From Acidobacteriota bacterium (GTDB lineage: Bacteria > Acidobacteriota > Terriglobia > Bryobacterales > Bryobacteraceae): a DNA stretch of 55,778 bases. The translations under genes and the position numbers were made by a program. Under the pieces are notes generated by a model. The model was not told where the DNA came from, did no database searches, and saw nothing but the letters and a program-made list of their open reading frames with translations. The DNA lies in assembly GCA_003223115.1 (NCBI GenBank), contig QHXW01000244.1:1-55778 (forward strand), read 5' to 3'. Of this stretch, positions 1-55,778 are shown in pieces (positions within the stretch are counted from its first letter, which is position 1; every line of letters begins with the position of its first letter).

Positions 1-69
1 GGAAGCCCACAGCACGACGAGCGCCGCCGGAATGGCCAGGGCGCCGCAGGCGATCAACTTTTTGCTCAT
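1..69 (-). CDS. Exported protein, 5' end only
   Basis: Only the first 23 codons are in the window; the gene runs off the left edge. They encode Met-Ser-Lys-Lys followed by a hydrophobic Ala/Leu/Val-rich stretch, a typical start of a signal peptide or membrane anchor. The start is the ATG at 69-67, which shares one base with the TAA stop of the upstream propeller gene (TAATG). The two genes are therefore probably co-transcribed and translationally coupled. Nothing can be said about function beyond export or membrane insertion, and a role connected with the propeller protein is only an inference. Confidence 0.6.
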   Translation of the reverse strand, partial: MSKKLIACGALAIPAALVVLWAS

Positions 70-2294
70 TAGTTTGCCGTCACTTTCAGATTGTCGAAAA
101 ATACGCCGTAGGTTGCATCGCCGAACAGGCCGGGGCTCCCTTCTCGATTGCCAATCGGATCCGCACGATCGATCAGCCACTTCTCGGGCTCACTCTCGGA
201 GGTGGGCCACGCCTTGCCTTGAATGCGCGTCCCATCCTCCGTATTTTCCACTCGCAGCTTCAGGTGATACCAGGTGTCCGGCTTCCAGGAAAAAGGCACT
301 GCTACATTGGTCGCCGTCTGGGGCTGCCATGAATATAGTTCCAACTGCTGGTTGTTGCCGAACAAGACCAGCGTATACCGTTGGGCTGTGACGCCGGCAT
401 CGCCCATCTGTCGCCGCTTTTCCGTCGCGCGCACATCGGCTTCAACCGTGTAATTCGACCAGTTCGTCGGACCCAGAAAGATGCGCATACGCTTGAACAA
501 TGTCTCGGTGGGCGCCTTGGCCAGCACTTTGCCGCCATCCAGCTCGCTCACTTTGAACTGCCCGGCTGTCGCGCCCACCCAATGCGCGGGCACTGCGCCC
601 ACGGCGACGGATTCAAAGGCTTCATTCCACGGCAGCGGCGGCACCACGCGCACGCGTGCGGCGCCGGATATACCGCCGATCGTAGCTTTCACCAGTCCCG
701 CTTGACCCGTTTTGTCTGTGGCGGCGGTGAACCGCCCGTCATCCACCGATCCTTTCAAACCCTCGAGCGACCACGTGGCTTTTTCCTCGCGCAGGAATTC
801 TCCGTGTTCATCAAAGAGCCGCGCTCGAAAATTCGCGCTTTGCCCGGATGTCAAAATCACTTCGGTGGGAACCACCTGGGCCCACGCGGGGGCGCCGGGA
901 GCCGGGGGCGGAGGCTCGTCGACAGCTGACTGCGCGGGCACTCGGATCTTTTTCCCGATGGCGTAGAGCGCGTCGCTCGATACGAAGTAAACCCGTCCAC
1001 GGGAAATCGCCGCGGAAGCCACTACCGGCTCCGGAATTTTTTCGTTGAAGAGGCCTTCCTGGCTGATGGGCAGTTCCACGCCGCTGAGAATTTCGCAGCG
1101 ATCCGTATGCGGCCGCAGAATATAAAATTTGCCGCTCTCGGTCCCGACGTAGATTTTGCCGTCGCCCAATACCAGCGAAGATTTTTGCACCGTTCCCAGG
1201 TTCTGCTTCCAAAGCTGGCGGCCAGTCACCGCGTCAAACGCATAAATGTTAGAGCTGTTGTCGACTTGTAAGTAGCGGTCACCATCGACAATACCCGATG
1301 AAAATTCTCCGATGAAGCCTTTCACGGTCCACTTCGCCTGGGCCATGGTGATGTTGCCTTTGGCCGTCGCGTCTATGGCGGCCAGCATTCCCATTTCATT
1401 CCCCTCGAGATTTTCCTGGCCGTGCGACACCATGACCGTAGTTCCGTTCAAAACCGGGGCGGTATTGATGGCGCGCTTGCTCAACAGAAAGTGCCAAACG
1501 GGTTCGCCCGTCGCGATCTTGATGGCGTGAACGCCGCCGTCGCCGAGTCCGGAAATCAACAGGCGAGTTCCATTGATGCGGGCGACAACAGGCTGCGAAT
1601 AATCGGTGTCGAAAGGACGTCCGCCGGGCGTGCTGATCCAAACGGTCTCGCCCGTGCGCTTGTCGAACGCCATAAAGCGAATGGAGCGGTTCGCCTGCTG
1701 GCCCCAGGTGGAACTGGCCGCGCTGACGATCACCAGATCACCATCCACCACCGGCGATACCGTGCGCCCGCCATGCGTGGTGAACAAATCGAATTCCTCG
1801 TCGAGCGAGCGCTCCCATAACTGCTTGCCGTCCTTCGAAAGCGCCAGCAGCGTGCCGTTGACTCCGAAGACGTACACATTACCGGTCTCGAGATCGGCGG
1901 CCGGTGACGCCCAGCCCACGCGGTGTGGCGGCACATCACTCTGGAAAATGTTGAAGCGGTGCTCCCACAGCAGTTTGCCCGTGTCGGCGTTGAAACACAT
2001 CACGCGCTCCTGCTGGGTCTCGCCTTTGCCCGCGGAGTTTTGCAGATACAGGTGATCTCCCAGCACGATCGGCGCGGAGCGGCCCCCGTAAGGAGCTTTC
2101 CATGCGAGATTCTGGCCCGAGAGGGACCATTTTTCCGGAAGGTTCTTCTCCCGTGAGATGCCGTCGCGATTCGGACCGCGCCAGTCCGGCCAGTCTCCCA
2201 CCGCCGGCAGGCGTGGAGGAGCGGCAACAAGGACGACCGCGGAGATCAACGCGAAGAGCAACAACGGCAATCGCTTCACAAGTTTAGCGTCCAT
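69..2294 (-). CDS. Secreted PQQ-type beta-propeller protein with C-terminal lectin-like domain
   Basis: The product is 741 aa from the ATG at 2294, which has AGGGAG 8 nt upstream. An in-frame start 28 codons earlier has no such site and would bury the signal peptide. After a hydrophobic leader come a D-W-R-G-P-N-R-D motif and repeated blades with G-x-x-Y/V and W-x-x-L patterns, as in PQQ-like propellers (PF13360). An Ig-like linker follows at about residue 475-560. The last ~190 residues resemble the concanavalin-like 3-keto-disaccharide hydrolase domain (WSNYTVEADVR, FDNLKV). Such proteins are numerous in Acidobacteria and Planctomycetes and are probably periplasmic or surface proteins. Binding of PQQ itself is not shown, and an enzymatic role is unproven. 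It is coupled to the gene at 1-69. Confidence 0.85.
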   Translation of the reverse strand: MDAKLVKRLPLLLFALISAVVLVAAPPRLPAVGDWPDWRGPNRDGISREKNLPEKWSLSGQNLAWKAPYGGRSAPIVLGDHLYLQNSAGKGETQQERVMCFNADTGKLLWEHRFNIFQSDVPPHRVGWASPAADLETGNVYVFGVNGTLLALSKDGKQLWERSLDEEFDLFTTHGGRTVSPVVDGDLVIVSAASSTWGQQANRSIRFMAFDKRTGETVWISTPGGRPFDTDYSQPVVARINGTRLLISGLGDGGVHAIKIATGEPVWHFLLSKRAINTAPVLNGTTVMVSHGQENLEGNEMGMLAAIDATAKGNITMAQAKWTVKGFIGEFSSGIVDGDRYLQVDNSSNIYAFDAVTGRQLWKQNLGTVQKSSLVLGDGKIYVGTESGKFYILRPHTDRCEILSGVELPISQEGLFNEKIPEPVVASAAISRGRVYFVSSDALYAIGKKIRVPAQSAVDEPPPPAPGAPAWAQVVPTEVILTSGQSANFRARLFDEHGEFLREEKATWSLEGLKGSVDDGRFTAATDKTGQAGLVKATIGGISGAARVRVVPPLPWNEAFESVAVGAVPAHWVGATAGQFKVSELDGGKVLAKAPTETLFKRMRIFLGPTNWSNYTVEADVRATEKRRQMGDAGVTAQRYTLVLFGNNQQLELYSWQPQTATNVAVPFSWKPDTWYHLKLRVENTEDGTRIQGKAWPTSESEPEKWLIDRADPIGNREGSPGLFGDATYGVFFDNLKVTAN

Positions 2295-2423
2295 TCGGTA
2301 GGCTCCCTGAAATGCACGAGGTTGAACCTCAAGATATAATTTGCGGCAGTTTTGAGTCAAGGAGCAGTCCGCGCACACTTCGAAGTGCTCCTCTACTATT
2401 CTGACGCCCGAATCGCATGAACG

Positions 2424-3323
2424 TCACTTGGTTGTGATTGCGCTCATCAGGCCCGGTTCTAACTGATTTTCAATCTCATTGCCCAGAGTCTTCTTCAGCC
2501 AATCCACCATTTCCTGTTTCCAATGCAGCATCGGCGCGTTCTTCTCCCAGCTCAGCATGCCGTGGCGGCCGCCTTCCACGGTGATCACTTCGCACTTTTC
2601 GCCGGCTTTGCGCATCATCTCGCACATCTTGGGTGATTGTTCGTAAGGCACCTGCTCATCATCATTGCCGTGGATGAACAGAAACGGTGGCATGTTTTTG
2701 GAAACGAGCGTAGTAGGTGAGAGCTTCTCCAGTTTCTCAACCACGCCGCCATCCTGCCAGGTCTTGAAGCCCATGAATTCCAGCAATCCCGGGTCGTGTG
2801 GTTTCGAGTGATCGGCAGGCTCCCTGCGGCGCTTTTCGACTTGCAGCACCAGGTCATTTGGCCCATAAAAATCCACAACGGCAGCAACCCGCGCATCGCC
2901 CTTCGAAGGCGCGCCGGCGTAGGCCACCAGGTATCCTCCGGCGGATTCCCCAATCAGCGTGACGCGTTTGGCGTCCACGTGATACTTCGCGGCGCTGGCC
3001 GTCACCCAGCGGACCGCGTTCTCAACATCGTCCACCGCGGCCGGAAATTGATAATCGGGCGCAAGCCGGTAGTTGACGGTGAACCACGCGAAACCGGCGT
3101 TTGAGAGAACATCGAACAGCGGCGTCACATAGGTTCTCTTGTTGCCGTGCGAGAAACTACCGCCGTGTACGATGATGGCGGCAGGAAACGGGCCGTTGCC
3201 ATCGGGCACTTTGAGATCGAGCGTCATCGGGACGCCGAGGGGCCGGGAAAATTCGACGTCATTCTGCTCCACGGCGAATGCCGCCGATACCAGAACCAGG
3301 CCGAGAATTAGGAATCTGTGCAT
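2424..3323 (-). CDS. Secreted alpha/beta hydrolase (esterase/lipase family)
   Basis: The product is 299 aa. The chosen ATG at 3323 gives a clean signal peptide (MHRFLILGLVLVSAAFA), whereas a longer frame adds 18 non-signal residues. The fold follows the BD-FAE/HSL-like esterases: oxyanion motif H-G-G-S-F, nucleophile elbow G-E-S-A-G-G, an acidic residue in H-G-N-D-D-E and catalytic His in G-G-R-H-G-M. The substrate is probably an acyl or carbohydrate ester in the periplasm; specificity cannot be read from the sequence. It lies 129 nt upstream of the propeller gene on the same strand, so the two could share a transcript. Confidence 0.85.
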   Translation of the reverse strand: MHRFLILGLVLVSAAFAVEQNDVEFSRPLGVPMTLDLKVPDGNGPFPAAIIVHGGSFSHGNKRTYVTPLFDVLSNAGFAWFTVNYRLAPDYQFPAAVDDVENAVRWVTASAAKYHVDAKRVTLIGESAGGYLVAYAGAPSKGDARVAAVVDFYGPNDLVLQVEKRRREPADHSKPHDPGLLEFMGFKTWQDGGVVEKLEKLSPTTLVSKNMPPFLFIHGNDDEQVPYEQSPKMCEMMRKAGEKCEVITVEGGRHGMLSWEKNAPMLHWKQEMVDWLKKTLGNEIENQLEPGLMSAITTK

Positions 3324-3740
3324 AGTGCAAATTGTATCTGAGAGAAGTCTGGATCGCGCGTGTGCTCGCCCACCCACACCGAGCCGCGATCGTCAGCGAG
3401 CGGTGCCCATTCCATCACCGCAGCCGGTCAGGCGTCGCGTCGAAGTCGACGATCCGTGATCCTCTCGGAAGCCGCGACTCTCCCGGACCCGCATTGTATC
3501 CGGGTTTCGCCTGCGAGCTGGCATGCTGAAGACCACTGACGAGACACCAGTTGCCTCATGATAGCGGGCGGAATTGGCGCCGAGGCCGGTTTGGCCGTCG
3601 AAGGTGGCTGATCCGTGGCGGTGAAAAGTTAAGCTCGGAAAATGAATGGGAGGAGGTCGGTCACGTCGACAGGACGCTATACATCCGTGCGGCTGAGGTA
3701 GTAAGTAGAATGTGGAGATCTGATCCCGAGGTAACTCCCT
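3324..3740. other. Intergenic region, no gene seen
   Basis: These 417 bases lie between the divergent esterase and PEP-mutase-family genes. I see no convincing coding frame. The region contains one copy of a dispersed repeat (3424-3520), and its right end supplies the GAGG ribosome-binding sequence for the next gene. Promoters for both flanking genes must lie here, but none stands out. Confidence 0.6.
3424..3520 (-). repeat. Dispersed intergenic repeat, copy A
   Basis: Read on the minus strand, about 97 bases align with 17262-17362 (plus strand) at roughly 80 percent identity with a few small gaps. Shared blocks include GCGGGTC, AGTCGCGG, CGGATC, TCGACTTCGAC and GCGACGCCTG. Both copies sit in short intergenic spaces with no coding content, so this looks like a REP-like or MITE-like dispersed element rather than a gene fragment. 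Confidence 0.7.
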
Positions 3741-4565
3741 ATCAGTGACGCCCAGAACGAGAAGGCAGCTCGCTTCCGCGCTCTTCATGACGGCCCTGGC
3801 GCCTTCGTAATTCCGAATCCATGGGATGCCGGCTCCGCCCGGCTTCTCGCCGGCCTTGGCTTCCAGGCATTGGCCACATCGAGCGCTGCCTCCGCCACTG
3901 CCATTGGTCGAAGGGATGGCGGGTTGACGCGAGATGAGGCCCTGGCGCACGCGCGCTTGATTGTCGACGCGACGGATTTGCCCGTCTCCGCGGACTTGGA
4001 GAAGGGATTTGGCGACGCGCCGGAAGTCGTGGCGGAAACGATCCGGCTGGCGGCCGAGGCGGGGCTCGTCGGATGCACGATCGAGGATGCGACTGGCAAC
4101 CAGGACAATCCTCTTTATGATTTTGGCTTGGCCGTCGTGCGGATTGCCGCGGCCGCGCAGGCGGCGCGTGCACTCCCGTTTCCCTTTATGTTGGCTGCGC
4201 GAGCGCATAATCTTCTCTTTGCCGCCCCGAGCCTGGACGACACCATCAGCCGCCTTCAAGCCTTCGAAAAAGCTGGGGCCGATGTGCTTTTCGCCCCCGG
4301 CCTGCCTGACCTTGTCGGGGTGCGCGCAGTCTGTTCGGCAGTTTCAAAACCTGTCAATTTCATGGTGGGGATCAAAGGAAAATCATTCTCCTTGGGTGAA
4401 CTCGCCGCGGCCGGAGTCAGGCGCATCAGCCTTGCAACCTCACTCTATCGAGCGGCAATGACCGGTTTTCTCGACGCGGCACGCGAGGTGAAAGACACAG
4501 GTCAGTTTGGTTTCCTCGACCAGAGCGTAACAACGCCGGAGCTGCACAAACTCATGCGGATTTGA
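3741..4565 (+). CDS. Isocitrate lyase/PEP mutase family protein with an ATC start
   Basis: The product is 274 aa, a (beta/alpha)8 enzyme acting on 2-oxoacid or phosphonate C-C or C-P bonds; the group (PF13714) includes PEP mutase, oxaloacetate decarboxylase and methylisocitrate lyase. Visible motifs are PNPWDAGSAR (25-34), SADLEKGFGD (83-92, metal-binding Asp/Glu) and IEDATG (114-119), followed by a late ARAHN and an ADVLFAPGLPD block. The conserved N-terminus continues upstream to 3741, but between the in-frame TAA (3732) and 3870 there is no ATG, GTG or TTG. Where the start belongs, the sequence is ATC-AGT-GAC, with GAGG 9 nt upstream. I therefore annotate ATC as the start, probably derived from ATG. 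A TTG at 3870 would remove the conserved N-terminal strand. The exact reaction is unknown. Confidence 0.75.
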   Translation: MSDAQNEKAARFRALHDGPGAFVIPNPWDAGSARLLAGLGFQALATSSAASATAIGRRDGGLTRDEALAHARLIVDATDLPVSADLEKGFGDAPEVVAETIRLAAEAGLVGCTIEDATGNQDNPLYDFGLAVVRIAAAAQAARALPFPFMLAARAHNLLFAAPSLDDTISRLQAFEKAGADVLFAPGLPDLVGVRAVCSAVSKPVNFMVGIKGKSFSLGELAAAGVRRISLATSLYRAAMTGFLDAAREVKDTGQFGFLDQSVTTPELHKLMRI

Positions 4566-4681
4566 CCGCGTTAATAGCACAAGCCGCTCGAGCGCCTGAA
4601 CTTTCGACAAGCTCTAAACTAGAAGTCGACCAGAAGCTCGGTCTCGACGACTAGACGAGAAGCCGCAGGTTTGGCGAAAGA

Positions 4682-4749
4682 CATGCCAGCCCATGCGCTA
4701 CAGAACTCCTAAGGAGCGAAATTGGGTTCGTTCCACAGGATTCATAAGT
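4682..4749 (+). repeat. Direct repeat, copy 1
   Basis: These 68 bases are nearly identical to 5016-5084 (about 60 of 68 matching, one 1-bp gap). The centre is a palindrome, CTCCT-A-AGGAG, followed by an identical block (GCGAAATTGGGTTCGTTCC). No coding function is apparent. Confidence 0.75.
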
Positions 4750-5015
4750 GGGACGGGGGCCCGCTGGGTTGCCGTGGCTGGACCGGAGCCAGGAGTAATC
4801 GGGCCAAGCCTCGAAGGACATATGAAGCCCGATAAGTGCTGTGTGGCATCCGGCAGTGCCTGCGCTTGTCGGAAGAAGTGAAAGCTCGGTAAATTTAAAT
4901 TATAGTGATAACTCGATAAAGCCCCTTGCCTGGTCTCGCCAATGAGCCCCGATATACCCGATATACAGGAGGTCTTGATCTTAGTAAAGTAACATTGTTG
5001 CTTGTAGAGCTAAAA

Positions 5016-5084
5016 CACGCCAGCCCGTGCGCTACAGAACTCCTCGAGGAGCGAAATTGGGTTCGTTCCGCAAAATTCATAAGT
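5016..5084 (+). repeat. Direct repeat, copy 2
   Basis: This is the second copy of the unit at 4682-4749, 334 bp downstream in the same orientation. Here the core is a perfect 12-bp palindrome, CTCCTCGAGGAG. The core differs between copies while remaining palindromic, which suggests that pairing is maintained (an RNA hairpin or a dyad DNA site). Confidence 0.75.
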
Positions 5085-5335
5085 TGAATGCACTCCCGAA
5101 GCGAAAACTGCAACTCGGGGGATCAAAGGATGGCGGCTGGGTGTATACTGACCTGGAAGCCAAAATGGAAATTCCGGTTAAGTACGTGCGCTGCTCGGCG
5201 GGAAGGCCGCGCAATACCACTGCCTTCGCTTTCTTCTCGCGGCGAATAACCATTTCCCTCAGAGGCTCCGGCAAAAAGGGCGTCTCAAAAAAGACACAGC
5301 CGATTGGATCGGCAGCGTGCCATGGAGACAAGGAA

Positions 5336-5807
5336 ATGACAAAGCTCTTGATAGGGCCTCGTTGCGTTGGTGTTCTTGTTGTCGGGCTTGCACGCCTATA
5401 CCGCTGTTGACACGAACATGAGTTTTCCGGTCACGTTCGCCATGTTCATCCCTTGCGCGGTGGGAGGCGCGGGAGAAGTTGTGACGCTTAACGGAAATCT
5501 CCACGTGTTGCTCTCCAGTACCGTTAACGCGAATCACATCTCAACCTACTCGCATTTTCAACCCCAAGGAATCAGCGGAGTGGGCTCGGTCAGTGGTGAT
5601 AAATACCAGGCCACGGGTATTACGCGGTTTAGCTTTGAGGCCGATGTGGTGGCCTTTCCGTTCATCCAAACATTAGTTAACAACTTCAAAATCATCGGTC
5701 AGGGACCCGGCAACAACTTCCTGGTTCATCAAAACTTTCACCTGACGGTGAATGCAAACGGGACAGTGACAGCCTTCGCCGACAATTTCAGTGCCGAGTG
5801 CAAGTAA
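5336..5807 (+). pseudogene. Small exported protein of unknown function, frameshifted after the signal peptide
   Basis: An ATG at 5336, preceded by GGAGACAAGGAA, begins a signal-peptide-like sequence (MTKLLIGPRCVGVLVVGLA) but stops at 5410. The mature domain is in the next frame, open from 5367 (TTG) to 5807. It reads through a beta-rich protein with FPVTFAMFIPC, GGAGEVVTLNGNLHVL, HFQPQGISGVGS, GDKYQATG and GPGNNFLVHQNFH. One extra base between about 5367 and 5405 explains the split. I recall hypothetical secreted proteins with similar blocks but know no function. If translated from the TTG the domain would lack a proper leader. Sequencing error is the alternative. Confidence 0.6.
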
Positions 5808-6264
5808 AGAAGTTATTAGGAGCGAAGAAATCAATCCTTGGCCAGACAAAGCCGCACACGTCAAGGCCACGGCGTTCATCCCGGCCTGGTAGGGCGAGGT
5901 GAAGGCGTCATGCTGCACTTTGGAAGACGATACAAGGTCACGAACCAGAACGTAATGGCATCACAGTTCAATTCAACGAATCGCGCACGGAACTCGTGAC
6001 ACAGGACGACCGCCGAATTCCTCAAGACACCATCATTCTAGTCCCGGATTCATTTCATTGGGACCCGAACTCCGAGACGCTCGGACAGCACCCGCTCAAT
6101 CCAAACTTCTACGATATACAGCTCGAGGGATCAGTTCGCGTTTTTGTGTCCAGGAGAGTTGCAGCACAAGCTCACGTTTTGGAGCAGTCGGTTGAAGAAA
6201 TGACCGGATGAGCAGGCGACGAAAGTTCGGCTCCGGCGGACGTTCGGATTGATGCAGGGTGGTC
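5808..6264. other. Intergenic region with possible gene remnant
   Basis: These 457 bases separate the small exported protein from the decayed FG-GAP gene. The only frame with protein-like composition is 5996-6211, annotated separately with low confidence. No repeat or terminator stands out. Confidence 0.4.
5996..6211 (+). CDS. Hypothetical ORF, possibly a remnant
   Basis: This is a 71-codon frame from a GTG start. It has plausible protein composition (IPQDTIILVPDSFHWDPN, NPNFYDIQLEG), and the frame stays open upstream to 5903 without any start codon, suggesting the 3' part of a broken gene. No domain is recognised and there is no ribosome-binding site. It may equally be non-coding. Confidence 0.2.
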   Translation: MTQDDRRIPQDTIILVPDSFHWDPNSETLGQHPLNPNFYDIQLEGSVRVFVSRRVAAQAHVLEQSVEEMTG

Positions 6265-8183
6265 TCACCGAATGGCCAACTTCACGGCATTCGTCACTGA
6301 CGGCGGGGGTGGAGGCTCCAGCGTCAGCGCCCCGCCGCCTAAGGAGCAAGAAATGGACGTATTTCCGGCGCCACCCAGGCTCTGTGGTAGAAGTATATTG
6401 ATTTGATCGAATCCCGCGATCTGGAATTGAGCGCCCGCGTATGTAACGGAAAGCGTCTGTCCGGCGATCGAACAGGTTGAGAGTGATGCGGCAGCCAGCG
6501 CAAAACCTGTTCCGTAGAGACTCAGGTATACCGGTGATCCTGACAAATCGATGGGGACTGAGTTGCAGATCGGTCCCACGCAGGCGATGACGGGAACCGG
6601 AGTTACGGCGTGACCCGAGATGCGCACAGTGCTCGCCGCAGCCAAGCCGTCGCCGAGCGTGAACAAACCGGCCGCGAGCGTGCTACTAACCGGCACAGAC
6701 ACGCCCTGGGCAACCCCACGCGTTCAATACTGATCCACGCAAATGCATCACTCGAGGGCATGAGGTAGTTGATTTGCGTAGGTGAGACGTAGAGCAAAGG
6801 GGCCAGCCTATCGCCCTGATGGCTTCGGTCCTGCACATGAAGCCGGATGCCTCCCAACGTTGTGGGCCACGGATAGGATTTTGCGGCCTCGGTGGCCGAC
6901 GCGAGATTCAGCCCGAAGGCCGAGACAAGCGAACCCGGGCCTACGGGCAAGTGTAGGTCGCGGACGAGATTCCCGTGGCTGTGAAGCCATTTCCGGGGCT
7001 ATCATTCGGCATCACGGAAACGCCGACTCGGACGCATTGTTGTATCCGACGAGGCTGTATCCAGAAGCCAGATCCGGCAGCCCGTCCCCGTTGAAGTCGG
7101 CCACCGCCGTTGACCGGTGATTGTAGATGCACACAACACCGCCCACCTCCAGCGCTCGAGGATTGCAGGCCTCGGTGGCGATGCCGGCAAAAACAGGAAA
7201 CCGGAACGTGCCATCGCCCTTGCCCGTAAGCAACGCGTCTCCGGCGACCAGATCCAGCTTGCCATCGTGATTGAAGTCGGCTACAGCCGTAAGGCGGCCC
7301 GGCTCTTGTTGTAAGGGGCGGGAACTCGGGCGGGTTACGCTCGAAGACGCCCATGGTGACGATGGGCGCGCCGAAGGTTCCGTCGCCGTGCCCGGGTAGG
7401 ATCACGATTTCCGTTCCATCCACCGATGATACGCCTGCGATATCCAGGTGGCCATCACCATTGAAGTCACCCGTCTGCATTGTCTGCGGATTCATCAGGC
7501 TGGTGACCGCTGCGGCGGGCCCGAACGTGCCATCGCCGCGGCCGAGCGCAATCATCAGTTGACTGGATGCGCTGACCACCAGGACGTCGGGTTGCCATCG
7601 CGATTGAAATCGGCAACCAGCACCGCGGTGCCACTGAACACCTGCTGCGCGGCGCGGAACGTGCCATCGCCCGCGCCCAGCATGACGGAGGCGCCGCAGA
7701 CCAGATCCGGTTTTCCGTCGTGATTCACATCGGCGACCGTAACCAGATAGGCACAATTGTCGGGAGCGACAGACGTGCCCGGTTCAATAAAATAAACGTA
7801 CCATCCCCCCGGCCGAGGTAGATTTGCGTACCCACCCCAGAGGACAGGGCGACCGTCGCCGTTAAAGTCGGAGGCGAAGGTGGAGGCCACAGACCCCGGG
7901 CCCGACGGTAGATAGTTGGCGTTGAACGAGAAGCCGGCGCGAAAAGTCCCATCGCCGTTGCCAAGTAACACATCTACGAAGGGTATAAGCTCAGTTCCAG
8001 AGTACAGGATGTCCATCTTTCCGTCGCCATTGAAATCGGCAGTTGCGATGCACAAAGAACACATGTCGGCGCTTGGGAGGCGCCGGATTCAAAGGCGTTA
8101 ACCGGCGGCAGAAAAGAGATCGTCTGTGCGGACAGACCTACGCCGCAGAGTGTGAGAATTGCGATTCGATTCGAAACTGACAT
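6265..8183 (-). pseudogene. FG-GAP/VCBS repeat surface protein with TIGR03437 C-terminal domain, multiply frameshifted
   Basis: Reading leftward from the ATG at 8183, a signal peptide (MSVSNRIAILTLCGVGLSA) is followed by integrin-like FG-GAP repeats: DFNGDG / GNGDGTF motifs recur about every 60 residues. The C-terminal ~215 residues match the TIGR03437 Solibacter-type domain (PVGPGSLVSAFGLNLA, LLYVSPTQINYLMP, QINILLPQ). These pieces lie in different frames. I count eight frame changes, near 8055, 7855, 7770, 7595, 7310, 7045, 6950 and 6700. Intact, it would be a ~640-aa secreted or surface beta-propeller. With this many breaks it is best treated as a pseudogene. Dense sequencing errors are less likely, because neighbouring genes of similar GC are intact. 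Confidence 0.85.
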
Positions 8184-8268
8184 TGTGCCCTACCAAAATG
8201 CAACTGCAGGGCCGTTTCATCCTGACTCTTACTCACTCAAACGTGCGGCATTAGCGCAAAATAGAATC

Positions 8269-8727
8269 TTGACCTTCAAGTTGATCATCTCAGCCTTTCC
8301 CGACGGCGGAATGATTCCCGATCTTCACTCCTGCGAAGGGGCGGATCTTGCGCCGGGGCTTGAATGGCTGGGACAACCGGCCGAGGCCAAGAGCTTCACG
8401 TTGATTGTGGACGATCCGGATGCGCCTAACGGAACTTGGAATCATTGGCTGCTCTACGATATTCGGTGTTCGTTACACACGCTCGCGCAAGGCCACAAGC
8501 CCGGCAGCGTCGGCGTCAGCGGCACTAACGATTTCGGCCGCGAGGGATACGGCGGGCCGTGTCCCCCGAAAGGACATGGGCCGCACCGGTATTTTTTCAA
8601 ACTGCACGCGTTGGATGTTCCATCCCTCGGCCTGGTGCGCGGTGCGAGACGCGCCGAAATTGACCGCGCGCTCGAAGGCCACGTGCTCGCCGAGGCCCGG
8701 TACATGGGCCGCTACGAACGCAAGTAG
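8269..8727 (+). CDS. YbhB/YbcL-family (PEBP) protein
   Basis: The product is 152 aa from a TTG start, the usual length for bacterial PEBP-fold (Raf kinase inhibitor-like) proteins. Motifs are SAFPDGGMIPDLHSCEGADLAP at the start, a D-D-P-D-A-P anion-site motif, W-x-H-W, and G-x-x-G-Y-x-G-P-C-P-P followed by H-R-Y-F-F. The frame is open upstream to 8152, but family alignment supports starting near 8269; the ribosome-binding site is poor. Bacterial members bind small anionic or lipid ligands, and their cellular roles are mostly unknown. It is transcribed divergently from the decayed FG-GAP gene. Confidence 0.8.
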   Translation: MTFKLIISAFPDGGMIPDLHSCEGADLAPGLEWLGQPAEAKSFTLIVDDPDAPNGTWNHWLLYDIRCSLHTLAQGHKPGSVGVSGTNDFGREGYGGPCPPKGHGPHRYFFKLHALDVPSLGLVRGARRAEIDRALEGHVLAEARYMGRYERK

Positions 8728-8760
8728 GGCCTGGCTGCCGCTTACTCGAACTTCCTGGGC

Positions 8761-9831
8761 TTACTCGAACTTGGTAGTGTCACCTGACCAGGTGAGCGCC
8801 TCCGGTACCCGCCCGGCGGGCGCCAGCATGGCCCGGTAAACCACGTGCACCCTGGATTTCGCCGGGATCCAGCGGAAGCCCGGCATGCCGAACAAAGTTC
8901 CGCGGTCGATCATTTTGCGCCGCGACTCCGGCATGGGCGAGGCGCCGAACTCCATCCCGCGCGTGAGCGTGCCCTTGTTCCACGGCGGGCTGCTTCGGCT
9001 GTGATTCTCTTCCCAAATTCCGAGCCATGGAAAATCCGCCCGTCGCCACACGTAGCCGAAGGCCATCTTGCTGGCGGGTGAGAACGCGACGAAGTAAGCG
9101 TGCTCGCGATGCGGGTCCATCATATGCGTGGTAAATCCGGCCGACACGGGCGCGCTGTTATAAACGCGCAGATCGGTTGACCCGCCAACCATGCGGGGTA
9201 CATTCGGCCAATCAAATTCCGCGCCGGGCTTCTGATAATCGCCAGTGTCGCTCATCGGGCCTTCGGAGACCTTCGACTTTGTGGCCGATGCCCGGAACTG
9301 GGTTTGGCCCCGCTCGAGAAACGGTGGCCCTAGGGTCACGTGCTCGGTCCAGCCGATGGGCCTGTCTGAGGCCGACAGATTTTCAAGCGTTTCTCGGACT
9401 TCGATTTCGCGGTCGCCGGCAAAGCGAATCTCCCGCTCCAGGCGAAGTTGGGCCACCGGGAGTTCAGCCCGCTGTGTCAGACCCTCCGATGAGGTCGCGA
9501 CCTGATACTGGGCCACCGAAGCTTCGCCGTGCACAGTCAGGCCCGCTGCCGCCTCTTCGTCCGACGGCCCTCCGAAAAAATCCAGGCACAGATTGTGCCC
9601 CATGATTCCAGCCAGCAGCTTGCTCTCAGAATCGCGGCCGTATTCCGGATGTTTTGCCAGATTGTAAGTGGAGGGCTCGATCGAAGGCCAGGGCGGAGTC
9701 CACAGGGGGTTCACCCCCGACGATTTGTCCAGAATTTCGGCAATGTGTCCACCTTCATGAAGCACGGTGACGCGTAGTGAATTGTTCTCAATGGAAGATG
9801 CGCGTCGGCCGCGGTATTTGACTTCGGGCAT
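8761..9831 (-). CDS. Aldose-epimerase-like (galactose mutarotase fold) protein
   Basis: The product is 356 aa from the ATG at 9831. The beta-sandwich pattern of the galactose mutarotase/DUF4432 superfamily is visible: an N-terminal block with LRVTVLHEGGHIAEI, central GWTEHVTLG (usual position of a catalytic His) and a late FPWLGIWEEN. No signal peptide is seen, so it is probably cytoplasmic. It may act on a sugar anomer or a sugar adduct, but the substrate cannot be assigned. Its last codons are partly duplicated just beyond the stop (8740-8753 repeats 8759-8772). Confidence is high that the gene is real and moderate for the fold. Confidence 0.7.
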   Translation of the reverse strand: MPEVKYRGRRASSIENNSLRVTVLHEGGHIAEILDKSSGVNPLWTPPWPSIEPSTYNLAKHPEYGRDSESKLLAGIMGHNLCLDFFGGPSDEEAAAGLTVHGEASVAQYQVATSSEGLTQRAELPVAQLRLEREIRFAGDREIEVRETLENLSASDRPIGWTEHVTLGPPFLERGQTQFRASATKSKVSEGPMSDTGDYQKPGAEFDWPNVPRMVGGSTDLRVYNSAPVSAGFTTHMMDPHREHAYFVAFSPASKMAFGYVWRRADFPWLGIWEENHSRSSPPWNKGTLTRGMEFGASPMPESRRKMIDRGTLFGMPGFRWIPAKSRVHVVYRAMLAPAGRVPEALTWSGDTTKFE

Positions 9832-9874
9832 AGGTAATCATTATGCACAGACGCAGGCGGATTTAGCGTCCCGC

Positions 9875-10996
9875 TCACATGAAGTAATCTTTGACTTTTT
9901 CGAACAGGCCCTTCTCGTTGGGCTTGTTGTCGGTGGGTAAAGTTTCGCGCAACTGCTCGAACAGTCTCTTCTGTTCGCGGGTCAACTTAGTTGGCGTCGT
10001 GACCTCAACCTGCACCACCAGGTCGCCGCAGCCGTGACTGTTGACATGCGGCACGCCTTTATGACGGATGCGGAATTCGGCACCGGTTCGCGTACCCTCC
10101 GGGATCTTGAGCTTGTGCGGTTGCTCGAGCGTCGGGATTTCGATCTCGTCGCCGAGTGCCGCCTGCGCCACGTTGATGGGAATGGAGCAGTACAGGTCGT
10201 AATCCTGACGCTCGAGGAAGGGATGTTCCTTCACCTTCAGCACAACGTAAAGATCTCCGGGAGGGCCGCCGTTAGGGCCGGGTTCACCTTCGTGGGAGAG
10301 CCGCAGCCGCGTGCCATTATCGACACCCGCGGGTATGTCGACTTTGATCTTGCGCTGCATCGGGCGGTAGCCTTGGCCCCTGCATTCCGAGCACGGCGTC
10401 TTAATGATCTGACCTCTGCCCCCGCAGTTGCCGCACGTCCGGCGCACCGAAAGGAAGCCCTGCTGGAAGAGGATTTCGCCGCGGCCGCGGCAAGTGGAAC
10501 AGGTCGTGGGCCCGCTGCCCGGTTCGGCGCCCTTGCCCTCACACCGGTTGCAGATTTCCGAGCGCGGCACTTGAATCTCCGCCGTCAGACCGAAGACGGC
10601 ATTCTCGAACTGGATCTCCAGGTCGTAGCGCACGTCTTCACCGCGCTGCGGCCGGTTGCGCCGCTGGCGCTGATTGCCGAACAGATCACCGAGGCCGAAG
10701 AAATCGCCAAGAATATCGCTCAGGTCGAAGGCGGACGGATCGAAACTGCCCGCGCCACCCATGCTTTGGACGCCCTGCAGGCCGAAGCGGTCATAAGCGG
10801 CCCGCTTCTGCGGATCGCTCAAGACACTATAAGCTTCGGCAGCTTCTTTGAATTTTTCTTCGGATTCTTTGTTGTCCGGGTTGCGGTCCGGGTGAAATTG
10901 CAGCGCCAGTTTCCGGTAAGCGCTCTTGATCTGCTGGTCATCGGCTTCACGGGTGAGGCCGAGCACTTCGTAGTAATCTCTTTTCGTCACGGGCAT
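9875..10996 (-). CDS. dnaJ: Chaperone DnaJ
   Basis: The product is 373 aa and full length. The J-domain carries HPD at residues 35-37; a Gly/Phe-rich linker follows ([20 protein letters not shown]). Next is the zinc region with four CxxCxGxG-type motifs ([32 protein letters not shown]), then the C-terminal substrate-binding domain. DnaJ delivers unfolded clients to DnaK and stimulates its ATPase. It is the last gene of hrcA-grpE-dnaJ, 9 nt after grpE. dnaK is not in the window. Confidence 0.97.
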
Positions 10997-11005
10997 GGCG
11001 CGGCT

Positions 11006-11560
11006 TCAGGAAGACTTTACAGCAACTTTGACCATGGCGGGCCGCACAAGCCTGCCTTTGAAATTGTAGCCTTTTTGAAACTCCTCCAAAATGGTTTGAT
11101 CCGGCACGTCATCGGTCTGAACTCTTTCGACGGCCTGGTGCAGATTGGGGTCAAATTTTTTCCCTACCGTGTCCATCGGCTCGAGGCCCATCTTCTTTAG
11201 CGCTTCGTAGAGCCGGCTATAGATCAACTCCACGCCCTTGGTATACCTGGTGTCGGCGGATTCCACTTTCAGGGCACGCTCGAAATCGTCCAGAACCGGC
11301 AGGATCTCACGGACGAACTCCATACCGGCATACTGCAGAAAATCAGAGCGGTCGCGCTCGGTTCGCTTGCGGAAATTGTCGAAGTCAGCCTGCCGCCGCA
11401 ACAAACGATCGTAAAGTTCCGCTTTGTCGGCGGCCAGGCGGTCTCGCTCCGCGGTTAAGGCGGCCACCTGCGCATTCAGGTCCGTATAGGACGCGGGGTC
11501 CTTTTCCTCCGGTGACGGTGACATCGTACGCACTTCCGGGTCTAGATTCTCGCTGCTCAC
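11006..11560 (-). CDS. grpE: Nucleotide exchange factor GrpE
   Basis: The product is 184 aa from a GTG start. An acidic, disordered N-terminus leads into a long coiled coil (LNAQVAALTAERDRLAADKAE), then the DNFRKRTERDR motif and the C-terminal beta domain (GVELIYSRLYEALKKMGLEP, FDPNLHQAVERV). It releases ADP from DnaK. It lies 48 nt downstream of hrcA and 9 nt upstream of dnaJ in one leftward operon. Confidence 0.96.
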   Translation of the reverse strand: MSSENLDPEVRTMSPSPEEKDPASYTDLNAQVAALTAERDRLAADKAELYDRLLRRQADFDNFRKRTERDRSDFLQYAGMEFVREILPVLDDFERALKVESADTRYTKGVELIYSRLYEALKKMGLEPMDTVGKKFDPNLHQAVERVQTDDVPDQTILEEFQKGYNFKGRLVRPAMVKVAVKSS

Positions 11561-11608
11561 AATTTTAGATTAACAGATGCTTCCGGTGATGGAAGCCGGG
11601 CTGGCCGC

Positions 11609-12646
11609 TCAAGTGGGAAGGCTCTCGAATGCCCGGCCGATATGCAGCACCGCCGACATGGCCTTTTCGTAATGCATGCGCATGGGACCCAGTACGGCAA
11701 CCTTGGCTTGCATACCACTGGGCATGGCGAATGTCATCCCGATCAGCGCCATCTCCTTCATGGCCGGGTGGGCCTCTTCCAGGCCAATGCGCACCGCGAC
11801 TTCGCCCGTCGGCAGTTCCAGGAAACGGTCCAGCAATTCGAGCAGCCGTTTCTTTTCCTCAAGCGCGCGGAACAGGTCGCGCATTCTCTCCCGCGTGAGG
11901 TGCAGGTCCACCGCCACCAGGTTTGAAGCGCCCTCCATGTGGACTTCGGGCGTCTGCTCACATTCGAGCAAGCCCTTTTGGTAGAGCAGCGTCAATCTCC
12001 GCAGAATAGCGTCGTAGGTGGCGCGCTCTTCTTCGATTCTGCGCAGCAATTCGCGCCGGGCTTTATCCAGCTTCCAGCCGCTGAAATGGTGATTCACGTA
12101 ATTGCGGATGGAGTTCAGATCGTCGGCCGAGAGTGCCTCATCGAGCATCACCACCCTGTTGTGCACGCTATGGTCGCCGGTCACCAGGATAATCAAGACA
12201 CGGCGGTCCGCTAGAGCCATCAGTTCCAAACGGTGGAGCACTTGCGAGGTGGCCGGCAGGGCAGCGGCAATCCCCACGTTCAGGGTCACCTGCGTCAGCA
12301 TCCTGGAGGAGCACTCAACGCGACTCTCCACCGTGTTCGCCTCGCTCAATTCCAGACGTAGCCGCTCTCCCTCGGCAAAGCGCATAGGGCGCGCCGTGAG
12401 GGAATGGACATAGCTGCGGAAGGCCCTCTCGGTCGGAATGCGCCCAGCGGAGGTATGGGGCTGGGAGAGATATCCGGCATCCGTCAGGTCCGCCATCACG
12501 TTGCGAATCGAGGCAGGGCTCAGCGGGTGATTCCGGCGCCGGGCGATGTACCTCGAGCTAACCGGTTCTCCCGTTTGGATATAGGTGCGAACAATCGAGT
12601 GCAGAATCTCCTGCGCCCGGGCGTTTAACGCGCCGTCGTCCCCCAT
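11609..12646 (-). CDS. hrcA: Heat-inducible transcription repressor HrcA
   Basis: The product is 345 aa from the ATG at 12646; a longer frame adds 18 residues that overlap the promoter region and is rejected. An N-terminal winged helix (REL-type QEILHSIVRTYIQTGEPVSS, then LSPASIRNVMADL) is followed by the HrcA GAF-like domain and dimerisation region. HrcA represses heat-shock operons by binding the CIRCE dyad. A TTGGCACTC half-site lies 23 bp upstream, just after the operon's -10 box, consistent with autoregulation, although the second half is badly degenerate. Confidence 0.95.
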   Translation of the reverse strand: MGDDGALNARAQEILHSIVRTYIQTGEPVSSRYIARRRNHPLSPASIRNVMADLTDAGYLSQPHTSAGRIPTERAFRSYVHSLTARPMRFAEGERLRLELSEANTVESRVECSSRMLTQVTLNVGIAAALPATSQVLHRLELMALADRRVLIILVTGDHSVHNRVVMLDEALSADDLNSIRNYVNHHFSGWKLDKARRELLRRIEEERATYDAILRRLTLLYQKGLLECEQTPEVHMEGASNLVAVDLHLTRERMRDLFRALEEKKRLLELLDRFLELPTGEVAVRIGLEEAHPAMKEMALIGMTFAMPSGMQAKVAVLGPMRMHYEKAMSAVLHIGRAFESLPT

Positions 12647-12668
12647 AAGCCGGTAGCCAGATCCCCCC

Positions 12669-12677
12669 TTGGCACTC
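12669..12677 (-). promoter_or_regulatory. CIRCE-like half-site (putative HrcA operator)
   Basis: TTGGCACTC matches the CIRCE half TTAGCACTC at 8 of 9 positions and lies between the hrcA -10 box and the start codon. The partner half at the standard 9-bp spacing (TCGCTTGAA) matches only about 3 of 9. So this is either a weak or half operator, or chance. Confidence 0.35.
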
Positions 12678-12679
12678 TC

Positions 12680-12708
12680 ATTGTATTCGCTTGAAAGCAA
12701 AGGGTCAA
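12680..12708 (-). promoter_or_regulatory. Sigma-70-type promoter of hrcA-grpE-dnaJ
   Basis: On the minus strand TTGACC (12708-12703) and TACAAT (12685-12680) are separated by exactly 17 bp. Each matches the consensus at 5 of 6 positions. Transcription would start near 12673, inside the CIRCE-like half-site, about 27 nt before the hrcA start codon. Confidence 0.7.
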
Positions 12709-12785
12709 TATGTATGCTGGCAGCATTCGCCTGTTACCGCCTGATAGAATAGCGGGTTTAATCCCTGCAGAATGTGGAGGTATAC

Positions 12786-13199
12786 GTGGGCGCACCGAAA
12801 GCGCTGCTGCGTGTGTACAGCTATATTTTCGAGCTTCTGGTGATTGTGTCTGGCGGCGCAATCGGCTGCTTCGCGCTCTACAACCACACTCCCTTGAATT
12901 TGCCGTTTCTGCCCTGGAGCGCCCCCCAGCTGGCTTCCGGGCTGTTCTATTCCACTCTGGTGGGCCTGTTCACGCTGGTGCTGGCGGTAGCAGGCAAGCT
13001 GCGCGCGTTGTTTTTTCTGTGGAGCCTGGCGGTCTTTGTGGTGCTTTTTCGCGGTTTCTTTCTGACGTCGTATTCCTTTGCAGGGCCGGTGCACTTCAAA
13101 GCAGCCGTGTGTCTGACGGTGTTTGCACTGATCGCCACCATCGGCGCGTGGCCCTGGACCAGGCGACGGGAGCCGATACGGCGTCCGATGAAATATTGA
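12786..13199 (+). CDS. Small four-helix membrane protein, unknown function
   Basis: The product is 137 aa. I choose GTG 12786 because GGAGG lies 5 nt upstream; an in-frame GTG at 12774 overlaps that site. Four hydrophobic segments are visible (about residues 8-30, 46-68, 73-93 and 102-122), ending in a basic tail (RRREPIRRPMKY). I do not recognise a family. It is divergent from the hrcA operon and convergent with the TPR gene at 13257. Confidence 0.75.
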   Translation: MGAPKALLRVYSYIFELLVIVSGGAIGCFALYNHTPLNLPFLPWSAPQLASGLFYSTLVGLFTLVLAVAGKLRALFFLWSLAVFVVLFRGFFLTSYSFAGPVHFKAAVCLTVFALIATIGAWPWTRRREPIRRPMKY

Positions 13200-13256
13200 A
13201 GATTCTTCTCCTGTGTCCTGACTGCATTCTGTCTCCTCCTGAATCTGAATATTCAC

Positions 13257-14270
13257 TTACCGCTCGTTCTCTTTGCGCAGTTGTTGCCAGCGCTCCAGCA
13301 ATTTGCGGGCTTCATCGGCGCGCCCGGTCGGCATCAGCAACTGCCCCAGCAGATAGTTCGCGGATGCGTTCTGCGGATCAATTTGGAGCGAGCGTCGTAA
13401 CATCGCCTCAGCGTTTCCGCTATCGCCTTTTTTGGAGTAAGCTTTGCCCAACAGAATGTACGGGCCGCTGAAGGTGGGATTCAGCCAGATGGATTTCTGC
13501 AGCAGCGGAATGGCGGTGTCCCATTGTTCGCGCCGCGTATAGGCGTCGGCCAGCCGGTAATAGGCGGTGCCGAAATCCGGATTGAGCGCGATCTCCTGCC
13601 TTAATTCCGAGATGGCTTCGTCCAGGTGCGCGTGAAAAATGGCCAGTTCACCCAGCAGAAAGTGCGCCGCGGGAATTTTTGGATCGATCTCGAACGCGCG
13701 GTGCAGTTCTTTTTCCGCCTGTTCTTCGAATTCCTGCCGCACCATCATCTGCGCAGTAAGCAGGTGCGCGGCCGCTGAATCCGGCGCCACATCAAACATG
13801 CGAGCGAACGCTCCGCGCGCTTTATCCGGATCGACGCTTTGAATGTAACTGTTGCCCAGCATGTAGAAAATCTCCGCGGTCCCCGCACCTGATTCCTCCG
13901 CTTTCTCGAGCCACGGAATGGCTTCGCGCAAATGGCCGCTCAGATAATGGCTGAGTCCCAGCATTTGCACTGATTCTTTATAGATTGTGGTGTCCTGGGG
14001 CGCCTGGCTCACTGCGCGCGTCAAAGCTTCAATCGCCGCCGGATATTCCCGCGAGCGATAGTGGAGCAATCCGGTTAAATACGCCACCTCGCGCTGCGAT
14101 TGATCCAAGCCCCTGAGCGCTTCACGCGCGTCCTTGAGTTTGCCTGCGTCGATGAGCGCGCGCGCATGAACAATGGGACTTTGGGCGGATGCCTGACCGC
14201 GAGCCGAAGTTTCTACCTGCGGGCTCGAAACCTGACAGAGCCACAGCAACGCGGCGAACGCGAGGTGCAC
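13257..14270 (-). CDS. Exported TPR-repeat protein
   Basis: The product is 337 aa from the GTG at 14270. A short hydrophobic leader (MHLAFAALLWLCQVSSP) is followed by at least seven tetratricopeptide repeats with the A/G-x-x-x-A-P pattern spaced about 34 residues. TPRs form protein-binding superhelices; this one is probably periplasmic or anchored at the outer membrane. It lies 31 nt downstream of the redoxin gene on the same strand and may be co-transcribed with it. A TATATT hexamer ends 5 nt before the GTG and there is no Shine-Dalgarno sequence, so a leaderless transcript is also possible. Confidence 0.85.
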   Translation of the reverse strand: MHLAFAALLWLCQVSSPQVETSARGQASAQSPIVHARALIDAGKLKDAREALRGLDQSQREVAYLTGLLHYRSREYPAAIEALTRAVSQAPQDTTIYKESVQMLGLSHYLSGHLREAIPWLEKAEESGAGTAEIFYMLGNSYIQSVDPDKARGAFARMFDVAPDSAAAHLLTAQMMVRQEFEEQAEKELHRAFEIDPKIPAAHFLLGELAIFHAHLDEAISELRQEIALNPDFGTAYYRLADAYTRREQWDTAIPLLQKSIWLNPTFSGPYILLGKAYSKKGDSGNAEAMLRRSLQIDPQNASANYLLGQLLMPTGRADEARKLLERWQQLRKENER

Positions 14271-14301
14271 ACCATTTAATATAGTTGAACGCTGTCTCTA
14301 A

Positions 14302-14865
14302 CTAAGACCGCTTCTTGCGCGACGCGGCCGAATGCGCGGTCTTTTTCGCCGACACCGGTTCCTTCAGCAGATTCTCCACGAACATCCGGATGTTTTTGTC
14401 CTGGTCCTTCAGGAAATCATCCGAGCCCGAGAATTGGCCGCGGATCACGCGTTTGCGGTCCAGGAAGACTAACTCTGGAACGTAGGTCATCTTGCCGGCC
14501 GGATGCGCCATATAATCTTGCGCGGATTCTCGCGGCGCCCAGCCCATGGGAAAAGTGACTCCAAACTGCGCGATGAAGCTCGCCACCAGTTGGTCCGCAT
14601 TCGGGTTGAATGCCACGCCCAGAATCTCCAGACCGCGCGGACCGTATTCCTTTTGAATGCCGCTCAGAACCTGAGCGGTGTGCTGGCAGTGCGGTCAAGT
14701 GGTGAACAGGAACGCCAGCAAAACCACCTTGCCCGTGTACTGGCTCAGCAGTAGCTGGCTGCCGTTGGTCATGTTGATGACGAACTCGGGCGAAGGCCGG
14801 GGCACTGGCTGTGGGAACGCCGAGCCCACCAGCCCAAGAACAATGAGTGCAAAAGAGCGCCGCAT
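14302..14865 (-). CDS. Probable selenoprotein: exported thioredoxin-fold redoxin with UPHC active site
   Basis: The frame from the ATG at 14865 runs 188 codons with one internal TGA, at codon 57 (14697-14695). A signal peptide (MRRSFALIVLGLVGSAF) leads into a TlpA/AhpC-like thioredoxin fold: PEFVINMTNGSQLLLSQY, then GKVVLLAFLFTT, TGA, PHCQHTAQVLSGI and a C-terminal part with MTYVPELVFLDRKRVIRGQF. In a redoxin the residue after FTT is the attacking Cys of a C-x-x-C motif, so TGA replaces exactly that Cys and leaves the resolving Cys60. A perfect hairpin with a GUU loop follows (14660-14678), as in bacterial SECIS elements. I therefore read codon 57 as selenocysteine. Alternatives are a nonsense mutation (TGC or TGT to TGA) or a sequencing error. 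An automatic caller would keep only the 3' part, from a GTG at 14616, missing the active site. The product is probably a periplasmic disulfide or peroxide reductase. Confidence 0.75.
14660..14678 (-). promoter_or_regulatory. SECIS-like RNA hairpin
   Basis: On the coding strand CCGCTCAG-GTT-CTGAGCGG forms a perfect 8-bp stem with a GUU loop. Sixteen bases separate the TGA from the stem and 24 separate it from the loop, inside the 16-37 nt window used for bacterial SECIS searches. A G is the first loop base, as the consensus requires. The apex CAGGUUCUG closely resembles the apex I recall for E. coli fdhF (CAGGUCUG). Confidence 0.7.
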
Positions 14866-15055
14866 GACCCCAGTTTAGCGCACGAGGTCCAGAGGCCAGC
14901 AACAAAGCGCCGTTGCCGTCACTATCAATAGCCAAGGAGTCCGCCCCTTGAAAATCTCAGACTTGCGCCGCTAGCAACTAAAGCACCAGCCGCGTACCAC
15001 ACTGGCTCCCGGCGCGTGAATGTTATCCTAATTAGGCCTACTGCTCGGGGCCATT

Positions 15056-17227
15056 ATGCGCGTGATTCAATATTCAACGGCGCACGGGATCACCGTAACC
15101 CGCACAAAATCCAAGGCGAGTTACCGCAAGGGCCTCCGTCATCTCTTACGGGAACTCGATACCTATCGCGGCTTTTATCTTTCCTCCGGCTATGAGTTTC
15201 CGGGCCGGTATTCACGCTGGGATTTCGCCTCAACCAAGCCGCCGCTCGAGATTCTGGCTTTCGACCGGCGCGTCGAGTTCCGGGCGCTCAATGTGCGCGG
15301 TGAAATTCTGAACCAGATGTTTTTCGCCGTGCTGCGCGAACATCCTCACTGGGAGTCCTTCGGTCTGGTGCCTGGCGGCGTGCTGTCCGGCACGTTGAAG
15401 CCTTTGCCCAAACTTTTCTCCGAAGAGGAGCGCAGCAAGCAGCCCTCGGTTTTCTCAATTTTGCGGGCGCTCATACAGGAATTCCACAACGAGCAGGATA
15501 CGCGCCTGGGGTTGATCGGCGCTTTCGGCTACGATCTGCTGTTCCAGTTCGAGCCCATCGAAAAACGTCTGCCGCGCAGCGGACAGAAGGACCTGCACCT
15601 GTTTCTCTGTGACGACATTTTCTTCATGGACCGCAAGAAGGAACAGATCGAGCGCTACCAGTACGAATTCGATTACCAGGGGCTCTCGACATTGGCGCTC
15701 GAGCGCGCAGCCGAGCCTGTTCCCGCCGCTCCGGAGCTACCACGCGGCCCCATCGAGTCAGATCACAAGCCCGAAGAGTACATGGCCAAGGTGGAGACCG
15801 TGCGCGAAGGCATGCGCCGCGGCGATTACTACGAAGTCGTTCTGCACCAGACGTTCCGCACGCCCTATCCCGGAAAAACCTCGGAGTTGTTCGAGCGCAT
15901 GCAGCGCGCCAGCCCCAGTCCCTACGAATTCCTTTTGCAGTTCGGCGATGAGCAGTTGGTGGGGGCGTCTCCGGAAATGTTTGTGCGAGTGGAAGGACAG
16001 CGCGTCGAAACCTGCCCGATTGCAGGCACCGCACGCCGTAGCGGCGACTCGATACACGACGCCGAAAGCATTCGCGAGCTGCTGAATTCCAAGAAAGAGG
16101 AATCCGAGCTCACCATGTGCACCGACGTTGATCGCAACGATAAATCGCGTGTCTGCGAGCCCGGCACGGTAAAAGTAATCGGGCGGCGCGTCATCGAGTC
16201 TTACGCCGGCCTGTTCCATACTGTGGACCATGTGGAAGGTTTTCTTAAGGAGGACTTCGATTCGCTCGATGCGTTCCTGAGCCACATGTGGGCGGTCACC
16301 GTGATCGGCGCGCCTAAGAAGGCCGCTGCGCAGGCCATCGAATCGCTCGAAAAAGAAGCGCGCGGCTGGTACGGCGGCGCCATCGGCATGCTGTCGCTCT
16401 CGGGCGATATCAACACCGGCATCCTGATTCGCACCACATACCTGAGAAATGGAATGGCAACTTATCCGGCGGGCGCCACACTACTCTACGATTCGGTTCC
16501 GGCGGATGAAGAGCGCGAGACGCGTCTGAAGGCCACTGGATTTTTCCGCATTCTGGGCAGCGAGCCGGTCCAGGCGCAGGTGGAGCTTCGCGAACTTGAA
16601 GGCGCGGGCGTTAAGCTGCTGCTGGTGGATAACGACGATTGTTCCATTCACACGCTCGCCAACTATGCCCGCCAAACCGGCGCCGAAGTGGTGACCTATC
16701 GTGCGGGCTTTCCGCCGGACCTGATCCGCCAGATTGCGCCTCACCTGATTCTGATTTCCCCCGGCCCGGGCCGTCCGGTGGATTTTGGCGTACCGGATCT
16801 GGTGAAGCAGGCCGTCCGGCTGGCTGTGCCGGTCTTTGGTGTCTGCCTGGGTTTGCAAGGGGTGGTCGAGGCCTTCGGAGGAGAGTTGGGCGTTCTGCCA
16901 TACCCGGTCCACGGCAAGCCGTCCTGGATCTCGCACCAGGGCAAGGGAGTTTTCGAGGGTCTGCCGGAGCGCTTTCAGGTGGGGCGCTATCATTCGCTGT
17001 TCGCTCGCCGGGAGACTTTCCCGTCTTGCCTAGAAATCACTGCCGAGTCCGACGACGGCGTGATTATGGCAGTGAAACACAAAGATTTGCCCATCGAGGC
17101 GGTGCAGTTCCATCCGGAATCCCTCCTGACGTTGGAAGGTGATTACGGGCTGCGGCTGATGGAAAACGTGATCAGGCTGTACGGACACCCGGCGTTACAA
17201 GCTCAACACGTCGTGCACAAGTCGTAG
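15056..17227 (+). CDS. trpEG: Fused anthranilate synthase, TrpE-TrpG
   Basis: The product is 723 aa, the length of the rhizobial-type TrpE(G) fusion. Residues 1 to ~510 are the TrpE chorismate-binding half (CPIAGTARRSGDS, DVDRNDKSRVC, GGAIGMLSLSGDI). From ~519 comes the class I glutamine amidotransferase (LLLVDNDDCSIHTL; nucleophile Cys597 in GVCLGLQG; His686 and Glu688 in QFHPES). It makes anthranilate from chorismate using glutamine ammonia, the first step of tryptophan synthesis. It stands alone, without trp neighbours, so the pathway genes must be elsewhere. I see no leader peptide with consecutive Trp codons in the 190 bp upstream. Confidence 0.95.
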   Translation: MRVIQYSTAHGITVTRTKSKASYRKGLRHLLRELDTYRGFYLSSGYEFPGRYSRWDFASTKPPLEILAFDRRVEFRALNVRGEILNQMFFAVLREHPHWESFGLVPGGVLSGTLKPLPKLFSEEERSKQPSVFSILRALIQEFHNEQDTRLGLIGAFGYDLLFQFEPIEKRLPRSGQKDLHLFLCDDIFFMDRKKEQIERYQYEFDYQGLSTLALERAAEPVPAAPELPRGPIESDHKPEEYMAKVETVREGMRRGDYYEVVLHQTFRTPYPGKTSELFERMQRASPSPYEFLLQFGDEQLVGASPEMFVRVEGQRVETCPIAGTARRSGDSIHDAESIRELLNSKKEESELTMCTDVDRNDKSRVCEPGTVKVIGRRVIESYAGLFHTVDHVEGFLKEDFDSLDAFLSHMWAVTVIGAPKKAAAQAIESLEKEARGWYGGAIGMLSLSGDINTGILIRTTYLRNGMATYPAGATLLYDSVPADEERETRLKATGFFRILGSEPVQAQVELRELEGAGVKLLLVDNDDCSIHTLANYARQTGAEVVTYRAGFPPDLIRQIAPHLILISPGPGRPVDFGVPDLVKQAVRLAVPVFGVCLGLQGVVEAFGGELGVLPYPVHGKPSWISHQGKGVFEGLPERFQVGRYHSLFARRETFPSCLEITAESDDGVIMAVKHKDLPIEAVQFHPESLLTLEGDYGLRLMENVIRLYGHPALQAQHVVHKS

Positions 17228-17261
17228 TTTTGCTTTTGCAGCAGCGGGTGCACCACAAAGC

Positions 17262-17362
17262 CAGAGCTGACCGGCGAAAGCCCGGGTGAAACGCGGGTCT
17301 GGGACAGTCGCGGATTCCTGGAGAATCGCGGATCTTCGACTTCGACTGCGACGCCTGTCCCA
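17262..17362 (+). repeat. Dispersed intergenic repeat, copy B
   Basis: This is the plus-strand copy of the ~100-bp unit also found inverted at 3424-3520. It fills most of the 143-bp gap between the convergent trpEG and ruvA genes. It contains GCGGGTCTGGGACAGTCGCGG and ends with TTCGACTTCGACTGCGACGC. Confidence 0.7.
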
Positions 17363-17370
17363 CGACGAAT

Positions 17371-17961
17371 CTATCTGACCAACTCCAGCGAGCGCCGGAA
17401 CAACGGCTCGAACTCCGCTGGCGTTCCTCCGGATTTGGCTTTCCGCACTGCTGCTTCGGCGGCCGCCCTTGCACAACCCAGGTTGAGCAGCGCCGAAAGC
17501 ACATCCTGATCCACTTCGCTCAGCGCAGGCCGTGCCGGCTCCGTTTCGCGGCCTATGGGCGCCGGAAGTTTATCGCGTAACTCGAGCACGATACGCTCTG
17601 CCGTCTTCTTACCCACACCGGGAATCCTCACCAGCCGGTCGATTTCGCCTTGACGTATGGCGCCGATCAAATCAGGCGCAGCCAGACCGGAAAGTACTTT
17701 GATGGCGAGCGACGGACCGATGCCACTCACGGCAATCAGCTTCTCGAACAGATTTTTCTCGTCCTGCGAGGAGAACCCGTACAGCAAGAGCGCATCCTCG
17801 CGTACATGCGTGTAGATTCGCAGCCGGACTTCAGCGCCAGCCTCGGGAAGGTGCGTGAACGTCGAAATCGGGATATGCACGTCATACCCCACGCCGCCGG
17901 CCTCCACGATGGCCTGGTTCGGATGCTTCTCGAGCAATAAGCCGCGCAACACCGCGATCAT
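17371..17961 (-). CDS. ruvA: Holliday junction branch-migration protein RuvA
   Basis: The product is 196 aa from the ATG at 17961; eight extra upstream codons in the open frame are not conserved. The N-terminal OB fold (MIAVLRGLLLEKHPNQAIVEAGGVGYDVHIP), two helix-hairpin-helix motifs (LIAVSGIGPSLAIKVLSGL; LVRIPGVGKKTAERIVLEL) and the C-terminal RuvB-binding domain are all present. RuvA tetramers clamp Holliday junctions and load RuvB. ruvB and ruvC are not adjacent. The gene converges on trpEG across the repeat element. Confidence 0.95.
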   Translation of the reverse strand: MIAVLRGLLLEKHPNQAIVEAGGVGYDVHIPISTFTHLPEAGAEVRLRIYTHVREDALLLYGFSSQDEKNLFEKLIAVSGIGPSLAIKVLSGLAAPDLIGAIRQGEIDRLVRIPGVGKKTAERIVLELRDKLPAPIGRETEPARPALSEVDQDVLSALLNLGCARAAAEAAVRKAKSGGTPAEFEPLFRRSLELVR

Positions 17962-18249
17962 GAGTTGAGTTCCATAGTATGGCACGCGCGGGGTAAGGCA
18001 TTTCCTAATCGAACAATGCCGAGCAACTGGAGGAAGGCATCAAGCCTCCTCGCGTCCGCCCAAGGCCAGAGCCTCGGCGCAGTACGAGATCATGCACTCG
18101 ACCTTCAATTAGAGATATGAGCCCTTCCGTTTCGCGTGCGGCCCACTGCCCAGCTTCTGGACACGAGGTCGAGGCCGCGCGCACGCCCGCTCGTCGGAGC
18201 GTGAACTACAATTAATTAAGAATCATCTGAGCGCAGCGCCCTATCCAGG

Positions 18250-19472
18250 ATGACGAACTCCACGCATTCCTCACAAGAGTTGTACTCAAGAACTACAAGA
18301 TCATTGCGGCTTGCGACGTTCGTCTTGGTCCGCTCATGTTTCTTGTGGGGCCAAACGGGGCCGGAAAGAGCAATTTTCCTGGACTCGTTGCGCTTCGTTA
18401 CAGACTCCCTTCGGACCTCACTGGAGCATGCATTACGTGACAGGGAGGCATCAACGAGGTACGCCGCCGCTTTGGGGGACATCCAAACCATTTCGGACTT
18501 CGGCTCTATTTTTCCTTACCAACCGGCGAAGTGGGCCATTATGCGTTTCGCATTGGTGCGCGCCCTCAGGGCGGCTTTGAGGTTCAGGACGAGGAATGCA
18601 AGGTCCACTCTGCCGATGCTCGGGGAATGTGCAGCATTTTTAGTCAAGTCTGGTGAGGTCGTCGAAAGCAGCCAACCGGGCCCGGCCGCGTCCATCGACC
18701 GCCTGTATCTGGTAAGCGCGTCCGGCTTGCCTCAATTCCGGCCGATATACGACGCACTTTCCCGGATGGGTTTCTACAGCCTCAATCCGGACCGGAAAGG
18801 TGATCTACAATCGCCGGACGCTGGAGAGTTGCTTGCCGAGATGGCAGCAACATCACCAGCCTGCTGGTCCGCGAAGAAACATAATCCCGACCGCAAGCAG
18901 CGTATTGAGGACTATTTATCGAAGGTTGTACCGGGCGTGCACGGAGTTGACGTGAAAGTGATCGGCCCCAAAGAGACTCTCGAGTTTCGGCAGCAAGTCG
19001 CCGGCTCAAAAGACCCTTGGCGGTTTCAGGCAGCAAATATGTCCGATGGAACTCTACGCGCGCTCGGTATTCTGGTGTCGTTGTACCAGTCAAGTAACGG
19101 CGGCGCGGCTCGGGTTCCTCTGGTTGGGATCGAAGAGCCGGAGATCGCACTCCACCCGGCGGCCGCCGGGCTGCTTCTAGACAGTCTGCGCGAAGCCAGC
19201 CGCTCCACACAGGTGATGGTAACCAGCCACAGCCCTGACTTGCTGGATGACGAAAAGCTCGACACGGGATCGATTTTGGCACTCTACGCGGAGGGTGGAG
19301 GATCTACTCACGTCGCGCCACTAGATTAGATAAAGCTGGCCGAGAAGCCGTGCTGAACCGCCTTTATACACCCGGCGAATTGCTTCGCATGAATCAGGTG
19401 AGGCCTGACCCCAGTGCCGCTCCCGATAAGGTTGATACGCAGTTGCGGCTAGTAGACAAGGAAAGCATCTGA
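18250..19472 (+). pseudogene. Decayed AAA_21-type ATPase, first gene of an ATPase/DUF4276 pair
   Basis: Pieces of a ~400-aa SMC-like ATPase appear in three frames. They include TRVVLKNYKIIAACDVRLGP, a Walker A (GPNGAGKSNF), GGINEVRRRFGGHPNHFGLR, a signature region (NMSDGTLRALGILVSLYQ), Walker B (GIEEPEIALHP) and the D/H-loop (QVMVTSHSPDLLD). The C-terminal GELLRMNQVRPDPSAAPDKV lies after the first stop at 19329. Frame changes are needed near 18255, 18378, 18443, 18650 and 19330, plus a compensated pair near 18835-18890. The final TGA shares a base with the next ATG (TGATG). Such ATPases paired with DUF4276 resemble AAA-plus-TOPRIM-like defence modules, an inference. With so many indels this copy is dead. 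Confidence 0.85.
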
Positions 19473-19900
19473 TGCGAGCACGCATTGGCTGCATCGTCGA
19501 AGGACATGGAGAAACGGAATCGGTACCAATTCTGGTTCGGAGAATCGCCCACCAGTTTGATTTCTCCTTGCACGTCGACATACCTCATCCGATCCGAGGA
19601 GCAGGCTTCTGAAACCAGGGGAAGTTGGAAAGAGCTGTCGCTCTCGCGGCGCTAAATGTCCGGAGCGACGGCGGGATTCTCGCTATCTTGGACAGTGATC
19701 AGGATTGTCGGGCGCAGCTCGGCCAGGAATTGCTCCAGAGAGTTCGCAACGCGCGAGGGGATCTGCCTGCCGCGGTTGTGCTGCCGAAGTGCGAGTTCGA
19801 ATCTTGGTTTCTGGCTGCGGCCGAATCGCTTCGTGGCCGGCGAGGATTGCCAAATGACCTCGAACCCCCACCTCTCCCAGAAGAGGTGCGAGGCGCTAGC
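19472..19900 (+). pseudogene. Decayed DUF4276-family protein, partner of the ATPase
   Basis: From ATG 19472 the frame gives MRARIGCIVEGHGETESVP and the following LVRRIAHQFDF, the typical DUF4276 start (a TOPRIM-like E-G-x-x-E motif). An in-frame TGA interrupts it at about 19611. The expected LLKPGE lies one frame over, followed by a return to the first frame: LERAVALAALNVRSDGGILA, LDSDQDCRAQLG, CEFESWFLAAAESLRG. Similarity ends near 19900, about 60 residues short of a normal member, although the frame stays open into rsmE. Two compensating indels and a lost C-terminus mark it as a pseudogene decaying with its partner. Confidence 0.8.
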
Positions 19901-20015
19901 AGTCTGCCCAAAGTGGAACATCCAAGCTGCCAAACCGCCATAAAATCCAAACCAGCGGCTTGTGTTATACAAGACGGGCGAAGCCCTGGCCATTCACAGG
20001 TCGTACAATGGCCCG

Positions 20016-20801
20016 GTGGCGCGCCGCCGTTTTTTCGTCGATCGGATTCAAAATGGTTTCGCCGAGTTGAGCGGCGAAGATGCCCGCCACCTGGCGCGTG
20101 TTCTGCGCGCTGAAGCCGGGCAGCAGTACGAGATCTCCGACAACGAGCGCATGTATCTTGCGGAAATTTCCGAAACCAAGGCCGGCCGGTTGATCTTCCG
20201 TGTTCTCGAGCCAGTATTTATCGGAGAGCAAGCGGATGCGCTGCCCGCGATCACACTTTTCGCGGCGCTCATCAAGTTCGACCGTTTCGAATGGATGGTG
20301 GAGAAGGCCACCGAACTCGGCGTCGCCGGCATCGTTCCCTTCGAGGCGGAACGCAGCGAGAAAGGACTGGCCCTTGCTGCCCGGAAGCGCATCGAGCGTT
20401 GGCGCAGGATCGCCCGCGAAAGCAGCCAGCAGTCGCGGCGCACCCATCTGCCTGAAATCGAGCCGCCCCGCGCCTTTTCCGAGGTGCTTTCAGATGCCTC
20501 GCGTCATCGCTATTTCCTGGACGAACAGCCCGGCGGACGTCCCCTGCTCGAGGCCTTTCCGCCGGTCTCGGGGCGCGTTCGCGAAGCTACAATTGCGTTG
20601 CTCATCGGTCCCGAAGGCGGCTGGACGGACTCGGAACGCGATCAGGCTCAAACGGCAGGTTGGGCGCCTGTTTCGGCCGGCCCCACCATTCTACGCGCCG
20701 AAACAGCCGCAACCGCCGCCCTGGCCATTACGCTTAACGCCTGGTGGGTCTTCATACATTCAACACAAGGCTCTTTGGAAACAGGTCCCGACTGCCGATA
20801 A
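20016..20801 (+). CDS. rsmE: 16S rRNA (uracil-1498-N3)-methyltransferase RsmE
   Basis: The product is 261 aa from GTG 20016 (V-A-R-R-R-F-F-V, the conserved start). An out-of-frame ATG 8 nt upstream (20008) has the better-placed AGG, so the exact start is slightly uncertain. It has a PUA-like N-terminal domain (ELSGEDARHLARVLRAEAGQ) and a SPOUT knot with KFDRFEWMVEKATELGV, LLIGPEGGWTDSE and ILRAETAATAALA. It methylates U1498 in the small-subunit decoding region using SAM. It starts inside the degraded tail of the DUF4276 frame and is followed 11 nt later by a metallophosphoesterase gene. Confidence 0.94.
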   Translation: MARRRFFVDRIQNGFAELSGEDARHLARVLRAEAGQQYEISDNERMYLAEISETKAGRLIFRVLEPVFIGEQADALPAITLFAALIKFDRFEWMVEKATELGVAGIVPFEAERSEKGLALAARKRIERWRRIARESSQQSRRTHLPEIEPPRAFSEVLSDASRHRYFLDEQPGGRPLLEAFPPVSGRVREATIALLIGPEGGWTDSERDQAQTAGWAPVSAGPTILRAETAATAALAITLNAWWVFIHSTQGSLETGPDCR

Positions 20802-20812
20802 AATGAAATGAG

Positions 20813-21982
20813 ATGGGGCATGTCCTAGGGTTTGCCGCGGAGATCCTGATCATTCTACTGATGGGCTATGTCCAATGGCAGATTGGCCGGCTCATCTTGA
20901 ACTACGCCCTCCGGTTTTCGCCTGGTGCGGCTCGAGCGGTTCGTTTGTTTCTCGTTGCAGCGGGAGTATTTATCGCTTCCGGCCTGATCTTGAGCATCCC
21001 CAAAGCCAGCGCGTTGCCGCTCCCATGGATTTTCGCGGGCTGGAACCGGGGAGCCGCCTTGCTTTGGACCTTCAGCTCCAGTTGTGCCTGGGTGGTGTAC
21101 CGGCTGCTTTTGTTGATGCGGATTCCGGCTCGGAACTTCAGTCCAACTCGCCGAGCATTACTCCGCGCAGCGGGTGGCGCAGCCGTAGCCGCTCCATTTG
21201 GTCTGGTGGGTTTTGGCGCGCTGGTCGGACGCACCGACTTCCAAGTCTGGGAAGTGGACGTTCCAGTTCCTGGTCTTCACCCGGATTTGGCTGGTTTGCG
21301 GCTGGTGCAGCTCAGTGACATTCACTTGAGCGCTTTTCTGAGCGAGAAGGAACTGGCCCGGGTGATCGATGCTTCGAACCAGTTGCGCGGCCACGTGGTC
21401 GTGGTCACCGGCGACCTGATCTCAGTGCGCGGCGATCCGCTCGATGCCTGCCTGCGGCAATTGGCGCGTCTGCGTTCGGATTCGGGCGTGCTCGGTTGCC
21501 TCGGTAATCACGAAATTTACGCGGAATGCGAAGACTACACCGCCTCCCAGGGAGCGCGTCTTGGCATGCCGTTCTTACGCCGCGAGACTCGCCGGCTGCG
21601 TTTCGGAGACGCGTGGATGAACTTCGGAGGCGTGGACTATCAAAAATTCAGTTTGAAGCCTGACTACTTGCGGGGCGCTGAACACATGATCGCGCCCGGC
21701 GCCCTGAATATTCTGCTTTCCCATAACCCCGACGTGTTTCCCGTCGCGGCGCAGCAAGGGTGGGATCTCACACTGAGCGGCCACACTCACGGCGGACAGG
21801 TGAATGTAGAAATCCTGCATCAGAACTTAAACCTCGCCCGGTTTTATACGCCATACGTACAGGGGTTTTACCAAACCGGCCGCTCGTCCATTTATGTGAC
21901 GCGCGGAATCGGAACCATCGGTATGCCCGCCCGCTTGGGCGCAGCGCCTGAAATCACGGTGCTACGCTTGAAAAAGGTTTGA
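20813..21982 (+). CDS. Membrane-anchored metallophosphoesterase
   Basis: The product is 389 aa. Three hydrophobic helices (about residues 5-25, 40-62 and 75-100) and a fourth short one near 120-140 precede a calcineurin-like phosphoesterase domain. The five metal-site motifs are complete: DIHLS, GDLIS, GNHE, SHNPD and SGHTHGG. The arrangement resembles YkuE/YaeI-type enzymes, some of which act on lipid-linked phosphates; the substrate here is unknown. It lies 11 nt after rsmE and 6 nt before a second phosphoesterase gene, so the three form a likely operon. Confidence 0.87.
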   Translation: MGHVLGFAAEILIILLMGYVQWQIGRLILNYALRFSPGAARAVRLFLVAAGVFIASGLILSIPKASALPLPWIFAGWNRGAALLWTFSSSCAWVVYRLLLLMRIPARNFSPTRRALLRAAGGAAVAAPFGLVGFGALVGRTDFQVWEVDVPVPGLHPDLAGLRLVQLSDIHLSAFLSEKELARVIDASNQLRGHVVVVTGDLISVRGDPLDACLRQLARLRSDSGVLGCLGNHEIYAECEDYTASQGARLGMPFLRRETRRLRFGDAWMNFGGVDYQKFSLKPDYLRGAEHMIAPGALNILLSHNPDVFPVAAQQGWDLTLSGHTHGGQVNVEILHQNLNLARFYTPYVQGFYQTGRSSIYVTRGIGTIGMPARLGAAPEITVLRLKKV

Positions 21983-21988
21983 CCTCAT

Positions 21989-22732
21989 TTGCGCTATTTA
22001 ATCTTCAGTGACATCCACGGAAACTGGGAAGCTTTGCGGGCTGTGGTCGAAGCGGCGGCGGGCAAATTCGATCAAACCGTCTGTTTGGGCGACCTGGTGG
22101 GTTACGGCGCTGATCCCAACCCGGTTGTGGATTGGGCGCGAGCCAACGCCGGGGTGGTGGTGCGCGGTAACCACGATCGCGCCTGCTCAGGTTCAGAAGA
22201 TCTGGAGTGGTTCAATCCGGTAGCGCGCGCGGCTGCAGAATGGACGCAACGCCAGCTCACACCCAACAATCTGATTTACATTCAGGAGCTTCCGAAAGGC
22301 CCTATCGCACTGAACGGATTTCAGGTAATGCACGGGTCGCCGCTGGATGAGGATGAATACATGGTAGCTGTCGCGGACGCCGGACCGGTTTTCGCATATT
22401 TGGAGGCGCCTCTGGCTTTCTTTGGCCACACCCATCTTCAAGGCGGCTTCGAATATTGCGGCAACCGCGTGCGCACCATCGCGCGGCCGCGAGCACGCAA
22501 ACAGGATGACGTCCCGCTGCAACTCGATCCTGACTGCGCTTACCTGGTGAACCCTGGCTCAGTGGGCCAGCCGCGAGACGGCGATCCGCGCGCCGCCTAC
22601 CTGCTCTACGATTCAGAAGAACGGTATCTGGTCTTCCATCGCGTCACCTACGATGTGACCGCCGCGCAGGCCAAGATTGTGAACGCCGGCTTGCCGGACT
22701 TGCTGGCTGCGCGCCTGGCAATCGGAAGATAG
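21989..22732 (+). CDS. Metallophosphoesterase, YfcE/MJ0936-type
   Basis: The product is 247 aa from TTG 21989, directly giving M-R-Y-L-I-F-S-D-I-H-G-N. The metal-site motifs are DIHGN, GDLVGYG, RGNHD, HGSP and GHTH. It has no signal or membrane segment, so it is cytoplasmic. The family (PF12850) includes phosphodiesterases with small substrates and the beta-lactamase-linked enzymes of similar length; no specific substrate can be named. It is the last gene before a hairpin shared with the convergent uvrC. Confidence 0.87.
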   Translation: MRYLIFSDIHGNWEALRAVVEAAAGKFDQTVCLGDLVGYGADPNPVVDWARANAGVVVRGNHDRACSGSEDLEWFNPVARAAAEWTQRQLTPNNLIYIQELPKGPIALNGFQVMHGSPLDEDEYMVAVADAGPVFAYLEAPLAFFGHTHLQGGFEYCGNRVRTIARPRARKQDDVPLQLDPDCAYLVNPGSVGQPRDGDPRAAYLLYDSEERYLVFHRVTYDVTAAQAKIVNAGLPDLLAARLAIGR

Positions 22733-22734
22733 GT

Positions 22735-22769
22735 GATTCAGGCAGCAAGCAGCCGGTCGCGCCTGAATC
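22735..22769. terminator. Hairpin between convergent genes
   Basis: GATTCAGGC (22735-22743) and GCCTGAATC (22761-22769) form a perfect 9-bp stem with a 17-nt loop. It starts 2 nt after the phosphoesterase stop and ends 20 nt before the uvrC stop. Neither strand has a U-tract, so this is a candidate bidirectional or factor-dependent terminator or an mRNA-end stabiliser. Confidence 0.5.
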
Positions 22770-22788
22770 GCGAGCGGCGCAACATTGC

Positions 22789-24612
22789 TCAGGGACTCTC
22801 CCGGTTCGCGACCGGCGAGTAAAACTCTTTCACACGCCGTGCCGCCGCGCGTCCCACCACCCGCGCGAGTTCCTCTTCCGGTGCGTTCCTCACCAGCTCT
22901 GAGCTGCCGAAAGCGCGCAACAGTTTCTGCACAGTCTTGTCGCCCACGCCCTCGATCTGATCCAACTCCGACGTGAGTGTTTGGGCATTGCGCCGCGTAC
23001 GGTGGAAAGTCACCGCGAAGCGATGCGCTTCGTCGCGAATCGATTGGATCAGGTGCAGAATGGGCGAAAAGCGATCGAGCGCCACCGGTTCGCTCTCCTG
23101 CCCGTAAACGTAGATAATCTCTTCACGCTTGGCAATAGCGGCCAGCGGCTGGTTGATGACGCCCAAACGATCCAGGGCCTCCGCCGCTGAATGCAATTGG
23201 CCGATCCCGCCGTCGATCAGGATCAGTCCGGGAAATTCCCGATTCTCCCGCTGCAGGCGCGAGTAACGGCGTGTCACCACCTCACGCATGCTGGCGAAGT
23301 CGTCGTTACCGATGACGTCCCGGATAATAAATTTTCGGTAATCCGATTTCTTCATCCGGCCATTTTCCCAGACCACCATGCTGGCGACTTTGCCGGTGCC
23401 CTGAATATGCGAGACGTCGAAGCACTCGATGCGCGACGGCGCATCCGGTAATCCAAGCGCGTCCTGGAGCGCTCCCTGAATGGCGCGGGAGGAAGGCTTC
23501 ATCACCCGGAATCGCTGATCGAAACTGTGTTTGGCATTGTTTTCGACCAGGTTGAGCAGGGCTTTTTTCTGGCCGCGCTGCGGAGTGTGGATCTCCACTT
23601 TGCGATTGCGCTTCTCCGAGAGCAGTTCCTCGAGCGCTTCGCGATCTTCGAAATCCACCGGTACGTGAATGATGGACGGAATGTGCTGCTGGTCCAGATA
23701 CATCTGCTTCATCAGCGCCGAGAAGAACTGGGATTCATCGTACTCCTCCTGGTCTTCCCAGAAGAACTCGCGCCGGTCCACGATTTGGCCGTTGCGCAAA
23801 TGAAAGAGATTGACAGCCACGAGCGGGGGCTCCGCATGCGCGGCGAAAATATCGATGTCGTCGCCCTTAGCAGCAGCCATTTTCTGGCGTTGGTCCATCT
23901 CTTCGACGGTTGAGAGCAGATCCCGGAGCGCGGCAGCCTCCTCGAAGCGCATGACATCGGAGGCATCCTGCATCTTCTGGCGCAGAGCGTCGGACAAATC
24001 TCCGTGCCGCCCTTCGAGAAATAACTTCACATTACGCACCACGTTCGTGTATGTCTCATCGGTGGTCAGACCCTGGACGCAGGGACCCAGGCAGCGGTGA
24101 ATGTGGTACTGCAGGCAAGGCTTGGGATGAAAGCGGGTGAGATCCACCTTGCAGGAAGGCACCAGGAAGTTGCGATGAATGAAATTCACCAGGCGGTAGG
24201 CCAGATTGGCCGGAAAGAACGGGCCGTAATAGACCGATCCGTCTTTGCGCAGACGCCGGGTCACGTAAACGCGCGGGTACTTTTCATTGGTCAGTTTGAT
24301 ATACGGGTAGGTCTTGTCGTCGCGAAGCAGAATGTTGAAACGCGGCTTCCACTGCTTGATGAGATTGTTCTCGAGCGCCAGCGCTTCTTTTTCGTTATCG
24401 ACCAGGATGTAATCGATGTCGCGGGCCTCGGAAAGCAGCGTGCCGGTTTTGACATCCGCAATGCGTTCGTCCGAAAAGTAGCTGCGCGCGCGCAATCGCA
24501 GGCTCTTGGCCTTGCCCACATAGATGACTTTGCCGCCAAGGTCCTTGTACAGGTACACACCTGGCCCTAGAGGCAGCTGTGCGGCTTTTTCTCGGAGTTC
24601 CTGCGAGGGCAA
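22789..24612 (-). CDS. uvrC: Excinuclease ABC subunit C
   Basis: The product is 607 aa from a TTG start at 24612. Domains in order are the GIY-YIG nuclease (GPGVYLYKDLGGKVIYVGKA), the Cys-containing region (HRCLGPCVQG), a UVR coiled coil (EEAAALRDLLSTVEEM), the RNase H-like 5' nuclease domain (ECFDVSHIQGTGKVASMVVW; LILIDGGIGQLHSA) and C-terminal HhH repeats (LDQIEGVGDKTVQKLL). It makes both incisions in nucleotide excision repair with UvrAB. Only 12 bp separate its start from that of the divergent TPR gene, so the two must have overlapping upstream regions. Confidence 0.96.
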   Translation of the reverse strand: MPSQELREKAAQLPLGPGVYLYKDLGGKVIYVGKAKSLRLRARSYFSDERIADVKTGTLLSEARDIDYILVDNEKEALALENNLIKQWKPRFNILLRDDKTYPYIKLTNEKYPRVYVTRRLRKDGSVYYGPFFPANLAYRLVNFIHRNFLVPSCKVDLTRFHPKPCLQYHIHRCLGPCVQGLTTDETYTNVVRNVKLFLEGRHGDLSDALRQKMQDASDVMRFEEAAALRDLLSTVEEMDQRQKMAAAKGDDIDIFAAHAEPPLVAVNLFHLRNGQIVDRREFFWEDQEEYDESQFFSALMKQMYLDQQHIPSIIHVPVDFEDREALEELLSEKRNRKVEIHTPQRGQKKALLNLVENNAKHSFDQRFRVMKPSSRAIQGALQDALGLPDAPSRIECFDVSHIQGTGKVASMVVWENGRMKKSDYRKFIIRDVIGNDDFASMREVVTRRYSRLQRENREFPGLILIDGGIGQLHSAAEALDRLGVINQPLAAIAKREEIIYVYGQESEPVALDRFSPILHLIQSIRDEAHRFAVTFHRTRRNAQTLTSELDQIEGVGDKTVQKLLRAFGSSELVRNAPEEELARVVGRAAARRVKEFYSPVANRESP

Positions 24613-24618
24613 TATAAT
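24613..24618 (+). promoter_or_regulatory. -10 box for a probably leaderless transcript
   Basis: A perfect TATAAT ends only 6 nt before the ATG at 24625, and there is no Shine-Dalgarno sequence. Transcription from this box would begin at about the A of the ATG. No clear -35 hexamer is seen 17 bp upstream, which lies inside uvrC. Confidence 0.45.
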
Positions 24619-24624
24619 TTAATT

Positions 24625-25113
24625 ATGTCACGCTGGTTGCGAACACTGGGAGTATTGAGCCTCGCAAGCGCATGTCTGCTGGCCGCATTGTGGATGTCTG
24701 CGGTGGAGCGGGCCATCGCGCAGGAGAAAGAGCCCGAGAAGCAGCACCAGCTTCAGAAACGCGATGAAGGCAAACCCCAGACTCCGGAGGAGCAAGTGGC
24801 TCCCGAAGAAGACGACAGCCTGAAGCCCAAGGAGTACACGTTCAATCCTTTGCAGGCGGAAAAAGAACTTCGGGTGGGTATTTTTTATTTCCACAAAGGG
24901 AGCTACAAGGCCGCGGTTATCCGGTTCCGCGAGGCCACCAGGTGGAATAACAATCTCGCGGAAGCGTTCTTGCGGCTGGGTGAAGCCGAGGAAAAGGAAA
25001 AAGACTGGAAAGGGGCGCGCGAAGCCTACGAGAAATATCTGCAACTGGCCGGCGAGGATAAGCGCACGCCGGAAATCCGTAAGAAGGTTGGCAAACTCGC
25101 CAAGAAGAGCTAG
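24625..25113 (+). CDS. Exported TPR protein
   Basis: The product is 162 aa. The N-terminal leader ends near AVERAIA-QEKE; an internal LASAC is a poor lipobox, so cleavage by ordinary signal peptidase is more likely. A charged Glu/Gln/Lys-rich segment (about 35-75) precedes two to three TPR motifs (AEKELRVGIFYFHKGSYKAA, LAEAFLRLGEAEEKEKDWKG). The shape resembles short BamD-like or adaptor proteins of the cell envelope, but no partner can be assigned. Its start overlaps a -10-like TATAAT. Its stop overlaps by 4 nt the end of the convergent TIR remnant. Confidence 0.8.
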   Translation: MSRWLRTLGVLSLASACLLAALWMSAVERAIAQEKEPEKQHQLQKRDEGKPQTPEEQVAPEEDDSLKPKEYTFNPLQAEKELRVGIFYFHKGSYKAAVIRFREATRWNNNLAEAFLRLGEAEEKEKDWKGAREAYEKYLQLAGEDKRTPEIRKKVGKLAKKS

Positions 25114-25676
25114 AGCGCGCGCGATCGATTTCGCAATTCCCGCTGAATGATCGCCACGATGCACTGAAAACCGCGGGGCCAGTTCTGGCCCGGCATCAGC
25201 TTCCGGCGGTCCACCCAGGCATCGAAGCCGCTCTCTTCGAGCTGATCGCAGAGGCGGTCAACCGCGGCGGCGTCCTCCTGCACGTAGGCCACGAACACTT
25301 TCGGTGACCTGTGCGCGACGAAGCGATAGCCCCGTTTCCCGTGTGGACGGAAGCTGCGCCTCCGGCTGCGCCGGATTGAACAGGCTGTGACGGTGGGGCG
25401 TGCCGATAGCGGCGGTATGCTGCGAGAGGACACGGCCGCAGTCACGGGCCCTTTCTCCATTGGCGCGTATGCCCCAATGGAAGCATGGCCCCAGGGCAGG
25501 CGATTGAACATTGGCGAGGCTCTTGGAGCACTCCGCTAGTTAGTTACAGGCCAAGCGCCCAGCCCGTCGATGACCATGGTTTTGCCTTCTTCCAGGCACT
25601 GAAGAACCATGCGGGCTACGTGAGCGGCCGTCGCCCAGTCACCGTTGGTCCGCTCCGAGCTTTCTTTATTTTTCGC
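25110..25676 (-). pseudogene. Broken HU-like/TIR fusion gene
   Basis: Two matching pieces are in different frames. The first (25676-25536) reads DWATAAHVARMVLQCLEEGK then TMVIDGLGAW, an HU-like arm, and stops at TAG. The second (about 25355-25110) reads FRPHGKRGYRFVAHRSPKVF then VAYVQEDAAAVDRLCDQLEE, SGFDAWVDRRKLMPGQNWPR, the first half of a TIR domain. It stops before the region that carries the NADase glutamate. Joined, they give ...IDGLGA-FRPHGKRGYRFV..., so ~190 bp appears to be inserted between them. Intact homologues would be HU-like/TIR fusions, presumably stress or defence effectors (inference). The TIR half alone is open as a 133-codon frame, which misleads gene callers. Confidence 0.65.
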
Positions 25677-25869
25677 TCAACTGGAATTTCCATTTCGTCC
25701 CGGGAGTGAACTTGCCCAAGCCGGGAAGGCTGGCCGTCTCCCCTTTCTTGAGTCAAGAGATGATTTGGTTCACCACATGATCCAGTTGGTCTGCTGCGGT
25801 AGCCTTCGCAATGCCTGTTTCTCTCGCCAGCCGCGCCCGCGAGGTTGCGACTTTTTCATTTGCGTTCAT
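25666..25869 (-). pseudogene. HU-like DNA-binding protein interrupted by TGA
   Basis: From ATG 25869 the frame reads MNANEKVATSRARLARETGI then AKATAADQLDHVVNQIIS, TGA, LKKGETASLPGLGKFTPG and a short tail to TAA at 25666. The helix pair plus the G-E-x-x-x-L-P-G-L-G-x-F turn is the core of the HU/IHF fold, in a short (67-residue) form lacking the full beta-arm. The TGA sits in the helix-to-strand link, where an Arg (CGA) is plausible. No Cys is expected there and no hairpin follows, so this is a nonsense mutation. It overlaps the start of the HU-TIR remnant; the two probably formed one operon. Confidence 0.65.
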
Positions 25870-26073
25870 GCTCAGGGGGCCAAGTTCTCATCAGCCGCTA
25901 GGGGTTCACCATCGTCCCGCCGTTGGCGAATAAACCTGGGTGATTCAACGTGTTGTCAGGTGTGGGCGGCGGCCGCAACGACTCCCCGCAAGGGTGTGAC
26001 TGGCATCCATTTTGATGAAGTGATTTTAATTGTCGCTTAAGGCCCAATTCATTGCTGGTTCGATATCATACGC

Positions 26074-26095
26074 GGTGACGAGGATATTCGTCACC
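26074..26095. promoter_or_regulatory. Inverted repeat upstream of the small exported protein
   Basis: GGTGACGA and TCGTCACC form a perfect 8-bp dyad with a 6-nt spacer (GGATAT), ending 20 nt before the ATG at 26116 and just before its AGGAGAG. It could be an operator or a 5'-UTR hairpin controlling access to the ribosome-binding site. Confidence 0.45.
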
Positions 26096-26115
26096 CCAAA
26101 AGGAGAGCTTAAATC

Positions 26116-26274
26116 ATGAAGAAACTGATGACCGCCGTGCTGGGTTTGTCCCTGTTGACGGGTCTCGCAGCGGTTTCGTTCGCCCGCCCGGACGACACCA
26201 AGAAGGAAGAGAAGAAAGCCAAGAAAGCCAAGAAAAGCAAGAAAGCAAAGAAGGAAGAGAAAAAGGAAGGTTAA
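26116..26274 (+). CDS. Tiny exported Lys/Glu-rich protein
   Basis: The product is 52 aa. AGGAGAG lies 8 nt upstream of the ATG, a strong ribosome-binding site. The N-terminal ~24 residues are a textbook signal peptide (MKKLMTAVLGLSLLTGLAAV, SFA). The mature ~28 residues are almost only Lys, Glu, Ala, Ser and Gly (KKAKKAKKSKKAKK). Such a strongly basic peptide outside the cytoplasm could bind nucleic acid, polyanions or the envelope, but no family is known to me. It is short enough to be missed by most gene callers. Confidence 0.75.
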   Translation: MKKLMTAVLGLSLLTGLAAVSFARPDDTKKEEKKAKKAKKSKKAKKEEKKEG

Positions 26275-26404
26275 GCGCCTCCGCACTTCTCGCCTGGATC
26301 GCCGCGCAGTCCAGCAGTCCTTCAGCCCTGCGCGGCGAACCGGCTTGCTAAGAATCCCTCCTGTACGGCATCGCCACCTGCAACCAAAAACCTGCAACCA
26401 AAAA

Positions 26405-26431
26405 TTGACTCAGCCCCGGTGATCTAATAAT
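26405..26431 (+). promoter_or_regulatory. Candidate promoter of the rrf2-cysK operon
   Basis: TTGACT (26405-26410) and AATAAT (26426-26431) match the sigma-70 hexamers at 5 of 6 positions each, but the spacer is only 15 bp. Transcription would begin near 26438, leaving a ~48-nt leader that contains the direct repeat at 26452-26480. Confidence 0.4.
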
Positions 26432-26451
26432 CTCTACTTGGACACAGGAGA

Positions 26452-26480
26452 TTGCTTAGCACGTGAAGTTGCTTGGCACG
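26452..26480 (+). promoter_or_regulatory. Direct repeat in the rrf2 leader, possible operator
   Basis: TTGCTTAGCACG (26452-26463) and TTGCTTGGCACG (26469-26480) match at 11 of 12 positions with a 17-bp period, ending 5 nt before the ATG of the Rrf2 regulator. It may be an autoregulatory site; this is inference from position. Confidence 0.4.
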
Positions 26481-26485
26481 CGCCG

Positions 26486-26911
26486 ATGAATATTTCTGTG
26501 AAAGGTGAGTACGCGCTTCAAGCCGTTTTCGATTTGTCTTCCCAGCCCCCGGGCCACCCGGTTAAAATTGCCGACATTGCCAGGAGACAAAAGATCCCGC
26601 AGAAATTCCTGGAACTGATCCTAGCCAGCTTGAAACAAGGGGGGTTCGTGGAGTCGCGCCGCGGAGCCGAAGGCGGTTACCTGCTGGCGAAGGGACCCGA
26701 GTCCATTCGAGTGGGCGACGTGATCCGGTTTATCGAAGGGCCTCGTGACGAGCGTACTCGCGCCCGCAGGAACGCGGTGTCTCCCTTCGCGGACATGTGG
26801 CAGCGCGTCGATCGAGCGGTTTCTGAGGTGCTTGACCAGACTTCTTTCGCCGACCTCGAACGCCAGTGGAAAGAGAAACGCACGAAATTCGTTCCGAATT
26901 GGGAGATATAG
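26486..26911 (+). CDS. Rrf2-family transcriptional regulator (CymR-like)
   Basis: The product is 141 aa from ATG 26486 (MNISVKGEYALQAVFDLSSQ); a longer frame to 26438 lacks family similarity. The winged helix (KIADIARRQKIPQKFLELIL, GFVESRRGAEGGYLLAK) is complete. The three cysteines that bind Fe-S in IscR/NsrR are absent; there is no Cys at all. This points to the CymR type, which controls cysteine metabolism, in Bacillus through contact with CysK. The gap to cysK is only 3 nt, strongly supporting that role here. Confidence 0.88.
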   Translation: MNISVKGEYALQAVFDLSSQPPGHPVKIADIARRQKIPQKFLELILASLKQGGFVESRRGAEGGYLLAKGPESIRVGDVIRFIEGPRDERTRARRNAVSPFADMWQRVDRAVSEVLDQTSFADLERQWKEKRTKFVPNWEI

Positions 26912-26914
26912 CGA

Positions 26915-27871
26915 GTGTTCTACGCAGACAACTCATTGAGCATCGGCCACACACCGCTGGTCCGCTTGAATCGGATTGCGAAAGGCATACCGGCCACAAT
27001 TCTGGCCAAGATCGAAGGACGCAATCCGGCGTATTCGGTGAAATGCCGCATCGGCGCATCCATGATTTGGGATGCGGAGAAGCGCGGCCTGTTGAAGCCG
27101 GGAATAGAACTGATTGAGCCCACCAGCGGCAACACAGGCATCGCTTTGGCGTTCGTGGCCGCCGCGCGAGGCTACCCGATCACGCTGACCATGCCTGAAA
27201 CCATGTCACTCGAGCGCCGGAAAGTCTTGCGCGCGCTCGGCGCCAATCTGATTCTCACCGACGGTTCAGAAGGCATGAAGGCATCGCTCGCGCGAGCCGA
27301 AGAAATGGTGGCTTCAGATCCCGACCGCTACCTGATGCTGCAGCAGTTCAAGAATCCGGCAAATCCGGACATCCATTTCAAAACCACTGGCCCCGAGATC
27401 TGGAATGACACTGAAGGCGCCATCGATGTTTTGGTAGCGGGCGTAGGCACGGGCGGCACGATCACCGGCGTTTCACGTTACATCAAGAAGCAAATGCGCA
27501 AGAACATTATTTCGGTGGGCGTCGAACCCGGCAGCAGTCCAGTCATCACGCAAACGCTCAAAGGACTGCCGATCCGGCCCGGCCCGACCAGCATTCAGGG
27601 GATCGGCGCCGGCTTCATCCCAGACACACTCGATCTTTCAATGCTCGATCGCGTCGAGCAGGTTACCGACGAAGAATCGATCGAGACGTCCAGGCGGCTG
27701 GCGAGAGAAGAAGGGATTCTTTCGGGAATTTCCTCCGGCGCAGCCGTTTCCGCGGCGCTTCGTCTGGCACACCAACCGGAGTTTAAAGGCAAGATGATGG
27801 TGGTGATTTTGCCAGATGCCGCTGAGCGCTATTTGAGCAGCGTGCTGTTCGAAGGGATGTTCGACGACTGA
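26915..27871 (+). CDS. cysK: Cysteine synthase (O-acetylserine sulfhydrylase)
   Basis: The product is 318 aa from GTG 26915. PLP-lysine is Lys43 in NPAYSVKCR; the substrate loop is [13 protein letters not shown] and the phosphate-binding loop [11 protein letters not shown]. The C-terminal [16 protein letters not shown] is also conserved. It makes cysteine from O-acetylserine and sulfide. It follows the Rrf2 regulator by 3 nt and the two are surely one transcript. In Bacillus the CysK-CymR complex senses cysteine status, and the same logic is likely here. Confidence 0.95.
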
Positions 27872-28260
27872 GAAAGGCCGAAAAGGCGGATGATTCATAC
27901 CATCCCGGCTGCGGTGCCCCTAAACGTGCTGTTGCACTCGGATCAGGTTTGGGCTATGTTTCTCTGAGATAAAAGAGTCGCCGGACGGAATGCAAAGACG
28001 TTCGCCGCTGCGCTCGCAACGGACAAAAAATAAGCGGGCGCATATTGGGTGATAGGGGTGAGTGCGCCCGCTGTCGTAACGGGGATTTGATATATAAGAC
28101 GAAGTAGCCTCCATTTTTGTTACGAGAATTTGCGTTTTTTTTTAGTGATCAACTGTAACAAAAGTGTCCCAGAAGTCCCAAAACCGCACATTTCACTCCA
28201 ATTAATGTTTTGATATTAGCTTAGGTTCTTGTGTTGGACTCTAAGCTAGAATCGATCGCA
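27872..28260. other. Intergenic region with an oppositely oriented terminator
   Basis: These 389 bases hold no gene. They contain the hairpin at 28034-28071 and an AT-rich stretch (28085-28230) that probably includes the promoter of the Asp-box gene. The latter has run-like T tracts (TTTTTTTTTAG near 28135), but no single promoter is convincing. Confidence 0.5.
28025..28071 (-). terminator. Intrinsic-terminator-like hairpin, minus-strand polarity
   Basis: GCGGGCGCA (28034-28042) and TGCGCCCGC (28063-28071) pair perfectly over 9 bp. On the minus strand the stem is followed directly by TTATTTTTTG, a classic U-tract. On the plus strand there is no U-tract. It would stop leftward transcription before it invades cysK, yet no leftward gene is annotated to its right for many kilobases. 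Confidence 0.6.
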
Positions 28261-29262
28261 ATGAAGCGTGTCGCCGGGGCCGTTTGGGTGTTCGCATGTA
28301 TCGTTTGTACGCATGCGCAGCGTGCGCAGGCGCCTGCCAAACCAGATCCCGCGCCGGCGAACCCGGTCAATCAACTTCCAACCACGAAGGCGCCGCAGCA
28401 ATCTCAACCGCCTGAGAAAGCCGAAACGCCGGCTGTGCTTCAAAACACGGGAAAACCAATCATAGTTCCGTTCCACTGCACCGATGACGATATGCAGTGG
28501 GCCGGGATGAGCTGCACCGAAGAAGAGCCTTGTCCCATCTATCTGGAAATTTCAGCCGTGGAAACCGTCGGCAAGCGCATCGTCCTTCTGGGCAACCTGC
28601 ATACGGTATCGACTACGCTCTATTCGGTAATCCTCTCGAGTGATGACGACGGCGCAACGTGGGGCGAGCCATACGAGCGGATGCGCGGCGCGACACTCGA
28701 TCATGTTCAGTTCGTGGATTTTCAAAACGGCTGGGCCAGCGGGCAGACCATGGTGCCGGTGGCGCGAGATCCGTTCCTGCTGATTACGAGCGATGGCGGA
28801 AAAAGCTGGCGTCTGCGGCCCATCTTCAGTGAGAGTAGCGGAGGAACGATCCTGCAGTTCTGGTTTGATTCAGTGTCTACCGGCGCGCTGGTGATCGATC
28901 GCGTGGAGAATGCGGATTCATCGCGTTATGAACTCTACGAAACGCCGAATGGCGGAGAAACCTGGATGATCCGGCGCACCAGCGACCGCCCCATCGCGAT
29001 CAAGCGGGCAGCTTTGGAGAGAGCGGATTCCGGCTGGCGTGTCCGCGCTGATGCCCGCAGTAAATCGTACGCGGTCGAGAAAAACCAGGGCGAGCGGTGG
29101 ACCAGCATCGTCAGATTCCTGGTGCATGCCGGTAACTGCCAGCCAGCCCCGCGAGTGCCGGCTCAGGCCCCCGAACCCGTTGAGACACCGCGGGTCGAGC
29201 CACCCAAACCCTCACCGGCCCCAGCCCGGCCGCCCAGCTTGAAGCCGCCTCCCAAGAAATGA
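28261..29262 (+). CDS. Secreted Asp-box (BNR-repeat) protein
   Basis: The product is 333 aa from ATG 28261, giving the signal peptide MKRVAGAVWVFACIVCTHA. A Pro/Ala/Gln-rich linker (about 25-75) precedes a propeller-like region with Asp-box motifs S-D-D-D-G-A-T-W, S-D-G-G-K-S-W and P-N-G-G-E-T-W; the last ~35 residues are again Pro-rich. Ycf48-like and sialidase-like propellers share this pattern, but no catalytic residues for a sialidase are visible. Its stop overlaps the start of hyuB (ATGA), so translation is coupled, a surprising pairing of an exported and a cytoplasmic enzyme. Confidence 0.8.
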   Translation: MKRVAGAVWVFACIVCTHAQRAQAPAKPDPAPANPVNQLPTTKAPQQSQPPEKAETPAVLQNTGKPIIVPFHCTDDDMQWAGMSCTEEEPCPIYLEISAVETVGKRIVLLGNLHTVSTTLYSVILSSDDDGATWGEPYERMRGATLDHVQFVDFQNGWASGQTMVPVARDPFLLITSDGGKSWRLRPIFSESSGGTILQFWFDSVSTGALVIDRVENADSSRYELYETPNGGETWMIRRTSDRPIAIKRAALERADSGWRVRADARSKSYAVEKNQGERWTSIVRFLVHAGNCQPAPRVPAQAPEPVETPRVEPPKPSPAPARPPSLKPPPKK

Positions 29263-30824
29263 AAACCGACCCGATTGAGCTGGAACTATTTCGCAATCTT
29301 TTCGTGTCGATCGCCGAAGAAATGGGTGCAGTGCTCCGCAAGACGGCTTATTCGACCAACATCAAAGAGCGCCGGGACTATTCGTGCGCCGTGTACGATG
29401 CGGCGGGCGAAACCGTGGCGATGGGCGACCACATGCCGGTGCATCTGGGGGCCATGCCGCTCTCGGTACGGCATGCAATCGAGGCGCATCGGATCGGCCC
29501 CGGCGATGTCGTCATCCTGAACGATCCGTTCCAGGGCGGTACACATTTACCGGATATCACGGCAGTGTCAGCGGTGTTTCTGGAGCGGAGTAAGCGGACG
29601 TCCTTCTATGTCGCGAACCGTGCGCACCACGCCGATGTCGGCGGCATGAGCCCGGGATCGATGCCGCTGGCGCGCGAGATCTACCAGGAAGGCATTCGTA
29701 TTCCACCGGTGCTGGTGGTACGCGGTGGCGTCGTCGACCGCGGCATGATGCAACTGATTCTGGCGAACGTGCGGACACCTGATGAGCGCGAAGGCGACCT
29801 GCTGGCGCAGATGATGTCCAACAAGAAGGGAGAAGAACGGCTGCGGGAACTAGTGCGCAAATACGGCTTGGCACGCGTGGAACGCAATATGCGCGGGTTA
29901 CAGGACTATAGCGAACGCATGACGCGAGCTGCGATTCGCAAACTGCCGCGCGGCGTTTACAGATTCACCGATTATCTAGACAACGACGGCGTGAGTAAGA
30001 AGCCGGTCAAAATCCAGGTTGCCATCAACATTCGCGGCGATCACGCTGAAGTGGATTTCACCGGCTCCGACGCGCAGGTTGAAGGCTCCATCAACGCCAA
30101 TTACGCGGTGGCGCTGTCGGCGACCATGTACGCTTTCCGTTGCCTGGTTGCCGAAGACGTGCCGTACACAGCCGGACTGATGCGCCCCATACGGGTGATC
30201 GCGCCCGAACGGAGCGTGGTGAATGCGAGACCTCCGGCGGCCATGGCGGCGGGAAACGTGGAGACTTCGCAGCGCATCACGGACGTTCTGCTGGGCGCCT
30301 TGGCGAAGGCCGCTCCCGATCGCATTCCTGCCGCGAGTTCCGGCACTATGAACAACCTGACCATGGGCGGGTGGGACGCACGGCGCCGGCAGACTTTCGC
30401 CTATTACGAAACCATCGCCGGCGGCATGGGCGCTTCGCGTGTAGCACCTGGCCTGAGCGCTGTCCACACCCACATGACCAATAGTTGGAACACACCCATT
30501 GAAGCTTTCGAGCGCCAGTACCCGATGCGCATTTGCTGCTACGAAGTTCGGCGGGGTTCAGGTGGTGCAGGCAAGCACGCGGGCGGCGATGGCATCGTGC
30601 GTGAAATCGAGTTCCTCACGGCTACCGATGTCACCATCCTCTCCGACCGGCGGGCGCGCGGGCCATACGGTCTCAACGGTGGCAAGGCCGGCAAGCCTGG
30701 GCGCAATTCGTTGCTGCGCGGCAAAAAGAATATCGCTATACCAGCCAAGGCCAACTTCATGTCGCAGCCTGGCGATGTGCTGCGCATTGAAACCCCAGGC
30801 GGTGGGGGATGGGGAAGAAAATGA
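29259..30824 (+). CDS. Hydantoinase B/oxoprolinase family protein
   Basis: The product is 521 aa, the normal length for HyuB. It starts KTDPIELELFRNLFVSIAEE and contains RRDYSCAVYDAAGETVAMGD, HMPVHLGAMPLSV, LNDPFQGGTHLPDI, ANRAHHADVGGMSPGSMP and a C-terminal GGGGWG. The family hydrolyses or carboxylates cyclic imides and ketones in ATP-dependent complexes, normally with a HyuA partner encoded next door. No hyuA is present on either side here. Substrate unknown. It overlaps the preceding Asp-box gene by 4 nt. Confidence 0.9.
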   Translation: MKTDPIELELFRNLFVSIAEEMGAVLRKTAYSTNIKERRDYSCAVYDAAGETVAMGDHMPVHLGAMPLSVRHAIEAHRIGPGDVVILNDPFQGGTHLPDITAVSAVFLERSKRTSFYVANRAHHADVGGMSPGSMPLAREIYQEGIRIPPVLVVRGGVVDRGMMQLILANVRTPDEREGDLLAQMMSNKKGEERLRELVRKYGLARVERNMRGLQDYSERMTRAAIRKLPRGVYRFTDYLDNDGVSKKPVKIQVAINIRGDHAEVDFTGSDAQVEGSINANYAVALSATMYAFRCLVAEDVPYTAGLMRPIRVIAPERSVVNARPPAAMAAGNVETSQRITDVLLGALAKAAPDRIPAASSGTMNNLTMGGWDARRRQTFAYYETIAGGMGASRVAPGLSAVHTHMTNSWNTPIEAFERQYPMRICCYEVRRGSGGAGKHAGGDGIVREIEFLTATDVTILSDRRARGPYGLNGGKAGKPGRNSLLRGKKNIAIPAKANFMSQPGDVLRIETPGGGGWGRK

Positions 30825-30927
30825 GGAGTCAGGAGTGGGGAGTCAGGACCCACATGGCTGCAAAGGGAAGGCGGCAAGAGCAGCTCTGCTATCGGGCGAT
30901 TGCAGGGATGGAGAAGGGAGGCGAGCG

Positions 30928-33369
30928 ATGGAGACTGTGTGGCAAGACTTGCGATTCGGGCTCCGCATGCTGAGCAAGTGTCCTGGCTTTACGGCAGTCG
31001 CGGTGTTTGCGCTGGCTCTCGGCATCGGCGCTAATGCCACGGTGTTTACCATCGCCAATGCGTACCTCTTTCAGAGTCTGCCATTTGTTGACAGCGGGCG
31101 AATTCTCTATATCTCGGGGATCAACAACTCGACGGGCCGGGGTCGCGGTGAGTCCTATCCGGATTATCGTGACTTTGAGTCCCAGGTGAAGTCCTTCGCG
31201 TCGCTGGGAGCCTTCTCCCGATCGGACGTAGACGTCAGCGACAAAAACGGTCTGCCGATCCAGTACAAGGGCGCTCAACTGACCTTTAATTCGTTTTCCA
31301 TCATCGGCCAGAAGCCGATAGTGGGCCGCGGCTTCCTCCCCGAGGATGCGCGTCCTGGGGCTCCGCCGGTCGTCATTTTGAGCTACAGCCTTTGGGAGAA
31401 CCGCTACGGCAGGGTTTCGTCCGCGATCGGGCGAACGATCCGGGTAAACGAAATCTCCACTGTGGTGATTGGCGTCATGCCGCCGGGCATGCAATTCCCC
31501 GGCAGCAGCCAGTTGTGGATACCGCTGGTTCCGGCGGGCGATTGGGAAAGGCGCGAGTACCGCCGTCTGACAATGTTCGGGTGCCTGGCGCAGAGCGCAA
31601 GCCTGGAATCGGCACGCGCGGAGATGATCACCCTCGCCGGCCGCCTGGCAAGCCAGTACCCGGCGACGAACCAAGACATCGGCGCTAAGGCGGAAACTTA
31701 CAACGATTACTTTACTGACAGCGATATGAGGCTTGTCTTTCTGGCGTTGCTGGGCGCAGTCGGATTCGTGCTTTTGATTGCATGCGCCAACGTCGCCAAT
31801 CTGCTGCTGGCTCGTGCTGTAGGCAGGGCGCGCGAAATTTCGATCCGCACGGCGCTCGGCGCGGGACGCTGGCGAGTCGTCCGGCAACTCCTGGCCGAAA
31901 GCGTGATGTTGTCCGCTGCCGGTGGAGTGCTTGGATCGCTGGCGGGAGTGTGGAGCGTGCGCATCTTCGAGACAACCCTCATCCCAGAGGACACGCCTGC
32001 TTACCTGACGTTCACCATGGACTACCGGGTGCTTGCCTACCTGGCCGCGATCACCATCGGCACGGGGATCCTGTTTGGGTTGGCGCCCGCGCTGCGTCTC
32101 TCGAAACTCGACATCAACGCGGTGCTCAGGGAGGGCGACCACGGTGAGGGCACGGGCTCGCGCGCGCGGCATCTCTCGAGTCTGCTCGTCGTCACCGAGA
32201 TGGCCCTGGCTTTCGTGCTGCTCGTGGGAGCCGGTCTCATGATCCGAAGTTTCCTGAAGATGGCCCGAACGCCCATCGGCGCACGGACCGACCATCTGAT
32301 GAGCATGGATATCATGCTACGAGCCAAGAAGTATCCCACTGAAGCGTCGCAGATTTCATTCCACCAGCAATTGAGAACGCGCCTGTAAGCGTTGCCGGGC
32401 GTCGAAATGGTGGCCATGGCTTCGAATTTGCCGGGTGACGGCTGGACTGACTTCAATTACGAACGCGAAGGCGCTCCGCCCGTGGACCCGCGCAGGCAGC
32501 TGCGGACCGGAGCCGTGATCGTGAGCCCAACGTATTTCCCGGTCCTGGAAATCCGGCCGCGCCGCGGACGGATCTTTTCCGAGTCGGACGGTGTGGCCGG
32601 AGTCCCGGTTGTGATTGTCAATGAAAGCTTCGGCAGAATGTCCTGGCCGGGCGAGGACGCGCTGGGAAAACGACTCCGCCTCGCTACGCGGACTTCGGGC
32701 GCCGCGGCCAGTCCGGTGGCACAACCATGGCTGACGGTCGTGGGCGTGATTCCGGACATCGTCCAGAGCGACACAAGTCAAGGCTCTCACGACCCGCTCA
32801 TTTACTTGCCCTACAGGCAGCTGCCGCAGCGCGAAATGGTGGTTGCCGCGCGCACGCTCGTTCCGCCCGACAGCCTGAGTAATGTCTTTCGGCGCCAAGT
32901 GCAAGCCTTAGATGGAGATCTGCCGGTGACCGATCTGCGAACGCTCGACGCGATGCTCTGGGAGCGGACTCGAAGCTGGCGCGTCTATGGCAGCATGTTT
33001 TCTATCTTCGCAGCCATGGCTCTGTTGCTGGCGTCGGTCGGATTGTACGCCGTGATTGCGCACTCCGTAGGCCAGCGCACGCAAGAGATCGGCGTCCGCA
33101 TGGCGATGGGCGCTTCCACGTGGAGCATCCTCAGCATGGTGTTGGCCCACGGCATGCGTCAACTGATCATCGGTCTCGCTGCGGGGCTCGCGGTGTCATT
33201 CGGCCTTAACCGAGTACTGGGCGCGTTGCTGGTGGGCGTGACACCGGCCGATCCCCTGACTTTCGTGACGGTCGCGCTGGTACTGGCGCTGGCAGCCGTG
33301 GTTGGCAGCGCGATCCCGGCGCGCCGGGCCATCAAAGTCGATCCGATGGTGGCGCTGAGGTACCAGTAA
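30928..33369 (+). pseudogene. ADOP-type ABC permease (MacB/FtsX) with an internal TAA
   Basis: An 814-codon frame starts at ATG 30928 with AGGGAGG 6 nt upstream. It begins TVWQDLRFGLRMLSKCPGFT, the standard start of acidobacterial duplicated orphan permeases. A MacB-like periplasmic core follows, then an FtsX block (VGFVLLIACANVANLLLARA, REISIRTALGAGRWRVVRQL), a second core and a second FtsX block (QEIGVRMAMGASTWSILSMV, PARRAIKVDPMVALRY). Codon 487 (32386-32388) is TAA where Glu (GAA) is plausible, and everything else stays in frame. Translation would end after the first half. A downstream TTG (32392) could start the second half, but it has no ribosome-binding site. Either a recent nonsense mutation or a base error. 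Confidence 0.85.
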
Positions 33370-33386
33370 GGTTCAGACGAGGCAGA

Positions 33387-33834
33387 ATGCGTCAGGGCCG
33401 AGGCGGCCCGGTTTACAAGATCACGGTGGGACGCGACGATCTGCACATTCGTGATATGGGCGCAGTCTTTAACGCTGCGTATGGGACGCAATAACCTGGG
33501 CGGCCTTCATCGGTTCGGACCAGGACGCGGCCGTGGCAGGCGATGTGGCCATGCTGGCTCATGAGGTGACGCCTGTGCCGAAAGCGCTGCGCTCGCACGG
33601 GCTGGACGTCATGGCGATTCACCAGCATATGACCACCACCCAGCCCATGATCTTTTTCCTGCATTATTGGGGCGCGGGCCGGCGGATAAACTGGCTACAG
33701 GTTTCAAAGCAGCGCTGGACGAACGAGCCGCGAACCACAAAGTGCATGAATGCATCACACTTGTAGCGGAGGGTCTGCCGGAAACCAGCAGCCTCGCGCT
33801 CCATCAGATACGTGCATCGTCAAAAATGGATTGA
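33387..33834 (+). pseudogene. DUF1259 (LppY/LpqO-like) remnant, C-terminal half
   Basis: Three frames together spell a DUF1259 C-terminal domain: GGPVYKITVGRDDLHIRDMG, then TWAAFIGSDQDAAVAGDVAM and HGLDVMAIHQHMTTTQPMIF, then PADKLATGFKAALDERAA. Frame changes are needed near 33491 and 33680. The N-terminal half of the family is absent, because the ADOP stop codon lies only 18 nt upstream. The end (KMD, TGA) overlaps the start of the MFS gene by 23 nt. A decayed fragment. Confidence 0.8.
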
Positions 33835-35014
33835 GTTTCTCGGGCTGAAGCGCAACCTGGTCCTACTCCTCGCCGCCATCATCGCGATTGGCGCGGGTGA
33901 AGAGACGTGGATGCGATTCGTGCCGAAGTACCTCGAATCGCTGGGCGCCGCGGTGTTGGTCATCGGGCTCTACGACGGCCTGAAAACACTGCTGGGCGCG
34001 CTGTACGCATATCCCGGCGGCGTGCTGGTGGACCGCTGGGGACATCGCAAAGCGCTGGTGGTCTTCACCGCAATATCCATCTGTGGTTATGCCCTGGTGC
34101 TCGCGATTCCCCACTGGGGGGCGGTCATCGGCGGCACCTTCCTATTTCTTGCCTGGAGCTCATTTTCGCTGCCAGCGATGTTTACGCTGGTGGGCGCAAG
34201 CCTCCCTCCTTTGAAGCACACCATGGGAATCGGAATTCAATCGCTCATCAAGCGGGTGCCCATCATTATCGGCCCGATTGTTGGCGGCATTCTCATTGAC
34301 CGGTTCGGTGTGGTGGGCGGCGTGCGCATTGCGCTCATGATCTCCATCGTGATGGGTCTGGCCAGCATGGTGGTGCAGCAGCAGATCAGAGAAGATCCAT
34401 TTGGTTCCGGTCAACAGCCCGGCGGCTTTCTCGCGGTGGTTCGCGAATTTCATCCGGAGCTGCGGCGGTTATTGTTCAGCGATATTCTGGTGCGCTTTTG
34501 TGAGCGCATTCCTTACGCCTGGGTGGTGATCTATGCCATGGATGTGGTGGGCGTGAGCGCCACTCAGGTTGGCGTGCTGACAGCCATCGAGATGATTGTG
34601 GCGGCGGCGTGCTACGTTCCGGTGGCGTACCTAGCGGAACGGTATGGCCGGGAGCCATTTGTGATCGCGACATTCCTCTTTTTCACACTGTTCCCGCTCA
34701 CGCTGGGAGTGGCGCACTGCTTTCCGCTGCTGATGCTCGCCTTTGCCGTACGTGGCTTCAAGGAATTTGGCGATTCACCGCGCAAAGCTCTTATCGTGAG
34801 CTACGCGCGGCCCGAGGCGCGGGGCCGGACCATAGGCGCGTATTATCTGATCCGCGACACCTTCGTCAGTCTGGGGGCGCTTTTAGGAGCCTGGCTGTGG
34901 AAACTCGGCCCTGGAGTGAATTTCTGGAGTGCGGCACTGCTTGGCGCTTTCGGCACGGCAATCTACTGCGCCAGCCTGATGCGCAGACCGGGCGGCCAAC
35001 CAACCGCGCTATAG
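33812..35014 (+). CDS. Major facilitator superfamily transporter
   Basis: The product is 400 aa from GTG 33812 with about 12 hydrophobic helices. The MFS loop-2/3 motif is visible (GGVLVDRWGHRKALV), and the equivalent late loop reads YLAERYGREPFVI. The substrate is unknown. It lies in a row of export genes (ADOP permease, TolC, RND pump, adaptor), but MFS pumps act alone, so a direct link is not implied. The start has a poor ribosome-binding site and overlaps the DUF1259 remnant. Confidence 0.85.
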   Translation: MHRQKWIEFLGLKRNLVLLLAAIIAIGAGEETWMRFVPKYLESLGAAVLVIGLYDGLKTLLGALYAYPGGVLVDRWGHRKALVVFTAISICGYALVLAIPHWGAVIGGTFLFLAWSSFSLPAMFTLVGASLPPLKHTMGIGIQSLIKRVPIIIGPIVGGILIDRFGVVGGVRIALMISIVMGLASMVVQQQIREDPFGSGQQPGGFLAVVREFHPELRRLLFSDILVRFCERIPYAWVVIYAMDVVGVSATQVGVLTAIEMIVAAACYVPVAYLAERYGREPFVIATFLFFTLFPLTLGVAHCFPLLMLAFAVRGFKEFGDSPRKALIVSYARPEARGRTIGAYYLIRDTFVSLGALLGAWLWKLGPGVNFWSAALLGAFGTAIYCASLMRRPGGQPTAL

Positions 35015-35049
35015 ATAGAGTCATGGATTTTCTGCGCAAAGGGCGGTTG

Positions 35050-36414
35050 ATGCGAAACCCACTCTTCTTGATTCCGTTGCTGTTCTGCGTTCCCGGGTAT
35101 TCACAACTCACGCTGGAGCGAGCCGTTCATCAGGCCATGAGCCAATACCCGGCGGTGCGCGCATCCCTCCAGCAGGTATCGGCCGCGGCGGCGGGAATTA
35201 ATCTGGCGCGTACCAGTTACCTGCCGCGCGCGGATTTTTTGGGACAAGTGAATCGCGCGACGCACAACAACATTTTCGGCATGCTGCTGTCGCAGTCTGT
35301 GATCTCGCCGATCTCGGGTCCGGTGCTTGGGACCAATTCGCACGAGAGCGTGTGGGGGAGCGGTGTGGGGGTGCTGGTTTCCTGGGAACCCTTCGACTTC
35401 GGATTGCGCCGGGCGAATGTTGGAATCGCGGAGTCCGCCCGAAATATTGCCAACGCGCAGGTGGCGGTGACGCAGCTTCAGGCGGGGATAGCCGCGGCTG
35501 ACGCTTATCTCACCATTGTGGCCGCACAACAGACCGTGGTGGCCGCACGGGCAGGGGTAGAGCGCGCGCGAGTGCTGAATCAATCCATCGAAACTCTGGT
35601 GAAAAATGAGCTGCGTCCCGGCGCGGAGGCCTCACGCAGCCGCGCGGAGCTGGCGCTGGCGGAAACGCAGTTGATCCAGGGGGAACAGGCGGTGGACGTG
35701 GGCCGGGCAGCTTTGGCGCAGGTGCTGGGAGTTCCGCCACAAAGCATCACGGTCGAATCGGAATCGCTCCTGAAGCTGCCGCCCGAAATTCCGGGGGAAG
35801 CTGCGGCAATATCGCAGCATCCGCTGGCCATGGCGCAGAGCGCCGCAATCGAAGAGGTGAAAGCGCGCGAGAAAGCGCTCGACCGGTCGTACTATCCGCG
35901 GTTCAATCTGGAGGGCACGACATATGCGCGCGGCACCGGGATACAGGCCACCGGCATGACGGGCGGCGCTGCCAGCGGCTTAGGCCCGAACATTCAAAAC
36001 TGGGGCGTCGGGGTGTGCGTCACATTTGCGGCGTTCGATATACCCTCAATTCGCGCGCGCAAGCAGATTGAACATTACCGCGAACTGGCCGAGACAGCGC
36101 GCTATGACCAGGTGTTGCAGGATCTGAACGGTCAGGTGGAGAAAGCCAAAGCCACGCTGGCAGGCACCCGGCGCGTAGCGCAGAATCTTCCCATTCAGCT
36201 GGAGGCGGCGCGCGCTACCGAGCAACAGGCAAGCGCGCGGTATAAAGCCGGGCTCACCACGATCGTGGAGGTAGCTGAGGCCGAGCGTATTCTCACTCAA
36301 ACGGAAATCGATGACGCGCTGGCGCGGCTGAGCGTCTGGCGGGCGCTGCTGGCCATCGCGGCCGCACAGGGTGACTTGAAGCCTTATGTGGATCAGGTGA
36401 GCCTCGCGCGCTGA
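35050..36414 (+). CDS. TolC-family outer-membrane efflux protein
   Basis: The product is 454 aa from ATG 35050 (AAAGGG 6 nt upstream), giving the signal peptide MRNPLFLIPLLFCVPGYS; ATG 35023 is an alternative. It has the two OEP repeats of TolC: LTLERAVHQAMSQYPAVRAS at the start, long coiled-coil helices rich in Ala/Glu, and YKAGLTTIVEVAEAERILTQ near the end. It should form the outer-membrane duct for the RND pump and adaptor encoded just downstream. Confidence 0.92.
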   Translation: MRNPLFLIPLLFCVPGYSQLTLERAVHQAMSQYPAVRASLQQVSAAAAGINLARTSYLPRADFLGQVNRATHNNIFGMLLSQSVISPISGPVLGTNSHESVWGSGVGVLVSWEPFDFGLRRANVGIAESARNIANAQVAVTQLQAGIAAADAYLTIVAAQQTVVAARAGVERARVLNQSIETLVKNELRPGAEASRSRAELALAETQLIQGEQAVDVGRAALAQVLGVPPQSITVESESLLKLPPEIPGEAAAISQHPLAMAQSAAIEEVKAREKALDRSYYPRFNLEGTTYARGTGIQATGMTGGAASGLGPNIQNWGVGVCVTFAAFDIPSIRARKQIEHYRELAETARYDQVLQDLNGQVEKAKATLAGTRRVAQNLPIQLEAARATEQQASARYKAGLTTIVEVAEAERILTQTEIDDALARLSVWRALLAIAAAQGDLKPYVDQVSLAR

Positions 36415-36496
36415 AGTTGGCTACGATGAGTATTTTCAGAGAGCGTTGTCTTTTTAGATCGCGGAGCTTTTCGCGGCACGCGTCAAAGGTGTCTTT

Positions 36497-39400
36497 ATGT
36501 GACTAGTTCTCACCGCCATGCGGCGGCCCATCACGATTCTGGTCGCCGTCATTTTAATTGCTTTGTGCTCTATTCTCGCGCTGCGCAGAATGTCCGTCGA
36601 CATTTTCCCTAAGCTGGGCGCGCCCGCTATTTTCGTGGCGCAACCGTACGGCGGCATGGATGCGGCGCAGATGGAAGGCTACCTGACGTACTACTACGAG
36701 TACCACTTCCTTTACATCACAGGCATCGAACACGTGGAATCCAAAAACATCCAGGGCGTGGCTCTGATGAAGATCGTCTTCCACGAAGGCACTGATATGA
36801 GCCAGGCCATGGCGGAAGTGGTGGGCTACGTCAACCGCGCGCGGGCGTTCATGCCGCCTGGCGCCGTGCCGCCGTTCATCGTGCGCTATGACGCGGGCAG
36901 CGTGCCGGTGGCGCAACTGGTCCTTTCGAGTCCCACTCGCAGCCCTGGCGATATGCAAAATATCGCGCTCAACCAAGTGCGGCCGATCTTTGCTACCCTG
37001 CCCGGCGTTTCGGCGCCGCCGCCTTTCGGAGGTAACCAGCGGACCATCGTGGTGCGTGTAGATCCCGAACGCATGCGCGCCTACCGCATCTCACCTGAAG
37101 AAGCCATTGCAGCTGTGAACCGCGCTTCCACGGTACTGCCGTCGGGCAACGTGCGCACCCGGGACTTGATCCGCATCGCGTCAACCAACGCGGCTCTTGG
37201 CGGCAATATCCAAGAACTGCTCGATACACCGGTGCGCACCGGAGCGGGTCCCGCCGTTTATCTGAGTGACATTGGAACCATTCAGGATTCGACGGACGTG
37301 ATTGTAGGCTACGCGCATGTCAACGGACGCCGCACGGTCTACATCCCGGTGACGAAACGCGCCGACGCTTCTACGCTTTCCGTGATTCGTGCCACGCGTG
37401 AAGCGCTGCCTCGCATGCGCGCCGTTGCGCCTGAGGACGTCAAGATCGACTTGGTATTCGACCAATCGGGTTACGTGGTCAACGCAATTCGCGGCCTGGT
37501 GAATGAAGGGTTATTGGGCGCTTGCCTCACCGGTTTGATGGTACTGCTGTTCCTGCGCGACTGGCGCAGCGCGCTCGTAGTGGTGGCGACCATTCCGTTC
37601 GCATTGCTGGCAGCGGTGGTGTCGCTCTGGGCCATGGGGCAAACCATTAACATCATGACGCTGGGCGGCTTGGCCTTGGCCGTGGGCGTGCTGGTCGACG
37701 AGGCCACGGTGGCCATCGAGAGCATCCATACGCATCTTGCAGGAGGGATGCCGCGCGCGCGGGCGGTGATTGAGGCGTCGCGCAAGACCGCTGTGCCCCG
37801 ATTTCTGGCAATGCTGTGCGTGCTTTCCGTGTTTGTGCCCTCGTTTTTCATGGTGGGTGCGGGCCGGCAGTTGTTCGTGCCGCTATCGCTGGCCGTCGGA
37901 ATGGCGATGGTATCGTCCTACCTGCTTTCGAGCACGCTGGTGCCAGTGCTTTCCACCTGGATCATTCGCAAAGGGCGTGTGAGCGAATCGCGCGGTCTGT
38001 TGGAGAGGCTAGGCTCGTATTACGGTTCTTACCTGCGGCTGATTTTGAAATTGCGCTGGCCTGTGGTCGCCGCGTACGCGGTGGTCTCGGCCTTGTTACT
38101 GGTTATTCTCTATCCTCGAATCGGCACAGAAATTTTCCCGGCCATCACTACGCCGCTCTTTCAAGTCCGCATGCGCGCGCCGACCGGAACTCGTGTAGAG
38201 CGGACCGAGGTGATGGCGTTGAAAGCCATGGACAGCATCAAGGACACTGTGGGTGCGGGAAATGTCGACATCACCACCGGATATATCGGCGTGCAGCCGC
38301 CCAGTTATCCGGTGAACACCATCTTTCTGTTTACCAGCGGACAGCATGAGGCAGTGTTGCTGGTGGCACTCAAGCCAGCGGCTCCTCTAAACGGTGAGGC
38401 GCTTAAAGAAGAATTACGCCGGAGGTTGCACGCCGCGCTGCCGGACACCACGTTTTCTTTCGAAGCCGGCGACATCATCAGCCAGGTGATGAGCTTCGGC
38501 TCGCCCACGCCCATCGAGGTGGATGTCCAGGGGCCCAATCTTGCGGCAAATCGCGAATTTGCGGCCAAGTTGCGGCTCGAGCTGGCGAAAATACCGGCGC
38601 TGCGTGACCTCGAATACGCGCAGACCCTGGATTTTCCGACGTTGAACGTGAGTGTCGACCGGAATCGCGCTGGCCAATTCGGTGTCACTATGGCGGATGT
38701 CGCGAAATCGCTGGTGGCCGCGACATCGTCCAGCCGTTTCACCGATCCCAATTTCTGGCGCGATCCAAAAAGCGGCAACGCCTTTCAGATCCAGCTCGAG
38801 ATTCCGCAGAGCAAGATTGCGTCGACGGAAGACGTCGGCAATCTGCCGGTGATGAACCACGCCGACGGGTCGAGTGAACTCACGCGCCCGCTGGTCTCTG
38901 ACATTGCATCGCTGAAATACGGCACGACCATGGGCGAAGTGGACCGCTATAACATGCAGCGCGTCGTGGGACTGACCGCCAACATCTCCGGAGAGCCGCT
39001 TGGTAAGGTTGTGGACAAAGTGCACGAAGCCATCGCACGAGCCGGAGCTCCGCCGCGTGGCGTGTTCGTTTATGCTCGCGGACAGGTGCCGCCATTTGAA
39101 GAGACTTTTTCCGGATTGCGCAACGGTTTGCTGCTATCCGTGGTGGTGGTGTTCTTACTGTTAGCGGCGAATTTCCAGTCGTTCCGGCTGACGGTAGCGG
39201 TAGTCGCGGCCGTACCGGCGGTCATTTGCGGCGTGTTGCTGATGCTGTGGTTCACGGGCACCACGCTCAACGTGCAATCGTTTATGGGAGCCATCATGGC
39301 CATCGGTATTTCCGTGGCCAACGCAATTTTGCTGGTGACATTCGCGGAGACTAGCCGTAGCGAGGGGCGCAGCGTGGAGGAGGCAGCGGTAGAAGGCAGT

Positions 39401-39653
39401 AGCGGGCGCCTTCGCGCCATCATGATGAGCCACCGCCATGATCGCCGGCATGACACCCATGGCGTTAGCGACCGGCGAACGCGGACAGACAGCCGCGCTG
39501 GGCCGTGCCGTGATTGGCGGACTGGCATTTGCCACGATCGCCACGCTCACCGTGCTGCCCGCAGTTTATGCAATCTTACAGAAACGGGGCGAAGCCGCCT
39601 CCGCATCGCTGGATCCCGACGATCCTTCCAGCACGTACTATGAACGCGCGTAG
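36497..39653 (+). pseudogene. RND efflux pump with a codon-2 stop and a late frameshift
   Basis: About 1050 residues of an AcrB/MdtB-type inner-membrane pump. ATG 36497 has AAGG 8 nt upstream, but codon 2 is TGA; the frame then continues LVLTAMRRPITILVAV, the normal start, so TGG (Trp) probably became TGA. ATG 36518 could rescue initiation but has no ribosome-binding site. The body is typical: NIMTLGGLALAVGVLVDEAT in TM4, where an Asp-Glu pair replaces Asp-Asp. Near 39424 the frame shifts: the expected [42 protein letters not shown] lies in the next frame and ends at 39653. Unrepaired, the last two membrane helices are lost. The pump is probably inactive, unless the two sites are errors. Confidence 0.8.
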
Positions 39654-40746
39654 ATTGGTTTTCATCTCGGCTGTATATGTGCTGTCAATGGCGGAGCCGG
39701 CGCAAACCGTCGATGTCGTGAAGGTGGTTTCGAAAAAAGTCGAGCGCAAGATCGAGCTGCCGGGAGAATTTCTGCCGTATCAGAGTGTCGTGGTGCGGGC
39801 TAAGGTCACCGGATTTGTGAACAAAGTGAACGTGGACCGCGGCTCGATTGTGAAAGAGGGCCAGTTGCTCGCGATCTTGGAAGCGCCCGAGTTAACAGCG
39901 CAGCGCCTGGAAGCCGAGGCCAAAGTCCAATCCATCGAATCGCAGCGCGCAGAAGCGGAAGCCAAAGTCGTTTCGGCCGAGAGCACGTATCAAAAGCTGA
40001 AAGGCGCATCGGCAACGCCGGGCGTGGTGTCGGGCAACGATCTGGTCATCGTGCAGAAAGCAGTGGACGCAGCGCAGGCGCAGGCACATGCGTTCGAAGA
40101 ATCGGCCAGAGCGGCTCGATCGTCGGTCCAGGCCCTGAAAGACATGGAAGGTTACCTGAAGGTGACCGCGCCATTCCACGGCATCATCACCGAGCGCAAC
40201 GTGCATCCGGGAGCGTTGGTAGGCCCGGGCGCCAGTTCACCCGCGATGTTTCAGCTCGAGCAGAATTTACGATTGCGGCTGGTGGTGGCCGTGCCCGAGG
40301 TGGATGTTTCGGGCATCGAACGCGGCGCACGCGTATCTTTCACCGTACCGGCATATCCGGGTGAATCATTTACAGCGCCTATCGCGCGCGTCGCGCACTC
40401 CATGGACATCAAGACGCGCTCCATGGCGGTCGAACTGGATTTGAATAACTCCTCGGGCCGCCTCGCACCCGGCATGTATCCGAATGTGCTCTGGCCCGTG
40501 CGGCAAGCGAAAGCCGCGCTGCTGGTGCCCGATTCGAGCATTGTCACTACAACCGAGCGGACCTTCGTGATTCGCGTTCACGATGGGATTGCCGAATGGG
40601 TAAACGTGAGCCGCGGCCCGGCAGCCGGTGACCTGGTCGAGATCAACGGCCCACTACGGGAAGGCGACCTGGTGGTGGAACGCGCCAGCGATGAATTACG
40701 CGCGGGAACCCGAGTCAATATCCAACTGACCTCTAAACCGTCGTAG
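39640..40746 (+). CDS. RND periplasmic adaptor (membrane fusion protein)
   Basis: The product is 368 aa from ATG 39640, inside the last codons of the RND gene (14-nt overlap in another frame). It has a signal-like N-terminus, then a lipoyl half-motif ([35 protein letters not shown]), a coiled-coil hairpin (about 80-150), a second lipoyl half ([20 protein letters not shown]) and a beta-barrel. It links an RND pump to TolC. It is intact even though the pump gene is damaged, and completes a tolC-rnd-mfp operon. Confidence 0.92.
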
Positions 40747-42629
<1,883 letters not shown>

Positions 42630-42747
42630 GGTCGAGTCGCTGCAGACAAGCAGGATTGCCCAGGAGGAGTGGCTGGGGATTCAGTCTAAGGCTCTGTCAG
42701 GTCAATCTCTTACCGGGGTGTCGTAACAATCTCCGGACATTCCGCCG

Positions 42748-42753
42748 TATAAT
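42748..42753 (+). promoter_or_regulatory. -10 box upstream of the DUF1385-prfA-prmC-dinB operon
   Basis: A perfect TATAAT lies 17 nt upstream of the GTG at 42771. No good -35 hexamer is seen at the ideal distance. Transcription would begin near 42760, giving a very short leader that carries only the GAGGAG ribosome-binding site. Confidence 0.45.
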
Positions 42754-42770
42754 GGTTCTTGAGGAGATTT

Positions 42771-43757
42771 GTGTCCCTGCGTAATTTTCTGCGCCTTGCG
42801 GCGCACATCCAGTTGATGCCTGTGCTTGAGAGCGGGGAGGAAACCCTTGTCGGCGGCCAGGCAGTGATCGAAGGCGTCATGATGCGCGCGCCCCACAGCT
42901 ACTGCGTGGCGGTTCGCAAACCCAGCGGCGAAATTGTCACCCACGAAATGCCGGTGCCGCGGATGTCCGAGAAGTACAAATTTTTCAAGTATCCGGTGTC
43001 GCGCGGTCTGGGCGTACTGGCTCAGGCCATGACGCTGGGCATCAAGGCGCTGAGATTTTCGGCGAACACCGCCCTGGATACAGGCGGCACAGGCGCCACC
43101 ACCGAGAAGCCCAAAGAAATCTCGTCCTGGGGTGTCACGGCGAATCTGCTGTTTTCGCTCGTCTTGTTCATTTTCCTCTACAAATTCGTGCCGCTCTATC
43201 TGGCAACGTCGCTGGGCAAACAGTATCCGGCGCTCAGCGGAACTATCGCTTTCAATGCCACCGACGGGCTGATTCGCATCTCGATTTTCCTGGTGTTTCT
43301 CTTCCTGGTGTCGCGCTCGAAGGACATCCGGCGCGTGTTCCAATACCACGGGGCCGAGCACAAGGTGGTTTTCAACTTCGAGTCCGGCAAGCCTGTGAAC
43401 GTCGAGAACGCTCAGTCATTTTCCACATTTCATCCGCGGTGCGGCACCAGTTTTTTGTTGGTGGTGATGGTGGTTTCGATGATCCTTTACACCTTCATCC
43501 CATTCCATGGTTTCTGGATGAGACTGGCTTCCCGGATCGTGCTTCTGCCCGTGATTACAGGCTTGAGCTACGAACTGATCCGCTTCGCAGCCCGGCGGCG
43601 CGGCTCGCTGCTGGCAACTATGGCGGCGCCCGGGCTCTGGCTGCAACGCATCACGACACAACCGCCATCCGACCGGCAGGCAGAAGTGGCCATCTGCGCC
43701 TTGGATCACGCCATGACGCTCGAAGCCTCGCAGGGCGGACCGCTCGTCATCGCTTAA
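42771..43757 (+). CDS. DUF1385 membrane protein
   Basis: The product is 328 aa from GTG 42771 with GAGGAG 4 nt upstream. The family signature is clear: [20 protein letters not shown] near the start and [15 protein letters not shown] in the middle, followed by [19 protein letters not shown]. Four or five hydrophobic helices are present. The family is widespread, usually beside prfA as here (5 nt upstream), and its function is unknown. The conserved His/Cys pattern suggests metal binding (inference). Confidence 0.9.
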
Positions 43758-43762
43758 CGGCC

Positions 43763-44845
43763 ATGCAATTCACCGGCAAACTCGATCAGATCGAGGTGCG
43801 TTTTCAGGAACTGGAGCGCCAGCTCTCGGATCCCGTGGTACTCAATGACGGCGACCAGTACCGCAAGGCTGCAAAGGGGCACAGCGAGCTTTCGGAAATC
43901 GTGTCCGGGTACCGCGAGTGGAAAAAGGCCTCAGGCGACCTGGCACAGGCCCGCGCCATGATTTCAGATTCGGATCCCGATCTGCGGCAGATGGCACATG
44001 AAGAGATCGAGCATCTGGAACAGCAGTTGGTGAAGCTAGAGGACCACCTGAAAGTTCTTCTGTTGCCCAAGGACCCGAACGACGAGAAGAACGTCGTGCT
44101 CGAGATCCGCGCAGGTACGGGCGGCGACGAAGCCACATTATTCGCTGCGGAAATTTTCCGCATGTACTCGCGTTATGCCGAAACGCAGCGCTGGCGCGTC
44201 GAGCTCACGTCATCGAGCGAATCCCCGGTGGGCGGGCTCAAGGAAGTCATTGCCCTGGTTAGCGGCGATCACGTCTACAGCAAGCTGAAATACGAAAGCG
44301 GAGTGCATCGCGTACAGCGAGTTCCCGTAACGGAGCAGCAGGGCCGCGTGCACACTTCGGCGATCACGGTCGCGGTCTTGCCGGAGGCGGACGACGTCGA
44401 AGTCGAGATCGACAACAAAGACCTGCGCATCGATACTTTCTGCTCTTCGGGCCCGGGCGGCCAGTCCGTGAATACCACCTATTCGGCGGTACGCATTACC
44501 CACCTGCCCACTGGCCTCGTGGTTTCCTGCCAGGACGAGAAATCGCAAATCAAGAACAAATCGAAAGCGCTGCGAGTGTTGCGGTCGCGTCTTTACGAAA
44601 TCGAGCTCGAAAAACAGCAGGAGCAACTAGGAGCCGAGCGTCGCAGCATGGTGGGCACCGGCGATCGCAGCGAAAAAATCCGCACCTATAACTTCCCGCA
44701 AAACCGCGTGACCGACCATCGCATCGGGCTGACCTTGCACCAGCTCGACCTGGTGATGGAGGGCCGGCTTGAGCCCATCATTGAGGCTCTCAGCACGCAT
44801 TATCAAACCGAAAAGTTAAAACAGGAAACCACAGTGGTGGCCTAA
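43763..44845 (+). CDS. prfA: Peptide chain release factor 1
   Basis: The product is 360 aa from ATG 43763. GGQ in [20 protein letters not shown] is the peptidyl-hydrolysis motif whose Gln is methylated by PrmC, the next gene. The codon-recognition region reads [20 protein letters not shown] (P-V-T version of the RF1 tripeptide). It ends translation at UAA and UAG, so it does not compete at UGA. The order DUF1385-prfA-prmC is conserved in many bacteria. Confidence 0.96.
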
Positions 44846-44854
44846 AGGGGCGCA

Positions 44855-45712
44855 GTGGCGCTCTTGACGGTTCACGACGCCCTGCTCCAGGGGACAAAAA
44901 TCCTGGGCGAAGGCGGCATCGCGGTGCCGCGGCTCACCGCCGAAGTGCTGCTCTCTCACGCGCTGCGCTCCCGTCGGGAATTTCTTTATACTCACCCGGA
45001 ACGAGAGTTGCGCGAGGTCGAGTGGATCCATTTCGGACGTTATCTGCATGAGCGTCTCAAGGGCAAGCCGACCCAGTACATCACCGGACACCAGGAGTTC
45101 TACGGGAGAGAGTTTCTGGTGACGCCAGATGTGCTGATTCCGAGACCGGAAACCGAGCTCGTGGTCGAAACAGCAACGGAGGCAGGCCGCGCGGCGGGCC
45201 GTATTCTGGACGTGGGGACGGGTTCAGGCGCAATCGCCATTTCACTGAAACTCGAGACGCAATCTCTTGTGCGCGCGACTTCTTTTGTTTACGCCACGGA
45301 GATCTCGCGGGGGGCGCTGGGCGTGGCACGTGAAAACGCGCGCCGCCTGGGAGCTGACGTCGAGTTTGTGCAATGCGATCTGCTTACGGCAATCGCGGAC
45401 CGCTCGATGGATGTCGTGGTTTCAAACCCGCCTTATGTGCCGATTGCCGACCGTGAGGGGTTGCAACGGGAAGTGCGGGACTACGAACCGGAGGTCGCGC
45501 TATTCGCTGGGCCGACTGGTTTTGAAATCTACAAACAGTTGATCGCCGACGCCAGGCGCGTGCTTCGCCCCAATGGCTCGCTGATCCTGGAGCTTGGCTA
45601 CAATAGCAGGGACCGCGTGGTGACTTTATTGCGTCAAGGCTGGTGTGATGTGCGCACGGTGCCGGATCTGGCGGGAATTCCGCGGGTGTTGGTGGCACGG
45701 CTTGCAAGTTGA
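44855..45712 (+). CDS. prmC: Release-factor glutamine N5-methyltransferase PrmC
   Basis: The product is 285 aa from GTG 44855. An N-terminal helical domain binds the release factor (QYITGHQEFYGREFLVTPDV, LIPRPETELVVE). The class I methyltransferase domain has the SAM loop ILDVGTGSGAIAISL and the catalytic NPPY in VVVSNPPYVP. It methylates the Gln of the GGQ motif in RF1 and RF2. It lies 9 nt after prfA and 3 nt before dinB. Confidence 0.96.
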   Translation: MALLTVHDALLQGTKILGEGGIAVPRLTAEVLLSHALRSRREFLYTHPERELREVEWIHFGRYLHERLKGKPTQYITGHQEFYGREFLVTPDVLIPRPETELVVETATEAGRAAGRILDVGTGSGAIAISLKLETQSLVRATSFVYATEISRGALGVARENARRLGADVEFVQCDLLTAIADRSMDVVVSNPPYVPIADREGLQREVRDYEPEVALFAGPTGFEIYKQLIADARRVLRPNGSLILELGYNSRDRVVTLLRQGWCDVRTVPDLAGIPRVLVARLAS

Positions 45713-45715
45713 TCC

Positions 45716-46954
45716 ATGAAGACTATCTTTCACGTCGATATGGACGCGTTCTTCGTGTCGGTGGAAGAACTTTTCGATCCGTCGCTCAAGGGAAAAGCTG
45801 TGGTGGTCGGCGGGCGGCCGGACGAGCGTGGCGTGGTGTCTGCCGCTTCTTATGAAGCGCGAAAATTCGGGGTGCATTCCGCCATGCCTCTACGTACGGC
45901 GTACAAACACTGCCCTCACGCCATCTTTGTGGACGGCCACCCCGAACGCTACCGCGAATATTCCGGGCGCGCGTTCCAGGTTTTGTTGCGTTTTTCGCCG
46001 CAGATAGAAATGGCTTCTATCGATGAAGCCTATATCGACATGAGCGGTACCGAGCGGTTGCACGGACCGCCGCTACGCGCGGCGCATGCGCTGCATGAAA
46101 CTATGCGCGCCGAAACAAGCCTGAATTGTTCCATCGGAATTGCGGCGTCGCGCCTAGTAGCGAAAGTCTCTTCTGACCAGGCGAAACCCAACGGCGTGCT
46201 CTGGGTGATTCCAGGCCAGGAAGTAAACTTTCTTGCGCCGCTCGATGTGCGAAAAATTCCGGGCGTCGGTAAAGTGACTGAAAAGAGTTTGCACGCGCTC
46301 GGGATTCGCAAAGTCGGTGATCTGACGCAATTCGATGAGTCCTTCCTTGAAAGCCGTTTCGGCAAGTGGGGGCTGGCGCTTGCGGGCAAAGCGCGCGGTC
46401 TAGATGCCGGCGGCTGGTTTGATAGTGACGTCGGCGCCGACAGCGATCCCAAATCGATCAGTCACGAGCACACGTATGGCGAAGACACCGGGGATAGCGA
46501 GGTGCTCGAAGCCACGCTGGCTCGCCTTTCCGAGATGGTGGGCCGTAGGCTGCGCGAGAACCATCTCTATGCCCGTACTCTCCAGCTCAAACTTCGGTAT
46601 TCGGATTTTTCGACCTTCACGCGCGCGCATACGCTCGAACGCGCTACCCAGGTCGACACAGAAATCTTCGATGAAGTGCGTTCGCTATTCCGGCAGAACT
46701 GGAAGAGGGGTTCGCGCATACGGCTGCTGGGAGTGCACGCGTCGTCGTTCGAAGCTGCCGAGCCACAGCCCGATTTGATCGGGGAGGACAAGCACGAGCG
46801 CTGGAAAAATGCGCTCGAAGCCGCGGACCGTCTGCGCGACAAGTACGGCGAATCGGCCGTATCACTCGCTTCGGGAATGAAGGGCGGCTTCCGCGAACGC
46901 GTCCACGAAAATCCCGTGGGACTGCGAGGAAAGCAGAAACCCGCGGAGCCCTAG
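45716..46954 (+). CDS. dinB: DNA polymerase IV (Y-family)
   Basis: The product is 412 aa from ATG 45716. The palm motifs are FHVDMDAFFVSVE (with Phe-Phe at the steric gate) and ASIDEAYIDMSG; next come the thumb HhH (IPGVGKVTEKSLHALGIRKV) and the little-finger domain. It performs error-prone translesion synthesis. Only 3 nt separate it from prmC, so it is transcribed with translation genes, which is unusual for an SOS gene. I see no LexA-type dyad next to it. Confidence 0.95.
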   Translation: MKTIFHVDMDAFFVSVEELFDPSLKGKAVVVGGRPDERGVVSAASYEARKFGVHSAMPLRTAYKHCPHAIFVDGHPERYREYSGRAFQVLLRFSPQIEMASIDEAYIDMSGTERLHGPPLRAAHALHETMRAETSLNCSIGIAASRLVAKVSSDQAKPNGVLWVIPGQEVNFLAPLDVRKIPGVGKVTEKSLHALGIRKVGDLTQFDESFLESRFGKWGLALAGKARGLDAGGWFDSDVGADSDPKSISHEHTYGEDTGDSEVLEATLARLSEMVGRRLRENHLYARTLQLKLRYSDFSTFTRAHTLERATQVDTEIFDEVRSLFRQNWKRGSRIRLLGVHASSFEAAEPQPDLIGEDKHERWKNALEAADRLRDKYGESAVSLASGMKGGFRERVHENPVGLRGKQKPAEP

Positions 46955-46998
46955 CTAGCTACTTCACGGCGGGCCGCACGGGCAGCAAGGTAGCTAGC
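46954..46998. terminator. Hairpin after dinB
   Basis: GCTAGCTAC (46954-46962) and GTAGCTAGC (46990-46998) form a perfect 9-bp stem with a 27-nt GC-rich loop, starting on the last base of the dinB stop codon. No U-tract follows. It is a candidate terminator or 3'-end stabiliser of the prfA-prmC-dinB transcript. Confidence 0.45.
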
Positions 46999-47092
46999 GC
47001 CGGCCGCGGGTGCTCGGAACCGCGAATGAGAGGGACCGGCCAGCCGCTTTTCCGGCAGCTTCTGAGAATAACGCCGCCTGTGTGCCACACTG

Positions 47093-49531
47093 ATGAATTC
47101 ACCGATGCCGGAAGGCTCGTTTCTCTATTGCGATGTCAGTCTGCCCGTTCCGCTTGACCGCCCCTTCACCTATTCGCTTCCTGAAACGCTGCGCCATCGG
47201 GTGAAACCAGGTTGCAGGCTGATCGTGCCGTTCGGCGTGCGCAAGATGACCGGAGTCGCATTGCGTTGCCACGACGAGCCACCTAGCGTCGAAACGCGCC
47301 AGGCACTTCGCCTCATCGACTCCGAGCCGGTGTTGGATGAAGAATTGCTCAAGTTGGCGCACTGGATTGCGAATTACTATTGCGCGCCGCTTGGCGAAGT
47401 ACTGCGCGGCATGCTGCCGCTCGCTAACGACATTCGCTCGGGCAAAACTTACGAGCTGACCGACCGGGGACGTGACGCAACGCGCCAGTTGCTCTTCGAT
47501 GCCGGTCCTGAAGATCCTGTGGCTCAAGTTCTGCGCATGCTCGAATCTCGTCCTCTTTCGGCGGTGTATTTGATGAAAAAGCTTCCGCTCGCCGATAAGG
47601 TGCTGCAATCGCTCGAACGCAAGGGCTTCATCATCGCTGAGCACGTGCAATCCGAGCGCGATCCTCTGCGTGCGGCGTCAGATCGGCTGCGGGTGGAACT
47701 CGAGCACGAGCCCGGCGACATGAAATTGCCAAAAGCGGAGCGCGAGCTGATCGCCTTTTTGATGCTGCATCCCGGCTCGCACAATCTGAAGGATGTGGAA
47801 TCGCAGGTGAAGAACTCGAGCGGCGCGGCCCGTTCTCTGGCACGCAAAGGCGTCTTGAAGCTCAAGCGCGAGCCCCTGGCCGGACCTCCGGTAGGCCCGG
47901 TGAGGACGCAACATCTGCTAAACTCCGCTCAACAAGAAGCGTTCAAGGCCATTCAGCAGGCCATCGAGAGCAAACAATTCAGAACATTTTTGTTGCACGG
48001 CATCACAGGGTCAGGCAAGACCGAGGTTTATCTGAACGCCATCGACGTGGCGCTGGACGCTGGACGCGGAGCCCTGTTGCTGGTCCCGGAGATTGCCCTG
48101 ACGCCGGCAATGGCGGGCCAATTTTACGCACGATTCGGCGATCGCGTCGCCATTCTGCACAGCGCCTTCACCGATACCGAGCGCGCCGAACAATGGCGGC
48201 GGATCAGGGCCGGGGCGGCGAGCGTGGTAGTGGGCACGCGCTCCGGCGTCTTCGCGCCTGTGCGCAATCTAGGGCTCATCGTTGTGGATGAAGAACACGA
48301 CCAGAGTTACAAGCAGGAAGAAACGCCGCGTTATAACGGTCGCGACGTGGCGATTGTGCGAGCGCAGTCGGCCGGCGCCTGCGTGGTTCTTGGTTCCGCC
48401 ACGCCAAGCCTCGAAAGCCGTTACAACGCCGATCGCGGCAAATACACTCTTATAGAGCTGCCGGAGCGCATTGAGCAACGACCGCTGCCACAGGTGGAAC
48501 TGATCGATATGCGCGAAGAATTTCTCGACACACGAAAGCAGAACCCGTTTTCGCGGCGCCTGGTGGAAGCGATCAGCCAACGGCTCGAGAGCGGCGAGCA
48601 GGTGATGATACTCCTGAACCGCCGTGGTTTTTCGGCCTTCGTCGCGTGCCGCTCCTGCGGCGAACGGATTGAATGTCAAAACTGCGCCGTGACGCTAACG
48701 TATCACCGGCGCGACCGGCGGCTGCTCTGCCACTACTGCAACTACGCCGAGCGCGAGCCCAGAGTCTGTCCCAAATGCCAGAGCGAACACATCTATTTTC
48801 TGGGCCAGGGGTCGGAACGCGTGGAGAGTGAACTCCACCGCGAGTTCCCGCGGGCACATATCGCGCGCCTCGATCGCGACACGGTTACCGGCCGCCGGCG
48901 ATACGAAACCATTCTTCAGGGCTTCCGCGAGCGGAGTTTCGACGTGCTGGTAGGGACACAGATGATCGCCAAAGGTCACGACATCCCAAACGTCACGTTA
49001 GTGGGCGTCATTTCGGCCGATATTGGCCTCAACCTGCCGGATTTTCGCGCGGCAGAGCGCACCTTTCAGCTCTTGACGCAGGTAGCCGGACGCGCCGGAC
49101 GCGGCGACTTGCCGGGACAAGTGCTGGTGCAGACCATCAACCCCGACCATTACGCCATCCGTATGGCTGCCGCGCACGATTATCAGGCATTCTATGAACG
49201 GGAACTGGGCTTCCGGCGCATGATGCACTACCCGCCCTTCAGCGCTATGGCGAACCTGCTGGTGCGCAGCGAGAAACAGGAAGAGGCGTTGCGTATGAGC
49301 ACGGAGTTGGGGCGCCTCTTCACGCCGCCACCAGAAAAAATCAAGATCCTGGGCCCGGCGGAAGCACCTCTCGAGCGGCTGAAGAACGAATTCCGGTTTC
49401 AGTTGGTCATGAAGGCTGCCAGCCGCAAGACGCTGACTGAAGTATTGAGACGCGCGCGCGAATTCGCGCTCGAGAAAAAGTGGCCCGCGACGGCGCTGGT
49501 CATCGACGTAGATCCGCTGACACTCATATAA
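47093..49531 (+). CDS. priA: Primosomal protein N' (PriA helicase)
   Basis: The product is 812 aa. It has an N-terminal 3'-end-binding domain (VSLPVPLDRPFTYSLPE) and a superfamily-2 helicase core with Walker A (HGITGSGKTEVYL), DEEHD and motif V/VI (TLVGVISADIGLNLPDFRAA, QVAGRAGRG). Eight zinc cysteines lie in CRSC, CQNC, CHYC and CPKC. It restarts stalled replication forks. It stands in its own unit between dinB and lexA. Confidence 0.96.
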   Translation: MNSPMPEGSFLYCDVSLPVPLDRPFTYSLPETLRHRVKPGCRLIVPFGVRKMTGVALRCHDEPPSVETRQALRLIDSEPVLDEELLKLAHWIANYYCAPLGEVLRGMLPLANDIRSGKTYELTDRGRDATRQLLFDAGPEDPVAQVLRMLESRPLSAVYLMKKLPLADKVLQSLERKGFIIAEHVQSERDPLRAASDRLRVELEHEPGDMKLPKAERELIAFLMLHPGSHNLKDVESQVKNSSGAARSLARKGVLKLKREPLAGPPVGPVRTQHLLNSAQQEAFKAIQQAIESKQFRTFLLHGITGSGKTEVYLNAIDVALDAGRGALLLVPEIALTPAMAGQFYARFGDRVAILHSAFTDTERAEQWRRIRAGAASVVVGTRSGVFAPVRNLGLIVVDEEHDQSYKQEETPRYNGRDVAIVRAQSAGACVVLGSATPSLESRYNADRGKYTLIELPERIEQRPLPQVELIDMREEFLDTRKQNPFSRRLVEAISQRLESGEQVMILLNRRGFSAFVACRSCGERIECQNCAVTLTYHRRDRRLLCHYCNYAEREPRVCPKCQSEHIYFLGQGSERVESELHREFPRAHIARLDRDTVTGRRRYETILQGFRERSFDVLVGTQMIAKGHDIPNVTLVGVISADIGLNLPDFRAAERTFQLLTQVAGRAGRGDLPGQVLVQTINPDHYAIRMAAAHDYQAFYERELGFRRMMHYPPFSAMANLLVRSEKQEEALRMSTELGRLFTPPPEKIKILGPAEAPLERLKNEFRFQLVMKAASRKTLTEVLRRAREFALEKKWPATALVIDVDPLTLI

Positions 49532-49578
49532 GGACTTAGAGGGCTTGTTTTTCCCTTTTTCTTCGCCCACAATGGGGT

Positions 49579-50196
49579 ATGGCGCTTACCAAACGGCAGA
49601 AGCAGGTTTTGGACTTCATTGCCGATTTCGTGGAAGACAACGGCTACAGCCCCAGTTACGAGGAGATCGCGCGCGGCTTGAGCCTGGCATCTCTGGCCAC
49701 GGTACACAAGCATATTCAGACGCTCGAGACCAAGAGCTATCTGAAGCGAGGATTCAACCGCAGCCGCTCACTGGAATTGGGTCCCAAGTACGCGCAGGAA
49801 CACCGACGTCAGCGCGACCGGGAAATTCCCCTAGCGGGTGTGATCGCGGCTGGAAGGCCGGTGGAAGCATTGGAGCAACGCGCCACTGTCAATTTCTCCG
49901 AATTTACGGGAAAGCGCGACCTTTTTGCGCTCGAAGTACGCGGCGACTCGATGATTGATGATCACATCTGTGAAGGCGACATGATTCTGCTCGAGCGGAC
50001 CAACGAAGTACGCGACGGGGACATCGTGGTGGCGCTGATATCCGGCTCGGAAACAACTCTCAAGCGGATTTACCGCGAGCCTGGGGATCGGATTCGCCTC
50101 CAGCCTGCGAATGCGCAACTCCAGCCGATCTATTTTCTCGCCTCTGATGTGCAGGTGCAGGGACGGCTGGTGGCTGTGCTCCGGAAATATCAGTAG
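49579..50196 (+). CDS. lexA: SOS repressor LexA
   Basis: The product is 205 aa. A winged helix-turn-helix (LTKRQKQVLDFIADFVEDNG, SLASLATVHKHIQTLE) is followed by the self-cleaving peptidase domain: cleavage site Ala91-Gly92 (GVIAAGRP), nucleophile Ser124 (GDSMID) and Lys162 (TTLKRI). RecA-stimulated cleavage derepresses SOS genes. It lies 47 nt after priA. I cannot see a standard CTGT-N8-ACAG or GAAC-type box upstream, so its own operator is unclear. Confidence 0.96.
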   Translation: MALTKRQKQVLDFIADFVEDNGYSPSYEEIARGLSLASLATVHKHIQTLETKSYLKRGFNRSRSLELGPKYAQEHRRQRDREIPLAGVIAAGRPVEALEQRATVNFSEFTGKRDLFALEVRGDSMIDDHICEGDMILLERTNEVRDGDIVVALISGSETTLKRIYREPGDRIRLQPANAQLQPIYFLASDVQVQGRLVAVLRKYQ

Positions 50197-50241
50197 CGAT
50201 TCGTTCGAACGCCGTTCAGTTCTGACTCGCGCGGCGGCAGC

Positions 50242-50547
50242 CTAATTGTTCCGGGAGGCCAACCCCAGCTCCTCTTCGGCGCGGCGCCAGTCTTCTTCAG
50301 GCGATCCACCGCTGCGGCCGCGTGCTTCCCAATAGGAATAAGCCAGGCGAGAGACGGCCTCGCGATCCATGGGAGTTTCGGAAGCTCGCGACTTTAAAGC
50401 GGAACGATCCGTGATGGTTGCGGAACGGCTGGTTTTGACCGGTTCCTTGGTGGTTGGAGAGCCTGAACTATTGGCTCTCGTCGAGCGGCTCTTGGCTGGG
50501 CTCGCGGAGGCGGCACCAGTTGAATAAGAGTGATTGTTTCGCGCCAT
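50242..50547 (-). CDS. DUF2934-containing small protein
   Basis: The product is 101 aa from ATG 50547 (MARNNHSYST); the frame is open 16 codons further but lacks similarity. A Ser/Thr/Lys-rich disordered N-terminal half is followed by a DUF2934 motif, VSRLAYSYWEARGRSGGSPE with EDWRRAEEEL. The domain is common in small proteins of soil bacteria and its function is unknown. It is convergent with lexA and divergent from the nfeD operon. Confidence 0.82.
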   Translation of the reverse strand: MARNNHSYSTGAASASPAKSRSTRANSSGSPTTKEPVKTSRSATITDRSALKSRASETPMDREAVSRLAYSYWEARGRSGGSPEEDWRRAEEELGLASRNN

Positions 50548-50687
50548 AGGATTATCTCTCCCGAGTGATCTTTCGTTCATTTTAACAAAGTGCATCGCCT
50601 TTTTTAAGAAAAAACCTTTTTATCGGTCTGATAAGTGGTCCGGCGCGCATTCGCTCCGGGCTGCGTCTGGTTCTTGCGCGTTGTATA

Positions 50688-51989
50688 GTGAGGTTACCGT
50701 TGGCATTGCGACTCTCGATTGTTCTGAGTTGTACCTTCGCAGCAGCTGTTGCGCAGGCAGCACCCCGTGTGATCGCGGTGGATGTGGATGGCATCATTCA
50801 CCCGGTGACAGTCGAAATTGTGACACGCGCGTTCGACCAGGCTGCTCACCAAAACGCCGAACTCGTCATCATCCGTCTCAACACACCCGGTGGTCTGATG
50901 GAAGCCATGCGTGAATCGGTGCAGAAGATCGTCGCCTCCCCCGTTCCCGTTGTGACCTACGTGACTCCGGGTGGCGGCCGCGCTGCTTCGGCGGGCTTCT
51001 TTCTGCTGGAAGCCGGTGACCTGGCAGCCATGGCGCCCGGCACCAATACCGGCGCTGCCCATCCGGTGCTGATCGGAACGGAAATGGATCCGATCATGAA
51101 ACAGAAGGTGGAGAATGACGCGGCGGCCCTGTTGCGCAGCATTACAGCGAAACGCGGCCGCAATAGTGACCTGGCTCAGAAAGCGGTGCTCGAGAGTAAG
51201 TCCTTCACTGACAAAGAAGCCCTCGAAAATCACCTGATCGAGTTCGTGGCCTCAAGCGATCAGGACTTGATTCGCCAGCTCGACGGACGCCAGATCACCC
51301 GTTTCGATGGACGCACGCAAGTGCTTCACTTGAGCGGAGTTGAGATCGTCAACTACGAAAAGAATACCCGCCAGCGGGTGCTTTCGGCGATCAGCGATCC
51401 CAACATCGCGCTGATCCTGCTGGTGCTCGGCGCGCTGGGAATTTACGCGGAGTTTTCCACCCCCGGGCTGATTTTTCCTGGCGTAGCCGGCGCCATCCTG
51501 GCATTGCTGGGACTCTCGGCGCTTTCGATGTTGCCCATCAATTGGCTGGGTGCAGCGTTGCTGATCCTGGCGTTCACATTTTTCATTCTCGAAGCCAAGT
51601 TCACTTCCCATGGGGTGCTGGCCGCCGGTGGAGCCGTGGCGATGATCCTGGGCGCGGTGTTGCTGATCAACAGTCCGGTGCCCGAGATGCGCATTCACCT
51701 CTCGACGGCGATCGCGCTGGCCCTGCCGTTCGCCGCCATCACGGTATTTCTGCTGTCGCTGGTCATGCGCGCACGCGCCAATAAAGTGGTGACCGGCAGC
51801 GAAGGAATGATCGGCGAAGTGGGCGTAGCTTTGGAGGATCTCAATCCGCAAGGCCCCATCTTCGTGCGCGGCGAATATTGGAACGCGGTCTCGCCTGTGC
51901 CGCTCAAATCGGGGGAGCGGGTGCGGGTTACCGCTCTAGATCATCTCAACCTGACTGTGGAACCGTTCCCAAAATCAACGGGAGGCTGA
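50688..51989 (+). CDS. NfeD-family membrane serine protease
   Basis: The product is 433 aa from GTG 50688; TTG 50700 is an alternative start. A signal peptide ([18 protein letters not shown]) precedes a ClpP-like domain ([20 protein letters not shown]; nucleophile Ser in [11 protein letters not shown]). Then come four or five membrane helices and a soluble OB-fold NfeD domain ([20 protein letters not shown]). It is the long NfeD form that partners slipin or flotillin proteins in the membrane, and the slipin gene follows after 1 nt. Confidence 0.92.
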
Positions 51990-51990
51990 T

Positions 51991-52788
51991 ATGCCGTTCG
52001 ACCTGTCCACCATTATCGTGATCCTGATCATCGTGATCTATCTGGTGTCGTCGATCAAAATTCTGGCCGAATACGAGCGCGGTGTGATATTCCGGCTGGG
52101 CCGTGTCCTCCCCAGCCCTAAAGGGCCGGGACTTATTCTGGTGTTCGCGCCTATCGATCGCATCGTGCGTGTTTCACTGCGCGTGGACACTTTGGAAGTG
52201 CCGGCGCAGGATGTCGTGACCCGCGATAACGTAACGGTGAAGGTGAATGCAGTGATCTATTTCCGTGTAATCAATCCCACACTGGCGGTGATCGAGGTCT
52301 CGAACTTCCTGTACGCCACCTCTCAACTGGCACAGACTACTTTGCGCAGTGTTCTGGGTGAAGTGGAACTCGATGAGTTGCTGGGCCAGCGGGAAAAGCT
52401 CAATGTTCGGTTGCAATCGATTCTCGATCAGCACACCTCGCCCTGGGGCGTGAAAGTCACCATGGTCGAGGTGAAGCAGGTAGATCTCGCCGAACAGATG
52501 ATCCGCGCTATTGCCCGCCAGGCCGAAGCTGAGCGCGAGCGCCGCGCCAAAATTATTCATGCCGAGGGTGAATTCACGGCCGCGGACAAGCTGTCGCAGG
52601 CGGCGGCAATTATCCAGACACAGCCTGCTGCAATCCAGTTGCGATATCTGCAGACCCTAGTGGAAATCGGCACGGAAAAAAATACAACCATTGTCTTCCC
52701 GCTGCCCCTCGATATACTTTCTACTTTAGGGCGCGCGTTGGATCACTATGCCCGAGGCGGCGAGGGATCGCCTCCGGTCAAGATGTGA
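51991..52788 (+). CDS. Slipin (stomatin-like SPFH protein)
   Basis: The product is 265 aa from ATG 51991, with GGAGG 5 nt upstream and overlapping the nfeD end. One N-terminal membrane helix ([20 protein letters not shown]) is followed by an SPFH domain ([40 protein letters not shown]) and a coiled coil ([20 protein letters not shown]). It forms membrane microdomain scaffolds and is the usual substrate or partner of NfeD proteases; the C-terminal region is the likely cleavage region. Confidence 0.94.
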
Positions 52789-52812
52789 TGCTCCGCACGC
52801 AGGCGAGTTTCT

Positions 52813-53451
52813 ATGGCGAAAACTGACGGCGAATACGAACTGGTGCTGGGCAATCGGCAACTGCTCTGCGCATTTTTCATTGTTGTGGTCTTGTTCGGTG
52901 TATTTTTCACAATGGGCTATGTGGTAGGCCGCAACTCCGGGCCCGGCCCTTCAACGGCTTCAGCCACGTCCACCGCGGCAAACAGCCAACGTCCCGAAGC
53001 CTCGGGACCGGCCATTCCACAGGCGCCGCCGGCGAACTCGCCTGCGCAGGAACAGAGAGACCCGGCTCCTAAAGAGACCAAGGCCGTTTCACCTCCGGAA
53101 AAAACTGAACCGAGACGCCAGCCCGCCACTCCGCCGGCGAGATCATCACCCGCTCGCGTGCCTCCTGCTAGTTCGCAAGCCCCGGCCGGCAAGCCGTCAG
53201 GCGGATCTGCTGTCACTTCGGTAACTCCGGGCCCGGGTCGAATGTACCTGCAAGTCGCGGCCGTGGGACAGCCGCAGGCCGATGTGGTGGCCGACACCTT
53301 GCGCCAGAAAGGATTCCCGGCGCTTCTCGCCGCTGGCCCCACTCCGGCCCTTCTCCGCGTGATGGTGGGACCGTTCGCTGACGCCTCGATGCTGGGTAAA
53401 GCCAAGGCGGATCTCGAAAACGCGGGCTTCCATCCCATCGTGCGAAAATAA
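52813..53451 (+). CDS. SPOR-domain protein
   Basis: The product is 212 aa. A short cytoplasmic start and one membrane helix (LCAFFIVVVLFGVFFTMGYV) are followed by a ~95-residue Pro/Ala/Ser-rich periplasmic linker and a C-terminal SPOR domain (MYLQVAAVGQPQADVVADTL, LRVMVGPFAD). SPOR domains bind denuded peptidoglycan at division sites, so this is probably a septal protein of the FtsN/DedD layout. It lies 24 nt after the slipin gene. Confidence 0.9.
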   Translation: MAKTDGEYELVLGNRQLLCAFFIVVVLFGVFFTMGYVVGRNSGPGPSTASATSTAANSQRPEASGPAIPQAPPANSPAQEQRDPAPKETKAVSPPEKTEPRRQPATPPARSSPARVPPASSQAPAGKPSGGSAVTSVTPGPGRMYLQVAAVGQPQADVVADTLRQKGFPALLAAGPTPALLRVMVGPFADASMLGKAKADLENAGFHPIVRK

Positions 53452-53495
53452 CAGCAGCCACGTGGAAGCATCACTCCCGCCGGTGCCATAAACCC

Positions 53496-54416
53496 GTGCT
53501 CGATACTCCTTTGGTTCAAATCGACGGCGCTCAAGCGCGCCCGCGCCTTCCTCAATGGGCCCGTAAAAACCCGACACATTTCGACTCACTGCATTTGATG
53601 AAAACGGAACTGCGGCGTTTGAATCTGCACACGGTCTGCGAATCCGCGCGCTGCCCCAATATTCACGAATGCTTTCATCGGGGCGCTGCCACGTTCATGA
53701 TCCTGGGAAATCTTTGCACGCGAGGTTGCGGGTTCTGCTCCGTTCCGAAGGGATCGCCGGCAAAGCAGGAAATGGGGCTCGACCCCCAGGAACCGGCCAA
53801 CGTGGCACGTATGGCGGCGTTGATGAATCTGCGCTACGTAGTGATCACCAGCGTCAACCGCGATGATCTCGAGGATGGCGGCTCCCGGCATTTTACCGAA
53901 ACCGTGCATCAAGTAAAGCGACGGCTGCCCAACGCTCGCGTCGAGGTGCTTACGCCCGATTTTTGCGGAGACCTGGAGGCTGTGGCGTGTGTGCTCGATG
54001 CCGCTCCCCACGTGTTCAACCACAACATGGAGACAGGCCCGCGCCTTTACCGTCGAGTGCGCCCCCAAGCTGATTACCAACAGTCTCTTGGTGTGCTGGC
54101 TTTTGCTAAACGGCACCGCCCGGACGTGCTCACCAAGTCCGGATTCATGGTGGGCCTGGGCGAAACCGAAGACGAGGTGCGAGCGCTCTTGCGCGATTTG
54201 CGGCGGGCCGATGTCGATGTGGCCACCATCGGCCAGTATCTTCAACCGACCCGCCGGAATTTGCCGGTGGTCGAATACATTGAGCCCGATCTGTTCGATT
54301 CTTACCGCGAGTACGGTCTTTCGATCGGTTTCAAAATGGTGTTCAGTGGACCGCTGGTGCGCAGCTCCTATATGGCGGACCACGTAAGCCAACAGGCGCA
54401 CGTTACAACCCGTTGA
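53496..54416 (+). CDS. lipA: Lipoyl synthase
   Basis: The product is 306 aa from GTG 53496. Both iron-sulfur cluster motifs are complete: auxiliary Cys48, Cys53, Cys59 (CESARCPNIHEC) and radical-SAM Cys74, Cys78, Cys81 (CTRGCGFC). The late RSSY motif supplies the serine ligand of the auxiliary cluster. It inserts two sulfurs into octanoyl-protein to make lipoate for 2-oxoacid dehydrogenases. Its TGA overlaps the TTG start of lnt; lipB is not in view. Confidence 0.96.
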   Translation: MLDTPLVQIDGAQARPRLPQWARKNPTHFDSLHLMKTELRRLNLHTVCESARCPNIHECFHRGAATFMILGNLCTRGCGFCSVPKGSPAKQEMGLDPQEPANVARMAALMNLRYVVITSVNRDDLEDGGSRHFTETVHQVKRRLPNARVEVLTPDFCGDLEAVACVLDAAPHVFNHNMETGPRLYRRVRPQADYQQSLGVLAFAKRHRPDVLTKSGFMVGLGETEDEVRALLRDLRRADVDVATIGQYLQPTRRNLPVVEYIEPDLFDSYREYGLSIGFKMVFSGPLVRSSYMADHVSQQAHVTTR

Positions 54417-55778
54417 ACTATATTCTGGCGGTCCTCAGCGCGCTTCTGCTGATCCTGACATTCCCTCGTTTCGACTTCGTGTGGCTGGCGCCTGTTGCGC
54501 TGGCTCCCCTTCTAGTGGCCGTGACTCGCGAGCGCCGCGCCGGCCCGCGTTTCCTGCTGGGATATCTTGCCGGGGTGCTTTACTGGTGCGGGGTGTGCTA
54601 TTGGATCGGCGGCGTCCTGGCAAAGTTTGGCGGCATTAGTTCGGTGCTCGCGTGGCTGCTGTTGGCGCTGTTCTGCCTGGTGAAGGCGCTGCATATGGGA
54701 TTTTTTGCGCTGCTGGCAGGTATGGCGATGCGGACCGCCTGGGCTGTTCCAGCAGTGGCGGCGATTTGGGTCGCGATTGAGATCACACACGGCTGGCTGG
54801 GTTTTGCCTGGCTGGCGCTCGGCAATGCGGGAATCGACATGAACGTACCCATGCGCCTGGCGCCCTACACCGGAGTTTACGGGCTGTCGTTTGTGTTCCT
54901 GATGATGGCGACAGCGCTGGCATTGCCTCTGCTGCGCCGCCCGCGACGGCAGGTACTGTGGGTGGTGGCTTTGCCGTTACTGATGCTGCTGCCACGGTTG
55001 CCCGATTGGCAGCGCGGAAACCAGATCGCCATTCTCACGCAACCCAACATCTCCGAGACCGAGACCTGGACTCCGCAATCGGTGCAAACGATGGAAAGGC
55101 GTCTGGCTTATCTGTCGATGAACGCCGTGCTCGCCGATAAAAATCTGTCTCTGGATCTGGTGGTCTGGCCCGAAGTACCCGCGCCGCTCTATGCCGACGA
55201 CCCGGATTTTTTGCGTATGGCTGCCAATCTGAGCCGGCTGGCGGGTGGGTATTTTCTGACGGGCGCGGTGGGGCACACGCCGGACGGGGCGCCGCTCAAC
55301 TCAGCTTTGCTGGTGTCCCGTTCAGGCGATGTATTGGGCCGTTACGACAAGGTGCATCTGGTGCCATTCGGCGAATTTGTGCCCTGGCCGTTCGGTTTCG
55401 TTAACAAGATCTCCACTGAAGCCGGCGATTTCCACGCAGGTAAGAAGGTGGTTGTGTTTCCCATGGGAGAACACCGCATGTCGGCCTTTATCTGCTACGA
55501 GTCCGTTTTTCCAAACTTCGTGCGGCAGTTTGTGCTGAATGGCGCTGAGCTTCTGGTGAACATCTCGAACGACAGTTGGTTCGGGAAAAGCCCAGCGCGG
55601 CTGCAGCATCTAACAATTGTGCGCATGCGCGCCGCCGAGAATCGCAGATGGATATTGCGGTCTACCAACGATGGCATCACCGGGACCATCGATCCCGCGG
55701 GCCGGTTGCTGGGCACGCTGCCGGACTATCTGGAAGCCGCATCGAGCAGCGGATATTCATACATCAAGGAAACGACGT
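54413..55778 (+). CDS. lnt: Apolipoprotein N-acyltransferase, 3' end missing
   Basis: The frame begins at TTG 54413, overlapping the lipA stop (TTGA), and runs 455 codons to the window edge without a stop. It has six to seven hydrophobic helices in the first ~190 residues (LSALLLILTFPRFDFVWLAP, FLLGYLAGVLYWCGVCYWIG). A nitrilase-type periplasmic domain follows with the catalytic triad Glu (VVWPEVPAPL), Lys (YDKVHLVPFGEFVP) and Cys (FICYES). Lnt adds the third acyl chain to lipoproteins in the inner membrane. A full-length protein is ~500-530 aa, so roughly 50-70 residues are missing. Confidence 0.92.
   Translation, partial: MNYILAVLSALLLILTFPRFDFVWLAPVALAPLLVAVTRERRAGPRFLLGYLAGVLYWCGVCYWIGGVLAKFGGISSVLAWLLLALFCLVKALHMGFFALLAGMAMRTAWAVPAVAAIWVAIEITHGWLGFAWLALGNAGIDMNVPMRLAPYTGVYGLSFVFLMMATALALPLLRRPRRQVLWVVALPLLMLLPRLPDWQRGNQIAILTQPNISETETWTPQSVQTMERRLAYLSMNAVLADKNLSLDLVVWPEVPAPLYADDPDFLRMAANLSRLAGGYFLTGAVGHTPDGAPLNSALLVSRSGDVLGRYDKVHLVPFGEFVPWPFGFVNKISTEAGDFHAGKKVVVFPMGEHRMSAFICYESVFPNFVRQFVLNGAELLVNISNDSWFGKSPARLQHLTIVRMRAAENRRWILRSTNDGITGTIDPAGRLLGTLPDYLEAASSSGYSYIKETT

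Follow-up and report, generated by a model that had tools for sequence, protein, structure and literature searches.

The window analysed here, a stretch of 55,778 nucleotides, carries on its minus strand a redoxin-like gene that is interrupted by an in-frame TGA and is followed by a gene for a TPR protein (Table 1). The original prediction, which had been made from the letters of the window, described one continuous frame of 188 codons with a TGA in the place of the attacking cysteine of a thioredoxin-fold protein, and warned that standard annotation would lose the active-site half. All of this is borne out. With the terminal TAG counted, the frame has 188 codons and encodes 187 residues; its sole internal stop is the TGA at codon 57 (context ...FTTUPHCQ...), and this codon is the first position of the C-P-H-C motif. 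The protein has the Pfam domains AhpC-TSA (1.8e-12; 47.7 bits, cut-off 26) and Redoxin (3.3e-11; 43.6 bits, cut-off 26.6) with UPHC as its UxxC motif, and the AlphaFold2 model (mean pLDDT 90.7) is a thioredoxin fold in which UPHC opens a long helix. The list of open reading frames of at least 90 aa gives no more of the frame than a GTG ORF of 104 aa (14302-14616), from which the active site is missing. Position 57 (selenocysteine, entered as C) is invariant in the 33 aligned proteins, as are the two residues listed in Table 1; Pro130 is presumably the cis-proline, a role known from thioredoxin folds.

Table 1. Features of the selenoredoxin locus (positions in the window)
Feature	Position	Strand	Description and basis
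Selenoredoxin CDS	14302..14865	-	187 aa with UGA = Sec, stop TAG; Pfam and AlphaFold2
TGA within the frame (codon 57), the presumed selenocysteine codon	14695..14697	-	aligns with the Cys of the CPHC of homologues
Cys60, resolving cysteine of U-P-H-C	14686..14688	-	invariant in 33 aligned proteins; near the N-terminus of helix 58-77 (model)
Pro130, likely cis-proline facing the active site	14476..14478	-	invariant in 33 aligned proteins; directly before strand 131-135 (model)
Probable signal peptide, residues 1-19	14809..14865	-	judged by eye; low-confidence part of the model
bSECIS hairpin, 8-bp stem, GUU loop	14660..14678	-	sequence, folding, covariation
Neighbouring TPR protein, possibly cotranscribed	13257..14270	-	starts 31 nt past the selenoredoxin stop

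The own genome encodes in addition a paralogue of the selenoredoxin with 44% identity and without internal stop (contig C364). A crude scan of the window for stops found 115 with an open frame on both sides, 47 of which, including the selenoredoxin TGA, have a coding-like composition on both sides; adjacent same-frame genes and shadow frames are expected among these 47. TGA is the terminal codon of an ordinary ORF in the window (11006-11560, GrpE-like by eye), which speaks against a genome-wide reassignment of UGA.

The hairpin that had been described downstream of the TGA is exact. A perfect 8-bp stem, CCGCTCAG-GTT-CTGAGCGG, starts 16 nt past the TGA, and its loop begins 24 nt past the TGA with a G as the first base (minus strand: 5′ arm 14678-14671, loop 14670-14668, 3′ arm 14667-14660). 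As given in PMC13188914, the rules for bacterial SECIS elements (bSECIS) ask for a stem of 4-16 bp, a loop of 3-9 nt with a G within the first two loop bases, a distance of 16-37 nt between UGA and loop, and a minimum free energy of at most -7.5 kcal/mol. The hairpin of the window agrees with these rules in every respect (8 bp, 3 nt, G first, 24 nt, -13.5 kcal/mol), and none of 200 shuffles folded equally low (z = -3.9). When synonymous codons were drawn at random with the protein fixed, a stem of at least 8 bp turned up somewhere in the allowed range in 73 of 2000 draws. Taken alone the hairpin of the window gene is only moderately unlikely, and it is the homologues that carry the case. At 20 nt such a hairpin is also too poor in information for a covariance model to pick out further selenoproteins in a 9-Mb genome.

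The machinery genes that the original prediction had proposed to search for are present in the genome to which the window belongs (9.1 Mb, 594 contigs, 97.5% complete). selA, selB and selD were found with 496.8, 370.9 and 356.8 bits, each above the curated cut-off, together with a tRNA-Sec of anticodon TCA (tRNA-Sec(UCA), 69.9 bits). A second match to tRNA-Sec (48.9 bits at a threshold of 47) is typed as tRNA-Ser by ARAGORN. selB exceeds the cut-off in 128 of 150 sampled genomes of the family and in 14 of the 15 genomes with a Sec form (10/10 inside the 150-genome sample, 4/5 outside). In genome G186, which harbors the Sec-form gene L091, no selB was detected at E<=1e-40, an absence that is unsure given a completeness of 87%. 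With selB this widespread in the family, its presence hardly discriminates, and the association of selB with TGA was discarded as uninformative. The SelD of the own genome (L022:1414-2463, minus strand, contig C289) has an in-frame TGA in AAGUASKL and is itself a candidate selenoprotein. AAGUASKL fits the motif UxxK under which Sec-SelD is catalogued (PMC13188914 Table 1); the fold 3′ of the selD TGA is hairpin-like and not clear-cut (z -2.0, 8 of 200 shuffles equally low).

Of 150 genomes sampled from the same family, 148 contain a homologue of the window protein (P0001) at E <= 1e-10. In a set of copies seven genes had TGA at the aligned codon and the rest had Cys. The alignment of homologues, which the original prediction had suggested as a check, comprises 69 rows, of which 15 have TGA and 54 a Cys codon (TGC or TGT) at the site, with no other codon among them. 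All 79 homologous segments that were scored (duplicates included) span the site, so that no row with TAA or TAG was dropped. The TGA form was also searched in 237 genomes of the family with the pattern ACNTGACCNCAYTGYCA, which is independent of the hairpin, ends 5′ of it and thus avoids circularity. This search returned 19 matches in 17 genomes, compared with 2 for the reversed control pattern. Fifteen of the matches are in-frame homologues with TGA, from 15 genomes and 9 genera, and the remaining four show neither homology nor hairpin. A TGA that recurs at one codon in so many genomes and genera makes an isolated sequencing error untenable.

Among 396 genomes sampled across the phylum, 3 from this family and 393 from outside it, the same pattern found the own gene and 8 others, none of the 8 being homologous; the reversed control gave 6 matches. 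By the ACNTGACCNCAYTGYCA pattern, the putative UPHC selenoredoxin is found only in this family, and Sec forms with another local sequence would escape it. A further pattern that includes the hairpin core was run on a species-level genome collection, from which records of the own genome were possibly left out, and yielded 13 stretches: 11 TGA members of the family, one chance match (L078) and one gene for another protein (L079, see below). The 11 family contigs are titled Acidobacteria, Bryobacterales, Bryobacteraceae, Terriglobia or 'Candidatus Solibacter usitatus', and all of them MAG. Their genes are the same sequences as 11 of the 15 homologues found with ACNTGACCNCAYTGYCA and are thus no further evidence.

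In all 15 TGA homologues the hairpin is centred on the same nucleotide. The stem has 7-8 bp around a GUY triloop in 12 of them and 6 bp around GGUCA in the three sequences of genus g42 (L090-L092), and all 15 rows have the same GGU at the apex. The original prediction had asked whether the hairpin persists only in TGA forms, and indeed the Cys homologues aligned at the UGA do not keep it: an aligned stem of at least 7 bp is present in 12 of 15 TGA rows versus one of 54 Cys rows (L028), these Cys rows being the best matches and the matches flagged with stops and not a random sample. If hairpins are scored anywhere in the allowed range the separation is less sharp than at the aligned place (at least 6 bp in 15/15 Sec versus 10/54 Cys rows), and 17 of the 54 Cys rows likewise fold at <= -7.5 kcal/mol in the hairpin stretch.

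The stem covaries. Among 14 distinct rows 91.1% of the cells of the 8-bp stem are paired, versus 26-41% with slid partners, and compensatory changes occur at three pairs, namely columns 21-37 (C-G, U-A or G-C), 22-36 (G-C or A-U) and 24-34 (U-A or C-G). The 11 compensatory cells and the covariation score were matched in none of 500 shuffles. Two other measures do not stand out, as 212 of 500 shuffles reached the count of pairs with a change on both sides and 490 of 500 the count of further pair types. Synonymous shuffling of each gene gave an equally long stem in 11-110 of 2000 draws (0.5-5.5%) for 12 of the 15 TGA rows; the 6-bp stem of L090-L092 was equalled in length by 921-1219 of 2000 draws (46-61%) and is not rarer than chance.

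Purifying selection is observed on either side of the UGA. For the sequence past the UGA, dN/dS was 0.13-0.26 in the five Sec-Sec pairs tested, in four of which dS is 1.2-1.4 and hence near saturation. The ratio for the window gene against two Cys relatives from its genus was 0.32-0.38. In a maximum-likelihood tree of the 69 homologues Sec and Cys forms interleave; 7 Sec/Cys changes are needed, and the strong branches alone force at least 5.

Three other explanations of these findings have to be weighed. The TGA might be an ordinary stop, brought about by a point nonsense mutation or an assembly error, in a gene that is dying. A single base change indeed turns a Cys codon into TGA, the genome is in 594 contigs, and the original prediction itself had raised as a doubt that further nonsense codons occur in the window. 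This scenario is nevertheless opposed by the 15 genomes of 9 genera with TGA at the same codon, by the 69 rows among which TAA and TAG never occupy the site, by the low dN/dS between Sec forms past the TGA and by the compensatory changes in the hairpin. The recurrence of the TGA refutes a pseudogene as the general explanation, and we consider it very improbable. It is just as improbable that the UGA is read through as another residue such as Cys or Trp, by a near-cognate or suppressor tRNA, giving a mixture of truncated and full-length protein. In general, readthrough can be promoted by a stem 3′ of a stop codon, and Cys holds the site in 54 of 69 rows; yet a complete Sec machinery including a tRNA-Sec (UCA) is present in the same genome, the hairpin geometry fits the published bSECIS rules, and the GGU at the apex does not vary in any of the 15 rows.

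It is likewise very improbable that the hairpin simply follows from the conserved peptide (A/T)-Q-V-L-S and plays no part in recoding. The Sec forms do have AQVLS/TQVLS or AQVMG in common, and equally long stems arise in the percentages of synonymous draws given above, which for L090-L092 amount to about half. Against this, one compensatory change couples a first codon position (Ala GCT / Thr ACT) to a silent third position (Ser AGC / AGT), the next outer pair varies between C-G, U-A and G-C, and 53 of the 54 Cys rows have no stem of at least 7 bp at this place. The reading as a selenoprotein, in which UGA is decoded as selenocysteine, is strongly supported by these sequence comparisons. Neither the machinery genes nor the Cys homologues gave an outcome that the original prediction had named as refuting.

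The solved proteins closest to the window protein are ResA (E 1.1e-18 by profile, 6.0e-13 by Foldseek), and related TlpA/DsbE-type oxidoreductases are also found. ResA and TlpA are exported thiol-disulfide oxidoreductases, and the Bacillus ResA structures 4nmu, 1st9 and 2f9s, closest by profile and by structure, have the fold that is predicted for the window protein. With high confidence we suggest that the gene encodes an exported ResA/TlpA-like U-P-H-C thiol-disulfide oxidoreductase, that SelB and the hairpin insert selenocysteine at the UGA, and that Sec57 and Cys60 exchange disulfides outside the cytoplasmic membrane. SelB with Sec-tRNA(UCA) would bind the hairpin at nucleotides 17-35 past the UGA (apical loop G-U), and the SelB-bound hairpin would direct the insertion of selenocysteine in place of termination. 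On the outer side of the cytoplasmic membrane the attack or the formation of a mixed selenosulfide would fall to Sec57 and its resolution to Cys60, and the selenoredoxin would swap electrons with a substrate disulfide or thiol in the way of ResA/DsbA-type proteins. The predicted role in disulfide exchange outside the cytoplasm is likely; the decoding, the export, the direction of the redox reaction and the substrate are what we infer.

Proteins of PF00578 and PF08534 with a UxxC motif figure among the catalogued selenoprotein families (PMC13188914, PMC9312934, PMC2398784 and PMC1088965). The catalogue entries, as tabulated in Table 1 of PMC13188914 and Table 1 of PMC9312934, are 'Redoxin family protein' (PF08534, UxxC) and 'Prx-like thiol:disulfide oxidoreductase' (PF00578, UxxC/UxxU). 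The group described here has with these catalogued selenoproteins the domain, the UxxC motif, a bSECIS just 3′ of the UGA and Cys homologues in common; the likeness to the catalogued families (representatives e.g. HEU0032618.1, WP_010940744.1) was drawn by domain and motif. As to the phylum, the reviews PMC13188914 and PMC9312934 contain no word beginning with Acidobacteri in their main text, and the sole relevant passage of PMC5029168 is without Acidobacteria. One table attributes 3 families with 4 selenoproteins to Acidobacteria (PMC1794560), and three known selenoprotein genes are listed for Occallatibacter riparius (PMC12013277). In the literature on selenoproteins together with Acidobacteriota, Bryobacteraceae or Solibacter, or on 'redoxin family protein', the group is in no title or abstract among the matches listed, and it may stand unnamed in earlier lists.

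The window protein reaches the cut-off of none of the NCBIfam models. It stays below the curated cut-off for ResA (NF002854, 46.4 versus 170 bits). WAxxUGC, TUGYCR and SelL-related redoxins (NF041054, NF053656 and NF040769) are by name thioredoxin-fold families that include selenoproteins, and the window protein does not belong to them, with scores of 20.5, 13.4 and 15.8 bits at cut-offs of 300, 100 and 120. A further difference concerns the motif: U/C-P-H-C is natural in the window group, whereas the ResA variant 3c71, called DsbA-like in its title, was engineered to have CPHC. We are thus dealing with a well-delimited new group among the known UxxC redoxin/Prx-like selenoproteins and not with a new system. 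What goes beyond the original prediction is the Sec/Cys pair that recurs across a family, the closest solved relatives being of ResA/TlpA type, and the finding that UxxC redoxin selenoproteins are already catalogued.

Two loci bear on the exchange of Sec and Cys at this single codon. Genome G075 (L029:1361-2416, plus strand) has a tandem pair of redoxin genes, one of the Cys and one of the Sec form, which the tree joins as sisters (support 96/97). In genome G094, which belongs to the genus of the window, the Cys homologue L028 has near 1671-1720 (plus strand) a 7-bp stem, GACTCAG-CTT-CTGAGTC, at the place of the SECIS. Its loop is CUU where the Sec forms have GUU, which means that the loop G is lost, and the stem is likely a fossil SECIS. 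We consider it rather probable, on balance, that the exported UPHC selenoredoxins form an as yet unnamed subfamily, found in this analysis only in one Acidobacteriota family, in which Sec and Cys were swapped several times at one codon, including in the tandem copies of L029, and that L028 marks a step from Sec to Cys. Under standard stop-codon rules the selenoredoxin gene has no complete ORF. For the question why selenium is retained or given up in a redox enzyme, the group is a compact natural experiment: a single bacterial family holds close relatives, Sec and Cys copies in tandem and what is probably a fossil SECIS, and compensatory SECIS variants come ready-made for tests.

When the neighbourhoods of 12 TGA loci were compared (ORFs of at least 110 aa within 4.5 kb, as far as the sequence at each locus extended) nothing was found that is common to all. 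The window and L084 have an anthranilate synthase gene upstream in common, L080, L081 and L087 a downstream gene, and L080 and L085 an upstream gene. A relative of the TPR gene of the window is present at L077 on the opposite side. As the TPR gene is not at this place in the other TGA loci compared, it was not counted as part of the system.

Two observations lie apart from the selenoredoxin family. On the plus strand of the window, at 18250-20110, a gene for an AAA_21/AbiEii-type ATPase (Pfam 7.1e-18) is followed by an ORF without Pfam match (19625-20110), which overlaps the next ORF (19962-20801); the ATPase and the ORF are perhaps a worn defence-type module. The protein encoded by L079 (345-1109, minus strand, Myxococcales MAG contig CALMUT010000132.1) is different from the selenoredoxin, apparently exported as judged by eye, and has no Pfam match. 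Its gene has an in-frame TGA in the context HISAFTUPGCKQAAQVLG and, by eye, a hairpin CCCAG-GTC-TTGGG, and the genome has a selB of 294 bits. It is possible that L079 encodes a further thioredoxin-like selenoprotein.
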